Shown one piece after another: positions 1 to 64,000 of a stretch of 64,000 nucleotides of DNA (its first letter is position 1; each line of letters begins with the position of its first letter). The notes under the pieces are model-generated. The model ran no database searches. It was not told the origin of the DNA and was given only the letters and a program-made list of their open reading frames with translations. Made by a program: the position numbers and the translations under genes. The stretch comes from Streptomonospora salina (lineage in GTDB: Bacteria > Actinomycetota > Actinomycetes > Streptosporangiales > Streptosporangiaceae): positions 1,519,001-1,583,000 of the forward strand of contig NZ_JACHLY010000001.1 of NCBI RefSeq assembly GCF_014204715.1, read 5' to 3'.

Positions 1-130
1 GGCGGCGGCTGCGGGGGCGGCGTCCCGGCCGGGCTCCCGGGTGCGCGGGTTCCCGGCCGGGACGGTCGCGTCCGCCCTGCGGCGGGCGGCGGGGCCCGGA
101 TCGCCCATCCGGCCGGCGGCCGCCGCGGCG

Positions 131-1066
131 TCAGTGCGCCGTACGCGTGTTCCGCACGCCGGTGCCGATCAGCATCAGGCCGCCGGCGATGACGAACACC
201 GCGCCGAAGACGACGCAGGCGAGCGGGATGACGGTGCGCAGCAGCGGCAGCATGATCATGCCCTGCGCGGCGCTCTCGATCTGGCCGTCGACGGTCTCGT
301 CGTCCCAGACCAGGGTGCCGTCGAAGAGCACCAGGCGCTCTTCGCCGTCGACGACGAAGCCGCGGTGCTGGTCCTCGCTGAGGCCGATCGGCACGCCGGT
401 GGTCGGCTCGATCCAGTAGGTGCGGGTGACGCTGTACATCTCGTCGCCGGTGACATCGCCGTCGGCGCCGTCCATGCCCTCCAGCAGGCTCGCCGGCAGG
501 GTGCGCTCGCCGACCTTCTCGGATTCGACGACCTGCTCGAACCGGTAGGTGTCGATGCCGTTGTAGGCCTCTTCGCCTTCGAAGGCGATGGGGCGGGTGA
601 GCCGGCTGGTGGTGTCGAAGAACCGGTAGTCGCGCTGCTCGGTCAGGAACGGGAACTTGAAGATCTGGCCCTTCTGCTCGACCTCCTCGTCGCCGACGGA
701 GCTGTCGCAGCAGTCCACGCCCCGGCCGTCGACGCGGTCGTGGCCGGCGCGGCGGTAGGTGGAGGTGATCGCGGAGTCGCGCTCGACGTCCTTGACCCAG
801 GTGAACTGGTCCCAGACCGCGGTGTCGGCGTCGCTGGCGGCGACGTCGCCGCGCACCGTCGTGTAGGCCTCCACGGTGGCGCCTTCGACCAGCTCGGTCT
901 CCTCGGCGCTGAAGTAGGTGATGTCCTCACCGCGGTTGACGGTCTCGTTGTAGTAGTCCAGGGGAGCTTTCATCAAGCTCTCGGCCGTCCAGTACCGCAG
1001 CATGGGGGCGAGGACCAGCAGGCAGACTCCCAAGGCGATGAAGACGACCGCGGCGGTACGACGCAT
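131..1066 (-). CDS. DUF3068 (PorA-family) membrane-anchored protein, first copy
   Basis: A 311-residue protein. I start it at the ATG at 1066 because an AGGAGG sits 5-6 bases upstream; the longer frame to 1117 has no such site. An N-terminal hydrophobic helix (about residues 5-25) and a second near the C-terminus (about 275-300) bracket an extracytoplasmic domain with the DUF3068 layout: 'VDCCDSS' in the middle, then 'KFPF' and 'YWIEPTTG'. The family is found in actinobacterial envelopes; its biochemical role is unknown to me. A paralogue lies at 6823-7905. In Mycobacterium the relative Rv0227c sits beside an acyltransferase, as here. It is divergent from the acyltransferase gene at 1343 and shares a 276-bp intergenic region with palindromes. 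Confidence 0.85.
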   Translation of the reverse strand: MRRTAAVVFIALGVCLLVLAPMLRYWTAESLMKAPLDYYNETVNRGEDITYFSAEETELVEGATVEAYTTVRGDVAASDADTAVWDQFTWVKDVERDSAITSTYRRAGHDRVDGRGVDCCDSSVGDEEVEQKGQIFKFPFLTEQRDYRFFDTTSRLTRPIAFEGEEAYNGIDTYRFEQVVESEKVGERTLPASLLEGMDGADGDVTGDEMYSVTRTYWIEPTTGVPIGLSEDQHRGFVVDGEERLVLFDGTLVWDDETVDGQIESAAQGMIMLPLLRTVIPLACVVFGAVFVIAGGLMLIGTGVRNTRTAH

Positions 1067-1133
1067 GAGCCCTCCTGGGCGAGAACGGGCGGGGGTGGGC
1101 GGGGCGCTGGTCCGCAAGGGGACGCCGCAACTG

Positions 1134-1144
1134 GAACCCGGTTC
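1134..1144. promoter_or_regulatory. GAACC-C-GGTTC palindrome between divergent genes
   Basis: An 11-bp perfect palindrome (GAACC, central C, GGTTC) lies 67 bp upstream of the DUF3068 start. It shares the AACC/GGTT half-sites of the element at 1204-1217, so both could bind one dimeric regulator of TetR type. This is inference from symmetry only. Confidence 0.4.
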
Positions 1145-1203
1145 AGTTTCGGGTAGAGTACTGCCCCACAGTGGGCTGCGTCACCAAGGCGTGGCCGAAT
1201 ATT

Positions 1204-1217
1204 TATAACCGGTTCTA
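1204..1217. promoter_or_regulatory. KstR-like operator TATAACCGGTTCTA
   Basis: The 14 bases match every fixed position of the published KstR motif, T-NN-AAC-NN-GTT-NN-A. KstR is the TetR-family repressor of sterol catabolism. The site lies 126 bp upstream of the acyltransferase start in an AT-rich patch (GAATATTTATAACC) likely to contain a promoter. No sterol genes are in the window, so a different TetR-family protein may be the true binder. Confidence 0.4.
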
Positions 1218-1342
1218 GTATGGCGACGGGGACGTCGGGCGCCGCGCTGCGATCCGTTCACCCCGGCACCGCCGGGATCCGCAGCCCCCGGCCGCCGGCG
1301 TCCCGCCGCGGCTCCGAGCAGACGACACGGGAGGGTCGGCCA

Positions 1343-2743
1343 GTGAGCGGTGCCTCCGAGGAATCCCCCGCCTCCCCCGGACCCTCCGGGAGCGGTACGG
1401 GCGGCGCCACACCCCCGGACTCCCCGCACGGCGCTCCCGCCGCCTCCGCCGCGGACCCGTCCGACCCGCGGTGGCGCCTGCCCCAAGTGCGCGGGCACCT
1501 CGCCGGACTCGACGGCATCCGCGCCCTGGCGGCGCTGCTGGTGCTGGTCTTCCACGTGGGCATCGAGACCGGCGACGCCCTGGCCCCCGGCCTCTCCGGC
1601 GCCCTGCTGGCCGGCGGCGAGATGGCCGTTCCCCTGTTCTTCGCGCTGTCGGGGCTGCTGCTCTTCCGCCCGTGGGCGCGCGCCGCGCTCGACGGCACCG
1701 CCGCCCCGCCGGCCGGGTCCTACCTGCGGCGGCGGGCGCTGCGCGTGCTGCCCGCCTACTGGATCGTCGCCCTGGCCGCCCTGCTGCTGTGGTCGCGCGA
1801 CCACCTGGACTCGGTGTCGGCCTGGGTCGAGATCATGACGCTCACCTTCGTGTTCGAGACCGACCCGTGGTGGGTGGGCACCGGCCCCGCCGGCCTCGGA
1901 CAGATGTGGAGCCTGTCGGTGGAGGCGGCCTTCTACGCCGCCCTGCCGGTACTCGGGCTGCTGGCGGTGCGCACGGCCGGCCGCACCCGCGCCGCCGACA
2001 CCCGGACCCGCGCCCGCCGCATACTGGTGTTCCTGGCGGTGCTGACCGCGCTGTCGGTGCTGGCGCTGGTGCCCCAGCACTATCCCGAGCCGCGGCCCTA
2101 CATGTTCTCCTGGCTGCCCCGCTGCCTCGGCCTGTTCGCGGTGGGCATGACGCTGACGGTGCTCAGCGAGTGGGCCTGGCGCGAGCCGGGCGCCGACGGA
2201 CCCGTGCGACGGCTGTGCCGCACCCTGTCGAACAACGCGACACTGTGCTGGGCGGTGGCCGGCGGCTTCTACCTCGTCTCCGCCACCCCGGCGGCGGGCG
2301 ACCGGTTCGTCGGCGCCGCCGAGCTGTGGCTGTCACTGGTGAACACGGCGGTGTCGATGGCGTTCGCGTTCTTCGTCGTCGCGCCCGTGGCGCTGCGCCC
2401 CGAGCGCCCCGGTGCGCCGCCTCCGGCCCGCGCCGGAGGCGGCGCGTGGCTGGAAGCGCTGCTGGCCCATCCGGTCATGCGCTACCTGGGCCGCATCTCC
2501 TACGGCATCTTCCTGTGGCAGTTCGTCGTGCTCTACCTGTGGCGCGATTTCACCGGCGCGCAGATGTTCACCGGTTCGTTCTGGATGGACCTGACCGCGG
2601 TGGCCCTGGGGACCGTACTGCTGGCCGACCTCACCCACCGCTTCGTCGAACGTCCCCTCGCCCAGCGCTACAGCTCATCCGGCAGCCTCCGGCGCCGGCC
2701 CCGCACCCGGCCGCGCGCCGACCGCCGCACCCCGATCAACTGA
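1343..2743 (+). CDS. Acyltransferase 3 (OafA/YrhL-like) membrane protein
   Basis: A 466-residue polytopic protein started at the GTG at 1343, which has GGGAGGG about 8 bases upstream; an in-frame ATG at 1220 would add a low-complexity shadow. After a Pro/Ser/Gly-rich cytoplasmic tail (1-45) comes the family signature 'LDGIRALAALLV' with the presumed catalytic His at about residue 71 ('VFHVG'). About ten membrane helices follow, then a basic C-terminus. The family transfers acyl groups such as acetyl or succinyl onto envelope glycans or lipids. The mycobacterial locus with DUF3068 and methyltransferase genes also holds an acyltransferase (Rv0228), so decoration of an envelope glycan is the likely role. 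Its substrate cannot be told from sequence. Confidence 0.9.
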   Translation: MSGASEESPASPGPSGSGTGGATPPDSPHGAPAASAADPSDPRWRLPQVRGHLAGLDGIRALAALLVLVFHVGIETGDALAPGLSGALLAGGEMAVPLFFALSGLLLFRPWARAALDGTAAPPAGSYLRRRALRVLPAYWIVALAALLLWSRDHLDSVSAWVEIMTLTFVFETDPWWVGTGPAGLGQMWSLSVEAAFYAALPVLGLLAVRTAGRTRAADTRTRARRILVFLAVLTALSVLALVPQHYPEPRPYMFSWLPRCLGLFAVGMTLTVLSEWAWREPGADGPVRRLCRTLSNNATLCWAVAGGFYLVSATPAAGDRFVGAAELWLSLVNTAVSMAFAFFVVAPVALRPERPGAPPPARAGGGAWLEALLAHPVMRYLGRISYGIFLWQFVVLYLWRDFTGAQMFTGSFWMDLTAVALGTVLLADLTHRFVERPLAQRYSSSGSLRRRPRTRPRADRRTPIN

Positions 2744-2793
2744 CGGGGCCGGCGACCGGCGCCGTCCGGCGACCGGCGTCCCCTCCCGTCCGG

Positions 2794-2843
2794 GTGCCGG
2801 ATCCGCCGAAAACGATCTCGGGGTTTTCACCGTTCTCCGGCAC
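2794..2843. terminator. Nested inverted repeat between convergent genes
   Basis: GTGCCGGA (2794-2801) pairs with TCCGGCAC (2836-2843), and inside it GAAAAC (2808-2813) pairs with GTTTTC (2823-2828). It lies between the stops of the acyltransferase (+) and the membrane protein (-), so a bidirectional terminator is likely. Confidence 0.5.
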
Positions 2844-2892
2844 TGCGCCGGTAACGACCTCGCGCCAGGCGGGGCCGGGGCGGCCGGGCTTC

Positions 2893-4950
2893 CTACCGCC
2901 CCTGCTGCCCGTCCTGCTCCTGCCCGTCCTTCTCCTGCTCCTCCTGCTCCTCCTGCTCCTGCTGCCCGTCCTGCTCCTGCTGCCCGTCCTGCTCCTCCTG
3001 CCAGGGGTCTCCGGCGGTGACCGGGTCCAGCGCGCCGAAGGTCACCCATTCCATGCACAGCCGATCGGCGTCGGTGTCCAGGGTGATCTCGGGTCCGGCC
3101 CCGGGGACCGGCACGTACCGGACGCCGCCGTCGGGGGCGGCGGGCAGGCGGGCGCTCACCCAGGCGTCGCCCAGGACGGCGCCCAGTTCCGTCTCCTCCT
3201 CCGAGGTGTAGGAGACCGTCAGGACCTGCATGGGGCTGCCCGTCCCCTCCACGGGCCAGCGCACCCGGCCGCCGATCGTCGACGCGCACTCCTCGTCCTC
3301 GGGCGGCCCGAAGTAGGCGCTGTCCTCGCCCGGCTCGGCCGGAACCAGGAACCCCGCGTCGTTGAACACCAGGGCCGATCCCGCCGGTTCCGGGTTCCGG
3401 ATGCGCTCCTGGACTCCCGGGGCCGCGAGCGGGCTGAGCAGGTGGGAAGTCAGCCGCCGGGGGCCGTTCCACGGCAGCACGATGTCCGGGGGCACCGGCC
3501 GCGGGTAGATCCCGGCTTCGGCGGGCACCTCGCTCACCGATCGGCGCGCCGTGTCCAGGTACCAGCGCACCCGGTCGCCGCTGAGGGTGTCGGCGAAGGC
3601 GTAGGTGGACAACGAGCCCACCGCCGTCATCGCCGCGGTGGCGGTGACGGCCACGGCGCGCGCCGCACGCCGGGGCGGGCGCCGCCGCTCGGTGTCCTGC
3701 TCGTTGCGCACCGGAAGGTAGGCCAGGGCGAGGCAGAGCGCGAAGACCAGTGCGGCGTCGGCCACGTAGCGGGGGTCGTAACCCACGGCCGGCTCGTAGC
3801 GGCCGCGTGCGATGACGGTGGGAACCGCATCGACCACCAGCAGGTAGCCGACCAGGAGCGCCCAGGCGCGCCAGGCGCGGCGGCGCACCGCCAGGCTCGC
3901 CAGCACGGCCAGCAGCAGCCCCGCCCAGGCGGCGGCGACCGCGGCCGCCGGAGGGTTGAGCAGTCCGCCAGTGGCGGTGACCGGGGTCCACTCGACCGGC
4001 CCGCCGACCGCACCCACGGGGAAGGTTTCACCCAGCATGCGCCGCAGGATGCCGACGGCGACCGCGGGCGAGGGAAGGTCGGCCCCCTCGCCTCCGGCGC
4101 TGCCCTGCCGGGACAGGTACAGCATCCCGTAGCCCACCGAGAGCATGCCCATGGACACCCAGAAGGGCAGGTCGCGGTCCACCGTGCGCCAGAGCACCCC
4201 CGGAAAGCGCCCCGGGACCAGGAACAGCGCCGCCACGGCCAGCAGCAGCACGGGCAGGAACACGGCTTTGCCCGAGAAGGCCATGCCCAGCGCCACGGCC
4301 CCGGCCGCCATCCACGCGTAGCGGGTTGCGCCACTGCGCAGGTACCGGACGGTCCACAGCAGCGACAGGGCGGTCGCCAGTTGGAAGGGCACCGCGTTCA
4401 GGGCCGCCGACCACCAGGCCAGAACCGGGACGGTCAGTGGGGCGGCGGTATAGACGGCAAGGGGAGCGATGACGGCCCACCGCCGCCCGAAGAGCTCCCA
4501 CAGCAGGGCGAACACGGCCGCGGCGGCGCCGGCCTGCAGGAGGAGCATGGTCCCCGACGCAGCGGTCCAGTTGTAGGGCGCGGTGCCGGCCAGGATGTAG
4601 GCCAGCATCCGGGCCCCCGGCATCAGGTGGCCCTTGTGCAGGTCGGTGAGGTAGCCCAGCGCCAGTCCGGTGTCGGCGGCGTCGCCGAACAGCAGGAAGT
4701 CGTCCTCGACGAAGTAGGCCGACCGCAGCACGTGGATCTTCAGCGCGAGGGAGACGACGACGAGGGCCGCGCCCACGAGGACGACGGGGTCGCGCATCGC
4801 CCGGCCCGCCCGCGCGGTCAGGGCCGCCGCGCGGGAGTCCGGCCGCCGGTCCTCCGGGGGGTTCTCGCCCCGGTCCGCCGCTTCCGCAAAGCCGGGAGCG
4901 CGCGCGGCGGAGGCGGAGGAGGCCGCCGCGGGAGCATCGGCGTCGTTCAT
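2893..4950 (-). CDS. Polytopic membrane protein with Gln/Glu-rich repeat tail
   Basis: A 685-residue protein started at the ATG at 4950 (GGAG upstream). After a charged N-terminus come about ten hydrophobic helices (about residues 50-440), then a soluble, presumably extracytoplasmic domain (about 450-645). The last 36 residues are almost wholly Q, E, D, G and K. The N-terminal loop 'YFVEDDFLLFGD' after the first helix has an acidic pair, as in many GT-C glycosyltransferases of dolichyl- or polyprenyl-phosphate type, but the overall family is not recognised. It shares a 171-bp region with the divergent methyltransferase at 5122. Placement in the envelope-glycan locus suggests a lipid-linked sugar or glycan function. 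Confidence 0.75.
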   Translation of the reverse strand: MNDADAPAAASSASAARAPGFAEAADRGENPPEDRRPDSRAAALTARAGRAMRDPVVLVGAALVVVSLALKIHVLRSAYFVEDDFLLFGDAADTGLALGYLTDLHKGHLMPGARMLAYILAGTAPYNWTAASGTMLLLQAGAAAAVFALLWELFGRRWAVIAPLAVYTAAPLTVPVLAWWSAALNAVPFQLATALSLLWTVRYLRSGATRYAWMAAGAVALGMAFSGKAVFLPVLLLAVAALFLVPGRFPGVLWRTVDRDLPFWVSMGMLSVGYGMLYLSRQGSAGGEGADLPSPAVAVGILRRMLGETFPVGAVGGPVEWTPVTATGGLLNPPAAAVAAAWAGLLLAVLASLAVRRRAWRAWALLVGYLLVVDAVPTVIARGRYEPAVGYDPRYVADAALVFALCLALAYLPVRNEQDTERRRPPRRAARAVAVTATAAMTAVGSLSTYAFADTLSGDRVRWYLDTARRSVSEVPAEAGIYPRPVPPDIVLPWNGPRRLTSHLLSPLAAPGVQERIRNPEPAGSALVFNDAGFLVPAEPGEDSAYFGPPEDEECASTIGGRVRWPVEGTGSPMQVLTVSYTSEEETELGAVLGDAWVSARLPAAPDGGVRYVPVPGAGPEITLDTDADRLCMEWVTFGALDPVTAGDPWQEEQDGQQEQDGQQEQEEQEEQEKDGQEQDGQQGR
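2896..3003 (-). repeat. Coding minisatellite (Q/E/D/G repeat)
   Basis: The last 36 codons before the stop of the membrane protein are built from short units such as 'DGQQEQ' and 'EEQ'. On the plus strand this appears as repeated CTGCTGCCCGTC and CTCCTG blocks. Such a tract is prone to slippage and length change. Confidence 0.85.
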
Positions 4951-5121
4951 GGCGCTCCACTATTCCAGACGTGTCCGGTTGACGCCCCCCGTCGCAGAGG
5001 TGCCAGAATACAACACGTTCCACCTTGACCGGCGATCGTCGCCAGACACCCGCCAGAGCAGCGACAAGGAAACGAGAACCGGCTTCACCGCGGTTCTCCG
5101 GAAGCGCCGAGGAGCGGCCAC

Positions 5122-5868
5122 GTGGGTCTCGACGAGGTACGTGCGGACTGGACCCGGCTGGGTTCGTCGGAACCGCTGTGGGCGGTGTGCGTCGATCCCG
5201 CCAAGCGCGGCGGCGGATGGGGCGACGACGAATTCCTCGCCTCGGGGGCCGCGGAGATCGACGCCGCGCTGGGCCGTTTGACGGACCTGGGCCTCGACCC
5301 GGGACAGCACCGCGCGCTGGACTTCGGATGCGGCGCCGGGCGGCTGTCCAACGCCCTGGCCGGACACTTCGCGGAGGTCGTGGGCGTGGACATCTCCGAG
5401 CCGATGCTGGCCGAGGCGCGCCGCCTCGACCGCAGCGGCGGCCGGATCGGCTTCCGGATCAACGACACCCCGGATCTGGGCGCGTTCGGCGACGGCTCCT
5501 TCGACCTGGTCTACACCGATCTCGTGCTGCAGCACCTGCCGCCCGCCCTGGCCGAGGGCTATGTGCGCGAGTTCGTGCGCGTCCTGCGGCCGGGCGGGGC
5601 CATGGTGATCGGCGTCCCCGACCGCGAGCGGCCGACGGCGAAAGGGCTGGTCTTCCGGTTCGCGCCGTGGCCGCTGATCCGGCTGGCCCAGCGGCGCCTG
5701 CTGGGCTATCCCGCGCCGATGCGCATGCATCCGCTGCCCCGTAGGCGGCTCGCCGCCGTGCTGGCCGAGGGCGGCGCCCGCATCGCCGCTTCCGACGCGT
5801 ATTGGGGCGGCGGCCACTGGCGCCACCTGCGGCACTACGTGCGACTGCCCGCCGGGGAGGCGCCGTGA
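5122..5868 (+). CDS. Class I SAM-dependent methyltransferase
   Basis: A 248-residue protein started at the GTG at 5122, with GAGGAG 7 bases upstream. Motif I 'LDFGCGAGRL' is at about residues 66-75, followed by an acidic 'VVGVDIS' strand and 'FDLVYTDLVLQHL' (motif II/III). This is the Methyltransf_11/25 fold. The C-terminal third carries basic residues and a 'WPLIRLAQRR' helix that may sit on the membrane surface. Its stop overlaps the start of the next methyltransferase by GTGA, so the two are translationally coupled. The mycobacterial equivalent of this locus also has a methyltransferase (Rv0224c). Substrate unknown; a glycolipid or glycan sugar is inferred from context. Confidence 0.85.
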   Translation: MGLDEVRADWTRLGSSEPLWAVCVDPAKRGGGWGDDEFLASGAAEIDAALGRLTDLGLDPGQHRALDFGCGAGRLSNALAGHFAEVVGVDISEPMLAEARRLDRSGGRIGFRINDTPDLGAFGDGSFDLVYTDLVLQHLPPALAEGYVREFVRVLRPGGAMVIGVPDRERPTAKGLVFRFAPWPLIRLAQRRLLGYPAPMRMHPLPRRRLAAVLAEGGARIAASDAYWGGGHWRHLRHYVRLPAGEAP

Positions 5869-6674
5869 GCGGCGACGGGTCCGGTGCGCGACCGGAACCG
5901 CCGCCGGGTACCGGCGCCCCGGCCGCGCCGTTCAGGGCGACGCTGGCGCGGTCCGCCGCGCTGTTCGCGGCGTTCCGCGCGGAGCAGACCGACCCCGACC
6001 GCTTCTACGGCGCCCTCGCCCGCGACACCGTCGCCCAGTTGCGGTCCTACACCGCGTTGGACCGGGCGGTGGTGGTCGACGTCGGCGGCGGCCCCGGCTA
6101 CTTCGCCGACGAGCTGCGCGCGGCCGGCGCGCGCTGCGTGTGCGTCGACCCCGATCCGGCCGAACTGCGGCTGCGCGACGGCCGGGCGCCGGACACCGCG
6201 ATCATGGGCAGCGCCCTGCGGCTGCCGGTGCGTTCCGGGTCGGTGGACGTGTGCCTGTCCTCCAACGTGCTGGAGCACGTACCCGAGCCGGCTGCGATGG
6301 CGGCGGAGATGGTGCGCGCCACCCGCCCCGGAGGGCTGGTCTACCTCTCCTACACCCTGTGGCTGTCGCCGTGGGGCGGCCACGAGACCTCGCCGTGGCA
6401 CTACCTGGGCGGGCGCTACGCCGCCGAGCGGTTCGCCCGCCGCAACGGCCGGCGCCCCAAGAACGACTTCGGCCGGACGATGTTCGCCGTTTCGGCGGCG
6501 CGGATGCTGCGCTGGGTGCGCGCCCGCTCCGACGTCGAGGCGGTCGACGTCGTGCCGCGCTACCTGCCCCGCTGGATGAAGCCGGTGGTGCGTATCCCGC
6601 TGCTGCGCGAGATCGTCGCCTGGAACCTGCTGCTGGTCCTGCGCAAGCGGACCGACGCCCCGACCGCCGGGTAG
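5865..6674 (+). CDS. Class I SAM-dependent methyltransferase (second of a coupled pair)
   Basis: 269 residues, started at the GTG at 5865 that overlaps the upstream stop in GTGA. Upstream in-frame ATG codons lie inside the preceding gene and were rejected. Motif I is 'VDVGGGPGYF' (about residues 71-80), then 'CVCVDPDP' and 'VCLSSNVLEHV'. The C-terminal half has 'PRYLPRWMKPVVRIPLLRE', which resembles Mtb Rv0224c-type methyltransferases from the arabinogalactan-linked locus as I remember them. The N-terminus is not closely like the first methyltransferase, so the pair is not a simple duplication. It is convergent with the DUF3068 gene at 6823. Confidence 0.85.
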   Translation: MSGDGSGARPEPPPGTGAPAAPFRATLARSAALFAAFRAEQTDPDRFYGALARDTVAQLRSYTALDRAVVVDVGGGPGYFADELRAAGARCVCVDPDPAELRLRDGRAPDTAIMGSALRLPVRSGSVDVCLSSNVLEHVPEPAAMAAEMVRATRPGGLVYLSYTLWLSPWGGHETSPWHYLGGRYAAERFARRNGRRPKNDFGRTMFAVSAARMLRWVRARSDVEAVDVVPRYLPRWMKPVVRIPLLREIVAWNLLLVLRKRTDAPTAG

Positions 6675-6822
6675 CGCGCGCCGCGGGGACCGGTGGCCGG
6701 CAGCCGTCCGATGCGCCGGGAGTCCGGGCAGGGGCGTCGGGGGGCGCGAAACGCCATGGCGCGGTACTTTCCTCCCCGCCGCTCGCGCTGTTCCGGCGGT
6801 GCGGGACCGGACGACGGCGCAC

Positions 6823-7905
6823 CTAAGAACGCGCCCGAGGCTGCGTTTCGCCGCGGGCCTGCGCCGCCGCGCGGCGGGCGCGCACTGCTCCGGCCAGGGC
6901 CCACACCGCGGACGCACCGCCCGCCGCGCCCAGGCCGATCGGCAGCCAGGAGCGCACCGCCCGCAGCAGGGTGCGCCGCCGCTCGGCCGCGCCGGTCTTG
7001 GCGTCCGACAACTCCTCGGCCATGCGCAGATCGGCGTCGAGCAGCAGGCGTTCGCCGTCCCCGTTCTCCGGTCGCAGCGTCTCGTGGCGCACCTCGCGGG
7101 CGTCGACCACGCGCCCGGTGACCGGTTCGACCCACAGCGTCCGCTCCAGTTCGAGCCAGCGGTGGGCCTCGACGGTGCCCGGCCGGTCCAGGCCCAGCTC
7201 CCGCGCCGGCACGGGCCGGGCGGAGTCGGGGACCTGGGCGGTGTCGACGGTCTGCACATAGCGGCGCACGAACAGCCCGCCGACGGTGGCGCCGCCGTCG
7301 AAGACCATCGGCGGCGCCGCGCGGAGGTCGGCGTCGTAGAAGGGGTACTCGTCCCAGGTGCCGCCGGCGGGCCACCGCAGCACCAGTCCCGCTTGGCGCA
7401 CCTCGCGGTCGCCGCCGACGTGCTCGCCGCAGCAGTTGACCGCGGTGCCGGTCGCGCGGTCCACGACGACGCGGCGCTCCCGGTAGGCCAGCGGCGTGCC
7501 GCCCGAGGACACCTCCGTGGACATCCGCCACGCGGTCCAGTCGGAGTTTCCGGGCGCGTAGTCGCCGCTGATCTCGGTGAGCCGCTCGACCGGGGCGCCG
7601 CGCACCTCGTCCCACGCGCCGGTGTCGAGGTAGGCGGCCGAGTCGTCCGTCAGGCGCATGGTCAGCTCGGCTCGGGCGGGGATCTTCTCCAGCTCGCCGG
7701 CGACGTAGAAGCGCAGCATCAGCGCGGAGGTGATCAGGAACACGGCGGTGGCCAGGGCGATGAGGCGCCCGTTGCGGGCCAGCGCCGCGGACACGGCCCG
7801 GCTCCCGGGCCGCCGGGGGCGGTCGGGGACCGGGCCGCCGGGGCCGGCTGTGTCCCAGGCGTCGCGGCCGTCACGAGCGTCGGAGCCGCCGGAGCCGGCC
7901 GTCAC
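6823..7905 (-). CDS. DUF3068 (PorA-family) membrane-anchored protein, second copy
   Basis: A 360-residue protein started at a GTG (7905) that overlaps the aftD-like stop in GTGA. The N-terminal 45 residues are Gly/Asp/Arg-rich and probably cytoplasmic. A helix follows (about 47-70), then the extracytoplasmic domain with 'VNCCGEHVGGD' (the Cys-Cys motif shared with the first copy) and 'LWVEPVTGRVVD', then a C-terminal helix and a basic tail. It is the last gene of the minus-strand glycan operon. Co-transcription with an AftD-like enzyme supports a role in assembly of an envelope polysaccharide; the exact job is unknown. Confidence 0.85.
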   Translation of the reverse strand: MTAGSGGSDARDGRDAWDTAGPGGPVPDRPRRPGSRAVSAALARNGRLIALATAVFLITSALMLRFYVAGELEKIPARAELTMRLTDDSAAYLDTGAWDEVRGAPVERLTEISGDYAPGNSDWTAWRMSTEVSSGGTPLAYRERRVVVDRATGTAVNCCGEHVGGDREVRQAGLVLRWPAGGTWDEYPFYDADLRAAPPMVFDGGATVGGLFVRRYVQTVDTAQVPDSARPVPARELGLDRPGTVEAHRWLELERTLWVEPVTGRVVDAREVRHETLRPENGDGERLLLDADLRMAEELSDAKTGAAERRRTLLRAVRSWLPIGLGAAGGASAVWALAGAVRARRAAAQARGETQPRARS

Positions 7906-10900
7906 GTGCGCACCTCCTGTCCGGGTCCCCCCGCGTCGTCACCCGCGGGGCCGGCCGCGTCGTCGACCGTTTCGTCGGCCGCAGGTGCGGCCGCGGACCG
8001 GGGCCGGTCCCCGTCCGCACCGTCCGCGCCGTCCGCAGCGGGCGCTGCCGCCTGCGCGGGCGGGAGCGCGGCGGCGGGCGTGCGGGTGGGGCCGACGGGG
8101 TCGCCGAGCGCGAGCAGCAGCCGGGCCAGCGCGGGCAGGCACAGCGCCTGGGGCGCCCATTCCCGCAGCGGCCCGCCGAGCAGGTCGCTGATGTCGTGGA
8201 AGGGGAGCTGGTGCGCCAGGTAGGTGCCCGCGCCCAGGCAGACTCCGGCCGCGGTCAGGCACGCCACCACCGGCCAGGGCCCCGCCAGGACGCGCAGCAG
8301 CCGCCCGCCCAGCGCCGGGCGCCCCGGCCGCGCGTGGCGCAGGGAGCGCGAGGGTGCGCGACCCAGCCACCGCACCAGAACCAGCGCGCCGCCCACGACC
8401 GCGGCTCCGGCCGCTCCGCCGACCCACAGCCCGTACAGCACGCCCGCCGGCGCCAGGACGAACCGCGGTATGCGACCGGGGCCGGCTCCGGGCAGCGCGG
8501 TGCCGCGGTCGAGGAGCGCGGGGCGCCCCGGCACCGCCCCGGCACCGCCGCCGCGCCGGAGCCTGCGCCGGGCGGGGCGCGGCGGTCGGGCGGGGGCGGG
8601 CCGGCGCAGCGCCAGAACCGCCACGGCCAGAGCGAAGGCGGCTCCCGCTGCCAAGGCCGCGTGGTAGGGGCCGTCGGGCGTGTAGCGCAGCGTGACCTCG
8701 CCGGCGGTGCCGGCCGGGAGGCGCCAGGCCTGCTTCCAGCCGTCCAGGCGCACCGGTTCCAGCGGGGCGCCGCGCCCCTCGACCGACGCTTCCCAGCCGT
8801 CGTTGAAGTTCTCGTTGACGACGAGGAAGCTGTCCTCGTCGACGCCGACGGTGAACCGGCGCTCGCTGTCGCCCCACCCCGCCATCGCGGTCACCTCCGC
8901 CATGGCCACCTCGTCCGACGCCGCGCCGCCGGTCCCGCCGGCGCCGGGGACGGACAGGGCGGAGCCGGGTCCGGTGAGCACGGCCGAGTGCACCCGGTAG
9001 CGGTTTCCGGGCTCGACCAGAAGCCGGTTGCCGCCCTCCTGGACCGGCACCCCCGAGCAGCTCTCGTAGCGCAGCGGTTCGCCCGCGACCTGGTCGGCCA
9101 GCGTGCCCGAGGTGATGCGGGTCTCGACCCGCTCGCCGTTGACCCGCAGAACCGGGCCCAGGCCGCACACCGTAGCGGCGTCGCCGCCCTCGACGGCCGG
9201 AAGCGGCTCGACACCGGGCAGCGCGACACGCCGCACCTCCAGCGGCCGACCCTCCGGCGGGGCGAAGCTGATGCGCAGGTGCTCGGTGGTGACGGGGTCG
9301 AAGCCCAGGGAGCCGCTGCCGTCGAGCGACCCGCTGCGCACCGTGCCGCCCGCCTCGACGGTGACGCCGATCGGGTCGGCCGCCGCGTCGGGCCGGGCGA
9401 AGTCCACCCGCAGCCCGCCGATCTCGGTGCGCTCGCCCAGCTCGACGTCGACCCAGGGCGCGTCCTCGTCGGGGTCGGGGTACCACACGGTCGCGTCGTC
9501 GCCGTCGAAAGCGTTGCGGCCCATGGCGGCGGGGTGGTCCACCGAGGTGGAGGACGAGGTCACCTCGGGGTAGCCGCCGGCGCGGTTGGCGGCGTTCTCC
9601 ACGTCGTGGGGGTCGGTCACCACCGTGCGCCCGGTGACGGTGTGCTCGCCGTAGGCGGCCGATCCGTCCGCGTCGAACGTGCGGTCGAAGGTGTAGGCGT
9701 CCTCGCCCTGGACGGCCAGGCCGGGGTCGCACACCCACACGCGCGATCCCTGCATGCATCCGGGGACGGTTCCGGTGGAGCCGGTGAACACGAACGCGTC
9801 GGCGCCCTCGGCGCCGGGCACCCGCAGTGTGCGCTCGGCCTGCATCCCCGGGACGGTGACGCCGGTGATCCCCACCCGGGTGCCGAACCGGTACTCCGGT
9901 TCCCACGCCAGCTCGTCGACGCGGATGCGCAGCGTGGAGGTCGCACCCGAGGGGGCGGTGAACGCCTGCGGGTCCTCGGTGGCGGCGACGGCGGCGGTGG
10001 TGCGGTCGTCGTCGGTGATCAGACTGATGCGGGCCGGCGGCGGCTCGCCCGGGATCCGCTCGAACGCGATCTCCAGCTCCCCGACATCCCGCGGCTCGTC
10101 GAACTCGATCTCCAGCCACTGGCCCACCGCGCCGGCGAACGCGCTGGAGCGCCACGAGGTGTCGAGGGCGTCGTCGAGGGCGGAGAAGGGCATCCGGCCG
10201 GGGTCGCGCGCGGCGGGCAGGGCGCCGGCCCCGGCCTCGGAGGAGGAGGCGGTGACGTCGGCGATGCCGGTATAGCGGGCGGCGGTGGTGTAGTCGTTCC
10301 ATGCGGGATCGGCGATTTCGGGGGCGGGCGCGTCGCGCCGCTCGTCGTCGGGGGTGAGGGTGTTGCTCGCGTTGCGGCGGACGTCGGAGTAGACGACTTC
10401 GCGGCGGCGGGCGGTGTCGGTCACCACCGTGTTCTCGGGGGCGATGTCCTCGGCGCCGGGGTCGTCGCCGACGATCACCGGCCGGTCGCCGGTGATCATG
10501 CCCTCTTCGGCGAGGTCGAGCAGGGCTTCGGGGCCTCCGGTGACCCGCACCGCCGCGTCGGCGGGCACGGTGCCCACGCGGGGCGCGGCGGCGTCGACGG
10601 TGTAGACGTCCAGCGACCGGTAGGGCTGGTCGTACCAGTCCGACGCCTGCCGGGGGTCGGCGTCGCCGACGGCGGGGCCGAAGGACGCGGCGCGGGAGAT
10701 GCCGGGCGCGTCGGCCAGCGCCTGGTGCACGCGGGCCGGCCAGCCGCCGTTGAGCTCCCGGCGGTCCAGGTCGTTGCGCACCAGCAGGTGGTCGACGCCC
10801 ATGCGGGCCAGGGTGGCGGTGAGGCCGGCGGAGCCGCGCCCGGAGGAGATGCGCTGGTCGATCTCCCGGTTGAGGCGCGAGACGCCCGCCGATCCCCACG

Positions 10901-12494
10901 GGATGATCTGGTGGTTGGTCCAGGCCGATTCCATCAGCGGCTGCATCGGCTCGTCCATCGGGCGGCCCCACTGGTACTCGCCGCGCGCCGATCCGGGCAC
11001 GGCCATGGTCGTGCCGGAGCCGCTGCGGGAGTCGAGCCAGTCCGCGGCTTCGTACCAGTAGGCGGGGATCCGCTCGAACCCGCCGGGGGTGGCCATGCCC
11101 ACGGTGGCCACGGGCGTCAGGGTCGCGGCCACGGCCAGGGCGCACGCGCCGGCCCCGGCGCGGTAGACGGTCCCCGGTGCGGTGCGCCGGAGCCGGCTCC
11201 CCGCGTCGGCGCGGGCGACCGCGGCCCGGCGGGCGCGGCGGTCGGCGGCGTCGCGCGCGAGGACGACGGGCAGCTGGGCCAGGCCCAGCACGACGGGCAA
11301 GCGGATGAGCGCGTCGAACTTGTGGGTGTTGCGGAAGGGGCTCAGCGGGCCGTTCAGCAGGTCGCGCATCGTCTCGGCCAGCGGTCCGGTGAGCGCCCCG
11401 GTGTAGCCGGCGACGACGATCGCGGTTCCGGCCAGCAGCGTGGTGGTCAGAAACAGCCGTTCGGGCGTGCCCCGGTTGACCAGTCCGGCCAGGGCCAGGC
11501 CGGCCACCAGGGCCGTGGCGGCGGCCATCGCGGGGCCGGTGGACAGTTCGGCCCCGGCCGGCAGGGTCGACTGGCCCGCCGCGGGGATGTAGCCCATCCA
11601 GTTGTCGGCGCCGCGCAGCGCGTTGGTCAGGGTCGTGATCTGGGTGGTGGTGGCCGCGTCCTCGGTGTAGGGCATGAACGAGAACACGTAGCGGCCCATG
11701 AGCAGCAGCGGGGCCAGCCACCAGAACGAGACCAGGAACAGCGCGGTCAGCCACCAGGCCAGCAGCCGGCGTTTGCGCGGGCCGGGCGCGCGGGTGAGCA
11801 GGTAGATCAGCGGCACGACGAGCACGGCCAGCTCGGAGGCGGCGTTGGTGCCCGAGCAGAGCAGGAAAGCCAGCGCCGACAGCGTCGCCGCGCGGATCGG
11901 CGGTCTTCCGCGCCGGGTGCCGTGCACCAGGGGCAGCAGGATCCACGGCAGCAGCAGCATCGGCTGCAGCTCCGCGGAGTTGTAGGACAGCAGCGTGAGG
12001 ACCCGCGGCGCCAGCGCGTAGGCGGCGCCCGCGAGGATGCGGGTGTGCAGGGTGCCGATGCCCAGCGCCTCGGCGAGTTTGACCGTGCCGAGGAACGCCG
12101 CGCACAGCAGAACCGACATCCATACGCGCTGGACGAGCCATTCGGGCATGTCCAGGCCGATGAGCAGCGCGTGGAAGGGGCCGTTGGGGAAGAAGTAGCC
12201 GTAGGCCTGGTTCTGCAACTGGCCGAAGTAGGCGGGGTCCCACAGGTGGAGGGCGCGCTCCAGGAACCCCATGGGGTCGACGACCAGGTCGATCTTGGTA
12301 TCGCCGACGATCTTGGCGGGGTCCAGGCTCAGCGCGGCCGCGCACAGCAGCAGGCACCCGCCCAGCAGTTTGAGGCGGCGCACCAGCGCGGCGTCCTCGG
12401 GCCCCGCTGTTCCGCCGCCGGCCGCGCCGGAGGCCTCCGGCGCGGGATCGGGTCCGGTACCGCGGCGCCCGCCCCCGGTTCGGGGACCGGTCAC
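7902..12494 (-). CDS. aftD: AftD-like alpha-(1->3)-arabinofuranosyltransferase (DUF3367)
   Basis: 1530 residues, close to mycobacterial AftD (about 1400). I start at the GTG at 12494, which overlaps the GT4 stop in GTGA; the same frame open upstream to 13562 is a shadow of that gene. The N-terminal half is a GT-C-type membrane domain: first helix at about 40-58, then the loop 'DTKIDLVVDPMGFLE' with the acidic residues expected for a polyprenyl-phosphate sugar donor, then 'YGYFFPNGPFHALL'. The centre is a large extracytoplasmic region with at least two discoidin-like (F5/8 type C) modules, e.g. 'RNAFDGDDATVWYPD'. C-terminal helices follow. AftD adds branching arabinofuranose to arabinan in mycolate bacteria. 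Acceptor and sugar here are inferred. Confidence 0.85.
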   Translation of the reverse strand: MTGPRTGGGRRGTGPDPAPEASGAAGGGTAGPEDAALVRRLKLLGGCLLLCAAALSLDPAKIVGDTKIDLVVDPMGFLERALHLWDPAYFGQLQNQAYGYFFPNGPFHALLIGLDMPEWLVQRVWMSVLLCAAFLGTVKLAEALGIGTLHTRILAGAAYALAPRVLTLLSYNSAELQPMLLLPWILLPLVHGTRRGRPPIRAATLSALAFLLCSGTNAASELAVLVVPLIYLLTRAPGPRKRRLLAWWLTALFLVSFWWLAPLLLMGRYVFSFMPYTEDAATTTQITTLTNALRGADNWMGYIPAAGQSTLPAGAELSTGPAMAAATALVAGLALAGLVNRGTPERLFLTTTLLAGTAIVVAGYTGALTGPLAETMRDLLNGPLSPFRNTHKFDALIRLPVVLGLAQLPVVLARDAADRRARRAAVARADAGSRLRRTAPGTVYRAGAGACALAVAATLTPVATVGMATPGGFERIPAYWYEAADWLDSRSGSGTTMAVPGSARGEYQWGRPMDEPMQPLMESAWTNHQIIPWGSAGVSRLNREIDQRISSGRGSAGLTATLARMGVDHLLVRNDLDRRELNGGWPARVHQALADAPGISRAASFGPAVGDADPRQASDWYDQPYRSLDVYTVDAAAPRVGTVPADAAVRVTGGPEALLDLAEEGMITGDRPVIVGDDPGAEDIAPENTVVTDTARRREVVYSDVRRNASNTLTPDDERRDAPAPEIADPAWNDYTTAARYTGIADVTASSSEAGAGALPAARDPGRMPFSALDDALDTSWRSSAFAGAVGQWLEIEFDEPRDVGELEIAFERIPGEPPPARISLITDDDRTTAAVAATEDPQAFTAPSGATSTLRIRVDELAWEPEYRFGTRVGITGVTVPGMQAERTLRVPGAEGADAFVFTGSTGTVPGCMQGSRVWVCDPGLAVQGEDAYTFDRTFDADGSAAYGEHTVTGRTVVTDPHDVENAANRAGGYPEVTSSSTSVDHPAAMGRNAFDGDDATVWYPDPDEDAPWVDVELGERTEIGGLRVDFARPDAAADPIGVTVEAGGTVRSGSLDGSGSLGFDPVTTEHLRISFAPPEGRPLEVRRVALPGVEPLPAVEGGDAATVCGLGPVLRVNGERVETRITSGTLADQVAGEPLRYESCSGVPVQEGGNRLLVEPGNRYRVHSAVLTGPGSALSVPGAGGTGGAASDEVAMAEVTAMAGWGDSERRFTVGVDEDSFLVVNENFNDGWEASVEGRGAPLEPVRLDGWKQAWRLPAGTAGEVTLRYTPDGPYHAALAAGAAFALAVAVLALRRPAPARPPRPARRRLRRGGGAGAVPGRPALLDRGTALPGAGPGRIPRFVLAPAGVLYGLWVGGAAGAAVVGGALVLVRWLGRAPSRSLRHARPGRPALGGRLLRVLAGPWPVVACLTAAGVCLGAGTYLAHQLPFHDISDLLGGPLREWAPQALCLPALARLLLALGDPVGPTRTPAAALPPAQAAAPAADGADGADGDRPRSAAAPAADETVDDAAGPAGDDAGGPGQEVRT

Positions 12495-13972
12495 CGCGCC
12501 GCCTTCGGAGCGTGCACCGGGCCGGGGCCTCCCGGCTCGGCGGCGGTGCGGCCCGGACGCACGGGCCGCCGGGCGGCGTCGGACCGGCCGGCCGCGGCGG
12601 CGTCCCGGTCGACCGGTGCGGCGCCGGCGTGTGCGCCCGGGCCGGCGCCGGGCTGTTCGCCGGGGGGTGCGCCGGTGATGAGCCGCGCCATCTCCGCGCC
12701 GCTGTACTCCCAGGTGAAGCGGGCCGCCCACGCGCGGCAGGCGCGGCGGATGCGCGCGGCACGGACGGGGTCGCTCAGCTCCCGCAGCGCCGCGGCGACG
12801 ACGTCGCTCAGGTCCTCCCCCTCGTGTACCAGCCATCCGGTCTCGCCGTGGCGCACCGAATCGCGGAGGCCGTCGACGTCGAAGGCGACGGTGGGTACGC
12901 CCAGGCCCGCCGCCTCGATCACGGTCAGCCCCCAGCCTTCGAACTCCGAGGCCGTCACGTGCAGCAGCGACCCGGCCAGCACCGCGTTCTTGCGCTCCTC
13001 CGGCAGGAACCCGTGCAGGCGGACGTGGTCGTGCAGCCCGTCGCGCTCGATCTGGCCGGCCAGCGTGGCGCTCTCCGGGCCGCGGCCGACCACGTGCACC
13101 CGCAGCCGGGGGTAGTCGCCGCGCAGGTCGCGGGCGATGTCCACGATGCGCGAGACGCGCTTCTGCACCACGAGCCGCCCCAGGCTGACGAGCGCGGGCG
13201 AGCCCGTCTCGGCCTCGTCGAGGAAGCCGTCGGGAGCGACCGGCTGGCGGCGCGGGCCGCCGTTGTGGATGACGGTGATCGGGGCGCGCCAGCGCAGTTT
13301 CGTGCGCATGGCCCGGCGGGAGGAGTCCGAGACCGTGACGGTGGGGCAGTTGCGGTAGACGCGGCTGGCCACGACGCTTTCGACGAACCGGCCGAACCAG
13401 GCCAGCGGCCGGCTGAAGTAGGCGTCGAACTGGAGGTCGTGGACGTGGTGCACGACGCTGACCACCCGGGTGCGGCGCGGTAGCACCAGCCGGGAGAAGA
13501 AGGGGATGCCGTTCATGCAGTCCAGGGCGGCGTGGAATTCGCGGCGCCACAGCAGCAGCCACACCATGACCAGCGGGTAGACGGTGAACTTGCCGCCCAT
13601 GCGGCGGATGACGATGCCGTCGCGGGTCTCCACACGCGCCTGGTCCGGATCACGGCTGGTCAGAAACGTGACGACGGCGCCGCGTTCGGCGAGGTGCCGG
13701 CTGATGCGCCAGGCGTACTCCTCGGCGCCGCCGGCCGCGGCCTGCCAGGGGTCGCGCCAGTTGATCATGACAGTACGCAGGCCGGCGAGGTGCGGCCCGG
13801 CGGTCTCCTCCGGGGCGGCGGCCTCGGTGCGCCCGCCGCTCGCCGCGCGGGCGGACTCGGTGGCGGGCCCGCCGGGCGCGCCGTACTCCGGATCGGCCGC
13901 GGCGGGCGGCGCGAGGACCTCGGGTCCGGGTCCGGGCAGGTCCGGGAAAAGGGGGATCTGCTGGAACGCCAC
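12491..13972 (-). CDS. GT4-family glycosyltransferase
   Basis: 493 residues. The GTG at 13972 is chosen for its AGGAGA 6 bases upstream; it gives 'MAFQQIPLFPDL'. The GT-B fold is clear: 'WRDPWQAAAGGAEEYAWRI' (a GT4 N-terminal signature), 'VVSVVHHVHDLQFD', 'VSLGRLVVQKR' and the donor-site E-x7-E segment 'SEFEGWGLTVIEAAG'. About 60 Pro/Ala/Arg-rich residues form a disordered tail. It is cytoplasmic or membrane-associated and presumably uses a nucleotide-sugar. Its stop overlaps the AftD-like start. Mtb Rv0225 is the positional and family counterpart. Gene order implies it builds the primer or linker that the downstream GT-C enzyme extends; that is inference. Confidence 0.88.
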   Translation of the reverse strand: MAFQQIPLFPDLPGPGPEVLAPPAAADPEYGAPGGPATESARAASGGRTEAAAPEETAGPHLAGLRTVMINWRDPWQAAAGGAEEYAWRISRHLAERGAVVTFLTSRDPDQARVETRDGIVIRRMGGKFTVYPLVMVWLLLWRREFHAALDCMNGIPFFSRLVLPRRTRVVSVVHHVHDLQFDAYFSRPLAWFGRFVESVVASRVYRNCPTVTVSDSSRRAMRTKLRWRAPITVIHNGGPRRQPVAPDGFLDEAETGSPALVSLGRLVVQKRVSRIVDIARDLRGDYPRLRVHVVGRGPESATLAGQIERDGLHDHVRLHGFLPEERKNAVLAGSLLHVTASEFEGWGLTVIEAAGLGVPTVAFDVDGLRDSVRHGETGWLVHEGEDLSDVVAAALRELSDPVRAARIRRACRAWAARFTWEYSGAEMARLITGAPPGEQPGAGPGAHAGAAPVDRDAAAAGRSDAARRPVRPGRTAAEPGGPGPVHAPKAAR

Positions 13973-14219
13973 ATGCTCTCCTGTTCCGCCCGTTCTGCCG
14001 GGCCGCCCGGAGGGCGGGTGCCTGCGGCGGCGGGTGCGGCGCCCGGATCGGGGAGCCGGAAGCGGGGCACGGCCGGGGGTGGGATCGGTGTGGACCGCGC
14101 AGCGGGGTGCGCGGGCGCCCGTCGGTGCGGAGTACCTGCGCCTGCAGCGCCGGCAGCCCGGGCCGCCCCGGCGGGCGGCCCGGGGCACGGGCTCGGCTGT
14201 GGTCGGGGGGACGGCCGAC
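13973..14219. other. Gene-free interval inside the glycan operon
   Basis: 247 bp between the DUF2613 stop and the GT4 start. I see only short GC-rich repeats (GGGCCGCCCGG-like) and no convincing ORF or promoter. It could hold a secondary promoter or an mRNA processing site. Confidence 0.4.
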
Positions 14220-14360
14220 TCAGCGGTCGCCGTAGTTGTACAGCGACTGGTTCACCGGTTCGGTCTCCGACGATGCTTCGGTGGCGACGGTGGTGCCGAC
14301 GAACGCGAGTCCGCCCGCCAGAGCCGCACCGATGACGCAGGCGGCGACGATTCTGATCAC
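14220..14360 (-). CDS. DUF2613-type small membrane protein (46 aa)
   Basis: A 47-codon frame starting at the GTG at 14360, with AAGGAG 8 bases upstream and a GTGA overlap with the preceding stop. The protein is one hydrophobic helix (about 2-24, 'AACVIGAALAGGLAFVG') followed by a short polar tail ending 'VNQSLYNYGDR'. The layout and Tyr-Gly-Asn/Asp ending match the DUF2613 family, of which Mtb Rv0236A sits next to aftD. The family is small and secreted or membrane-anchored, with no known activity. Position in the same operon as the AftD-like gene, the Shine-Dalgarno site and the coupling make it a real gene. Confidence 0.8.
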   Translation of the reverse strand: MIRIVAACVIGAALAGGLAFVGTTVATEASSETEPVNQSLYNYGDR

Positions 14361-16294
14361 GTGGGGTTCTCCTTCCGCGATACCGCGGCCCGGGGAGGTC
14401 CGGTACGCAGGGAAACAAGACTAGAACCTGATCCACCCAAGGACCAGATAATTGTCCCAACTGTAACGAACCATGCCGTCGCTTCCAAGACCGAAAGTTC
14501 GTCATTCGGCGGATCGACAAGCCGATCCGGCACCTCCAGCAGGAGCAGCCGCGACCCGTCGTGCACGGCCCCGAGCGCACCCCCGCCCGATGAGAACCTG
14601 TTATCGTCCGCGAGCGGACCGAGCGCCGCCGCGTCGGCGCCCGACAGCCGCTCGGCCGCGTGGCGTTCCACCAGGATGTAGCGGATCCCGAGCTCGCCGA
14701 GAGCGGCGCTGTAGCGGCGGACGCCGGGATCCGCGGCGTGCAGCCGGGCGACCCGCCGGGCGAGCGGATCCTCCCCAGCGGCGACCCGCACCGCGGCGCC
14801 GTCGCCGACCCGCAGGGCGTCGTTGAAGACGGTGCGGCGCCCGAACAGTTTCGCGGCGGGGTCGAGGACGACGCGCTCGCCTCCGCCGGCGCTCCAGTCC
14901 AGGCCGCGATAAGCGCTCCACGGCAGGAGCAGCACCCGGCCCGGGCGCGGATCGGCGTCGGCGATGCGCTGGACCCGGCGCCATTCGCCCGGATAGTCCA
15001 CGGCTTCGAGCCGCCCGCCCGCGCCCCACAGCAACCCGGGCAGCAGCGCGATCGGAACGGCCGCGAGCAGCGCGCCCGCTACGGCTCCGGCCCGCTCCCC
15101 GGCCCGGCGAGCGTCCGCGGGTGCCGCCGCCCCGGCTCCGCCGGAGCCCGCCGCAGGACCGCCCGCCGCGCGGCACACCCACAGCACCGCGGCGCCGACG
15201 CCCGCCGACTGCAGCAGCGCCAGTGGAGCCACGTAGAGCTGGCCGTCGCGCAGCGGCCCGAACCCCGCCCACAGCCCGATCATCCCGGACAGCGCCGCGC
15301 GCCCCGGCCCGGTGGTTCCGGCCAGGGCGATGCCGAGCCCCACTGCCCCGGCCGCCGAGAGCCCCGCTCCGAACCCGCGCGCTCCACCGCGGCGCACCAG
15401 CCACACCCAGCCCGCCACTCCGGCCGCCGACAGCGTCAGCCGGCAGGCCGCCGGCAGCGGCTGCCCGAACCACTGCGGAACGGCGTGGGCGTTCCAGATC
15501 CCGCCCAGCGACAGCAGCGAGCCCGCGACACCGAAGGGGGTGTCGGCACGGGCGGCGAACAGCCCGACCGCCGCGGGGTCGGCGCGCGCCCCGCTGCCCA
15601 GCGCCGGAACCAGCCACGGCAGCGACAGCACCGCGATGGCCGCGGCGAGCGCGCCGCCCGCGCGCAGGCCGCGGCGAGCGCCGCGTGCGCCCGCCACCGT
15701 CGCAGGCAGCCCCGCCAGGGCCGACAGCACCATCGCGGAGAACCCTCCGGCCGCCGCCGGCAGCAGCGCCGGAACCAGCCGCAGAGCGTCGCCCGCCCGC
15801 GGCGGGCGCTCCGCCGCGGCCATCCTCCCCACGGCCGCCAGCAGCCACGGCAGTCCCGCATAGCCCAGCAGCATCGCCCACTGCCCCAGCAGCAGCCGTT
15901 CGGCGACGAACGGGTTCCACACGTAGAACGCGGCCGCCGCGGCGCGCGCCGCCGTCCGCCCGGCCGGGCCCGCCCAGCCGCCGGGCAGCAGCCGCCCGGC
16001 GCCCGCGCCGGCGAGGGTGAACACCGCCATCAGCAGCAGCGCCTGGGCGGCGTCGCCCGGAAGCACCGCGCCCAGCGCGCCCAGAACCGCGTCGCTGGGC
16101 ACCGCCCGCGGAAATCCCCCGCCGCCGCCCAGGGTGACCTGCGTCAGCGGCGGATCCGGCACGGCCGCCATGTCGTAGCGCAGCACGAAACCGGGGCCCA
16201 GCGCGGGCCCCAGCGCGAGCGCCCCCGCGGCCGCGCCCACGGCCCAGGGCAGCAGGCGCTCGACGCGGCCGGGGCTCAGTGGCGGCGACGCCAC
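14357..16294 (-). CDS. Multi-spanning GT-C-like membrane protein
   Basis: 645 residues from the GTG at 16294 (GGAGGAAGGG upstream). A GTG at 16363 is possible but its GGAG touches the start codon. About twelve helices are evident. After the first comes 'RYDMAAVPDPP' with an Asp near the membrane. The motif 'YVWNPFVAERLLLGQWAML' is typical of actinobacterial alpha-(1->3)-arabinofuranosyltransferase/Rv0226c-like membrane proteins as I recall them. The C-terminal 130 residues ('ILVERHAAERLSG') are soluble and probably extracytoplasmic. The family suggests a lipid-linked sugar transferase for the same glycan as the AftD-like enzyme, but no catalytic proof is visible. Confidence 0.75.
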   Translation of the reverse strand: MASPPLSPGRVERLLPWAVGAAAGALALGPALGPGFVLRYDMAAVPDPPLTQVTLGGGGGFPRAVPSDAVLGALGAVLPGDAAQALLLMAVFTLAGAGAGRLLPGGWAGPAGRTAARAAAAAFYVWNPFVAERLLLGQWAMLLGYAGLPWLLAAVGRMAAAERPPRAGDALRLVPALLPAAAGGFSAMVLSALAGLPATVAGARGARRGLRAGGALAAAIAVLSLPWLVPALGSGARADPAAVGLFAARADTPFGVAGSLLSLGGIWNAHAVPQWFGQPLPAACRLTLSAAGVAGWVWLVRRGGARGFGAGLSAAGAVGLGIALAGTTGPGRAALSGMIGLWAGFGPLRDGQLYVAPLALLQSAGVGAAVLWVCRAAGGPAAGSGGAGAAAPADARRAGERAGAVAGALLAAVPIALLPGLLWGAGGRLEAVDYPGEWRRVQRIADADPRPGRVLLLPWSAYRGLDWSAGGGERVVLDPAAKLFGRRTVFNDALRVGDGAAVRVAAGEDPLARRVARLHAADPGVRRYSAALGELGIRYILVERHAAERLSGADAAALGPLADDNRFSSGGGALGAVHDGSRLLLLEVPDRLVDPPNDELSVLEATAWFVTVGTIIWSLGGSGSSLVSLRTGPPRAAVSRKENPT

Positions 16295-16352
16295 CGCGGC
16301 GCCCTTCCTCCGGAAGGCGGCGGGCGGCGCGTGCCGGCGGCGCGGGATCCGG

Positions 16353-18305
16353 TCACGGCGCACCTCCGCTCACCGTCGCCGAGTAGCCTCCCCCGACGTA
16401 GTCGCGGTGCGCGCGGACCGCGAACTCCCAGCCGCGCGCTCCCCCGCCGATGGACCAGGCCGTCGCGCCGTCCACGACCGCGGCTCCGCTCCACCCCTCG
16501 CCTTCGCCGGGCCCCCGGCCGTCGCGCGGCTCGCACTCGGCCGGGTCGGTGCCCGGCGACGGCGCACCGGGCCGACCCGCTCCGCCGGAGTCCGTGTCCG
16601 ACGGCGGCTCGGCCGTGCCCGCGCCGGCCGTCGGCGCCGGAGCGGACTCCGGGGGCGAGTCCGGCAGGCGGCAGCGCAGCGGGCGGCGCCACACCTCGTA
16701 ATGGGTCGCCGACGGGACCTCCGCCCAGCTCAACCGTCCGCCGCCGGGGCCCACGCGGACCCGGTCGGGCGCCGGGGGCGGCTCGTCGTCGTAGACGACC
16801 TCCACCGGGTCCGAGCGGACGCCGCCGTCGCCGCCCTTGAACGGCTGGACGACGAACTCGTAGGTCGCCCCGGCCAGCAGGCCGTCGACCACGGCCGAGG
16901 GCCGCTCCCCCGCACCGGGGTCGGCGACCTCCAGGGGCAGGCGCACCCGCTCGTCGCGGTCGGGCCGCAGGCGCTGCTGGAGCACCTCGTAGCGCGTGGC
17001 GCCCGGCACCGGGCCCCAGCTCAGCCGCACGCCGCCGGCGGCCTGCTCGGATTCGACTTCGGGCGCCGTGCGCGGCCCGCCGCCCACCTCCGGCAGCGGG
17101 CGCGGGAACGGATCGCCCAGGCGCAGGTCCGCGGCGAGAGCGTCGGCGAACGCGGCCGCGATCTTCACCTCGCCGCCGGCACCGGGGTGGATACCGTCCC
17201 AGGTGTCGTCCGCGGGGGCGAATCCGGACGCGGTTCCGGCCACGGCGACGGGCGACCTCGCGCCGCTCATCTCGGCGGCCAGGCCGGGCAGCGCCGCGTT
17301 GAACCGGGCGATACGGGCGTTGATCTCCCCGTCGGATCCGCTGCCCCCGACCGGGGTGACCTCGCCCAGCACGATCCGGACCCCGCTCTCGGCCACCCGG
17401 GCGGCGGTGACGGCGTCGCGGACGGCCGAGAGGGCGTCGCCCGCCGAGCGGCCGCCGAAGAAGTCGTTCACGCCGGCCATGAACAGCAGGTAATGGGGGG
17501 CGTACTCGGCGACCTGCTCGCCGACGCCGTCGGCGAGCTCGGCCGCCGTGGCCCCCCACCGGCCCGCGTGGTCGGTGTCGAAGTCGGCGTCGGCGTAGCC
17601 GGTGGCGCCGGGGCTTGCGGTGACGTCGTCGACCACGGAGTCGTAGGGGCCGACGAAGTCGACGTCGGCGCCCGACCGGCCGTCCAGGTGCCGCCAGAGG
17701 CGGTAGCGCCAGGTGAAGTCGCCGGTACTGCCCTGGACGATGGAGTCGCCGACGATCATGACCCGGGAGGTGCCCTCGGGCGGGGCCGCGGCGGTGGGCG
17801 GCCCCGGATCTTCGCCGCCGGGGGCGTTTTCGGGGCCCGCGGCGCGGAAGGCGCCCATGACGCTCTGGATCAGCAGCAGCGTGACGAACATGGCGGCGGC
17901 GACGACGCCGAGCAGGCCCAGCGGAGTGGGTGTGAACCGCGGAGTGTCCTCGGCCCCGGTGCGCGGCGTCCGCTTGAGCAGGCGCCTGCGGCCGGGCGCA
18001 GCCGGTGCGGAAGCGGCGCCGGCCTGCGCACCGCCGGAGGAGGCGGGTGCGTCGGACTCGGCCGCGTCGCCGCCCTGCGCGTCCGGGGCGCCCCGGGGCT
18101 CCCGTGGCTCCTCGGCCTCCCGGCCCCGGCCGGTATCGGCGCCGTCGGGCTCGCCTCCTCCGCCTGCCGAACCCGCCGCATCCCCGGCACCGCGGGTGTC
18201 GGGGGCGGCGCGGTCGCGCAGCCGGCGCGGTACGACGCGGGCGATCCGGGCGGCGAGCCGCCCGAACCGGGAGGTGCGGCCGGGGCGATCGTGCTCGCTT
18301 GCCAC
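16353..18305 (-). CDS. Membrane-anchored SGNH/GDSL hydrolase with two FN3 domains
   Basis: 650 residues started at the GTG at 18305 behind a strong GGAGGTGA. The N-terminus (1-125) is Arg/Gly/Glu-rich and cytoplasmic; one helix at about 128-152 anchors it. The SGNH domain spans about 181-395 with block I 'IVGDSIVQG' (Ser188), block III 'GVND' (278-281) and block V 'DGIH' (Asp370, His373). Two fibronectin-III-like modules follow ('RLSWGPVPGATRYEV' and 'RLSWAEVPSATHYEV'). The family contains esterases and deacylases acting on cell-surface sugars. Being first in the glycan operon and opposite an acyltransferase suggests a balance of O-acylation and deacylation, which is inferred. Confidence 0.85.
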   Translation of the reverse strand: MASEHDRPGRTSRFGRLAARIARVVPRRLRDRAAPDTRGAGDAAGSAGGGGEPDGADTGRGREAEEPREPRGAPDAQGGDAAESDAPASSGGAQAGAASAPAAPGRRRLLKRTPRTGAEDTPRFTPTPLGLLGVVAAAMFVTLLLIQSVMGAFRAAGPENAPGGEDPGPPTAAAPPEGTSRVMIVGDSIVQGSTGDFTWRYRLWRHLDGRSGADVDFVGPYDSVVDDVTASPGATGYADADFDTDHAGRWGATAAELADGVGEQVAEYAPHYLLFMAGVNDFFGGRSAGDALSAVRDAVTAARVAESGVRIVLGEVTPVGGSGSDGEINARIARFNAALPGLAAEMSGARSPVAVAGTASGFAPADDTWDGIHPGAGGEVKIAAAFADALAADLRLGDPFPRPLPEVGGGPRTAPEVESEQAAGGVRLSWGPVPGATRYEVLQQRLRPDRDERVRLPLEVADPGAGERPSAVVDGLLAGATYEFVVQPFKGGDGGVRSDPVEVVYDDEPPPAPDRVRVGPGGGRLSWAEVPSATHYEVWRRPLRCRLPDSPPESAPAPTAGAGTAEPPSDTDSGGAGRPGAPSPGTDPAECEPRDGRGPGEGEGWSGAAVVDGATAWSIGGGARGWEFAVRAHRDYVGGGYSATVSGGAP

Positions 18306-18817
18306 GCCGGGATCACCTCCGGGTGACGCGCGCCGCCGGCATGGGCCCGGTCGGCGGAGCGGCCGAAGCGTGCGGTGGCACTGGGCTGTCCTCCGTGGCT
18401 GACGACGGCAGTCGGGGCCGTAGCGCCCTCTCCAGTAGAACATGTAGTACCCCGCAGCGACACACAGCGCCCGGTCGGCGCCGGAACCGAGCACCGCGGC
18501 TCCGGACACCCTGCCGACCTGGACACGCGCCGTGGGCGTCCGGGCGTGCGCGCACCGCCCCCCGGCGCGGGATTCGGGCGGCGCCCACCCTGCGCACCGC
18601 CGAACGCGGCGGCAGAACTTGTTATACGGGCACGGTCGACTAGGATCGGGCGGCACGTCCGACCGGCACGGCCGGGTGCGCCGGGTGCCGATCGTTCCCG
18701 CGCCGGCGCGGCGTCCGGCCCCTGTACCGAACCCGCACACGCTCTTCGCGCCCCGGCCCGGATCCGGCCGTCGCCCGCCCGGTCCGGGGCGCGGCACCGA
18801 CCGGAAAGGCGGCGCCC
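18306..18817. promoter_or_regulatory. Divergent promoter region, glycan operon / DMT gene
   Basis: 512 bp with no convincing gene. A GTTATAC patch at 18621-18627 gives a -10-like TATAAC on the minus strand and TTATAC on the plus strand, with CGACTAGGATCG just to its right. It is the only AT-rich spot in the interval, so promoters for both directions probably lie here. No good -35 hexamer is visible for either. Confidence 0.35.
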
Positions 18818-19723
18818 GTGACAGGCCTGCTCGCCGCGCTGCTCTCCGCCGCCGTCTACTCCGTCGGCCTGACCGTGGAGCAGCGGGCGCTGCACCGCTC
18901 CCCCGGCATCAGCGTGCACCGGCCGCTGCACCTGGCCCGCGTCCTGCTGGGCAACGCGCGCTGGATGGCCGGCTGCGCGCTGGCGGCCGCGGGCAGCGTC
19001 GGACTGATCGTCGCGCTGGGCCTGGCGCCGGTCTCGGTGGTCCAGCCCGCTTTCGCGGGCGGGATCTCGACCATGCTGCTGATCACGGCCCTGGTCCTGG
19101 GAGAGCCGATCACCCGCGGGGAACGGCTGGCCCTGGCGCTGATGCCCGCCGCGCTGCTCCTGCTCAGCCTCTCGCTGGGCGCCGGCGGCAGTACCGGGAC
19201 CACGCCGCATCTGCCGCTGCTGCTCGGGGTCACCGCGGCGACCGTTCTGGGCTGCGTGCTGGCCGTGGCCGCGGCGGGGCGCTCCGGCCGCTACGTGTCC
19301 GCGGCGGCGATGGGCGCGGCCGCCGGACTGGCCCAGGGCACTGCGGGCCTGCAAGGCAAGGCGGTGGGCGGACTGCTCGCCGACCACGGTGTCGCCGCGG
19401 CGGTGCCCGCCGTACTCGCCTCCCCCTACCCCTACCTGTACGCCGTCGGCTGGGCCGTGGGCATCGTGCTGTTCCAGACGTCGATGCAGCGTTCCCGCGC
19501 GGCGGTCACCGCGCCCGTCGCCAACGTGACGGGCAACGTGTTCATGGTGGTCGCCGGCACCGCCGTCTTCGCCGAGGACCTGCCCGGCGACCCGGCGCGG
19601 CTCGCCCTGCGCCTGGCCGGTTTCGCGCTGACCCTGGTCGTGGTGGTCCTCATCCGCGGCAACGTGGCCCGCGCCGAAGCCGACACCGCCCGCACCCGCG
19701 CCGCCCGCGAGAGCGCCCCCTGA
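18818..19723 (+). CDS. DMT/EamA-type membrane transporter
   Basis: 301 residues starting at a GTG with GGAAAGG about 9 bases upstream. Nine to ten hydrophobic helices span the whole length; the first has 'YSVGLTVEQRALH' and the last helix is 'LAGFALTLVVVVLIRGN'. Two repeats of about five helices, with 'GLAPVSVVQPAFAGG' in the first half and 'QTSMQRSRAAVTAPVANV' in the second, are the internal duplication of the drug/metabolite transporter superfamily. The substrate is unknown. It is not obviously part of an operon; the next gene is convergent, 31 bp away. Confidence 0.75.
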   Translation: MTGLLAALLSAAVYSVGLTVEQRALHRSPGISVHRPLHLARVLLGNARWMAGCALAAAGSVGLIVALGLAPVSVVQPAFAGGISTMLLITALVLGEPITRGERLALALMPAALLLLSLSLGAGGSTGTTPHLPLLLGVTAATVLGCVLAVAAAGRSGRYVSAAAMGAAAGLAQGTAGLQGKAVGGLLADHGVAAAVPAVLASPYPYLYAVGWAVGIVLFQTSMQRSRAAVTAPVANVTGNVFMVVAGTAVFAEDLPGDPARLALRLAGFALTLVVVVLIRGNVARAEADTARTRAARESAP

Positions 19724-19754
19724 CACGGCGGCGGCGATGCGGGGAGCGTCCCGG

Positions 19755-20318
19755 TCACACCCGGACGGACAGGGCTCCGCCGAGTTCCGGTGCCGCCACC
19801 TCGGCCCAGGCGCCGACGACGCTGCGCGGCTCGGCGAGCTCGCGGCGGCTCACCAGCAGTCCCGGTTCGGCGACCCACGCCCCCAGGTCGGCCAGCAGCA
19901 CCCGCAGGTCGTCCTCGATCGTGCGCCCGTTGCGCAGGTCGTCGACGACGGCCATCGGTACGGCCACCCCGTGCCCCAGGCCCAGTTCCGGCAGGCGGTC
20001 CAGGAACACCTTCAGCAGGCCCGTGTAGCTGCCGTGCGCCTGGGGCGAGGCCACCAGCAGTACGTCGCTGCGGCGCACGGTCTCCACGGCCTCGACGACG
20101 TCGCGGCCGGGACGTGCGGCCAGCAGTGCGGGACCGAGTTCGGCGAGGTCGACGACGTCGGTCCGGTCGGTTCCGGGTCGGGCGCCGGTGCCGCCGCGGG
20201 CCGCGCCCGGCGCCAGCGGGCCGACGAGGCGGGACAGGGCGGCCGAGGCGTGCGCGGCCGCGTCTCGGATCGCCGAGCGCGGCTCGGGATCGGCGACGAC
20301 GACGGTGAAACGGGGCAT
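19755..20318 (-). CDS. NAD(P)H-dependent FMN reductase
   Basis: 187 residues started at the ATG at 20318 (AGGAG 8 bases upstream). The flavodoxin-like fold begins 'RFTVVVADPEPRS'. 'LLVASPQAHGSYTGLLKVFLD' (about 78-98) is the family core; 'SPxxxGSYTGLLK' contacts FMN. Relatives include SsuE/MsuE, which feed reduced FMN to sulfonate monooxygenases. A Cys-type attenuator leader peptide 300 bp upstream on the same strand supports a sulfur-linked role. No monooxygenase or sulfonate transporter is in the window. Confidence 0.85.
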   Translation of the reverse strand: MPRFTVVVADPEPRSAIRDAAAHASAALSRLVGPLAPGAARGGTGARPGTDRTDVVDLAELGPALLAARPGRDVVEAVETVRRSDVLLVASPQAHGSYTGLLKVFLDRLPELGLGHGVAVPMAVVDDLRNGRTIEDDLRVLLADLGAWVAEPGLLVSRRELAEPRSVVGAWAEVAAPELGGALSVRV

Positions 20319-20553
20319 GCTCGAACTCCTGGTGCGTGCGGCTGGTCTGACCGTGTGCGGGAGTGGGACCGGCGGCACCGTCGGCGCGCGGGACCGGTGA
20401 CCGGCGGGGCGTCCCGCCGCTTGGCAGGGACGTGCGTCGGGGGCGCCGGGACGCGGCGGACGGAGGCGCCGGAAGCGCCGGCGGGCCGGGGCGCACGGGC
20501 TGCGGTCCGCAGCGGGGGCCGGGGCGGCGCTGCCGGGCGCTCGGCCCGGCGAA

Positions 20554-20572
20554 GGGCGGCACCGCGCCGCCC
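20554..20572 (-). terminator. Second hairpin in the FMN reductase leader
   Basis: GGGCGGC (20554-20560) and GCCGCCC (20566-20572) form a 7-bp stem with a 5-nt loop, 16 nt beyond the first leader hairpin. It could be an alternative structure in the attenuator; no T-run follows. Confidence 0.35.
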
Positions 20573-20588
20573 GTTCGGCGCCGGGCCG

Positions 20589-20611
20589 GGCGGGGAGCCG
20601 GGCTCCCCGCC
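20589..20611 (-). terminator. Attenuator hairpin just after the leader peptide stop
   Basis: An 11-bp perfect stem (20589-20599 with 20601-20611, GGCGGGGAGCC/GGCTCCCCGCC) starts 4 nt beyond the leader TAG on the minus strand. A ribosome stalled at the leader Cys codon would overlap it, which is the geometry expected of attenuation control. Confidence 0.6.
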
Positions 20612-20615
20612 GGCG

Positions 20616-20702
20616 CTACCTGCGACAGAGCGCGCTGGCCTGCTGGCGCAGGTCGACGTGCAAGCGCTGGACGAGCAGCTCACCGGCGGACATGGTCACC
20701 AT
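20616..20702 (-). CDS. Cys-attenuator-type leader peptide (28 aa)
   Basis: Reading the minus strand from the ATG at 20702 gives a 28-codon frame ending at TAG (20618-20616); a second ATG at 20693 gives 25 codons. Its second half, 'LHVDLRQQASALCRR', matches the actinobacterial 'putative leader peptide' pattern (His-Val-Asp-Leu, then Ser-Ala-x-Cys-Arg at the end). Those peptides sit upstream of sulfur genes, and ribosome stalling at the Cys codon is thought to sense cysteine supply. The single Cys (TGT) is three codons before the stop. No clear Shine-Dalgarno is seen. The gene downstream is the FMN reductase. Confidence 0.75.
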   Translation of the reverse strand: MVTMSAGELLVQRLHVDLRQQASALCRR

Positions 20703-20881
20703 GATGATCCGGGGCCCGGCTATCGTCAATGCGAGGCGGATGTGACCGCTCGCCCCCTGCCGCGCCGGAACCGGCGGCGCGTGCGGCGGACGGTCCCGTT
20801 ATGCGGGGTCGTGCGGGGCGTGTGCGCCGCCCGCCGGACGAGGACGACCAGTGTGTTATCGGGCACAGGAGGACGCGCGAC

Positions 20882-22036
20882 ATGGGCCAAGGGCCGACCG
20901 GGACGACGCTGACGAACGCACGGCTGCTCACCCCGCACGGGGTCCGGGCGGGGTGGTTGCGGGCGGAGAACCAGCGGATCACGGCTCTCGGCACGGGTGA
21001 ACCGCCCGAGAGCGACGCCGAACCCGTCGACGCCGAAGGGCGCTGGGTGATGCCCGGGGCCGTCGACATCCACATCCACGGCGGCGCGGGCGCCGCCTTC
21101 ACCGACGCCGACCCCGAGCAGGCGATGCGCATCGTGGAGTTCAACCGCTCCTGCGGCGTCACCACCCTGGTCGGCGGGCTGGTGACCGCCGCGCCGGAGG
21201 ACACGCTGGCGCAGATCACGGCCCTGGCCGAGGTCGCCGATGCGGGCGGCGTCGCCGGGGTGTACCTGGAAGGCCCCTACATCGCGCCGAGCAAGTGCGG
21301 GGCCCACGATCCGGAACTGCTGCGCGAACCCGACCCCGCCGAGTTCGGGCGGATGCTCAAGGCCGGACGCGGCCACGTGCGCATGATCACCGTCGCGCCG
21401 GAGCTGCCCGGGGCGCTGGAGCTGATCCGCGCGGCCGTCTCCGAAGGCGTGGTCGCCGCCGTCGGCCACACCGAGGCGACCTACGACCAGGCCCGGGCCG
21501 CTTTCGACGCGGGCGCGACGGTGGCCACCCACCTCTACAACCAGATGCGCCCGCTGCACCACCGCGAGCCCGGCCCGATCGCCGCCGCACTGAACGACGA
21601 GCGCGTCATCGTCGAACTGATCAACGACGGCGTGCACGTCCACCCGGGTGCGGCGCGGCTGGTGTTCGACGACGCCGGCGGCGACCGGGTCGCGCTGGTC
21701 ACCGACGCCATGTCGGCAACCGGGCTGGGCGACGGCGAATACACCCTGGGCGACCTGCGGGTACGCGTCGAGGACGGCCGCGCCCGCATCGCCGAGACCG
21801 GGCAGATCGCCAGCAGCACGATCGTGCTTCCCGACGCGGTACGGCGGGCCGTGCACACCATGGGCGTCTCGCTGGAGGCGGCCGCCCGCGCCGCCACCGC
21901 GGTCCCGGCGCGGGCGCTGGACCTGCCCGGCGTAGGGTCGCTGACCGCGGGCGGCAAAGCCGACCTGCTCCTGCTGGACGACGACCTGTCGGTCGCCGGC
22001 GTCATGCACCACGGCTCCTGGGTGCGCCGGCCCTGA
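20882..22036 (+). CDS. nagA: N-acetylglucosamine-6-phosphate deacetylase
   Basis: 384 residues from the ATG at 20882 with AGGAGG about 9 bases upstream. It hydrolyses GlcNAc-6-P to GlcN-6-P and acetate (EC 3.5.1.25) in the cytoplasm. Amidohydrolase features in order: 'DIHIHGGAG' metal motif, 'YLEGPYIAP' with the metal-ligand Glu, 'VGHTEATYDQ', 'THLYNQMRPLHHREPG', 'NDGVHVHP' and the catalytic Asp in 'LVTDAMSATG'. It complements the GlcNAc-type PTS and SIS-domain gene at 40-50 kb. A GACCAGT at 20846-20852 is only a half dre site, so DasR-type control is possible but weakly supported. Confidence 0.95.
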   Translation: MGQGPTGTTLTNARLLTPHGVRAGWLRAENQRITALGTGEPPESDAEPVDAEGRWVMPGAVDIHIHGGAGAAFTDADPEQAMRIVEFNRSCGVTTLVGGLVTAAPEDTLAQITALAEVADAGGVAGVYLEGPYIAPSKCGAHDPELLREPDPAEFGRMLKAGRGHVRMITVAPELPGALELIRAAVSEGVVAAVGHTEATYDQARAAFDAGATVATHLYNQMRPLHHREPGPIAAALNDERVIVELINDGVHVHPGAARLVFDDAGGDRVALVTDAMSATGLGDGEYTLGDLRVRVEDGRARIAETGQIASSTIVLPDAVRRAVHTMGVSLEAAARAATAVPARALDLPGVGSLTAGGKADLLLLDDDLSVAGVMHHGSWVRRP

Positions 22037-22197
22037 CGCCGCGCCGGGGCGCGACCGGGGCGCCGTCCCGCCGGAGGTCCCGTGCCGGACGGCCCGGTGC
22101 GGGCGTCGGCGTGTCACCGGCACGGTACGACGTTTTCCGGGCACATAGAGCCACAATTTCGGTGACAGCGCGTGCCGCACGAGTGAAGGAGGCCGCC

Positions 22198-22515
22198 GTG
22201 GCCGACCGCCCCGCTAGCAGCAACTCCCGGCCCCCGCCCGCGCCCGTGCCCGGTTCCTCCGGACGTGCCCAGCTGTCCCAGCTGGCCACGGCGGTGACGC
22301 GCTACGGCGTGTGGGCCCGCGTCATCGACGACGCGGCGCCCTATCTGCGGGTCAGCAACCCCGGATCGGAATCCGCGGTCGAGGACGTCTTCTGCGAGTC
22401 CCGCACCCGCGACCACGCCTTCATCGCGTCCTTCGGCGTCCATTTGGGCAGCAGCGACAGCATCGACCTCACCGCCCGCAACGTCGCTTGGCTCGTCGGC
22501 GCCACACCCGGCTGA
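22198..22515 (+). CDS. Conserved hypothetical protein (105 aa)
   Basis: The GTG at 22198 has AGGAGG 5 bases upstream, which sets the start inside a longer open frame. The first 22 residues are Pro/Ser-rich; the rest is soluble with 'QLATAVTRYGVWARV' and 'YLRVSNPGSESAVEDVFCE'. No signal peptide or helix is seen and I do not recognise the family. It lies 160 bp after nagA and is convergent with ssrA. Confidence 0.7.
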   Translation: MADRPASSNSRPPPAPVPGSSGRAQLSQLATAVTRYGVWARVIDDAAPYLRVSNPGSESAVEDVFCESRTRDHAFIASFGVHLGSSDSIDLTARNVAWLVGATPG

Positions 22516-22696
22516 GCCCGGTCAGCTCCGCGGCGGCCGGCCGCCGCGGAGCGCGGCCGCCGGCGATGGCGCGCTCCAGGGCGCCCTCTGCGGCGGGCGC
22601 ATCCTGCACCGCCGCCGGGGCCGACCGACGCGCTCGTCCCGGATCCGCCGTCGTGCACGGTCGGGTCCCCGGCATCCCGGACTCCCCCGGGGCATG

Positions 22697-22745
22697 AAAA
22701 CGGCCCGCGGCGGTGGACGGCCGGAGCCGTCGACCGCCGCGGGCC
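22697..22745 (-). terminator. Intrinsic terminator of ssrA
   Basis: A 19-bp stem with one mismatch (22702-22720 with 22727-22745, loop of 6) is followed on the minus strand by TTTT (22697-22700). It lies 7 nt beyond the tmRNA 3' end. Confidence 0.85.
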
Positions 22746-22751
22746 GGATCG

Positions 22752-23119
22752 TGGAGGTGGCGGGAATCGAACCCGCGTCCTTCGATGACGCGCCAGGGCT
22801 TCTCCGAGCACAGTTCGCGCTAGCGTTCTACTCGGCTCCAGCGCTCTCACGAACGCGTCGCTGACGAGCCCAGCCACGTGAATGTCCCACCCAGACCCCG
22901 TGGCCTGGTCTGAGCGGTGAGTCCTCTAGACGATGCCGGACACTGGGCCGAGGACGAGCCCAGGCCGACAGAGACGCTATCGCTTAAGCGGCGAGAGCGA
23001 CCTCAGTGCGCTTAGAATTGGCACTTGTGTTTATTGCGAGGCAGGATTTACGAGGTTACGTCGCAACCCTCGGCCCGCTTCCCCTGACACGGCGATCAAA
23101 GTCGAAACCGATCACCCCC
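22752..23119 (-). ncRNA. ssrA: Transfer-messenger RNA (tmRNA)
   Basis: 368 nt. The 5' end GGGGGUG pairs with CACCUCC before the discriminator A at 22752, giving the tRNA-like acceptor stem with one G-U pair. The T-arm GCGGGTTCGATTCCCGC is intact. The 3' CCA is not encoded (CGA follows). The 5' segment 'GGGGGTGATCGGTTTCGAC' is the usual tmRNA start. The tag reading frame, 22984-23022, encodes ANSKRTEVALAA and a TAA stop. It rescues stalled ribosomes with SmpB, whose gene is 2.5 kb upstream on the same strand. Confidence 0.96.
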
Positions 23120-23185
23120 GCTGTGAAATTTTCAACGGGCCTGAGCCCGCATGCGGGGACACCCGAGGCGCCCCCTTGCGATCCA

Positions 23186-23215
23186 ACGCTACCTGTAGAA
23201 CGCACCGGGGTCCAA
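23186..23215 (-). promoter_or_regulatory. Probable ssrA promoter
   Basis: On the minus strand TTGGAC (23215-23210), an 18-bp spacer and TAGCGT (23191-23186) fit a housekeeping sigma promoter. Transcription would start near 23179, leaving about 60 nt to be trimmed from the 5' end. The same -10 hexamer occurs in the hpf leader promoter. Confidence 0.55.
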
Positions 23216-23362
23216 GCTCATTCCCGAGATCGCAGCCGATTCGCGATCTTTCACGCGACCGGGGCGACCCGGCGCCGCCCGGCGGGGCGACCGCGGGCGG
23301 GCCGGGCACACAGGAATCCCCCGCGGGCGCGGACGGGAACCATCGACGCTGCCCGCGAGGGC

Positions 23363-23394
23363 GGCCGGCAGGGTCGGGCCGGCCTTTCCTTTTT
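23363..23394 (+). terminator. Intrinsic terminator on the plus strand without a known gene
   Basis: GGCCGGC (23363-23369) pairs with GCCGGCC (23378-23384), followed by TTTCCTTTTT. T-runs of this kind are rare in the window. It would end a plus-strand transcript running away from ssrA. Confidence 0.55.
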
Positions 23395-23430
23395 CGGCAG
23401 GGCCTCCCCCGAGACGAGGTCCTGCTCTCC

Positions 23431-23466
23431 GACTGGGACTCCGCAACCCCCTTTGCGGTCCCAGTC
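23431..23466. repeat. Long hairpin with C-rich loop
   Basis: GACTGGGA ... TCCCAGTC (8 bp) encloses CCGCAA ... TTGCGG (6 bp) with a 2-nt bulge and a CCCCCT loop. The 14-bp stem is too regular to be accidental, and it could be an sRNA stem or a protein site. Confidence 0.5.
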
Positions 23467-23619
23467 ACCCGTGAAGACGCATAACGGCCCCGCCGGGGTT
23501 GCCCGGGAACGGGATCTTTTTTCCGCTTCACACGGCACGCTCCGGATCGCGCGGTCCGGCCCGCCGACCGCCCTCGGGCGCATGCGGCTCGGCCCGGCTC
23601 CCCCGTCCCCGGGCGCGGA

Positions 23620-25635
23620 CTACTCCACGGGCGCGGTGGTCGGGGCGCCCGGGGACTCGCCCCCGGCCTGGCCGGCCGGGTCCTCCGCGCCGGTGCCGGC
23701 GGCGCCGGCCTGCGAATCCCCCTGCTCCCCCAGCTCCTCGACGTAGCCGTAGGGCAGCTGCTGCAGGAACGCGCCTGTGGCGTCGACCGCGTACTGCTCC
23801 CACAGCTGGATGGACGGGTCCACCTCGGCCACCAGCGCGAACGCGAGGTCGCCCTGGTAGCCGACGAACCACTGCACCGCGGTCTCGTCCCCGCGCACCT
23901 GCTGCGTGGTGTTGGCCACCTGGCCGTGGACCGGTTCGGTGCCCACATCGGCGTTGACCGCGCTGACCTCCACGGCGGAGCGCATCATCTCCTGCACCTG
24001 CCCGACCGCGTCGGCGTCGAGCTCCGTGCTGGATCCGCCGGCGAGTTCGGCGGCCTCGTCGTCGGACACCAGTTTCGGCGGGTGCCATGTACCGTCCCGG
24101 ACCGCGCCGGCCGCCAGCGCCATCGACAGCGGAGTGACCCGCACCTGATCCGATCCCGCCATGGCCGCAGCGGCTTCCCCCGCCGTATCGGGCGCGGTGA
24201 AGCTCCCGCTGGATGCGGGCACCGCCATCCGCCAGTCGCCACCGATGCCGAAGTCGCGCGCCGCCGAGGTGATCGCCTCGGCACCGACCTTCTCGCTCAT
24301 CTGCGCGAATGCGGTCGTGCAGGAGTAGCTGAAGTCGGTGGCGAGGTCCGGCATCCCCGACAGGCCCGTGTTGTTGGGGGTGGTGAACGTGCGCCCGCCT
24401 ACCGAGGTCTGGTTGTCGCAGGCCATGCGGTCGTCCGGGGAGTACGCTCCCCCTTGCAGCGCGGCGGTGTAGGACACGATGCTGAACGTCCCGCCGGGCC
24501 GGTACTCGGCGGTGAAGGCGCCGTCGTCGTCGTTTCCGCCGGTGCCGACCGAGGCGAGGACCTCGCCGGTCCCGGCGTCCAGCGCGACCATGTAGCCGCG
24601 CTCGGGCAGCGTGTCCAGGGCGGCCTGGCCGGCTTCCTGCACACGCACGTCCAGACTCGTCTCCAGCGACCCGCTCTGCAGGCCCGGCCACGAGTTGAGC
24701 ACGCCGGTCTGCTCGCCCGCGCCGTCGAGCGTGACGACCTTCGTAGTGGCCGTTCCCGCCAAGCGCTGCTGGAAGATGTTCTGCAGCCCGGTCAGCCCCA
24801 CGGTGTCGCCGGCCTGGTAGGTGCCCGCTACGCGGGAGGAGACGTTGTGCTCGGCGGTACCGGCGACCTCGCCCACGAACGGCGCCGCGGTGCGCGGCCT
24901 GAGGCGCATGTCGAGCTTCCGCGTGTCCACACCCGGGATCGACGTCGCCCGGTCGCGCAGATCGCCGCCGACCTCGCCGGCGCGCATCAGCACCAGCGGC
25001 TGGAACTCCTCGGGCGGCGCGGAACGGACGCGGTCCAGCAGCGGGCCGTCGTTCTCGTCCAGCAGCTCGGCGAGCCGGGCCACCCCGCGGTCCATGTCGG
25101 ACATGTCGGCCGGAACAACGCCGAACGCGGTCACCTCGGTGGTGCCCACGAGCGGTTCCCCGTTGCGGTCGAGGATCTCTCCGCGGTCGGGGACGTCATA
25201 GCTGACGGCGATGCGCTCGTCCGCCCCGAGATCGGGGTGGACGACCGAGGGGTCCCACTGCACCACCCAGCCCCGGGGCTCTTCCTTCAACGGCATCGAC
25301 CCGGTGTACTTCCACACCGGGTCGCCGATGCCCAGGTCGGCCTGGACGTCGAACTCGGCCGTCGCGGAGTCGCCGTCCTGGCTGACGGGACCCAGCGAGA
25401 AGCGCAGGCCCGCCAGGTCGAGCTGGCGGCGCGTGTCCTCCAGCGTGCCGGCGATCGTGTCGGTATCGCCGTCGGTGTAGGCGGCGGCTGCGGAGTAGTC
25501 GCCGGCCTGCCACTTCAGCAGGAAGTTGCGTACCGCCACCTCGGGCGAAGGCTGGGTCGTGCAGCCCGAGACCGCCGCGGCGACGGCGATCCCGGTTCCT
25601 GCTGCCAGTAGACGGCGTAGGCGGCGGGGGGACAC
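23620..25635 (-). CDS. Penicillin-binding-protein-like lipoprotein, catalytic motifs lost
   Basis: 671 residues. A lipobox 'AVSGC' (Cys25) follows a signal peptide. Residues about 30-135 form an NTF2-like MecA_N domain, about 145-315 the PBP dimerisation domain ('SYDVPDRGEILDRNGEPL'), and about 330-635 a transpeptidase fold ('GYMVALDAGTGEVLASV'). All three active-site motifs are changed: SxxK reads 'RPGGTFS' (Gly382, Ser385), SxN reads 'SCT' (438-440), and KTG reads 'ANT' (574-576). The fold landmarks around them ('WFVGY', 'TPLSMALAAG') persist. A Gly/Ala-rich tail ends the protein. It lies 23 bp after smpB in the ftsEX-smpB operon. It cannot be an ordinary transpeptidase; a structural or regulatory role at the septum is inferred. 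Confidence 0.85.
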   Translation of the reverse strand: MSPRRLRRLLAAGTGIAVAAAVSGCTTQPSPEVAVRNFLLKWQAGDYSAAAAYTDGDTDTIAGTLEDTRRQLDLAGLRFSLGPVSQDGDSATAEFDVQADLGIGDPVWKYTGSMPLKEEPRGWVVQWDPSVVHPDLGADERIAVSYDVPDRGEILDRNGEPLVGTTEVTAFGVVPADMSDMDRGVARLAELLDENDGPLLDRVRSAPPEEFQPLVLMRAGEVGGDLRDRATSIPGVDTRKLDMRLRPRTAAPFVGEVAGTAEHNVSSRVAGTYQAGDTVGLTGLQNIFQQRLAGTATTKVVTLDGAGEQTGVLNSWPGLQSGSLETSLDVRVQEAGQAALDTLPERGYMVALDAGTGEVLASVGTGGNDDDGAFTAEYRPGGTFSIVSYTAALQGGAYSPDDRMACDNQTSVGGRTFTTPNNTGLSGMPDLATDFSYSCTTAFAQMSEKVGAEAITSAARDFGIGGDWRMAVPASSGSFTAPDTAGEAAAAMAGSDQVRVTPLSMALAAGAVRDGTWHPPKLVSDDEAAELAGGSSTELDADAVGQVQEMMRSAVEVSAVNADVGTEPVHGQVANTTQQVRGDETAVQWFVGYQGDLAFALVAEVDPSIQLWEQYAVDATGAFLQQLPYGYVEELGEQGDSQAGAAGTGAEDPAGQAGGESPGAPTTAPVE

Positions 25636-25658
25636 CCTTGCGATCCTTTCACAGCGCT

Positions 25659-26123
25659 TCAGCGCCGACGCCGCAGAGCGCGCTCCATGTCGCGCTTGGC
25701 CTCGCGTTCGGCGATGTCGCGACGCTTGTCGTACGTGCGCTTACCACGCGCGAGGGCGATCTCGACCTTGGCCTTGCCCTCGCTGAAGTACAGCGACAGC
25801 GGAACCAGGGTGCGCCCGGACTCCTGGGTCTTGCCGATGAGCCGGGCGATCTCCTCGCGGTGCAACAGCAGCTTACGCCGTCTCTTGGCGGAGTGGTTGG
25901 TCCAGGTCCCCTGCGCGTATTCGGGGATGTGGACGTTCTCCAGCCAGATTTCGCCGTCCTTGACTTGGGCGAACCCGTCGATCAAGGAGGCCCGTCCGGC
26001 GCGCAGCGACTTCACCTCGGTGCCGGTCAGCACGATGCCGGCTTCGTAGGTGTCGTCGATATGGTAGTCGTACCGGGCGCGCCGGTTCTGCGCGATGAGC
26101 TTGCGCCCCTTTTCCTTCGGCAC
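25659..26123 (-). CDS. smpB: SsrA-binding protein SmpB
   Basis: 154 residues, the normal length for the family, starting at a GTG with AAGGGGGA 7 bases upstream. '[19 protein letters not shown]' opens the beta-barrel; '[18 protein letters not shown]' and 'NVHIPEY' follow. The C-terminal '[18 protein letters not shown]' helix enters the empty decoding site. It binds tmRNA (ssrA, 22752-23119) and delivers it to stalled ribosomes. The gene is 59 bp after ftsX. Confidence 0.97.
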
Positions 26124-26182
26124 AGCTATCCCCCTTCTCGACCGCTGACGGTACGTGGGCCGCGGTCACCCGCCATGCCGGG

Positions 26183-27091
26183 TCATACCCGCAGATAGCG
26201 CCGCAGCGTCAGGAACGACGCGACGGTACAGAGCAGCACACCCAGGATGATCGACACGCCGATAACCGACAGCAGGGACCCGGTCGAAAGCGTGACGTCG
26301 AACTGGAACCACTCCTGGATGCGGGTAAGCAGCAGGAACCGCGCGGCGACGATGAACCCGGAGGCGATGATGCCGCCGATCAGGCCGGCGATGGCGCCTT
26401 CGAGCAGGAAGGGGAGCTGGATGTAGAAGTTGGACGCGCCGACCAGCCGCATGATGCCGGTCTCCTTGCGCCTATTGTAAGCCGCCAATCGCACGGTGTT
26501 GCCGATCAGCAGCGCCGCTGCGGCCAACTGCACGAAGGAGACGGTCAGCGCCGCGGTGGTGAGGCCGTCGAGCAGGCCGAAGAACTGTTCCAGCACCTGC
26601 TGATCGTCGTAGATCGTGTCGATGCCCTCGCGGCCCTGCATGTCGTTGGCCACGGCCTGGTACTTGCTGGGATCGGCCAGCTGCACCCGGAAGTTGTCGG
26701 GCAGATCGCCCTTGCGGACCGCGTCGATCATCGCCTGGTTGTTGGCGAAGCGGTCCTGGAAGTCCTTGAAGGCCTGCTCAGCGCTGACGTACTCGACGCT
26801 TTGGACCTGGTCCATCGACTCCAGGTCGCTCTGGATGTCCTGGCGCTGCTGATCGGTGGCCGGACCGTTCTCCTCACATGTGGTGGAGTTGGAGATCTCC
26901 GTGCACATGTAGATGGTCAGGGTCACCCGCTCGTTCCAGTACTGGCGCATCTGCGAAACCTGCTGGTTGATCAGCAGGCCGCCGCCGAACAGGGCGAGGG
27001 AGATGGCCACCGTGGTGATGACCGCCACGGTCATGGTCAGGTTGCGACGCAGACCGATCCAGATCTCGGAAAGTACGAATTGTGCACGCAT
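26183..27091 (-). CDS. ftsX: Cell-division membrane protein FtsX
   Basis: 302 residues from the ATG at 27091, giving the family start 'MRAQFVLSEIWIGLRRNLTM'. A GTG at 27133 is possible; neither has a good ribosome site. Four helices: one near 25-45, then the extracytoplasmic loop (about 50-170), then three in the C-terminal FtsX domain ending 'SFLTLRRYLRV'. With FtsE it forms an ABC-type complex that turns on peptidoglycan hydrolases at the septum. In this operon it is followed by smpB and a PBP-like lipoprotein, so the latter could be a partner of the external loop. Confidence 0.95.
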   Translation of the reverse strand: MRAQFVLSEIWIGLRRNLTMTVAVITTVAISLALFGGGLLINQQVSQMRQYWNERVTLTIYMCTEISNSTTCEENGPATDQQRQDIQSDLESMDQVQSVEYVSAEQAFKDFQDRFANNQAMIDAVRKGDLPDNFRVQLADPSKYQAVANDMQGREGIDTIYDDQQVLEQFFGLLDGLTTAALTVSFVQLAAAALLIGNTVRLAAYNRRKETGIMRLVGASNFYIQLPFLLEGAIAGLIGGIIASGFIVAARFLLLTRIQEWFQFDVTLSTGSLLSVIGVSIILGVLLCTVASFLTLRRYLRV

Positions 27092-27166
27092 GAGAGTTAA
27101 GGGTCCATCCTCGTGGGCTTCGCCGCGCTGCACTGACCAACGCAGGAGCGCTGGCAGGCCCGAGCG

Positions 27167-27856
27167 TCAGTACGCCTGTCCGTAGACGCCGCGGGTCTGG
27201 TCGCGCACGACCTCGCCCTCTTCGAGCTCGATCACGCGCTTGCGCATCGAGTCGACGATGGCGGCGTCGTGGGTCGCCATGACTACGGTCGTCCCGGTCC
27301 TGTTGATTCGGTCGAGCACCTTCATGATGCCGATCGACGTAGCGGGGTCGATGTTCCCCGTGGGCTCGTCAGCGAGCAGGATCTGCGGGCGGTTCACGAA
27401 CGCCCGCGCGATGGCGACCCGCTGCTGCTCGCCGCCCGACAGCTCGTCGGGCATGCGGTCGGCCTTGCCTTCGAGGCCGACGAGTTCGACGACCTCGGGC
27501 ACCACCTTGCGGATGAACCTCCGCGGCTTGCCGATCACCTCAAGGGCGAAGGCCACGTTCTCGAAAACGTTCTTGTTCGGCAGCAGCCGGAAGTCCTGGA
27601 AGACGCAGCCGATGCGGCGCCGCAGATGCGGAACCTTCCAGTTGGAAAGCCGCGCCAGGTCCTTGCCGGCGACGTGCACCCGGCCCTTGTTGGGCTTCTC
27701 CTCCTTCAGGACGAGCCTGAGGAAGGTCGACTTGCCCGATCCGGAGGGGCCGACGAGGAAGACGAACTCGCCCTTGCCGACGTCGATGGAGACGTCCTCC
27801 AGCGCAGGGTGCTTCTGGGTCGTATAGGCCTTGGTGACGTTCTCAAAATGGATCAC
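27167..27856 (-). CDS. ftsE: Cell-division ATP-binding protein FtsE
   Basis: 229 residues. Walker A is '[11 protein letters not shown]', signature '[13 protein letters not shown]', Walker B '[10 protein letters not shown]', H-loop 'ATHD'. The protein drives FtsX and so couples ATP hydrolysis to cell-wall hydrolase activation at division. Start GTG at 27856 has no evident Shine-Dalgarno. The gap to ftsX is 75 bp. Confidence 0.96.
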
Positions 27857-28190
27857 GGCAGCATCACAAGGTTCTCAAAGGTAGGGGCGCCTCAACGGAT
27901 GACTGGCTCCGCGGGAGGCAGTACCGGCCACAGGGCCAATCGTCAGTGTAGAGGTGATCGCAACCCGGAATGTCCAGATCGGCCCGCAGCCCCGCACAGG
28001 GGAACCGGAGGGCGGGCGGATGCTCGGGCGGCCTCGACCACACACGGCGGATCGGCCTCGGCTGTTCACCGAACAGCAGACCAGACCATATCGGAAGTGT
28101 CAACCTGTGGTAACGCTCGCGTATACCACCGACCAAAAGGCCCTGTCCTGCAGCGACGCCCGACCGGAAGCTCCGCGCGCCGCCGGAGCG
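27857..28190 (-). promoter_or_regulatory. prfB-ftsE intergenic region with a candidate promoter
   Basis: 334 bp without a gene. On the minus strand a consensus TTGACA is at 28103-28098, but the -10 at the right distance (TCTGCT) is poor. A TACACT at 27950-27945 is a fair -10 without a clear -35. One of these probably drives ftsEX-smpB. Confidence 0.35.
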
Positions 28191-29294
28191 CTACTCCTGG
28201 CTGCGCAGCCAGCGGATCTCGGCGTCGATGAATCCGTCGATCTCGCCGTCGAGCACACCGCCGGTGTTTCCGCTCTCCGCACCCGTGCGTACGTCCTTCA
28301 CCGCCTGGTAGGGGTGCAGCACGTAGTTGCGCATCTGCGTACCCCAGCTACTGACGGTCTCGCCGCGCAACTCGTCGATCTCGGCCTGCTCCTCGCGGCG
28401 CTTGCGCTCCAGCAGCTTCGCCTGGAGCACCCCCATCGCCGCGGCGCGGTTCTGCAGCTGGCTCTTCTCGTTCTGACACGAGACGACGATCCCGGTGGGC
28501 CCGTGGGTGATCCGCACCGCGGAGTCGGTCGTGTTGACGCTCTGCCCGCCGGGCCCCGAGGACCGGAAGACGTCGATGCGCAACTCGTTCTCGTCGATCT
28601 CGATGTGGTCGCTCTGCTGGACCACGGGCACCACGTCGACGCCCGCGAACGAGGTCTGGCGCCGGTTCTGGTTGTCGAACGGCGAGATGCGCACCAAGCG
28701 GTGCGTGCCGTGCTCGCCGCGCAGCGTGCCGTAGGCGTAGGCGGCCTTGACCGCGAACGTCGTCGACTTGACGCCGGCTTCCTCGGCATAGGAGATGTCG
28801 TAGATCTCGACGGGATAACCGTGCCGCTCGGCCCAGCGCAGGTACATGCGCTGCAGCATCTGGGCCCAATCCGCCGCGTCGATGCCGCCGGCCTGGGCGT
28901 TGATGCTGACCAGCGCCTCGCGCTCGTCGTACGGGCCGCTGAGCAGGGTGCGGATCTCCAGCGTACCGATGTCCGAGCGCAGCGACTCCAGCTCGGTATC
29001 GGCCTCGGCGCGGGTGTCGGCGTCGTCCTCGGAGGCGGCGAGCTCGAAGAGCACGCTCACGTCGTTCAGGCGGCTGCGGATCGTGCCGACCTTGTTGACC
29101 GTGGACTCCAGATGGGACAGCCTGCGTGTGACCTGCTGGGCGTGGCCGGGATCGTTCCACAGCTCCGGGTCGGCAGACTGCTCGCGCAGCTCTTCGATCT
29201 CGCGCTGCTTGGCACCGAGGTCCAGGACGGCTTCCACACTCGCCAGAGTGGAGGAGAGTTCCTTGATCTTGTCTGCGGGGTCTAGGTCTGCCAC
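28191..29294 (-). CDS. prfB: Peptide chain release factor 2
   Basis: 367 residues from the GTG at 29294 ('[13 protein letters not shown]'). The GGQ motif is in '[12 protein letters not shown]' and the stop-codon-reading tripeptide is SPF ('RISPFDNQ'), which identifies RF2 (UGA/UAA) over RF1. The reading frame is continuous from the start through the region where Escherichia coli prfB has its programmed +1 frameshift, so no such autoregulation is present. It precedes the ftsEX-smpB operon, the normal actinobacterial order. Confidence 0.96.
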
Positions 29295-29411
29295 ACGCCC
29301 CAGTCTAGGGGGAATGCGTCCCGTGGCTGCCACAGCGGACCCGGCCGCCCGCCGCAGCGGCCTCCGCCCGGGGTCGCGGATCCGACTCGCGGCCCGGGCG
29401 GAGGGACCGCG

Positions 29412-32400
29412 TCACTCCCCGGACGACACCAGCAGCGAACGCACGGAGCGCAGCGCGACCGAGATCGTGGCCAAGTCGTACTGCTCGGACTCGCGGATCT
29501 CGCGCAGAGTCTGCTCCGAGCGCTCCACCGCCACCCGGTTGCGCTCGATCCAGCGCTGCCGCAGCCGCTCGGGCGACTCCCCCGGATCGCCGCTCTGCAA
29601 CACCTCGCGGGTGAGGCCGGCGTGAGCCGCGTACAGGTCGTCGCGCAGGCCGGCCCGCGCCATGGTCACCCACCGGTCGTGGCGCGGCAGCGCGATGATG
29701 CGCTCGCGCAGCGACCCGATCTGCAGGCTCTCGGCCAGGTCGAAGTACACCCGGGCGACCTCGGGCAGCGGGCGCCGGGTGTGGTTGGCGATGGAGACCA
29801 GGTCGAAGGTCGAATACGCCGGGACCATACTCGCCACCCGCTCGGCCAGCTCGCGGGGGACGTCGGCCTTGGTGAACCGGTCGCACCGCTCGGAGAACAG
29901 GCGCCGGTCGCGGCCCAGCAGCAGGTCCGGAAGCTGCGGCACGATCTCGGCCACGCCGGAGGAGAAGAACTCCGTCTCCGCGCCGAGGTCGAAGGGCGAC
30001 TTGCGGTTGCGCAGCAGCCACCGCGTGCCGCGCTCGGTGAGCTTGCGGGCCTCCAGCAGCAGGTCGAGCTGGACGTCGACGCCGATCCAGTGGTCCAGGT
30101 TCTCGATCTCGGCCCACAGTGCGCGCAGCCCGAACACCTCCCGCACCACCAGGTAGGCGCGCGCGATGTCGTCGGGCGCGGCTCCCAGCTCCTCGCCGAT
30201 GCGGAAGGCGAAGGTGGTTCCGCCGCGATTGACCATGTCGTTGACGACGTGGTTGGCGACGATCTCGCGGCCGAGCGGATGCTCGGGGATGGCGTCGGAG
30301 AAGCGCCGGCGCAGCGCCTCGGGGAAGTACTCCACCAGGGTCCGGCGCAGGTAGGGGTCGCCGGGCAGATCGGAGTCGGCGACCTCGTCCTTGAGCACGT
30401 TCTTGGTGTGGGCCAGCAGCGTCGCGAACTCCGGACCCGTCAGGCCGTGGCCGGCGCTGCGCCGCGAAGCGATGTCCTCGTCGTCGGGCAGCACCTCCAG
30501 CTTGCGCTCGATGCGTCCTTCGCGCTCAAGCCGGCGCATGTAGCGGGCGTGGACGTGCATCATCTCGCCGGCCTGCTTGCGGGCGGCCGACAGCACCACG
30601 TTCTGCGCGTAGTTGTCGGCCAGCACCAGCTCGGCGACGTCCTCGGTCATGCTCAGAAACAGCGCGTCGCGCTCGTCCTTGGCGAGGCGGCCCTCGTCGA
30701 CCTCGCGGTCGAGCATGATCTTGATGTTGACCTCGTGGTCGGACGTGTCCACTCCGGCGGAGTTGTCGATGAAGTCGGCGTTGACCCGGCCGCCGTTGCG
30801 CGCGAACTCGATCCGCCCGGCCTGGGTGAGCCCGAGGTTGCCGCCCTCGCCCACGACCTTGCAGCGCAGATCGGACCCGTTGACCCGCAGAGGGTCGTTG
30901 GCCTTGTCGCCGACGTCGGCGTCGGACTCCGAGGAGGCCTTCACGTAGGTCCCGATGCCGCCGTTCCACAGCAGGTCGACCGGTGCGCTGAGGATGTGCT
31001 GCATCAGCTCGAACGGGGTGAGCGCGGTCGTTCCGGCGTCGATGCCCAGCGCCCGGCGCACCTGCGGCGTGACGGGGATCGACTTCGCCGTTCGCGGATG
31101 CACACCGCCGCCCTCGGAGATCACCCCGGTGTCGTAGTCGGCCCAGGTGCTGCGCGGCAGCTCGAACATCCGCCGGCGCTCGGCGAAGGACCGCTCGGCA
31201 TCGGGGACGGGGTCGAGGAAGATGTGGCGGTGGTCGAACGCGGCGACGAGCCGGATGTGCCGGGACAGCAGCATGCCGTTGCCGAACACATCCCCGGACA
31301 TGTCGCCGACCCCGACCGCGGTGAAGTCCTCGTTGTGGACGTCGGTGCCGAGTTCGCGGAACAGGTGCTTCACCGACTCCCAGGCGCCCCGGGCGGTGAT
31401 GCCCATCGCCTTGTGGTCATAGCCCACCGACCCGCCCGAGGCGAAGGCGTCGCCCAGCCAGAAGCCGCGCTCCAGCGCGATGTCGTTGGCGATGTCGGAG
31501 AAGGTGGCCGTGCCCTTGTCGGCGGCGACCACCAGGTAGGGGTCGTCTCCGTCGTAGCGCACCACGCGGTCGGGGTGCTCCACACGGCCGCCGGAACGGT
31601 TGTCGGTGACGTCGAGCATGCCGCTGATGAACTGCTGGTAGCAGGCCACGACCTCGGCCCGGGTCGCGTCGCGGTCGCCCCCGGCGGGCAGCCGCTTGCA
31701 GACGAACCCGCCCTTGGAGCCGCTGGGCACGATGACCGAGTTCTTCACCGACTGGGCCTTGACCAGGCCCAGGACCTCGGTGCGGAAGTCCTCGAAGCGG
31801 TCCGACCAGCGCAGCCCGCCGCGGGCCACGGCCCCGAAGCGCAGGTGCACGCCCTCCACGCGCGGAGAGTAGACGTACATCTCGTAGCGCGGGCGCGGCG
31901 CGGGCAGATCGGGGATGCGCCGGGGGTCGAGCTTGAAGACCAGATAGGGCTTGGGCGCCGCAGAGCCGGCCTGGAAGTAGGTGGTGCGCAGGGTGGCCTC
32001 GATGGCGGCCAGGAACGAGCGCAGGATGCGGTCCTGGTCCAAGCTGGCGACCTGGTCGAGCTCGCCGCGGATCTCCTCGGTGATGGCGTCGGTGCGCTCC
32101 TGGCGCCCGGCCTCGCGGTCGGGGTCGAAGCGGGACTCGAACAACCGCACCAGCAGATTGGCGATGTGCACGTTGGCCACGAGCACATCGGAGAAGTAGG
32201 CAGGGCTGAACGTGCTGCCGGTCTGGCGCAGGTACTTGGCGTAGGCGCGCAGGATGGTCAGCTGGCGCCAGTCGAGCCCGCCGCGCACCACCAGCGCGTT
32301 GAACCCGTCGGACTCGCCGCGCCCCTGCCACAGCGCGGTGAAGGCGTCCTCGAACAGCGTCTTCAGCCGCTCGGCCGGAAGCTCGACGGCGTCGGTGACG

Positions 32401-34325
32401 GGGGCGAATCCGAAATCGTAGATCCAGGCGCGCCCGGCTTCGGCGCCGGTCACCCCGTAGGGCCGCTCGTCGCGGACCTCCACGCCCATGTGCTCCAGCA
32501 GCGGCAGCACCCGGGACAGGGAGATCGGCTCGCCCGTGCGGTAGACCTTGAGTCGCCACTCACCGGGCTCGGCGCCTCCGGGCCGGTAGAGGTTGACGGC
32601 GAGCTCGTCGTCGGCGAGCCGGTCGAGGCGGTCGATGTCGTCGACGGCCGCGGCTGCGTCGGTATCGACCCTGTAGCCCTCCGGCAGCGCGGCGCCGTAG
32701 GTCTGAGCCAGCGATTCGGCGCGGTCGGCGCCGAAGCGGGACCGCAGCGCCCGGTCGAGGTCGTCGTCCCAGGACCGGGTGGCGGCGACGACCTCGGCCT
32801 CCAGGGCGGCGTGGTCGACGTCGGCGAGGATGGTGCCGCGCTCGGCGCGCACCACCAGGTAGAGCTGGGCGAAGGGCGCGGATCCGACCTGGACGCTGTG
32901 GTCCATGGTCGCGCCTTCGAAGGCGCGGCTCATCACCTGCTGCACCTGCAGCCGCACGTCGGTGTTGTAGCGGTCGCGGGGCATGTAGACCAGGCAGGAT
33001 ATGAACCGGCCGTAGGGGTCGCGGCGCAGGAAGAGCTTGGTGCCGCGGCGCTCGCGCAGGCGCAGCACCCCCAGCACGATGTCGTAGAGCCGGTCGACGG
33101 GCGCTTGCAGCAGCTCCTCGCGCGGGAAGCCCTCCAGGATCTCGATGAGGTCCTTGCCGTCGTAGCTCTCGGGGTCGAACCCGGCCAGACCGAGGATCTC
33201 GGCCTGCTTGCGCTTGAGGATGGGGATCTGGGAGATGCTGGTGGTGACCGCCTCGTGGGTGTACAGCCCCAGGAAGCGGTACTCGCCCACGACGCGTCCC
33301 TGCTCGTCGAAGCGCTTGACGCCCACGTAGTCGAGGTACTTGCGGCGATGCACCGTGGCGCGGGAGTTGGCCTTGGTCAGCACCAGCACGTGGGGCTCGC
33401 GGGCCTTGTCGCGGGCCTCGGGCGGCAGGGCGGCGAAGCTCTCCGAAGCCGGGGCGTCGGAGCGCAGCAGCCCCAGCCCGGTCCCCGGCCGCGGGCTCAG
33501 CCCCATCTTCGAGGCGGATTCGTCGGAGGCGGGCATGGCCGGGGCGTCGTCCCCGACGGAGGCGCTGACCAGGGCGTACTCGCGATACCCCATGAAGTGC
33601 AGGTGCCGGTCGGCCACCCAGCGCAGGAACTCGACGCTCTCGGTCATCTCGCGCACGTCGACGCCGCCCCGGGAAAGGCGGTCGGCCGAGGCGGCGAGCT
33701 CGTCGGCCAACAGCAGCGCCTGGCGGCGCATCCGGCCGGTGTCCTCGTGGACGCTGTGCACGTCGGCGAGCACGCGTTCGAGGTCGGCGGCCAGCTCCTT
33801 GCGGGCGGTCGGCCCGCTGCAGCGGTCGATCTCCAGGTGCATCCAGGATTCCTGGAGCGGGATCGGACCGTCGGGGTCGGCATCGGGGTCGGGTTCGATC
33901 TCGCGGAGTTCGCCGGCGACGTCCCGGGCGACCCGCAGCTGGGGGTGGATGACCAGGTCGTAGCCGATCCCCCGGCGCCCCAGTTCCATAGTGACCGAGT
34001 CGACGAGGAAGGGCGCGTCGTCGGTGACGATCTCGACGACCGAGTGGCCGGTCTCCCAGCCGTCGCGCTCGCGGGCGGGAGTGTAGACACGTACCTTGGC
34101 GCGTCCCTGGGGCCGGTGCTGCGCGGATTCCAGATGCAGCGCCGCCGGTCCGCAGATCTCGGCGGGGGCGCGTTCCCGCAGCTCCTCGGTGGCCACATGC
34201 CGGTAGTAGTGCCGCAGCAGGCGTTCGGTCTGCTCGGGATCGCCGGTGAACGGAGGCCGGCCGGAGCAGTGCGCGACGGCCTCGCGCAGCAATCGGTCCT
34301 GGACGGCGTCAGACTGGCCGGGCAT
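29412..34325 (-). CDS. gdhB: NAD-specific glutamate dehydrogenase, large class
   Basis: 1637 residues, the size of the 180-kDa NAD-GDH class known from Streptomyces and Pseudomonas. It oxidises glutamate to 2-oxoglutarate and ammonia (EC 1.4.1.2). The N-terminal half holds ACT-like regulatory modules ('PFLVDSVTMELGRRGIGYDL'). The catalytic domain begins at about 800: 'GLRWSDRFEDFRTEVLGL', then 'VPSGSKGGFVCKRLP' with the catalytic Lys, 'AADKGTATFSD' and 'GVGDMSGDVFGNGMLLS'. A helical C-terminal domain completes it. Start ATG at 34325 has GAGG 7 bases upstream. The pruA gene nearby makes glutamate, so the two may act in one catabolic route. Confidence 0.95.
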   Translation of the reverse strand: MPGQSDAVQDRLLREAVAHCSGRPPFTGDPEQTERLLRHYYRHVATEELRERAPAEICGPAALHLESAQHRPQGRAKVRVYTPARERDGWETGHSVVEIVTDDAPFLVDSVTMELGRRGIGYDLVIHPQLRVARDVAGELREIEPDPDADPDGPIPLQESWMHLEIDRCSGPTARKELAADLERVLADVHSVHEDTGRMRRQALLLADELAASADRLSRGGVDVREMTESVEFLRWVADRHLHFMGYREYALVSASVGDDAPAMPASDESASKMGLSPRPGTGLGLLRSDAPASESFAALPPEARDKAREPHVLVLTKANSRATVHRRKYLDYVGVKRFDEQGRVVGEYRFLGLYTHEAVTTSISQIPILKRKQAEILGLAGFDPESYDGKDLIEILEGFPREELLQAPVDRLYDIVLGVLRLRERRGTKLFLRRDPYGRFISCLVYMPRDRYNTDVRLQVQQVMSRAFEGATMDHSVQVGSAPFAQLYLVVRAERGTILADVDHAALEAEVVAATRSWDDDLDRALRSRFGADRAESLAQTYGAALPEGYRVDTDAAAAVDDIDRLDRLADDELAVNLYRPGGAEPGEWRLKVYRTGEPISLSRVLPLLEHMGVEVRDERPYGVTGAEAGRAWIYDFGFAPVTDAVELPAERLKTLFEDAFTALWQGRGESDGFNALVVRGGLDWRQLTILRAYAKYLRQTGSTFSPAYFSDVLVANVHIANLLVRLFESRFDPDREAGRQERTDAITEEIRGELDQVASLDQDRILRSFLAAIEATLRTTYFQAGSAAPKPYLVFKLDPRRIPDLPAPRPRYEMYVYSPRVEGVHLRFGAVARGGLRWSDRFEDFRTEVLGLVKAQSVKNSVIVPSGSKGGFVCKRLPAGGDRDATRAEVVACYQQFISGMLDVTDNRSGGRVEHPDRVVRYDGDDPYLVVAADKGTATFSDIANDIALERGFWLGDAFASGGSVGYDHKAMGITARGAWESVKHLFRELGTDVHNEDFTAVGVGDMSGDVFGNGMLLSRHIRLVAAFDHRHIFLDPVPDAERSFAERRRMFELPRSTWADYDTGVISEGGGVHPRTAKSIPVTPQVRRALGIDAGTTALTPFELMQHILSAPVDLLWNGGIGTYVKASSESDADVGDKANDPLRVNGSDLRCKVVGEGGNLGLTQAGRIEFARNGGRVNADFIDNSAGVDTSDHEVNIKIMLDREVDEGRLAKDERDALFLSMTEDVAELVLADNYAQNVVLSAARKQAGEMMHVHARYMRRLEREGRIERKLEVLPDDEDIASRRSAGHGLTGPEFATLLAHTKNVLKDEVADSDLPGDPYLRRTLVEYFPEALRRRFSDAIPEHPLGREIVANHVVNDMVNRGGTTFAFRIGEELGAAPDDIARAYLVVREVFGLRALWAEIENLDHWIGVDVQLDLLLEARKLTERGTRWLLRNRKSPFDLGAETEFFSSGVAEIVPQLPDLLLGRDRRLFSERCDRFTKADVPRELAERVASMVPAYSTFDLVSIANHTRRPLPEVARVYFDLAESLQIGSLRERIIALPRHDRWVTMARAGLRDDLYAAHAGLTREVLQSGDPGESPERLRQRWIERNRVAVERSEQTLREIRESEQYDLATISVALRSVRSLLVSSGE

Positions 34326-34760
34326 CGTGCGACCTCACTCCCTTGTGAGTCGTAGGGGGCCGGCCCCGGACCTTCGGCGGCTCCGGGACGTCGGGTCATA
34401 TCGAGTTGTCGGCGCCGGATGGGCGCCGGCGGTGGTCCCGCCCCCGGATGACGGGAGGGGGGAACCTGTGCGCACAGGTGCGGTGTACCGGCCGGACTCC
34501 GTTGTCCGGCCCCGCCGCGACCAGGTTACTGGGTCGCGTCCCCGGGTTTTGTGATCAACACCGTTATCTGTGCGTTTCGGGAGGTTAGAAGCGGATTGCG
34601 CAACCGTGTGGCCCCGGACGGTCCGGCGGTCCCGGCGGCATATGCTCCGGACGGGGCCCGCATCCACGGTACGCCTGAGGCCCGCGACGGCAAGGTCTGC
34701 GACCGCTGCCGGTCAGCGGTGTGATCCGCCCGGGTCCGCGGGGTAGTCGCCCCGGGCGCC
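34326..34760. other. Gene-free upstream region of gdhB
   Basis: About 435 bp between the gdhB start and the next terminator. I see short imperfect repeats such as CCGGACTCCGTTGTCCGG near 34492-34509 and an AT-richer patch (34548-34575) that could hold a promoter, but nothing definite. Confidence 0.3.
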
Positions 34761-34780
34761 CGGGGAGGTCCCGCTCCCCG
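34761..34780 (-). terminator. Hairpin after the HAD gene
   Basis: CGGGGAG (34761-34767) pairs with CTCCCCG (34774-34780), 6 nt past the HAD stop. No T-run. Confidence 0.5.
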
Positions 34781-34786
34781 AGACGC

Positions 34787-35536
34787 TCACTCGGCGCTGG
34801 AGGTCGCCTCGCGCACCGCGCCGATCAGCCGGACGGTGTCGGCGAGGTCCTCCAGCACGTGTTCGGCGCCGGCGGAACGCAGCTGGGACTCGGTGGCCGA
34901 ACCGCTGACCACGCCGATGGGCGTGGCGCGGCCGATCAGGGCGGCCTCGACGTCGCGCGGCGAGTCGCTGATGTAGACCGTGGACCGCTCGGGGAACGCG
35001 AACCCGTGGGCCTGGGCCGCGCGCATGCGGGTGAACTGGATGAGGCTGCCCTTGGGGTAGTGCTCGGACCCGAACCCGCCGACGCTCAGGTCGAGGTAGC
35101 CGTCGAGGCCGAACGCGGACAGCTTGGCCACGGCGTTGGCCATGATCGCGCCGGTGACCACCGTCTGGACGGTGTCTTCGAGCCCGCCGACGGCGGCCAG
35201 CGCCTCCTGGGCCCCCGGCATCGCCCGCCCGCGCGCCGTCAGCTGGTCGCGGCGGCGGGCGAACGCTTCGCCCAAGGCGTCGACGAAGTCCGACAGCGGC
35301 TCCTCGCCCGCGTCCAGGCGCACGTCGTTGCGCGCGAGGAACTCGAAGAAGATCTCGGAGTCGGTGCGTCCTCCGGTGGAGGCCAGATACACCAGCGGAA
35401 CACCGGTTACCCGCTCGAACGCCTCGGCGTAGGCGGCTCGCGTCACCTGGGAGACGTCGACGAGCGTGAGGTCGATGTTCCACAACACCAGCCGGCTGAT
35501 GGCAGCCTCCTCAAGGGCGTGCGGGCATTCCACCAC
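34787..35536 (-). CDS. HAD-superfamily protein with Asn at the nucleophile position
   Basis: 249 residues from a GTG at 35536; the ribosome site is weak and a later start is possible. The HAD core is visible: motif I 'LVLWNIDLTLVD', a cap region, 'VVTGAIMANAVAKL' (motif II Thr), the 'YPKGSLIQF' region and motif IV 'YISDSPRDVEAA'. In motif I the first Asp, which is normally phosphorylated, is Asn. I recall actinobacterial relatives with the same residue but cannot confirm. A phosphatase needs that Asp, so the substrate or activity is uncertain. Flanked by gdhB and pruA. Confidence 0.75.
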   Translation of the reverse strand: MVECPHALEEAAISRLVLWNIDLTLVDVSQVTRAAYAEAFERVTGVPLVYLASTGGRTDSEIFFEFLARNDVRLDAGEEPLSDFVDALGEAFARRRDQLTARGRAMPGAQEALAAVGGLEDTVQTVVTGAIMANAVAKLSAFGLDGYLDLSVGGFGSEHYPKGSLIQFTRMRAAQAHGFAFPERSTVYISDSPRDVEAALIGRATPIGVVSGSATESQLRSAGAEHVLEDLADTVRLIGAVREATSSAE

Positions 35537-35669
35537 GATTCCGCCGCCGCCGGGAGCCCGGGAACCCGCCGTCCTCCGGCGGCCGAACGCACCGCCGTGC
35601 GGGGCCGCAGCGCGACAGGACCTCCCGCCCCGGCACCAGCGTGGGCCTTACAGTAGTCCACCCGGAACA

Positions 35670-35713
35670 CCGCCGTGTCGGCGAGGCCGCCCGCGGCACC
35701 GCCGACACGGCGG
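35670..35713 (-). terminator. Hairpin after pruA
   Basis: A 14-bp perfect stem (35670-35683 with 35700-35713) with a 16-nt loop lies 44 nt beyond the pruA stop. No T-run follows, as is common in this genome. Confidence 0.6.
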
Positions 35714-35757
35714 GGCCGCCGCCGCGCCGCGTTCTCCGCCCCGGTGCGGGCGCCGCA

Positions 35758-37386
<1,629 letters not shown>

Positions 37387-37482
37387 CGCACTGCCTCCCG
37401 ATCGGAGTGGGTGGCGGACCCGGGCGGTGCGGACGCGGCGTGTGCGCCGTCCCGCCGCCGGGCGCCGCGCGAAGATGCATAC

Positions 37483-37500
37483 CCGCACCACGGGGTGCGG
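37483..37500. promoter_or_regulatory. Inverted repeat in the pruA promoter region
   Basis: CCGCACC-ACGG-GGTGCGG lies about 100 bp upstream of pruA. On the minus strand it falls between a TTACCG and a TATGCA hexamer with 16-bp spacing, so it may be an operator within the promoter. Confidence 0.4.
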
Positions 37501-37515
37501 TAAAGCCCCCACCGG

Positions 37516-37578
37516 CGTCGATCTTGTAGCTACCGTCACTGAAACCGTTTTCCGGTGACGGTAGCTACAAGATCGACG
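37516..37578. repeat. 24-bp perfect inverted repeat, AT-richer than its surroundings
   Basis: The arms (37516-37539 and 37555-37578) are perfectly complementary over 24 bp, e.g. GATCTTGTAGCTACCGTCAC and its complement, around a 15-nt loop. It lies 16 bp after the stop of the DUF6912 gene and 130 bp before pruA. It may be a terminator, but its length and its base composition, unlike its flanks, also suggest an interspersed repeat or small mobile element. Confidence 0.9.
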
Positions 37579-37594
37579 TGGGTCTCGGGCGGGG

Positions 37595-38122
37595 TCAGTC
37601 GCGGCCGAGGAGGTAGGCCAGCTCCTGTGTGGCGAACCAGAGGAGCTCGTGCCCCTCCAGCGAACCGCCGCCGTCCTCCGGGGAGCCGCCGCCCTCCGCC
37701 GGCGAACCGCCGCCGTCCTCCCGGGAGCCGCCGCCGTCGGCGATCGCCGCCGCGACGGCCTCTTCGGCCTCCGGTTCGTCGGCGTGCACGGCGGCGATGC
37801 GCGTGCGGGCGACCGTGCCGGTGACGGTGACCGCGGCCGGGTGGTCGGCCCCGGCCGGCGGCGGGCCGACGATCGTGTCGGGGGCCTCGACGGCGAGCAC
37901 CGCGCGGCGGCGCGGCGCGGAAGGGTCCTCGCGCAGCAGCTGCAGCGACGCAGCGGCGGCGCCGCTCAGCGCCTCGTACTCCAGCTCTTCGTCGTCGGCG
38001 GCCGTATCCGGGCCGGCCAGCCGCTCGGTGACGGCGTAGGCGGTCAGCGGCGTCCCGCCGACCTCGCCGGCGTCGAGGACGGCGGCGAGGCGGGGGAACG
38101 TGCTGGGCAGGTAGATGCGCAT
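37595..38122 (-). CDS. DUF6912-like protein with GGGS repeat insert
   Basis: 175 residues. 'RIYLPSTFPRLAAVLDAGEVG' and 'LTAYAVTERL' are typical of a short actinobacterial family (DUF6912, as I recall), as is the C-terminal 'HELLWFATQELAYLL'. Between them, residues about 129-156 are four 7-residue units of the type DGGGSxE. No helix or signal peptide; cytoplasmic. Function unknown. The start ATG at 38122 has GGGA upstream. The gene is followed by the long inverted repeat. Confidence 0.7.
   Translation of the reverse strand: MRIYLPSTFPRLAAVLDAGEVGGTPLTAYAVTERLAGPDTAADDEELEYEALSGAAAASLQLLREDPSAPRRRAVLAVEAPDTIVGPPPAGADHPAAVTVTGTVARTRIAAVHADEPEAEEAVAAAIADGGGSREDGGGSPAEGGGSPEDGGGSLEGHELLWFATQELAYLLGRD
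37655..37738 (-). repeat. Four 21-bp coding repeats (DGGGSxE)
   Basis: Four in-frame copies of a 21-bp unit encode D/E-GGGS-x-x. The units differ slightly, so they have had time to diverge. It is a flexible linker in an otherwise compact protein. Confidence 0.85.
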
Positions 38123-38309
38123 CGTGGTCCCGCGGATCGTTTCTCGTGGTCGGGCGGAGAGTGTCCGCCCGGAAAGTCTGCCAGAGGCGCGCGGATCGGC
38201 GGCACGGCGCCGGGCGGACGCGGCCGGGCGGTGCGGGTCCGGGGACGGTGCGGCGGCGGACGGTTCCCGGCGCTCCGGGCCCGCCCGCCGCCGGCCCGGG
38301 AGGGCCGGG

Positions 38310-38975
38310 TCAGAAGGGCATCGGGTCCAGTTCGATGCCGCAGGTCTCGGCCAGCCGGTCCCGCGTCTCGGCGGGGTCGCGGTGCAGGATGCCGACCATG
38401 CCCAGCTCGACGGCCGCGTGCACGTTGTGCTCGATGTCGTCGATGAACACGCACTCGTGCGGCGGCAGGCCGGCCAGCTCGACGGCGTGCCGGAAGATCG
38501 CCTCCTCGGGTTTGCGCATGCCCACTTCGCCGGAGATGACGACGGCGTCGAAGGCTTCGTCGAAGCGTTCGCGGGGGTAGCCGTTGCCCCACGAGTTGGA
38601 CAGCAGGCAGGTGCGCACCCGCTGCTCGCGGGCCTGGCGCAGGGCCGTGTACATCTCCTCGACCGGGTGGAAGCCGGAGAACATCCGCGTGATCAGGCCC
38701 TCGGCCGGAACCGCGCCGCCGTCGGCCAGCCGCAGCTCGGCCGCGAGGAGCCGTTCGAACTCCGGTGTGGCGATCTCGCCGCGTTCCAGCACGTGGATGG
38801 GGTTGCCGTCCACGCCGCCTCCGCCGTACGCGCCCTGCACCCAGGCGCGCATGACGTCGCGGTAGCGGGCGTCGTCGATGCCGTCGTCGGCCAGCCAGGC
38901 GGTGATGGTCTCGCGCAGCGGGGAGGTCAGGACCCCGCCCCAGTCGGTGATGATTCCACGGCACTCGGTGGCCAT
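38310..38975 (-). CDS. HAD-IA hydrolase, ACAD10-type
   Basis: 221 residues. The ATG at 38975 is preferred because GGAGG precedes it by 6 bases; the ATG at 38987 would contain that site. Motif I is 'ITDWGGVLTSP', in which the second Asp is Gly as in the HAD domain of ACAD10-like proteins. 'LLSNSWGNGYPR', 'GMRKPEEAIF' and 'CVFIDDIEHNV' supply motifs II-IV. The acyl-CoA dehydrogenase gene diverges from it 260 bp away, which reproduces as two genes the HAD plus ACAD fusion of animals. Substrate unknown. Confidence 0.8.
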   Translation of the reverse strand: MATECRGIITDWGGVLTSPLRETITAWLADDGIDDARYRDVMRAWVQGAYGGGGVDGNPIHVLERGEIATPEFERLLAAELRLADGGAVPAEGLITRMFSGFHPVEEMYTALRQAREQRVRTCLLSNSWGNGYPRERFDEAFDAVVISGEVGMRKPEEAIFRHAVELAGLPPHECVFIDDIEHNVHAAVELGMVGILHRDPAETRDRLAETCGIELDPMPF

Positions 38976-39202
38976 ACTCGCCTCCATCCCTAGCGGTGCG
39001 CCCGGTGTTCCCGGGCGCCGGACCCCGGGCGGGGCTCGGGGCCGCCGTGCCGGGAGACGGTTTCTTCCCGGGTGGCGGCGGCGCCAATCCCCGCACCGTC
39101 GCCGCCGTCCCGGCCGGCGCGGCGCGAGGTGCGGCGTGCGCGGACGCGCAGACGGCGACGGGGCCCCGTCCCTCGCCCGGCACGAACGTCCACCGGAACA
39201 GT

Positions 39203-39216
39203 ACCGACTGGTCGGT
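39203..39216. promoter_or_regulatory. TetR-type operator ACCGAC-TG-GTCGGT
   Basis: A perfect 6-2-6 palindrome typical of TetR/AcrR regulators. It lies 7 bp upstream of the -10-like CATACT (39224-39229), which is 6 nt from the ACAD ATG, so a bound repressor would block the promoter. Confidence 0.6.
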
Positions 39217-39235
39217 CTGATGGCATACTGCGGTC

Positions 39236-40435
<1,200 letters not shown>

Positions 40436-40477
40436 ACGCGTACCGGGCGCCCGGCTGAGCGCCGTCCGCGAGCGCCC

Positions 40478-40512
40478 GGTCCGGCGGGCCGGATCCACCG
40501 GCCCGCCGGGCC
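40478..40512. terminator. Bidirectional terminator between ACAD and GH3 genes
   Basis: A 12-bp perfect stem CCGGCGGGCCGG/CCGGCCCGCCGG with a 5-nt loop, extended by three more pairs, lies between two convergent stops. Confidence 0.65.
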
Positions 40513-40515
40513 CGC

Positions 40516-42195
40516 TCAGTAGGACTGCCCGTCCCCGAATTCCATGTCGGTGCCGGGGATCGCGACCGGCAGCCGGCCCGACGGCGACACCTCGCCCCCC
40601 AGTACCCGCGCCGCCGCCGCGCGTGAGGCCTCGACCGACGAGTACGTGGCGAGGTAGCCGTCGACCCCGTCGAACTCGGCGATGTCGTAGGGATCGCCCT
40701 GGGCGACCACGACCACGGGCGTTCCGGCGGCCTGCGCAGCGGAGACGGGGGACCGCTGCTCGGCGTCGCCGCGGGCGCTCCGTGTGCCCACAACGGCGGC
40801 GTCGGCCGCGGCGGGATCGGAGACGACCGTGTAGCCCAGATCCCGCAGGCCCGCGCCGATCTCCTCAGCGCCGGACCCGGCCACGCTGACCGACGCCCCT
40901 TCCGGCAGCGGCAGCACGCCGTCGCGGTTGCGCAGCAGCGTCACCGCGTCCTCGGCCAGGCTGCGGGCCGCCTCGCGGTGCTCTGGGGTACCCACTGCGT
41001 CGGCGGCGGCCCCGGCGTCGGCGGGGTCGGCTCCGAACAGGCCCCGTTCGGCCTTGGTGGTGAGGATGCGCAGCACCGACCGGTCCAGGCGCTCGGTGCT
41101 GATGCGCTCCTCCTCCACGGCGCTGCGCAGGGCGTCGAAAGCCGCCTGCGGGTCCGGCGGCATCAGCAGCTGGTCGGCGCCGGCGAGCACGGCGCGCACC
41201 GCGATCTCGCCGTCGGTGTGGGTCTGGCGCACACCCTCCATATTCAGCGCGTCGGTGGTGACGATGCCGTCGTAGCCGAGTTCTTCGCGCAGGATGCCGC
41301 CGATGACGTCGGGCGACAGCGTCGACGGCTCGCCGGAATCGTCGAGTTCCGGCATGAGCACGTGCGCCGTCATGATCGCGTCGACGTCGGCGTCTACCGC
41401 GGCGCGGAACGGCGGCAGGTCCTCCCGCTCCCATTCCTGCCGCGGCTTGTCGATCACGGGCAGCCCGGTGTGGCTGTCGGTGTCGGTGTCGCCGTGGCCC
41501 GGGAAGTGCTTGACGACCGGTACGACGCCGCCTTCGCTGAAGGCGGCGGCCTCGGCCCCGGCCATCTCGGCGACCAGGTCGGGATCGGAACCGAACGAGC
41601 GGACGCCGATCACGGGGTTGTCGGGGTTGGTGTTGGTGTCGGCGACCGGCGCGTAGTCCAGGTTGATGCCCAGCGCGGTGAGTTCGGCCGCGGTCGCGCC
41701 GGCCAGCGCCTCGGCATGGGCGGTGTCGCGGGTGGCGCCCACCGCCATAGCGTCGGGGAAGCGCGCGCCCACCGGCAGCCGCGCCACCATGCCCTGCTCC
41801 TGGTCGATGCCCAGGAACAGCGGAACCCCGGCGCCGCTGTCGGCCGCGGCGTCCTGCAGGCCGTTGGACATGCCAGCGATCTGCTCCGGTCCGCTGAGGT
41901 TCTCCGAGAAGTAGATGAGCCCGCCGGGGTGGTAGTCCGACACCGGTCCGGCGTTCTCCTCGGCGGTGGTACCCGCGGCCGTCAGCACCATCAACTGGCC
42001 GATCTTCTCCTCGACCGACATCTCGCTCAGGCGTTCCCGGGCCAGTTCGGCCGCCTCGTCGCCGCCGGGCGAGGACGGGGAGCCGGATCCCCCGGATCCG
42101 GCGGGAGGAGCCGATCCCGGGCTGCACGCCGCGAGGGCGGGGACCAGCAGCAGGACGGCGGAGCCCAGCAGCGCGGGCAGCGAACGGAACGGCAT
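40516..42195 (-). CDS. Family 3 glycoside hydrolase lipoprotein (beta-N-acetylhexosaminidase type)
   Basis: 559 residues from the ATG at 42195 (GGAAGG 5 bases upstream). Signal peptide with lipobox 'ALAAC' (Cys24), then a Ser/Gly-rich linker. The GH3 barrel carries 'IDQEQGMVARL', 'NLDYAPVADTNTNP' and the NagZ hallmark 'KHFPGHGDTDTDSHTGLP', whose His is the acid/base partner in bacterial NagZ. The nucleophile Asp is in 'VTTDALNMEGV'. A C-terminal alpha/beta domain follows. It is displayed outside the membrane and would release GlcNAc from peptidoglycan or chitin fragments, to be imported by the adjacent PTS. Confidence 0.9.
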   Translation of the reverse strand: MPFRSLPALLGSAVLLLVPALAACSPGSAPPAGSGGSGSPSSPGGDEAAELARERLSEMSVEEKIGQLMVLTAAGTTAEENAGPVSDYHPGGLIYFSENLSGPEQIAGMSNGLQDAAADSGAGVPLFLGIDQEQGMVARLPVGARFPDAMAVGATRDTAHAEALAGATAAELTALGINLDYAPVADTNTNPDNPVIGVRSFGSDPDLVAEMAGAEAAAFSEGGVVPVVKHFPGHGDTDTDSHTGLPVIDKPRQEWEREDLPPFRAAVDADVDAIMTAHVLMPELDDSGEPSTLSPDVIGGILREELGYDGIVTTDALNMEGVRQTHTDGEIAVRAVLAGADQLLMPPDPQAAFDALRSAVEEERISTERLDRSVLRILTTKAERGLFGADPADAGAAADAVGTPEHREAARSLAEDAVTLLRNRDGVLPLPEGASVSVAGSGAEEIGAGLRDLGYTVVSDPAAADAAVVGTRSARGDAEQRSPVSAAQAAGTPVVVVAQGDPYDIAEFDGVDGYLATYSSVEASRAAAARVLGGEVSPSGRLPVAIPGTDMEFGDGQSY

Positions 42196-42429
42196 GCGGA
42201 CCTTCCGGGTAGCGGACACGGCGAGCGGGACGCGACGGGGGAAGGCCGCGTACTGCGGCACCGCGCATCGACAGCGCGACCCGCCCCACGATACCGCCCT
42301 GCGCACGAAACGGGAGGCCGCAGCGGGTCCGCCGGCGTCGTTCCGCGGGAGCGGCGGTGCACAGCGGCGGGACCGCACCGCGGATTCGAACCTCGGCTGC
42401 GGTCCGGCCCCGCGCGGACCGGGACCCGT

Positions 42430-42458
42430 CCCGGTGCGATCCGGCGGATCGCACCGGG
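42430..42458 (-). terminator. Hairpin after ptsI
   Basis: A 13-bp perfect stem CCCGGTGCGATCC/GGATCGCACCGGG with a 3-nt loop starts 31 nt beyond the ptsI stop. It separates ptsI from the GH3 gene. Confidence 0.7.
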
Positions 42459-42489
42459 TCCGGGGCCGGTCGGCCCCCGCGGGCGCGGC

Positions 42490-44175
42490 CTAAAGTCCCA
42501 GATCCGCCAGGGCCGGCAGGCGTTCGGAGGCCGCGGTGCGGGCCTCGTCCGGCCCTCGGGCGCCGCGGGCCGCCTCGGCGGCGGCGCGGCACTGGGCGAG
42601 GTCGGCGCGCGCAAGCGCGGCGCGCACCAGCGGCAGCGCCGGGGCGCCCATCGACAGGCTCGTGACACCGAGTCCCGTCAGCACGCAGGCCAGCAGCGGA
42701 TCGGCCGCCGCCTCTCCGCAGACACCGCACGTGCGTCCCGCGTCGGCGGCGGATGCGGCCGACGCCGCAACGAGGTCCAGCACCGCCGGCTGCCAGGGGT
42801 CCTGGAAGCGCCCCAGGCCCGCGGTTTCGCGGTCGGCGGCGCAGGTGTACTGGGTGAGGTCGTTGGTGCCGACGCTGAAGAAGTCGGCGTGCTCGGCGAT
42901 GCTGCCGGCCCGCAGCGCCGCTGCGGGGACCTCGATCATCACCCCCGGGTGCGCGACGCCGGAGGCGGCGGCTGCCGCCGCGAACCACTCGGCGTCGGCC
43001 GCGTCGGTGACCATGGGCGCCATGACCTGCAGGTAGGCGCCGGTGTCGCGTTCGGCTTCGGCCAGCGCCGCGAGCTGGGCGTCCAGGGTCTCGGGCAGGC
43101 GGCGCATCATCCGCAGCCCCCGCTCCCCCAGCGCCGGGTTGGGTTCCTGCTGCCCGCCCGATTCGAGGAACTCCAGCGGCTTGTCCGCGCCGGCGTCGAG
43201 GGTGCGCACGACGACCCGCCCGCCGGGGAACGCTTCCAGCACCGACCGGTAGGCGGCGACCTGCTCGTCGTGGCCGGGCGCGTCGGAGCGGTCGAGGAAC
43301 AGGAACTCGGTGCGGTACAGCCCGACCCCCTCGGCGCCGTTCTCCAGCGCCGCCGGCAGGTCCTGCGGGCCGCCGATGTTGGCGAGCAGCGGCACCGGGT
43401 GGCCGTCGGCGGTCCGGCCGGGCCCGCTGCTGCGGGCCGCCGCGTCGGCGCGGGCGCGCGAAGCGGCGACGGCGGCGTCGACGGTCCCCGGCTCGGGTTC
43501 GAGGGACACGTCGCCGGTGGCGCCGTCGACCAGCACCCGCGTCCCCTCGGTCACGGTGTCGGCGCCCGGGCAGGCGACGACGGCCGGCAGCCCCAGGGAC
43601 CGGGCGAGGATCGCGGTGTGGCTGGTGGGGCCGCCCTCGCGGGTTACGAACGCGACGACCCGCTCGGGGTCGAGCGTCGCGGTGTCGGCCGGCGCCAGGT
43701 CCTCGGCGACCAGCACGAACGGGACGTCGGACTCGGGGATGCCGGGCACCGGCGCCCCCATCAGCCGGGCCACGATCCGTTCGCGTACGTCGTCGAGGTC
43801 GGCGACGCGCGCGGCCATGTACTCCCCCGCCGCCGCGAGCATCTCCCGGTAGACCGCCATCGCTTCCGACACCGCGCGGGCGGCCGCGGCGCCCGCGTCC
43901 ACGCGCTTGCGCACGTCGTCGGCGAGGGCGGGGTCGCGGGCCATCAGCGCCTGGGCGTTGAGTACCTCCGCGGCCTCGCCGCCGGCGGCCTCGCCGCGCT
44001 CTCCGAGGTCCCGGGCGGTCTCTTCCATCGCCGCTACCGCGCGGTCGGCTTCGGCGGCCGCGTCGCCGTCGTGGCGGGCGTCGGGGTCGGGCCGGGGAAC
44101 CTCGCGCACCAGCCGCCGGGCCGGGCCGTAGCCGGCGCCGGGGCTGACACCGGCGCCCGTGAGCGTCTGCGGCAT
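42490..44175 (-). CDS. ptsI: PTS enzyme I
   Basis: 561 residues, the usual EI length. The phospho-His is in 'GGPTSHTAILAR' (His186). The PEP barrel follows, with 'LLANIGGPQD', 'GVGLYRTEFLFLDR', 'IEVPAAALRA', 'FFSVGTNDLTQYT' and the Cys motif 'CGVCGEAAADP'. It takes phosphate from PEP and gives it to HPr. The gap to ptsH is 10 bp, so the two are in one operon. Confidence 0.97.
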   Translation of the reverse strand: MPQTLTGAGVSPGAGYGPARRLVREVPRPDPDARHDGDAAAEADRAVAAMEETARDLGERGEAAGGEAAEVLNAQALMARDPALADDVRKRVDAGAAAARAVSEAMAVYREMLAAAGEYMAARVADLDDVRERIVARLMGAPVPGIPESDVPFVLVAEDLAPADTATLDPERVVAFVTREGGPTSHTAILARSLGLPAVVACPGADTVTEGTRVLVDGATGDVSLEPEPGTVDAAVAASRARADAAARSSGPGRTADGHPVPLLANIGGPQDLPAALENGAEGVGLYRTEFLFLDRSDAPGHDEQVAAYRSVLEAFPGGRVVVRTLDAGADKPLEFLESGGQQEPNPALGERGLRMMRRLPETLDAQLAALAEAERDTGAYLQVMAPMVTDAADAEWFAAAAAASGVAHPGVMIEVPAAALRAGSIAEHADFFSVGTNDLTQYTCAADRETAGLGRFQDPWQPAVLDLVAASAASAADAGRTCGVCGEAAADPLLACVLTGLGVTSLSMGAPALPLVRAALARADLAQCRAAAEAARGARGPDEARTAASERLPALADLGL

Positions 44176-44185
44176 GTCCTCCCCC

Positions 44186-44443
44186 TCAGCCCGCGTCGGC
44201 GATCTCGGCGAGCCGGTCGAGCATCTGCTCGGCCCCGTCGCCGTCGGCGGTGATGACGACCTCGTCGCCCTTGCGGACGTCCAGACCCATCACGGCCAGG
44301 ATGCTCTTGGCCGACACCGCCTGGCCCTCGCCCTTGGCGACCGTCACCTCTCCGTCGGATTCGGCGGCGGCCCCGACGAACAGGGCGGCGGGGCGGGCGT
44401 GCAGGCCGACCTCGGACTGGACTGTGACTCGGCGTTGCGCCAC
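44186..44443 (-). CDS. ptsH: PTS phosphocarrier HPr
   Basis: 85 residues from the GTG at 44443, which has GAAAGG 8 bases upstream; this start puts the phospho-His at exactly residue 15 in 'GLHARPA'. The regulatory region 'SAKSILAVMGL' has Ser47. It passes phosphate from EI to EIIA. Confidence 0.96.
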   Translation of the reverse strand: MAQRRVTVQSEVGLHARPAALFVGAAAESDGEVTVAKGEGQAVSAKSILAVMGLDVRKGDEVVITADGDGAEQMLDRLAEIADAG

Positions 44444-44467
44444 GGGACGCACCTTTCTTGACGGTTG

Positions 44468-45145
44468 CTACTGCTCGGGTCGGGCCCGCCGGCCGATGCC
44501 GGGCCAGTCGACCTCGGTGAGGTGGTCGACGACCAGGTCGGCCCGGCTGAGTGCCGCGGGCCCGTGGGTGGTGGTGATCGCGACGACGCGCATGCCGGCG
44601 CGCCGCCCCGCCTCGATACCGGCGGGAGTGTCCTCGAACACCACGACGCGGGCGGGGTCTTCGCCCAGGAGGCGGGCCCCGCCGAGGTAGCCCTCCGGGT
44701 CGGGCTTGCCCTCGGCGACGTCGGCTGCGGTGACCAGGCCGCGGAACATCGCCAGCACGCCCATCCGCTCCAGGGCGATGTCGGCCCATCCGCGGCCCGC
44801 GGACGTCACCAGGCCGAACGGCACCCCTTGGGCATGCAGGCGGTGCAGGAACGCCACCGACCGGGGCAGCTCTTCGGACGGGGGCAGGTCGGGGTCGGCC
44901 TGGATCATCTGGAGCTCGGCCAGCAGCACGTCCCAGGTGACACCCGGGAAGAGATGGGGGTCCTCGTTGAGCACGTCGGCGCCGCGGCGGCCCATGAAGC
45001 GGTGCAGGGTGCTCTCGTCGTAGGCGACGTTGTGCATGTCCAGCAGCCGCGACCACACTTGCAGGGAGCGCGGTTCGCTGTTGATCAGCGTCCCGTCGAG
45101 GTCGAAGAGGGCGGCGCGGGGCCCGGGAGTGTCGGGAACCGTCAT
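44468..45145 (-). CDS. HAD-IA phosphatase / phosphoglucomutase-like
   Basis: 225 residues from an ATG (45145) overlapping the EIIA stop in ATGA. Motif I 'ALFDLDGTLINSEP' is intact; 'VTSAGRGWADIAL' and 'AEGKPDPEGYLGGA' give motifs II and III, and 'VVFEDTPAGIEAG' motif IV. The family dephosphorylates small phosphosugars or acts as beta-phosphoglucomutase. Being coupled inside a PTS operon implies a sugar-phosphate substrate and a detoxifying or overflow role. The next gene, ptsH, is 24 bp away. Confidence 0.88.
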   Translation of the reverse strand: MTVPDTPGPRAALFDLDGTLINSEPRSLQVWSRLLDMHNVAYDESTLHRFMGRRGADVLNEDPHLFPGVTWDVLLAELQMIQADPDLPPSEELPRSVAFLHRLHAQGVPFGLVTSAGRGWADIALERMGVLAMFRGLVTAADVAEGKPDPEGYLGGARLLGEDPARVVVFEDTPAGIEAGRRAGMRVVAITTTHGPAALSRADLVVDHLTEVDWPGIGRRARPEQ

Positions 45146-45588
45146 GACCAGGTGAACAGCGGATCGCCGGCGGCCACGTCGCCGTCGGCGGTCGAACCGA
45201 GGGCGGCGGCCTCGGCCTCCAGCGCGGCGACCGGAACGACCGCGGACAGGCCCTGTGCCTCGACGGCGGCGGGGTCCCACCGGATGACCGGGGTGCCCGC
45301 CTCGACGTCGTCGCCCTCGGCGACGAGCTTCTCGAAACCGGCACCGTCGAGCTTGACCGTGTCGATGCCCAGGTGCACCAGCACGCCGTGCCCGCTCGCG
45401 GCGAGCACCATGAACGCGTGCGGGTGCAGCTTTGCGATCCGGCCGCTGATGGGCGCGGCGGCCTCCTGCGGCCGCGCGGCGGGCCGGACGGCGGCACCGG
45501 GGCCGACCATGCCCTGGGCGAATACGGGGTCGGGAACCTCCGACATGGGAACGGCGGTCCCGGGGACGGGAGCGAACACTTGGAGCAC
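45142..45588 (-). CDS. crr: PTS glucose-family EIIA (Crr type)
   Basis: 148 residues from the GTG at 45588 behind GCAGGAGG. The EIIA-Glc fold is clear: 'PISGRIAKLHPHAFM' with the first active-site His at 57, and 'GVLVHLGIDTVKL' with the phospho-His at 72. It is a separate protein, not fused to EIIBC. It receives phosphate from HPr and passes it to EIIB. In actinomycetes EIIA-Crr serves the GlcNAc and glucose permeases. Confidence 0.95.
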   Translation of the reverse strand: MLQVFAPVPGTAVPMSEVPDPVFAQGMVGPGAAVRPAARPQEAAAPISGRIAKLHPHAFMVLAASGHGVLVHLGIDTVKLDGAGFEKLVAEGDDVEAGTPVIRWDPAAVEAQGLSAVVPVAALEAEAAALGSTADGDVAAGDPLFTWS

Positions 45589-45674
45589 GCGGCACCTCCT
45601 GCGGACGGGGCGCGGCCGGCCGGCGGTCGGCCGCGCCCGGTGGCGGTCGTCAGCCGTGCTGACGGGCGGTCGGG

Positions 45675-45911
45675 TCAGTCGAGCAGATCGTTGATGTCGT
45701 CGGTGAGCGAGTCGGCCTCGGGCCCCACTACGACCTGGACGACGTTTCCTGAGACGAGCACTCCGTGGGCGCCGGCGGCCTTGAGCGCCGGCTCGTCGAT
45801 CTTGCCCGGGTCGCCGACTTCGGTGCGCAGCCGGGTGATGCACGCCTCGATGTCCTCGATGTTGTCGGCGCCGCCGAGCCCGGCGACGATCGCCGCTGCC
45901 TTGTCGGCCAT
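45675..45911 (-). CDS. PTS glucose-family EIIB domain protein
   Basis: 78 residues from the ATG at 45911 (GGAGG 5 bases upstream). The phospho-Cys is in 'IEDIEACITRLR' (Cys24), the standard EIIB-Glc signature, followed by 'GVLVSGNVVQVVVGP'. It is the free-standing B component and pairs with EIIC at 48090. As an actinobacterial GlcNAc system it resembles NagF of Streptomyces. Confidence 0.93.
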   Translation of the reverse strand: MADKAAAIVAGLGGADNIEDIEACITRLRTEVGDPGKIDEPALKAAGAHGVLVSGNVVQVVVGPEADSLTDDINDLLD

Positions 45912-46055
45912 GGGTTCCTCCAGTTCGATCATGCGTGATCCGGTGCCGGGGCGTGCGGTGCGCGGAGGGGTCCGCGACCGGGACCGTGGCGCCGGGGACC
46001 TTTCGAGCTTAGGCGGCGCGTGGAGCAGCGCCCACACGGCGCCCGGGAAGGACGC

Positions 46056-47096
46056 CTAGGTCTGGGTGACCTTGCCCAGGCCGCGCGGCGAGTCGGGATC
46101 GTAGCCCAGGCTGCGGGCCAGCCGCTCGGTGATCTGCTGGGCGGGGACGATCAGGGCGATGGGGGCCAGCCACTCGGGCAGGTCGGGCATGGGCACGCTC
46201 AGGTCGCAGGCGCCGGCGAGCGCGGAGCCGCCGCCGACGGCGTAGACGGGCGCGCCCGCTGCGCTGACGCGCTCGGCCAGTGCGACCGTGCCGTCCAGGG
46301 TCGGGCCGGAGTTCGCGGCGGTCAGCAGGGCCGGGGTGGCGCGGTCGACCACGGCGATGGGCCCGTGCAGCAGGTCGGCGTAGGACAGCCCCATCGCGTG
46401 CAGGTAGCAGGCCTCCTTGAGCTTGAGGGCGGCCTCCAGCGCGGTGGAGAAGGCCATGCCGCGCCCGGAGACCACGGCGCCCTGCACTCCGACGAGGCGC
46501 TCGACGATGGCGTCGACCTCGTCACCCGGGCGGGCGAGCACCCGGTCGATGGCGTCGGGCACGGTCTCCAGCTCGGTGCGGTCCAGGCCGGCGCCCAGCC
46601 CCAGCGCGAGCACGGCCAGGGCGGCCAGCTGGGTGGTGTAGGTCTTGGTGGCCGGGACGGCGTGCTCGCCGCCGGCGCGGGTGACCATGGCGATGTCGGC
46701 GGTGCGGGTCAGCGGCGAGTCCGCGCCGTTGGTGATGCCGATCGTGCGGGCTCCGCAGTCGGCGGCCCAGGCCATGGTGTCGACGATCTCCTCGGTACGG
46801 CCCGACTGGGAGATGGCCACGGCGAGCACCCCGGTCAGATCGACCTTGGCGCCGTAGGTGGTGGCGATGGAGGGCGAGGCCAGGGTGGCCAGGCGACCGC
46901 TGTGGGCCTGGATGAGGTAGCTGCCGTAGACGGCGGCGTTGTCCGAGGAGCCCCGGGCGATGAACAGCACCTGCCGGGTCTGCCGGCCGAGAGCGGCGAT
47001 CTCCGGGATCAGCGGCAGCAGCGTGTCCAGGGTCGCGCGCAACGCGTCGGGCTGCTCGGCGATTTCCGAGCGCATGAAGCTCGTGGTGGTTGTCAT
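46056..47096 (-). CDS. Two-SIS-domain aminosugar-phosphate isomerase/deaminase-like protein
   Basis: 346 residues from the ATG at 47096. It corresponds to the isomerase half of GlmS, with two SIS domains and no glutaminase part: 'FIARGSSDNAAVYGSYL', 'ISQSGRTEEIVDT', then 'SGRGMAFSTALEAALKLKE' and 'YADLLHGPIAVVD'. Such proteins act as GlcN-6-P deaminases (NagB-II) or related enzymes. With nagA at 20.9 kb it would complete GlcNAc-6-P breakdown to fructose-6-P. It diverges from the DasR-like gene and probably shares its operator. Confidence 0.88.
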   Translation of the reverse strand: MTTTTSFMRSEIAEQPDALRATLDTLLPLIPEIAALGRQTRQVLFIARGSSDNAAVYGSYLIQAHSGRLATLASPSIATTYGAKVDLTGVLAVAISQSGRTEEIVDTMAWAADCGARTIGITNGADSPLTRTADIAMVTRAGGEHAVPATKTYTTQLAALAVLALGLGAGLDRTELETVPDAIDRVLARPGDEVDAIVERLVGVQGAVVSGRGMAFSTALEAALKLKEACYLHAMGLSYADLLHGPIAVVDRATPALLTAANSGPTLDGTVALAERVSAAGAPVYAVGGGSALAGACDLSVPMPDLPEWLAPIALIVPAQQITERLARSLGYDPDSPRGLGKVTQT

Positions 47097-47194
47097 CAGT
47101 TCTTCCCTCGGATCCGTCTGGGCGCCGGTGCGTCGCTGTGGCCAGCGGATACGGCACTGCGCCGGATGGCGTCGCCGGTGCCGCGATCCACATA

Positions 47195-47224
47195 TTGACA
47201 TGCATCGCCGTGCTGTGGTCTAGT
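47195..47224 (+). promoter_or_regulatory. Promoter of the DasR-like gene
   Basis: TTGACA (47195-47200), an 18-bp spacer and TCTAGT (47219-47224). The -10 overlaps the dre-like site. Transcription would start near 47231, about 20 nt before the ATG. Confidence 0.55.
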
Positions 47225-47229
47225 CCGGC
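47214..47229. promoter_or_regulatory. dre-like operator (DasR site)
   Basis: The core TGGTCTAGTCCG matches TGGTCTAGACCA at 10 of 12 positions; the left half TGGTCTAG is perfect. Two more ACCAG half-sites follow as an ATACCAG direct repeat (47232-47238 and 47241-47247). It lies between the SIS gene and the DasR-like gene, so it could control both. Confidence 0.6.
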
Positions 47230-47249
47230 CTATACCAGTCATACCAGAC

Positions 47250-48017
47250 ATGCACCCGACCGAACAGGCGTCCGCCATGGCGATCGATCCGACGAGCCCA
47301 GTCCCGAAGTATGCACAGCTCAGGGATCTGCTACTGGACTGGGTCGTGGAGACGGGCCTGTCGGTGGACGACCCGATCCCCTCCGAACGCGAACTCGGCG
47401 AACGCTACGGGCTGTCGCGCATGACGGTGCGCCAGACCGTCGACCTGCTGGTGTCGGAGGGCAAGCTCTACCGGGTCCCCGGCAAGGGCACGTTCATGGC
47501 CCGGCCCAAGATCGAGATGTCGCTGGCACTGGCGTCCTTCTCCGAGGACATGCGCGCCCGCGGGTTCCAACCCGGCGCCCAGGACCTCGTTCGCCGGGTG
47601 CTGCCCGCCAGCGGCGGCACCGCCCGGGCCATGGGGCTGGAGCCCGAGACCCCGGTGCACCACATCGAGCGTCTGCGCACCGCCGACGGCGAGCCGATGG
47701 CGGTGGAGCGGTCCAACATACCCGTCGACCTGGCACCCGGCCTCGACACCCATTCGCTGGCGGGCCGGTCGCTGTACGGGGTGCTGGAGCAGGAGTACGG
47801 GATCATCCTGGACTCCGGCGAGCAGACGATCGAGGCCGGCGTGTGCGACCCCGCCGACGCCAAGCTGCTGGGCATGCCCCAAGGCAGCCCGGTGCTGTCG
47901 ATGCGGCGCCGCAGCTTCGCCAACGGCCGATGCGTCGAGATGGCGACGTCGCGGTACCGGGCCGACCGGTACACGCTGCATTCGCGCCTCGACCCCCGAC
48001 GACCGGGCGGCTCCTGA
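47250..48017 (+). CDS. dasR: GntR/HutC-family regulator, DasR-like
   Basis: 255 residues. N-terminal winged helix: 'VPKYAQLRDLLLDWV', 'PSERELGERYGLSRMTVRQ', 'LYRVPGKGTFMA'. The UTRA effector domain has 'ASFSEDMRARGFQPGAQ', 'VHHIERLRTADGEPMAVERS' and 'YGIILDSGEQTIE'. DasR of Streptomyces is 254 residues with the same layout and binds GlcN-6-P. No Shine-Dalgarno precedes the ATG at 47250; an alternative ATG is at 47278. A dre-like site overlaps its promoter, so autoregulation and control of the PTS are likely. Confidence 0.88.
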   Translation: MHPTEQASAMAIDPTSPVPKYAQLRDLLLDWVVETGLSVDDPIPSERELGERYGLSRMTVRQTVDLLVSEGKLYRVPGKGTFMARPKIEMSLALASFSEDMRARGFQPGAQDLVRRVLPASGGTARAMGLEPETPVHHIERLRTADGEPMAVERSNIPVDLAPGLDTHSLAGRSLYGVLEQEYGIILDSGEQTIEAGVCDPADAKLLGMPQGSPVLSMRRRSFANGRCVEMATSRYRADRYTLHSRLDPRRPGGS

Positions 48018-48089
48018 CCACCGCCCGGCCCACCGCGCACGCGTCCGCCGCGTACGCACTCATCCGACCCGTTCGAACTGGGAGGAACC

Positions 48090-49523
48090 GTGAGTTCCAC
48101 TTCGGCAACCACCGGAGGCCCATCCTCCACCAGATCGTCATCGGCGATCCTGGGCGTGCTGCAGCGCATCGGCCGCAGCCTGATGATGCCCATCGCCGTC
48201 CTGCCGGCGGCGGCGATCCTGCTGCGCCTGGGCCAGGGCGACATGCTCGGCAGCAACGGCGCCGACCCCGGCGGTCTCGCCGACGCCGCCGGCATGGGCT
48301 GGATGGAACCCGTGGCCGGCGTCATCGGCACCGCCGGCGACGCCCTGTTCCAGGCCATGCCCCTGCTGTTCGCGGTAGGCGTGGCCATCGGCTTCGCCAA
48401 GCGCGCCGACGGATCCACCGCGCTGGCCGCGGTCGTGGGCTATGTCGTCTTCGACCGCGTCACGAAGTACATGTTCTTCCACTTCGACCCCAGCGGCCAG
48501 TTGCACGAGACCGTGACCGGATTCGACGGCGAAGGATCCGAGATCATCAACTGGGGGGTGAAGAACCCGACGGACGTCCTCGGCGGCATCATCATCGGGC
48601 TCCTGGCCGCCCTGCTGTGGCAGCGCTACTACCGCATCAAGCTGCCCACGTGGCTGGGCTTCTTCGGCGGCCGGCGCTTCGTCCCGATCATCACCGCCGT
48701 AGCCTCCCTGGTGGTGGCCGTGGCCTTCGGGTTCATCTGGCCCACCGTCGGCGGCTGGATCAACGGCCTGGGCGAGTGGATCGTGGGCTCGGGCGCCGTC
48801 GGCGCCGGCGTCTACGGCGTCGTCAACCGGCTGCTGCTGCCCTTCGGCCTGCACCACATCGTCAACTCCGTCGTCTGGTTCGTGTTCGGCAGCTACACCG
48901 ACCCCGAGACCGGCAACGTGTTCAACGGCGAGATCAACCGCTACCTGGCCGGCGACCCCACCGCGGGCGGCTTCCTCTCCGGCTTCTTCCCCGTGCTGAT
49001 GTTCGGCCTGCCCGCGGCCGCGTTCGCCATGTGGCGCGCCGCCCACCCGAGCCAGCGCCCGGCCGTCGGCGGCATCATGATCTCGGCCGCGCTGACGGCC
49101 TTCGTCACCGGCATCACCGAGCCGATCGAGTTCGCGTTCATCTTCATCGCGCCGGTCCTGTTCGCCGTGCACGTGGTGCTCACCGGCATATCGATGGCCG
49201 TCCTCAACGCCCTCGACGCCCATCTGGGCTTCGGATTCTCGGCAGGGCTCATCGACATGGTGCTGAACGCCTTCAAGTCCAACACGACCGGGCTCGGCCT
49301 GATCCTGCTCATGGGTGTCGTCTACGCCGCGCTGTACTACGTGATCTTCTACTTCCTGATCACCCGGCTGAACCTGCCCACTCCGGGCCGCGAACCCGAG
49401 GAGCAGCAGGCTTCGGTGGCCACGAACCCGGACGCCTCTGCGAGCGCAGGCGCCTCGGGCGGGTCCGCCCACGGCGCGGACTCCGACAGCGGCGGAAGCC
49501 GCGGTGACAAGCCGCAGAGCTGA
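48090..49523 (+). CDS. PTS glucose/N-acetylglucosamine EIIC permease
   Basis: 477 residues from a GTG behind GGGAGG. Ten or so helices of the PTS_EIIC fold begin 'QRIGRSLMMPIAVLPAAAIL'. Substrate region: 'FGLHHIVNSVVWF' and the family motif 'GITEPIEFAFIFIAPVLF'. The B and A domains are absent and are encoded at 45675 and 45142. The C-terminal 45 residues are a Ser/Gly/Glu-rich tail. Specificity for GlcNAc is inferred from the neighbouring DasR-like regulator and SIS gene and from nagA; glucose cannot be excluded. It follows dasR by 72 bp. Confidence 0.92.
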   Translation: MSSTSATTGGPSSTRSSSAILGVLQRIGRSLMMPIAVLPAAAILLRLGQGDMLGSNGADPGGLADAAGMGWMEPVAGVIGTAGDALFQAMPLLFAVGVAIGFAKRADGSTALAAVVGYVVFDRVTKYMFFHFDPSGQLHETVTGFDGEGSEIINWGVKNPTDVLGGIIIGLLAALLWQRYYRIKLPTWLGFFGGRRFVPIITAVASLVVAVAFGFIWPTVGGWINGLGEWIVGSGAVGAGVYGVVNRLLLPFGLHHIVNSVVWFVFGSYTDPETGNVFNGEINRYLAGDPTAGGFLSGFFPVLMFGLPAAAFAMWRAAHPSQRPAVGGIMISAALTAFVTGITEPIEFAFIFIAPVLFAVHVVLTGISMAVLNALDAHLGFGFSAGLIDMVLNAFKSNTTGLGLILLMGVVYAALYYVIFYFLITRLNLPTPGREPEEQQASVATNPDASASAGASGGSAHGADSDSGGSRGDKPQS

Positions 49524-49534
49524 CGCAGACCGCT

Positions 49535-49569
49535 GATGCCGGGGGCGGACACGGTCCGCCCCCGGCATC
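49535..49569 (+). terminator. 16-bp perfect hairpin after EIIC gene
   Basis: GATGCCGGGGGCGGAC (49535-49550) and its exact complement (49554-49569) enclose ACG. It lies 12 nt after the EIIC stop. No T-run. Confidence 0.75.
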
Positions 49570-49796
49570 GTGCGTGGACGGGGGCTGGTGCGCGCCGCGC
49601 ATCAGCCCCCGTCGCCGCAGCCACTAGGGCCGCCCGCCCCGGTGCTCCCCGGATGCGCCGTCGGTACCGCTCCGACCGGAAACCGCGGCGAGCGCTCGGC
49701 GGCGAGCAGACGCGCTCGCGGACGGACCGCGCCCCCTGCCCTATCCCCTGGAGCGGCCTACTCCGCGTGGGCCCCGCAACGGGTACCCGGACCGAC

Positions 49797-49837
49797 GATG
49801 CCGGGGCCGACCGCGAAACGCGGTCGGCCCCGGCATC
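49797..49837 (-). terminator. 19-bp perfect hairpin after secA
   Basis: GATGCCGGGGCCGACCGCG (49797-49815) and its exact complement (49819-49837) enclose AAA, 20 nt past the secA stop. It shares the GATGCCGGGG outer arm with the hairpin at 49535. Confidence 0.75.
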
Positions 49838-49857
49838 AGTCGTGCGGTACGGCGGTC

Positions 49858-52803
<2,946 letters not shown>

Positions 52804-53031
52804 TTCTTATGCGCTCCTCGCAGATCTGGGCCCGCGTCCGGAGGCGGGACGGATCCTTGCCCCCCAGCGTTCCATCTTAGGCGACCCCGTAGCCCCACGG
52901 TGCATGCACACATGGTCGCAGTACCGTCACAACCGCGTCGTGCCCGGTGGGCGGGCGGTTTGGGGCACTCAGTTCGGGTTATCCGACCCATAGGGGACCG
53001 TGCACACCGACCCGTACCAGGAGGTGCCGCC
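52804..53031. promoter_or_regulatory. Divergent promoter region secA / small membrane gene
   Basis: 228 bp. AT-richer patches ('TTCCATCTTAGG' near 52870 and 'GGTTATCCGACC' near 52977) are likely promoter spots for either strand, but no full -35/-10 pair is convincing. Confidence 0.3.
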
Positions 53032-53493
53032 ATGACGGATGCCAGGAGCCCGGGCGGCTCGGCCGCCGGCGCCCCGGCGGCGGAGGGCGGAAAGCGCCGG
53101 CGCGCCCGCCGTCCCTACCGCTACGTCCGCGGATACCAGGGGGAGGGCGGAGACTTCGCGCCCTCCATGACCCATCGGGGGCGGCTGGAGTCGTGGATCT
53201 CGGTCGCGGTCTTCCTGGTCGGATTCGTGGTCGGCGGGATCGGGATCGCGCTGGGCGTGCACTGGTGGCTGATCGGCGCCGGTCTGGCCCTGATGGCCGT
53301 GGCCGCCGTGCTGTTCGCGGTCTCGGACATATTCACCGACGTGGTGCTGGACGATCCGCACTACGAGTCGGAGGAGCCGCACGCCACTCCGCTGCACCGG
53401 ATCAAGGCCCGCGACCGGCAGGGCGCCGAAGGCGAGGAGGGCCACCGCGCCGCTGCCGACGACTCCCCCGGCCCGCGCGGCGCCGCGGACTGA
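53032..53493 (+). CDS. Small two-helix membrane protein
   Basis: 153 residues from the ATG at 53032 behind AGGAGG. The first 55 residues are Gly/Arg-rich. Two helices span about 59-103 ('WISVAVFLVGFVVGG' and 'LIGAGLALMAVAAVLF'), then an acidic tail. It resembles the actinobacterial HGxxPAAW-type two-helix proteins in layout but lacks that signature, so I leave it unassigned. It is convergent with hpf; two hairpins follow its stop. Confidence 0.7.
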   Translation: MTDARSPGGSAAGAPAAEGGKRRRARRPYRYVRGYQGEGGDFAPSMTHRGRLESWISVAVFLVGFVVGGIGIALGVHWWLIGAGLALMAVAAVLFAVSDIFTDVVLDDPHYESEEPHATPLHRIKARDRQGAEGEEGHRAAADDSPGPRGAAD

Positions 53494-53506
53494 ACCCGCC
53501 TTCCGC

Positions 53507-53534
53507 GACCCCCGGCGCAGGCGCGCCGGGGGTC
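53507..53534 (+). terminator. 12-bp perfect hairpin after the small membrane gene
   Basis: GACCCCCGGCGC (53507-53518) and GCGCCGGGGGTC (53523-53534) enclose AGGC, 13 nt after the stop. Confidence 0.7.
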
Positions 53535-53601
53535 CGCCGTGCGCGCTCCGCGACCGCGCCCCGCTGCGTCTGCGCTCCGGCCCGCCGCGCCTGCCGCGTT
53601 C

Positions 53602-53643
53602 GCGCCGCGGCCCCGGAGCGCCGGCGCTCCGGGGCCGCGGCGC
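53602..53643. repeat. 42-bp perfect palindrome
   Basis: The sequence reads identically on both strands over 42 bp with no loop, centred at 53622/53623 in GCGCCGGCGC. It lies 34 bp from the hpf stop. It could act as a bidirectional terminator or extrude as a cruciform. Confidence 0.85.
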
Positions 53644-53676
53644 AGGGCCGTCGCACCGGCGGCCGCGCCAGGCGGG

Positions 53677-54363
53677 TCAGTCGACCAGGCGCAGCACTCC
53701 GTAGCTGAATCCCTTGCGGCGGTAGACCACGCTGGGGGCGTCGCGGTCCTGGTCGTGGAACAGGTAGAAGTCGTGCCCCACGAGCTCCATCTCCATGAGG
53801 GCGCGGTCGATGGTCATCGGTTTGGCCGAGTGGAACTTCTCCCGGACGATCACGGGGCCGTCCCCTTGGGTGTCGAGCTCGACGAAATCCTCGGAGAACT
53901 GCTCGTCGACCGTGCTCCCGTCGAACTCGTCGGGGTTCTCCGCGGGTGCGGGGACCGGCGCGGCGCCGGTGTCCTCACCCGGGGCCGCAGAGGCGCCCGG
54001 GGTGCCGCCGGCGAGGTCGGCGGTGGCCGCGGCGACCGAGACGGGGGCACGGTTGCCCTTGTGCACCTTGTTGCGGTCGGCGACCTTGCGCAGCCGCGAC
54101 TCGACGCGGCCGATCGCCAGGTCGAGAGCGTTGTAGCGGTCGTCGGCGGACGCCTCGCTGCGGATGACCGGGCCGGTGGAGCGGATGGTCAACTCGACCC
54201 GCTCACGCATGTCCGCGAGCTTCGGGTTGCGCTCCTTGGACACCTCCACATCGACGCTCATGCCCTTCTTCTCCCACTTGGAGAGCTTCTCGAGCTTGTT
54301 CTCGACGTGCTGCCGGAACTTCTCGCTGACACCGGTGCGTCGACCTTTGACGATGATGTCCAC
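53677..54363 (-). CDS. hpf: Ribosome hibernation promoting factor, long form
   Basis: 228 residues from the GTG at 54363 (GGGGG 5 bases upstream); the longer frame is not supported. The S30AE domain ('DIIVKGRRTGVSEKF', 'DDRYNALDLAIGRVESRLRK') covers about 1-105. An Ala/Pro linker of about 60 residues joins it to the C-terminal dimerisation domain ('EKFHSAKPMTIDRALMEMELVGHDFYLF'). Long HPF links two 70S ribosomes into inactive 100S dimers in stationary phase. A leader of about 740 nt with a candidate structured RNA precedes it. Confidence 0.96.
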   Translation of the reverse strand: MDIIVKGRRTGVSEKFRQHVENKLEKLSKWEKKGMSVDVEVSKERNPKLADMRERVELTIRSTGPVIRSEASADDRYNALDLAIGRVESRLRKVADRNKVHKGNRAPVSVAAATADLAGGTPGASAAPGEDTGAAPVPAPAENPDEFDGSTVDEQFSEDFVELDTQGDGPVIVREKFHSAKPMTIDRALMEMELVGHDFYLFHDQDRDAPSVVYRRKGFSYGVLRLVD

Positions 54364-54711
54364 AAGACCCCCTTCAACGCGTGGCCACCGATCTCCGGTG
54401 GCCCGGCTTGGTACTGCCGCTCCGCGCGGGGCGCGGAGCTCGGTGTGAGTCCGCTGCCCTCCCTTCCGCCACCCCGCGAGCGCTCCCGTCGGGGCCGCGC
54501 GGTGACTGGGCCGGCCTTCATTGAGTTTGGCCCTGCGTATACCCACAGGATCGCGGGTCATATCCGCCCCGGGGCCAGGAATCCGCGCTGGTCACAGGCG
54601 GGATTCGGACACAGAGCGCAGAGTGGCGCACTTCGGGGCGAGCGTGCTCGGGCGCCGGGCGTGGACGGCGCCGCGGTGGGTGCGCGGACCTGCGGCAGGC
54701 GCACGGCACCG

Positions 54712-54747
54712 GGGCCTGCGCCAGGCGGCGGGCCTGCGCCAAGCGGC
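54712..54747. repeat. 18-bp tandem duplication in the hpf leader
   Basis: GGGCCTGCGCCAGGCGGC is followed immediately by a copy with one change (A for G). Period 18, not in a gene. Confidence 0.8.
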
Positions 54748-54879
54748 GGGATCCGCGTGCCGGCGACTCCGGGCGACGCATCGGGCCGGGCGCGGAGGGG
54801 ACGGTTCCCGCTCCGCGCACCGGCCTGCGATGCCACCCGTCCGGCCGACCTGGTCTTCGTCCCCACATCCGCCTGCTGA

Positions 54880-55102
54880 GGGGCCCGCCGCGCTTGAGCG
54901 CGACTACTGCCCTTCTCCCGCGACCGAGGGACATCGGGTCCCTCCGCGAGGCAGGACTTACCTCTAAGCCGCACCGTGATCGGTCGACGAAAAGTCGCCT
55001 TACGTGGGCCGTTTCGCCTGCGGCTGGCATCGGCTTGCCGAACGGGCGCCCCCGCGAAGGGACGCCGTACCCGGCGCAACCACGGACCCGGACGGGTGCC
55101 AT
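54880..55102 (-). ncRNA. Candidate structured RNA upstream of hpf
   Basis: On the minus strand the sequence folds into several helices. GAGGGAC (54944-54938) pairs with GTCCCTC (54932-54926) across a 5-nt loop; around it CTGCC (54954-54950) pairs with GGCAG (54911-54907). Further out are CGCGC-TCAA-GCGCG and CGAC-TTTT-CGTCG hairpins. The unpaired joints (AGAGGTAAG, GGGAGAAG) are purine-rich, as in real RNAs. A known raiA-motif RNA occurs upstream of hpf/raiA in Actinobacteria and Firmicutes; this could be one, but I cannot check the match. Confidence 0.45.
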
Positions 55103-55109
55103 GCTCTGC

Positions 55110-55138
55110 ACGCTAACCCGAGTTTCGTCAGATGTCAG
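55110..55138 (-). promoter_or_regulatory. Promoter for the hpf leader transcript
   Basis: CTGACA (55138-55133), a 17-bp spacer and TAGCGT (55115-55110) on the minus strand. Start would be near 55103, about 740 nt before hpf. Confidence 0.55.
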
Positions 55139-55275
55139 GTGGTGATCCCGCTCCGTATACGCCGCGGGGGCGGGCCGCACCTCCCGGAAGTCCCGAACCG
55201 CCCGGGGTCGGGCCGGTTCGAGACGTTCGGCCGCCGGTCGCGGCCCTCCGCCGCACCCGGGTACCCGCCGCGTTC

Positions 55276-55971
55276 TCACCGCCGTTCGGCGAGGACCGCC
55301 CCGCCCACGACCGCCGCTCCCGCGTCGCGCAGCGCCCGCACGGCCTCGGCGAGGGTGGCCCCGGTCGTGACGACGTCGTCGACGACCACGACCCGCCGCC
55401 CCGCCAGCGCTGCGGGATCGCGCACCGCCAGGGCGCCGGTGAGGTTGTCGCGGCGCCGGTCGCGGTCCAGCCCGACCTGGTCGCCGACGCGGCGCCGGTG
55501 CGCCAGGACCGGCGCGCCCGGCATCCGGGCGGTGCTGCTGGCGCGCGCCGCGGCGCGCGCCAGCAGCAGCACGGGATCGTAGCCACGGCGCCGGAGCGCC
55601 GCCGGCCGTGCGGGCACGGGGACCAGCAGGGCGTCGCGGTGCCCGGCCGCCGCGGCGACGGCTCCGCCGAGGCGGGCGCCCAGAGGCCGGGCGAGTCCGC
55701 GCGCACTGCGCTCCTTGAACGCCAGCAGCACCGTGCGTTCCAGCCCGCTATAACCGCCGGCCGCCCACACCGGAGGGCATCCCGGACGCCGCCGGCACGG
55801 CCGGGCCGGTGTCCGCAGCGCGCGGGCGCAGGAGGGGCAGAGCCGGCCTCCGGGGCGCGCACAGCCGGCGCAGTGGTCGCCGAGGGCGAGGTCCAGCAGG
55901 CCGGCGAAACCGGACACGGCGGCGCGGGCGGCCGAGTGCGGGGCCGGGGTACGGGGTGCTGCGTGGCGCAT
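55276..55971 (-). CDS. comF: ComF-family phosphoribosyltransferase-like protein
   Basis: 231 residues, the usual size. The N-terminal region has zinc-type Cys pairs ('HCAGCARPGGRLCPSCAR'), and the C-terminal phosphoribosyltransferase fold has the PRPP loop 'RRVVVVDDVVTTGATLAE'. ComF proteins are tied to DNA uptake or replication-fork processing; in actinomycetes the role is unproven. It sits between lpqB and hpf, the same order as in Mycobacterium. Confidence 0.92.
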   Translation of the reverse strand: MRHAAPRTPAPHSAARAAVSGFAGLLDLALGDHCAGCARPGGRLCPSCARALRTPARPCRRRPGCPPVWAAGGYSGLERTVLLAFKERSARGLARPLGARLGGAVAAAAGHRDALLVPVPARPAALRRRGYDPVLLLARAAARASSTARMPGAPVLAHRRRVGDQVGLDRDRRRDNLTGALAVRDPAALAGRRVVVVDDVVTTGATLAEAVRALRDAGAAVVGGAVLAERR

Positions 55972-56065
55972 ACCCCCAGATTGGGCGCCGTCGCAGCCCC
56001 GCCGCCACGCGGATCCGCATCCTGTGGACGGGCGCGGCGCCGCCCGCCGTCGGGCTCCGGCCGGA

Positions 56066-57982
56066 TCAGCCCGGGTAGACCACGTTGGTCCCTTCGATGA
56101 CGCGCTGCCAGTTGATCCGGTCGTTGGTCATCCACACGTTGTCGTCCTCGGTGCTGGACAGCAGCGGGAGTCCCGGCGCGGCGGTGATGCCGACCATGTC
56201 GGTGCCCAGAGGCGCACCGGCACTGGTGGTCTCGGTGCTGCCGTCCAGGGAGACCAGGTAGCCCTGGCCGGCCTCGTCCTCCGCGCCGCCGAGCACGGCG
56301 AGCTGGTCACCGCCCCGCCAGGAGACGTCGGTGACGTTCTGCAGTTCGGTGGCCAGCGGAATCTCCCCGCTGACGGTGACGCCGCCGTCGGAGTGGGTGA
56401 TGCGGCCCACCGACAGCTCGGCGCCGCCGCCCGTCCAGTCGTCGGTGAGCGCGGCCGCCCGGGTGCCGTCGCGGGACAGCCGCAGCGCGGTGACCTCGGT
56501 ATCGGCCAGGTCCGGGGCGTCGACCTCGACGGGGTCGGTGCCCCCGCGCAGCATCCACACGCGGGTGCCGGGATCCCCGCTGTCCCCGCCGCCGGAGGGC
56601 GACGGGGACGGCGACGAGGACGGGGCGCCGAGCCCGGTGTCCTCGGCGGCCGACTCCGAGCCCTGCTCCGGGTCCTCCTCCCGGCTGCCCGTGGAGACGT
56701 CCTCGGTCACCCACAGGTTGCCGTAGCCGTCCCAGGACAGCGATGTGTAGTCGCCACCGGAGAGGACGGCGGAGTACGCGCTGCCGGTGGCCGTCCCCGC
56801 GACGACGACCTCCTGGCCGCCGGCCCGGATGCCGCCCACCTCGTCCTCGTCCAGGGACACGGCGTGCCGCTCCAGCACCGCCCCGCCGTCACCGGGGGCG
56901 CCCGGAACGCGGCGTTCCTGGGGCTTGGTGTCCTCGCTTTCGCGCTCCAGCGCCCACATCTGCCCGTCACGCAGGAAGTAGGCCCGCAGGCGGCCGGTGA
57001 CGCCCGAGGGGTTGACCGACTCGTAGCCGTCCTCCGGCGGCGGGAGGCTGTCGCCGTCCGCACCGGGGATGTCGATCTCCTCGCCGCCCACGCGCAGCGT
57101 CAGCTCCTCGACCCCGTTCAGCTGGCTCAGCGTCCACACCAGCTGCGCACCCATGCCGAACCGCTGCTTCTCGGAACCGGCGTCGGCGTCGACCTCGACG
57201 GTGACGCGGCCGGAATCGTAGGCCACGTCGGCGGTGGCGCCCTCGGGAAACGCCGACTCCACCGCCGTGTCGAGCCATTCGGTGGGGCCCTCGACCAGCA
57301 TCTTGACCAGCCGGGTGGCCGACCGGTCGCTGCTGACCGGGAGGAACACCGGGTCGGGCACCAGGGTGCTGCGGTCGCGGTTGAAGAAGTACAGGTTCAG
57401 CGACCGGTAGGCGAGGTCCACGTCGCTGCGGCTGAGCACCAGCCGGTCGGGCGGCTCCGAGATGCGCCACTGGTCGTCGCCGTTGCGCACGAGCCCCACG
57501 GTGACGTCGATGACGCGGCCGGAGTCGGCCGGAAGGTACTGGCCGCCGGCTTCGATGGTGGCCAGCTGGCTGCCGAGCAGGCGCACCGTCGCGGTTTCGC
57601 CGTCCTCGGAGACCTCCGTGTCGATGGCGAGTTTGCTGGTGTCCTCGTAGACCAGGACGCGGCCGCCGGGCGCCCAGTCGCTGCCGGACGCGGCGGTCAG
57701 GTACTCGCGTGCGGCACCGTGGTTCTCCTCGAAGCTGCCCATGCTCTTGAGGAACCCGCGGATCAGGCCTTCGGGATCGACGCCGGCCTGGGGCCCGGGC
57801 GGCAGCTGGCGGACGTAGCCGCTGCCGGCGGCGGAGCCGGCGTCGCCTCCGGCGCCCTCGACGACGGGGCCGCCGCTGGGCACCGCAGCGCACGCCGAAA
57901 GCCCCGCGGTGAGCAGGGCGGCGGCCGCGGCGGTTACGAGGCGGCGGGTGCGCCCTCGCGGTGCCCTGCCGGCGGTGCTCAC
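56066..57982 (-). CDS. lpqB: Lipoprotein LpqB
   Basis: 638 residues from the GTG at 57982 (GAGGAGG 4 bases upstream). Lipobox 'GLSAC' (Cys31), then 'VYEDTSKLAIDTEV' and a GerMN-like region ('GLVRNGDDQWRISEPPDRLVL', about 160-300). The second half is a degenerate beta-propeller. LpqB interacts with the sensor MtrB and modulates MtrAB signalling at the cell wall. Its start overlaps the stop of the full-length mtrB frame in GTGA, which shows that this frame was originally translated to that point. Confidence 0.94.
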   Translation of the reverse strand: MSTAGRAPRGRTRRLVTAAAAALLTAGLSACAAVPSGGPVVEGAGGDAGSAAGSGYVRQLPPGPQAGVDPEGLIRGFLKSMGSFEENHGAAREYLTAASGSDWAPGGRVLVYEDTSKLAIDTEVSEDGETATVRLLGSQLATIEAGGQYLPADSGRVIDVTVGLVRNGDDQWRISEPPDRLVLSRSDVDLAYRSLNLYFFNRDRSTLVPDPVFLPVSSDRSATRLVKMLVEGPTEWLDTAVESAFPEGATADVAYDSGRVTVEVDADAGSEKQRFGMGAQLVWTLSQLNGVEELTLRVGGEEIDIPGADGDSLPPPEDGYESVNPSGVTGRLRAYFLRDGQMWALERESEDTKPQERRVPGAPGDGGAVLERHAVSLDEDEVGGIRAGGQEVVVAGTATGSAYSAVLSGGDYTSLSWDGYGNLWVTEDVSTGSREEDPEQGSESAAEDTGLGAPSSSPSPSPSGGGDSGDPGTRVWMLRGGTDPVEVDAPDLADTEVTALRLSRDGTRAAALTDDWTGGGAELSVGRITHSDGGVTVSGEIPLATELQNVTDVSWRGGDQLAVLGGAEDEAGQGYLVSLDGSTETTSAGAPLGTDMVGITAAPGLPLLSSTEDDNVWMTNDRINWQRVIEGTNVVYPG

Positions 57983-58278
57983 GTGACCTCCTCGGCCGTG
58001 CTGTCGTTCACGCCGGAATCCGTACCGGAACCGGCGGCCGCGCTGTCGTCGGCCCGCGGGTCCGGGCCGTCCTCCGGATGCGGCACCGGACCGGCGCCGG
58101 CGGCCCCTCCCGTCTCGGTGTCCGCGCCGGTGCCCGAACCGTCGGCGGCGCCGGCCGCTCCCTCGCCCATGGACGCGGAGAAGCCGCGCACTCTGCCGGT
58201 GGCCATTTCCGGCGGCGCCAGCGGCAGCGGCGACCCGCGCAGCTCCTGGCCCTCCCGGCGCGGCAGCGACAGCCGGAA
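57979..58278 (-). pseudogene. mtrB: C-terminal part of mtrB beyond the amber codon
   Basis: The 99 codons after the TAG continue the mtrB frame with 'FRLSLPRREGQELRGSPLP', the conserved end of MtrB, then a Gly/Asp/Ser-rich tail to a TGA that overlaps the lpqB start. An internal ATG at 58206 could restart translation for 75 residues of tail, but it lacks the conserved end. Coding character continues unbroken, so it was coding until recently or still is by readthrough. Confidence 0.8.
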
Positions 58279-59856
58279 CTACGACCCCTTGCCGGGCATG
58301 CCCCAGGCCTGCAGCCAGCCGCCGTGCAACCGGGCGTCCTCCTTGGCGATGGACAGCCCCAACCCGGTGCCGCCCGTGGTGCGCGCCCGCGCGGGATCGG
58401 CTCGCCAGAAGCGGTCGAAGCACATGTGCTCCTCGCCCTCCTTGAGGCCCACGCCGAAGTCGCGCACACCCACGGCCACCGCGTCGCGGTCGCCGGCGGC
58501 GGTGACGATGACGTCCTTGCCCTCGCTGTGCTCGACGGCGTTGACGACGAGGTTGCGCAGGATGCGGGTGATGCGGCGCATGTCGAACTCGGCGGTGCAG
58601 GGCTCGGCCGGCAGCCGCATCACGACCTTGATTCCGGACTTCTCCGCGATCTGCTCGGCGTCGCCGACGGCCTTCATCACCACGTCGCGCATGTCCACGC
58701 TCTCCATCGAGAGCGTGGCCGCGCCGGCGTCGTGGCGGCTGATCTCCAGCAGGTCGGCCAGCAGCTCCTCGAACCGCTCCAACTGGCTCTGCAGCAGTTC
58801 GACGGAGCGCCCCATGTGGGGATCCAGCTCGTCGCGGTCCTCGTAGAGCAGATCGCCGGCCATGCGGATGGTGGTGAGCGGGGTGCGCAGCTCGTGGGAG
58901 ACGTCGGAGGCGAACTGGCGCTGCACCTGCGACAGCTCCTCCAGCTCGCGGATCTTCTCCTGCAGGTTGCCGGCCATGTCGTTGAAGGACAGCGCGAGCC
59001 GGGCGAGGTCGTCCTCGCCGCGCACCTTCATGCGCTCGGAGAGGTCGCCCGAGGCCAACCGCTCGGCCGAACCGGCGGCCGCGCGCACCGGCGTCACCAC
59101 CTGGCGGGTCACGACGTAGGCGATCACGGCCAGCAGCAGGATCAGCACCGTGCCGACGAACACGACCGTGTTCTGCACGAGGTCCAGCATCTGCTGCTCG
59201 TGTTCCAGCGGGAACACGTAGTACAGCTCGTAGGCGTTGGACAGCCGCGCCCCCACGACCAGTCCGGGCGCGCGGTCGTCGTCGTCGACGATCTCGGTGT
59301 AGGTGACGTACTGCTTGCCCAGCTCCATGGTCGAGCCGACCTCGTCACGCAGCTGCTGGGGAACGGCCTTGTCGACGGTGGAATAGCCCGACAGCCCGCC
59401 CACATCGGGCAGGATGACCACTTCGTACAGCCCGGTGGTGCCGCTGTGGTTGCTCAGCTGGGCGGTGATCTCTTCGGCCCGGCCGTCCTGGTCGGCGTTC
59501 AGGTCGGCGTCCTGCATGATGCTGACGGCCCGGTCCAGCCCGGCCTTGTGGTCGTTGAGCGCCGCCTCGCGCTTGGCGTCGAGCAGACCGGTCAGCACCT
59601 GCTGCACCAGGAAGAACCCCAGCACCGCGGTCACCAGCCCGGAGATGATCAGGGTGGTGGTGACCACGCGCAGCTGCAGTGAGCGCCGCCAGCGCGTGTG
59701 CACGCCCCGCACCAGCCCCCGGGCACCACGTTGCGCGGTCAGGTAACAGCGCAGCGGAAAAGCGGCGAATCGGTGCCAGCGCGAACGCGCGCCGCCCGGC
59801 TCCCGCGCCGGCCGAGTCGCGCCCCCGGTGTCTGCATCGCCCGTCGCCTGTGCCAT
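58279..59856 (-). CDS. mtrB: Sensor histidine kinase MtrB, cut by an in-frame amber codon
   Basis: 525 residues before a TAG at 58281-58279. Domains: helix 1 at about 62-85, an extracytoplasmic sensor region (about 86-228), helix 2 at about 230-250, a HAMP linker, HisKA with 'FASDVSHELRTPLTT' (His321) and HATPase with 'NLVVNAVEHSEG' (N box), 'VGVRDFGVGL' and 'GTGLGLSIAKEDARLHGG'. The frame then reads 'WGMPGKGS' followed by TAG where relatives have Gln ('GGGSQFRLTLP'). The last strand and tail of the ATPase domain are thus lost unless the stop is read through. With MtrA it controls cell wall and division. Confidence 0.9.
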   Translation of the reverse strand: MAQATGDADTGGATRPAREPGGARSRWHRFAAFPLRCYLTAQRGARGLVRGVHTRWRRSLQLRVVTTTLIISGLVTAVLGFFLVQQVLTGLLDAKREAALNDHKAGLDRAVSIMQDADLNADQDGRAEEITAQLSNHSGTTGLYEVVILPDVGGLSGYSTVDKAVPQQLRDEVGSTMELGKQYVTYTEIVDDDDRAPGLVVGARLSNAYELYYVFPLEHEQQMLDLVQNTVVFVGTVLILLLAVIAYVVTRQVVTPVRAAAGSAERLASGDLSERMKVRGEDDLARLALSFNDMAGNLQEKIRELEELSQVQRQFASDVSHELRTPLTTIRMAGDLLYEDRDELDPHMGRSVELLQSQLERFEELLADLLEISRHDAGAATLSMESVDMRDVVMKAVGDAEQIAEKSGIKVVMRLPAEPCTAEFDMRRITRILRNLVVNAVEHSEGKDVIVTAAGDRDAVAVGVRDFGVGLKEGEEHMCFDRFWRADPARARTTGGTGLGLSIAKEDARLHGGWLQAWGMPGKGS

Positions 59857-59866
59857 TTCGCCGGTT

Positions 59867-60559
59867 TCAGGCGGTCCCCGCCTTGTAGCCGACGCCCCGT
59901 ACGGTCACCACGACCTCCGGGTGCTCGGGATCCTTCTCGATCTTGGCGCGCAGCCGCTGCACGTGGACGTTGACGAGCCGGGTGTCGGCGGCGTGGCGGT
60001 ACCCCCACACCTGCTCCAGCAGCACCTCGCGGGTGAACACCTGGCGCGGCTTGCGGGCCAGGGCCACCAGCAGGTCGAACTCCAGCGGCGTGAGGCTGAT
60101 CGGTTCGCCGTCGCGGCGCACCGCGTGGCCGGCGACGTCGATGGTGATGTCGCCGATCTGCAGCACCTCGGGGGCCGGCTCCTCGGTGCGGCGCAGGCGC
60201 ACCCGCACACGCGCCACCAGCTCCTTGGGCTTGAACGGCTTGACGATGTAGTCGTCGGCGCCGGACTCCAGGCCCAGCACTATGTCCACGGTGTCGCTCT
60301 TCGCGGTGAGCATCACGATCGGCACGCCGGACTCGGCGCGGATCTGCCGGCACACGTCGATTCCGTCGGCGCCGGGCAGCATCAGGTCCAGCAGCACGAG
60401 ATCGGGCTTGGTCTCGCGGAAGGCCTCAAGCGCCTTGTCGCCGTCGTGCACGAACGACGGTTCGAAGCCTTCGCCTCTGAGGACGATGCCCAACATCTCA
60501 GCGAGAGCGAGGTCGTCGTCGACGACCAGTACGCGTCCCTTCATGGGTGTATCCGGCAC
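59867..60559 (-). CDS. mtrA: DNA-binding response regulator MtrA
   Basis: 230 residues from the GTG at 60559, with GGAGGAGG 6 bases upstream; ATG codons at 60544 and 60577 lack a suitable site. Receiver domain: 'VLVVDDDLALAEMLG', phospho-Asp58 in 'LVLLDLMLPG', 'VMLTAKSD', 'KPFKPKELVAR'. OmpR-type winged helix: 'PLEFDLLVALARKPRQVFTREVLL' and 'VHVQRLRAKIEKDPEHP'. It is the partner of MtrB; 10 bp separate the two genes. Confidence 0.97.
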   Translation of the reverse strand: MPDTPMKGRVLVVDDDLALAEMLGIVLRGEGFEPSFVHDGDKALEAFRETKPDLVLLDLMLPGADGIDVCRQIRAESGVPIVMLTAKSDTVDIVLGLESGADDYIVKPFKPKELVARVRVRLRRTEEPAPEVLQIGDITIDVAGHAVRRDGEPISLTPLEFDLLVALARKPRQVFTREVLLEQVWGYRHAADTRLVNVHVQRLRAKIEKDPEHPEVVVTVRGVGYKAGTA

Positions 60560-61041
60560 GAGGTCCTCCTCCCACATCGGAGGCGCGGAGACTCGCGCCT
60601 TCTCCTTTCTGGACACTCAAGCGGCAGTACTTCGGACACTTTCGCCGGGTCCCTATGTGGGAGCCGTCCTCCCCACTCACCTTGCCATCTTCCGAACCGG
60701 GCTTCGCCCGGTCCGCTCACCAGCGAATCGGCCCCTGCCGGGCGGCACGACCGCCCCGGTGGCCCGCCCCGCAGAGCGGTTCTGCGCGCCACCCTGCCGC
60801 CTGCACCGCCGCGCGTCCATACATTCGGACCCGCGGTGGCTGCGCAGCTCGCGCCGACTTGGCCGACAGATAACAGAAAGCATACAAAACGAATGAACCC
60901 GCGCGGTGCCCGCGAGCCCTGCCCGGGATCGCGGCGCCCGGCCACCGGGCGCCGCAGGGGCGCCGTGGCATACCGTGGGGAACGCTACCGCCGCTCCGAG
61001 TACGACAGCGAGTACGACAGCACGACGGAGGACCGACACCG
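60560..61041. promoter_or_regulatory. Divergent region upstream of mtrA
   Basis: 482 bp. Two GGACACT copies (60611-60617 and 60634-60640), 23 bp apart, lie 50-80 bp upstream of mtrA and may be regulator half-sites. An AT-rich patch (60868-60897, with ATAACAGAAAGCATAC) is a candidate promoter. No gene is supported. Confidence 0.35.
60998..61021. repeat. 12-bp tandem duplication before the membrane gene
   Basis: GAGTACGACAGC occurs twice in tandem, 20 bp before the start of the gene at 61042. Confidence 0.8.
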
Positions 61042-62436
61042 ATGAGCCACGACGATGGCCGGGACCGGTGGGCACACGGGCAGCAGCCCGGCCCCGACCA
61101 CACGAGCGAGGCGGCGTACGGTTCCGGCCCCGGAAACGCGTGGGCCGCCCCCGGCGAGGAGCCGCCCGCACCCGCCGGCGACGGCTGGTCGGTTCCGGGC
61201 GGCGGATCCGGCGGCGCCCCCGGCCACGGCCACGCGGGCTACGGCGGCCGGAGCGGCCCCGGTCCGGCTCCCCCGCCCGGGTACGGCCGCCCCTGGGCGC
61301 CGCGGCCCGGGGTGGTGACGCTGCGGCCGATGAACATCGGCGACATCTTCAACGGCGCGTTCGGCTATATCCGCGACAACCCCAAGGCCGCCCTCGGCCT
61401 GGCCCTCATCGTCACCGCGCTGTCCAGCATCCCTTCCGCCGTCGGCTCGGTCGGCTACCTCCTCGACACCGCCGCCGGCATGCAGGACCTGGCGGACGAC
61501 CCCTACGGGCCCGGCGCCCAGGAGATGCCGGTCCAGTGGTGGTCCATCGCCACCATGTACGGCGGCTTCCTCGTCGACTACATCGGCCAGATCGTGCTGG
61601 TCGGCCTGCTCTCGTCGATCGTCGGGCTGGCGGTGCTGGGCCGGAGGCTGACGATGCGCGAGGCGCTGGGGGTGGCGCGCCGCCGGCTTCCGGCGCTCTT
61701 CGGCGTGGCCCTGCTGCTCCTCCTGCTGAGCCTGCTGTGGACCGGCCTGGTGGTCGGACTCGTTTTCGGCGCTATCGCCCTGGGGGTCCTGGTACACCCC
61801 GGAGTCGGCGTGGTGGCCGCGCTCGCGGGCTTCCCGCTCCTGGTCGTACTGGCGGTGTGGGTCTACGTGCGCACCGCGCTGGCGATGCCGGTGGCGGTGC
61901 TGGAGCGCACCGGACCGGGCGGATCCCTGGCCCGGTCCTGGCGGCTGACCCGGCGCAGCTGGTGGCGGGTGTTCGGGCTCCTGCTGCTGTCCCAGTTCAT
62001 CGTGGCCATCGTGGTCAACCTGCTGGCCACACCGTTCCAATTCGCGGCCGTGGGGGTGGGCGCGGCCGCCCCCGACGCGCAGTGGACCCCGACGGTGGCG
62101 ACGGCGCTCGTGTACGTCGGACTGGTCCTGGCCGGGGCCCTGGGCACACCGTTCATCGTCGGCGTCACCACCCTGATCTACATCGACCTGCGGATGCGGC
62201 GCGAAGGGCTCGACCTGAAGCTGCAGACCGCGGCGCAGTCGGACGAGCACATCGGCATCGACGTCTACGTCCCCGACGACACCGCGGCGGGCGCCCCCGC
62301 TCCCGCCGGCCCGGGCTCCTACGGGACGGGTTCCTACGGGACGGGCGGCGCCGCGCAGGCCCACCCGCAGTACGGCCAGTACGGCTACGACGCGGGCGGC
62401 TACGGCAGGGGCGGCGGCCCCGGAGCCCCTTCCTGA
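61042..62436 (+). CDS. Multi-helix membrane protein (GPDP-type membrane domain)
   Basis: 464 residues from the ATG at 61042 (GGAGG 10 bases upstream). The first 90 residues are Pro/Gly-rich; then 'LRPMNIGDIFNGAFGYIRDNPK' starts the membrane domain. About eight helices follow, with 'LARSWRLTRRSWWRVFG' characteristic of the glycerophosphoryl-diester-phosphodiesterase membrane domain family. A Gly/Tyr-rich tail ('GSYGTGSYGTGG') ends it. The 'GDIxxxAF' plus 'SWxLTRxxWWRVFG' pattern fits actinobacterial proteins that accompany DUF4129 genes. Function unknown. Its TGA overlaps the next ATG by one base. Confidence 0.8.
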   Translation: MSHDDGRDRWAHGQQPGPDHTSEAAYGSGPGNAWAAPGEEPPAPAGDGWSVPGGGSGGAPGHGHAGYGGRSGPGPAPPPGYGRPWAPRPGVVTLRPMNIGDIFNGAFGYIRDNPKAALGLALIVTALSSIPSAVGSVGYLLDTAAGMQDLADDPYGPGAQEMPVQWWSIATMYGGFLVDYIGQIVLVGLLSSIVGLAVLGRRLTMREALGVARRRLPALFGVALLLLLLSLLWTGLVVGLVFGAIALGVLVHPGVGVVAALAGFPLLVVLAVWVYVRTALAMPVAVLERTGPGGSLARSWRLTRRSWWRVFGLLLLSQFIVAIVVNLLATPFQFAAVGVGAAAPDAQWTPTVATALVYVGLVLAGALGTPFIVGVTTLIYIDLRMRREGLDLKLQTAAQSDEHIGIDVYVPDDTAAGAPAPAGPGSYGTGSYGTGGAAQAHPQYGQYGYDAGGYGRGGGPGAPS

Positions 62437-63083
62437 TGGGCGCCCTCCTGCTCCCGGCGGCCGTCGTCGAGCGCGGGGAAGGGCAGAGGCTGGCCCGCGA
62501 GGAACTGGCCAAGCGCATCTACGGCGAGTCCGAGCCCGGCCTGCTGGAGCTCCTCTGGCAGCGCGCGGGGGAATGGCTCTCCGCGGTCGAGGTCCAGGCG
62601 CCCGGCGGCTGGTGGACGCTGGGACCACTGCTGGCGGTACTGGCCGCTCTGCTGGTGGCGCTGCTCGTCTACCTGCGCCCCGCCCGCAGCGCCCGCCGCC
62701 GCGCGTCCCCCATCGACACCGCGGCTCCGCTCACCGCCGCCGACCACCGTGCCGCCGCCGAACGCCACGCCGAGCAGGCGGACTACGGCGCGGCGATCCG
62801 CGAGCGGTTGCGCGCCCTCACCCGCGAGTTGGAGGAGGGCGCCGTCATCACGCCGCGCCCCGGCCGCACCGCCACCGAACTGGCCGCCGAATCCGCACGG
62901 GTGCTGCCGCAGCTGCGCGACCGCCTCGACGCCGCCGCCGCGACGTTCAACGACTCGGCCTACGGCCGGCGGCCCGGCACCGCCGACGGCTACCGGGTAC
63001 TGGCCGACTTGGACGAGCGGATCCGCCGGTCCCGCCCCGAGGCCGCCGCCGGCGCCGCGCCCGCACCGGGAGGCGTCCGGTGA
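62436..63083 (+). CDS. DUF4129 protein
   Basis: 215 residues from an ATG that shares its A with the preceding TGA. One or two helices (about 62-83), then a soluble part with 'ADHRAAAERHAEQADYGAAIRER', 'TPRPGRTATELAAE' and 'FNDSAYGRRPGTADGYRVLADLDE', the DUF4129 signature ('AxxLFNDxxYG...'). It is part of a widespread actinobacterial operon with DUF4350, MoxR and DUF58 genes. It overlaps the next gene in GTGA. Confidence 0.85.
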   Translation: MGALLLPAAVVERGEGQRLAREELAKRIYGESEPGLLELLWQRAGEWLSAVEVQAPGGWWTLGPLLAVLAALLVALLVYLRPARSARRRASPIDTAAPLTAADHRAAAERHAEQADYGAAIRERLRALTRELEEGAVITPRPGRTATELAAESARVLPQLRDRLDAAAATFNDSAYGRRPGTADGYRVLADLDERIRRSRPEAAAGAAPAPGGVR

Positions 63084-64000
63084 GCGCACCCCCCGCACCC
63101 GCGCCCGCGGCGACGCCCCCGTCCGCACCCGCATCGCCGGGAGCCGGCGACCTGTGGCGGCGCGTCCGCGGCCCCGTCGCCTTCATCGCCGTGCTCACCG
63201 TCGTGGCACTGCTGCTGTCCCTGGGTGCCCGCCAGCCTCGCGAAGGCCCGCTGGAACCGGAGGGGCCGAACCCGGACGGCAGCCGCGCACTCGTGCAGCT
63301 CCTGCAGGATCGCGGCACCGACGTCACCGTCGCCCGCACGGTCGCCGACGCGACGGAAGCGGCGGGCCCCGGGACCGTCACGGTGCTGGCCGGCGCGCAC
63401 CGGGTGCCGCGCGAACAGCTCGGACCGCTGGCCGACGCCCCCGGCGACCGCATCGTCGTGCGCCCCACCACGCCGGCGCTGAAGGCCCTGGCGCCCGGCG
63501 TAGCGGTGGCGGGGCGCACCGACGAGCGGACCCTGCGACCGGAGTGCGCGCTGGACGCCGCGCAGGCGGCCGGCGCTGCCGACACCGGCGGGGAGGTCTA
63601 CACCGCTGAGCAGGGCGCGGGGTGCTACCCCGCCGAGGAGGGCCACACGCTGGTACGCGTCGACGACGGCGGTACCACCACCACCGTGCTGGGCAGCGCC
63701 GCCCCGCTGACCAACGCCCGCCTCGGCGACGAAGGCAACGCCGCACTCGCGCTCTCGCTCGTCGGCGAGCGCGACGTGGTGTGGCTGCGTCCCGACCCCG
63801 TTCCCGCGGAGGGCCAGTCGAGCCTGGTGGAGCTGGTACCGCAGTCACTGCGGCTGAGCCTGATCCCGCTGTCCGCTGCGCTGCTGCTGCTCGCCCTGTG
63901 GCAGGGGCGGCGGCTGGGCCCGCTGGTCGCCGAACGGCTGCCCGTGGTGGTGCGCGCCTCGGAGACCGCCGAGGGCCGCGCGGGCCTGTACGCCGCTCGG
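63080..64000 (+). CDS. DUF4350 protein (runs off the window)
   Basis: The GTG at 63080 overlaps the DUF4129 stop. 307 codons are in the window with no stop. A Pro/Ala tail is followed by one helix ('VAFIAVLTVVALLLSLGA'). Then comes the DUF4350 region: 'GPNPDGSRALVQLLQDRGTDVTVA', a sugar-isomerase-like fold with 'NARLGDEGNAALAL', then a second helix 'LSAALLLLALWQGRRLGPLV'. The protein is membrane-anchored with an external domain. The 3' end is missing here. Confidence 0.88.
   Translation, partial: MSAPPAPAPAATPPSAPASPGAGDLWRRVRGPVAFIAVLTVVALLLSLGARQPREGPLEPEGPNPDGSRALVQLLQDRGTDVTVARTVADATEAAGPGTVTVLAGAHRVPREQLGPLADAPGDRIVVRPTTPALKALAPGVAVAGRTDERTLRPECALDAAQAAGAADTGGEVYTAEQGAGCYPAEEGHTLVRVDDGGTTTTVLGSAAPLTNARLGDEGNAALALSLVGERDVVWLRPDPVPAEGQSSLVELVPQSLRLSLIPLSAALLLLALWQGRRLGPLVAERLPVVVRASETAEGRAGLYAAR

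Follow-up and report, generated by a model that had tools for sequence, protein, structure and literature searches.

The sensor kinase MtrB of actinomycetes is encoded in an mtrA-mtrB-lpqB operon and has a HAMP-HisKA-HATPase_c architecture. Engineered mtrB deletions have been described in Streptomyces: according to the available text of the S. venezuelae study the mutant is viable, grows at an unchanged rate in liquid culture and has activated antibiotic production (PMC5487470), and the corresponding part of the S. coelicolor study reports that actinorhodin and undecylprodigiosin are switched on (PMC5845573). A UAG codon may also be recoded in bacteria, by a suppressor tRNA or as pyrrolysine, and in such genes the sequence beyond an in-frame UAG is homologous to the coding sequence of relatives. 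The genus Streptomonospora is known, as stated in the accessible part of PMC11533595, as a source of new bioactive compounds, i.e. the litoralimycins and persiamycin A.

Here we report that mtrB of Streptomonospora salina is interrupted by an in-frame TAG codon near its 3' end. The observation is real and its cause is most likely ordinary: a recent mutation that destroys function, or an error in the sequence, is more likely than an unusual mode of decoding. The novelty is limited to a further private nonsense codon; we did not see mtrB interrupted elsewhere in our searches.

The mtrA-mtrB-lpqB locus

The genome (5.6 Mb, three contigs, 99.98% complete) was studied with focus on a stretch of 64,000 nucleotides, referred to as the window. 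The following features, all on the minus strand, make up the locus:

59867..60616, minus strand: mtrA, response regulator gene, intact and conserved in congeners; ORF counted from its first GTG, although translation may begin further in
58279..59856, minus strand: mtrB through the TAG, 525 amino acids from the ATG at 59856; N-terminal sensor part, HAMP, HisKA, and HATPase_c without its end
58279..58281, minus strand: premature TAG, read from the sequence; a Gln codon in 5/5 congeners; within the predicted last beta-strand (524-532)
57979..58278, minus strand: what was the C-terminal part of mtrB, with 99 codons and the original TGA; the first 40 codons conserved, the other 59 variable among congeners
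56066..57982, minus strand: lpqB; the GTG start overlaps the original mtrB stop and the frame ends at 56066

The gene order, with mtrA directly upstream, together with the HAMP, HisKA and HATPase_c domains identifies the interrupted gene as mtrB. The two neighbours are presumably mtrA and lpqB, judging from their position and from known family features. The initial annotation had placed an in-frame TAG in mtrB, followed by 99 further open codons and a TGA overlapping the lpqB start, and direct reading of the minus strand of the assembly confirms this: the frame runs ...GMPGKGS, TAG (58281-58279, codon 526), FRLSLPRREGQELRGSPLPLAPPEMATG... for 99 codons to the TGA at 57981-57979, which overlaps the lpqB GTG (57982-57980) as GTGA.

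The first 600 codons after the lpqB GTG are open and homologues are present in five congeners. The sequence GAGGAGG lies directly before the GTG and could be a ribosome-binding site belonging to lpqB itself; for this reason LpqB is probably still translated. No promoter- or terminator-like sites were found in 57900-58400. With respect to substitutions, lpqB shows 41 synonymous and 55 nonsynonymous changes on its own branch vs 44 and 27 on the branch of Streptomonospora alba (p = 0.019; 30:48 vs 29:20, p = 0.029, with a stricter count). We draw nothing from this excess since p is below 0.05 for 5/40 window genes, lpqB among them, and the genes taken together show the same tendency: summed over the 40 coding-like window genes the ratios are 930:876 vs 731:508 on the S. 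alba branch (p = 5e-5), i.e. the share of amino-acid changes is higher on this lineage than on that of S. alba. One of the window frames, 37598-38143 (minus strand), has five synonymous and 34 nonsynonymous changes on its own branch and 64% identity to S. alba, and represents a fast-evolving gene or a misjudged frame.

Distribution of the stop codon and constraint on mtrB

The congeners compared include S. alba, the nearest relative in the comparison, S. mangrovi and Streptomonospora sp. PA3. MtrB is 95% identical to its S. alba counterpart up to the stop. All five congeners have Gln (CAG) at the TAG position and a frame open to its normal end, 48 to 100 codons further on, in keeping with the suggestion in the initial annotation that the tail would be in frame in a relative having CAG. 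Its statement that relatives have Gln (CAG) at this position therefore stands for the genus (5/5); elsewhere it holds in part, since the 39 other loci compared (many of them from metagenome bins, two partial, and with a distant Oscillospiraceae hit, L048, left out of the 40) have CAG in 26 cases, CAA in one and a codon for another residue in 12 (Cys in eight; Ser, Ala, Val and His in one each). The motif FRLxLP is present in 38 of the 39 loci, and the remaining one (L046) has FVLTLP. In these sequences the feature that is kept is the strand around the position rather than the Gln itself.

None of the 39 other loci has an internal stop. In a family search of 250 genomes mtrB was found in 246, and among the 150 matches listed only the present genome has an internal stop. 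Across the congeners, listed family matches and loci that were examined, the TAG is thus found in this genome alone. Moreover, mtrB is present in all 219 genomes with a completeness of 90% or more and a contamination of 5% or less, and as the gene is so widely kept its natural loss would be unusual. A second mtrB copy was not detected in the genome at E ≤ 1e-100.

The open frame beyond the TAG is more than chance: it is homologous to the frame of the congeners, and its first 40 codons differ from those of S. alba by ten synonymous and no nonsynonymous changes (chance about 4e-6 from site counts). From this it follows that the tail has been coding through much of its history, and that the stop is recent or an error. 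Divided by branch the ten differences are 2:0 on this lineage and 5:0 on that of S. alba, with three assigned to neither; the two changes on the own branch are not enough to tell whether the tail was still translated once the stop had arisen. The last 59 tail codons (57982-58158, minus strand) have many codons for Gly, Ala, Asp and Glu and vary strongly in length and sequence between congeners. For mtrB as such the ratios of synonymous to nonsynonymous changes are 25:13 on its own branch vs 16:7 on that of S. alba (p = 1.0), and 26:11 vs 20:7 for the part before the TAG with four outgroups. Hence, relaxed constraint, as seen in pseudogenes after inactivation, is not evident in mtrB, which again indicates that the stop is recent or a sequence error. 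Two other marks of a pseudogene are present, i.e. an in-frame stop that truncates a conserved domain and its absence from orthologues in close relatives (5/5 congeners, 39/39 loci).

As to the domain affected, Pfam matches in the truncated protein are HAMP (249-300), HisKA (312-378) and HATPase_c (425-524). Of the 111 positions of the HATPase_c profile, 2-110 are matched in S. alba MtrB vs 2-100 in the truncated protein, with scores of 73.8 and 63.7 bits, respectively. The cytoplasmic part of the S. alba protein was modelled with AlphaFold2 from an alignment of 21 sequences hand-picked from 40 loci (mean pLDDT 73.7, pTM 0.62; block means over fragment residues 211-240 of 80, 81 and 88). In this model the last predicted beta-strand lies at fragment residues 224-232, corresponding to MtrB 524-532, and the TAG replaces residue 526. 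In the modelled fragment F227, R228, L229, L231 and P232 are invariant in the 21 aligned sequences, and the stretch aligns with solved kinases, e.g. 2c2a. With the greater part of this strand missing, the ATPase domain would be expected to unfold or to lose its activity. The shortened profile match, the position of the stop within the last predicted strand and its restriction to a single one of the genomes examined support the earlier proposal that a nonsense mutation or a sequence error has taken away the final strand of this domain.

Readthrough, sequence error or loss of function

In our judgement the TAG is probably a recent nonsense mutation, private to the strain or species, that probably inactivates MtrB. 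The initial annotation had also considered that the codon is read through, i.e. that programmed or general UAG readthrough inserts an amino acid (e.g. Gln) and yields full-length MtrB. The frame beyond the stop is indeed open and conserved, but readthrough is very unlikely given the remaining evidence. No relative examined has TAG at this position, so that a stop conserved across species is not seen. The suppressor tRNA that was suggested as a check was not found: a whole-genome survey with Rfam RF00005 (E ≤ 0.001) gave 56 tRNA genes, all of which were read by ARAGORN, in 30 loci and 21 stretches, and none has the anticodon CTA or TTA. RF1 is intact, and it matches those of the five congeners closely and without disturbance along its length. 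There is no PylS match in the genome (13/14 control genomes gave some match, one of them above the cut-off). A stimulatory RNA structure, which is not always needed, was not predicted either, as the 80 nucleotides after the stop fold worse than most shuffles (z = +0.99; three relatives gave -0.46, +0.15 and -0.41). Finally, if UAG were generally sense, internal UAGs would be expected in other genes, and members of two large domain families argue against this: mtrB is the only one of 70 HATPase_c matches in the genome with a stop, and 0/119 ABC_tran matches have one (150 of 216 candidates scored). Readthrough thus has nothing in its favour other than the open frame, and none of the titles listed in a literature search for readthrough in Streptomyces concerns such a case. 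A variant of this explanation is a lineage-specific leaky UAG with near-cognate decoding, where termination efficiency would set the amount of functional MtrB and de-repression of MtrA would have been selected in an antibiotic-producing actinomycete; we regard this as highly improbable.

As a less likely but still tangible alternative, the TAG may be an error of sequencing or assembly, or a variant that became fixed in a single laboratory culture, with mtrB intact in the natural strain. It concerns a single base in a single assembly of a single isolate, no other interrupted mtrB was seen among the listed family matches and the loci compared, and the gene lacks any trace of relaxed constraint; such normal constraint is exactly what would be seen if the gene is in fact intact and the stop an error. 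The assembly, in contrast, is of high completeness in few contigs, and the lack of stops in the 69 other HATPase_c and in the ABC_tran matches indicates that stop-making errors are rare. The same is suggested by the window, where ORFs of relatives were aligned to the sequence and filtered by codon-position GC (shadow frames of the GC-rich sequence swamped comparisons made without this filter). The coding-like alignments numbered 40 (S. alba), 34 (PA3) and 40 (a further relative, G002), with two, one and three stops, and the mtrB stop is the sole one that recurs in all three comparisons; the other three were each seen in one comparison, 36, 39 and 21 alignment positions from the start, and are presumed to lie before start codons. 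The reverse comparison, of own ORFs with S. alba, PA3 and G002, showed one, two and five stops on the side of the relatives; these fall at alignment positions 3 to 46, and mtrB has none of them. The scarcity of stops elsewhere speaks against an error-rich assembly, while a lone substitution error is possible. The weights that we give to a real mutation and to an error or culture variant are judgements and were not computed. Outside the window, an ABC_tran domain (G000:C1:1674971-1675293) is split over two frames (profile positions 3-52, then 81-136), which may point to a gene with a frameshift or an internal deletion, or else to an indel error.

It is also conceivable, though very doubtful, that the truncation is neutral or functional, i.e. 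that MtrB works without the last strand and the tail or that a shorter MtrB has become the norm in the lineage. The tail past codon 40 is highly variable among congeners, and the shortened HATPase_c match at 63.7 bits is well above the Pfam cut-off of 26.4 bits, which is also a point against inactivation. The strand that is lost, however, is present in 39/39 loci and includes the invariant residues mentioned above.

Predicted consequences and comparison with known systems

If the nonsense mutation is real, translation would end at the TAG and give a 525-residue kinase that lacks most of the final beta-strand of the ATP-binding domain and is predicted to be inactive or unstable. MtrA would then no longer be dephosphorylated by MtrB and might be driven by other phosphodonors. 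By analogy with the Streptomyces mtrB deletions the cell would be viable, with MtrA targets including antibiotic clusters constitutively on, and translation of LpqB would probably continue from the ribosome-binding site of lpqB itself, though its level may be reduced. Since the deletion mutants are viable and have antibiotic production switched on, a natural truncation should be tolerable and could de-repress secondary metabolism. The importance assigned to MtrB in the initial annotation as central to cell-wall control was accordingly set too high, the Streptomyces deletion mutants being viable and those of S. venezuelae growing at an unchanged rate in liquid culture (PMC5487470). Provided that the base is real, the strain is a candidate for natural mtrB loss of function and might show de-repressed secondary metabolism; otherwise the case merely serves as a reminder, of a routine kind, that a single base should be verified before MtrB is annotated. 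Among the papers listed in a limited title-level literature search there was none on a natural mtrB nonsense mutation.

Compared with bacterial UAG recoding, the locus is alike in having an in-frame UAG beyond which homology to the coding sequence of relatives continues, and it differs in that a matching tRNA and a PylS match were not found and the UAG is not conserved. It shares with the engineered mtrB deletions in S. venezuelae and S. coelicolor, as these are described in the accessible parts of PMC5487470 and PMC5845573, the loss of MtrB with MtrA intact, here as a prediction; those mutants carry a full deletion, whereas S. salina has a nonsense codon near the 3' end. The closest system is actinomycete MtrB itself, with which the gene order and the domain architecture agree, and from which the S. 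salina gene departs by a premature TAG at codon 526 where its five congeners run on.
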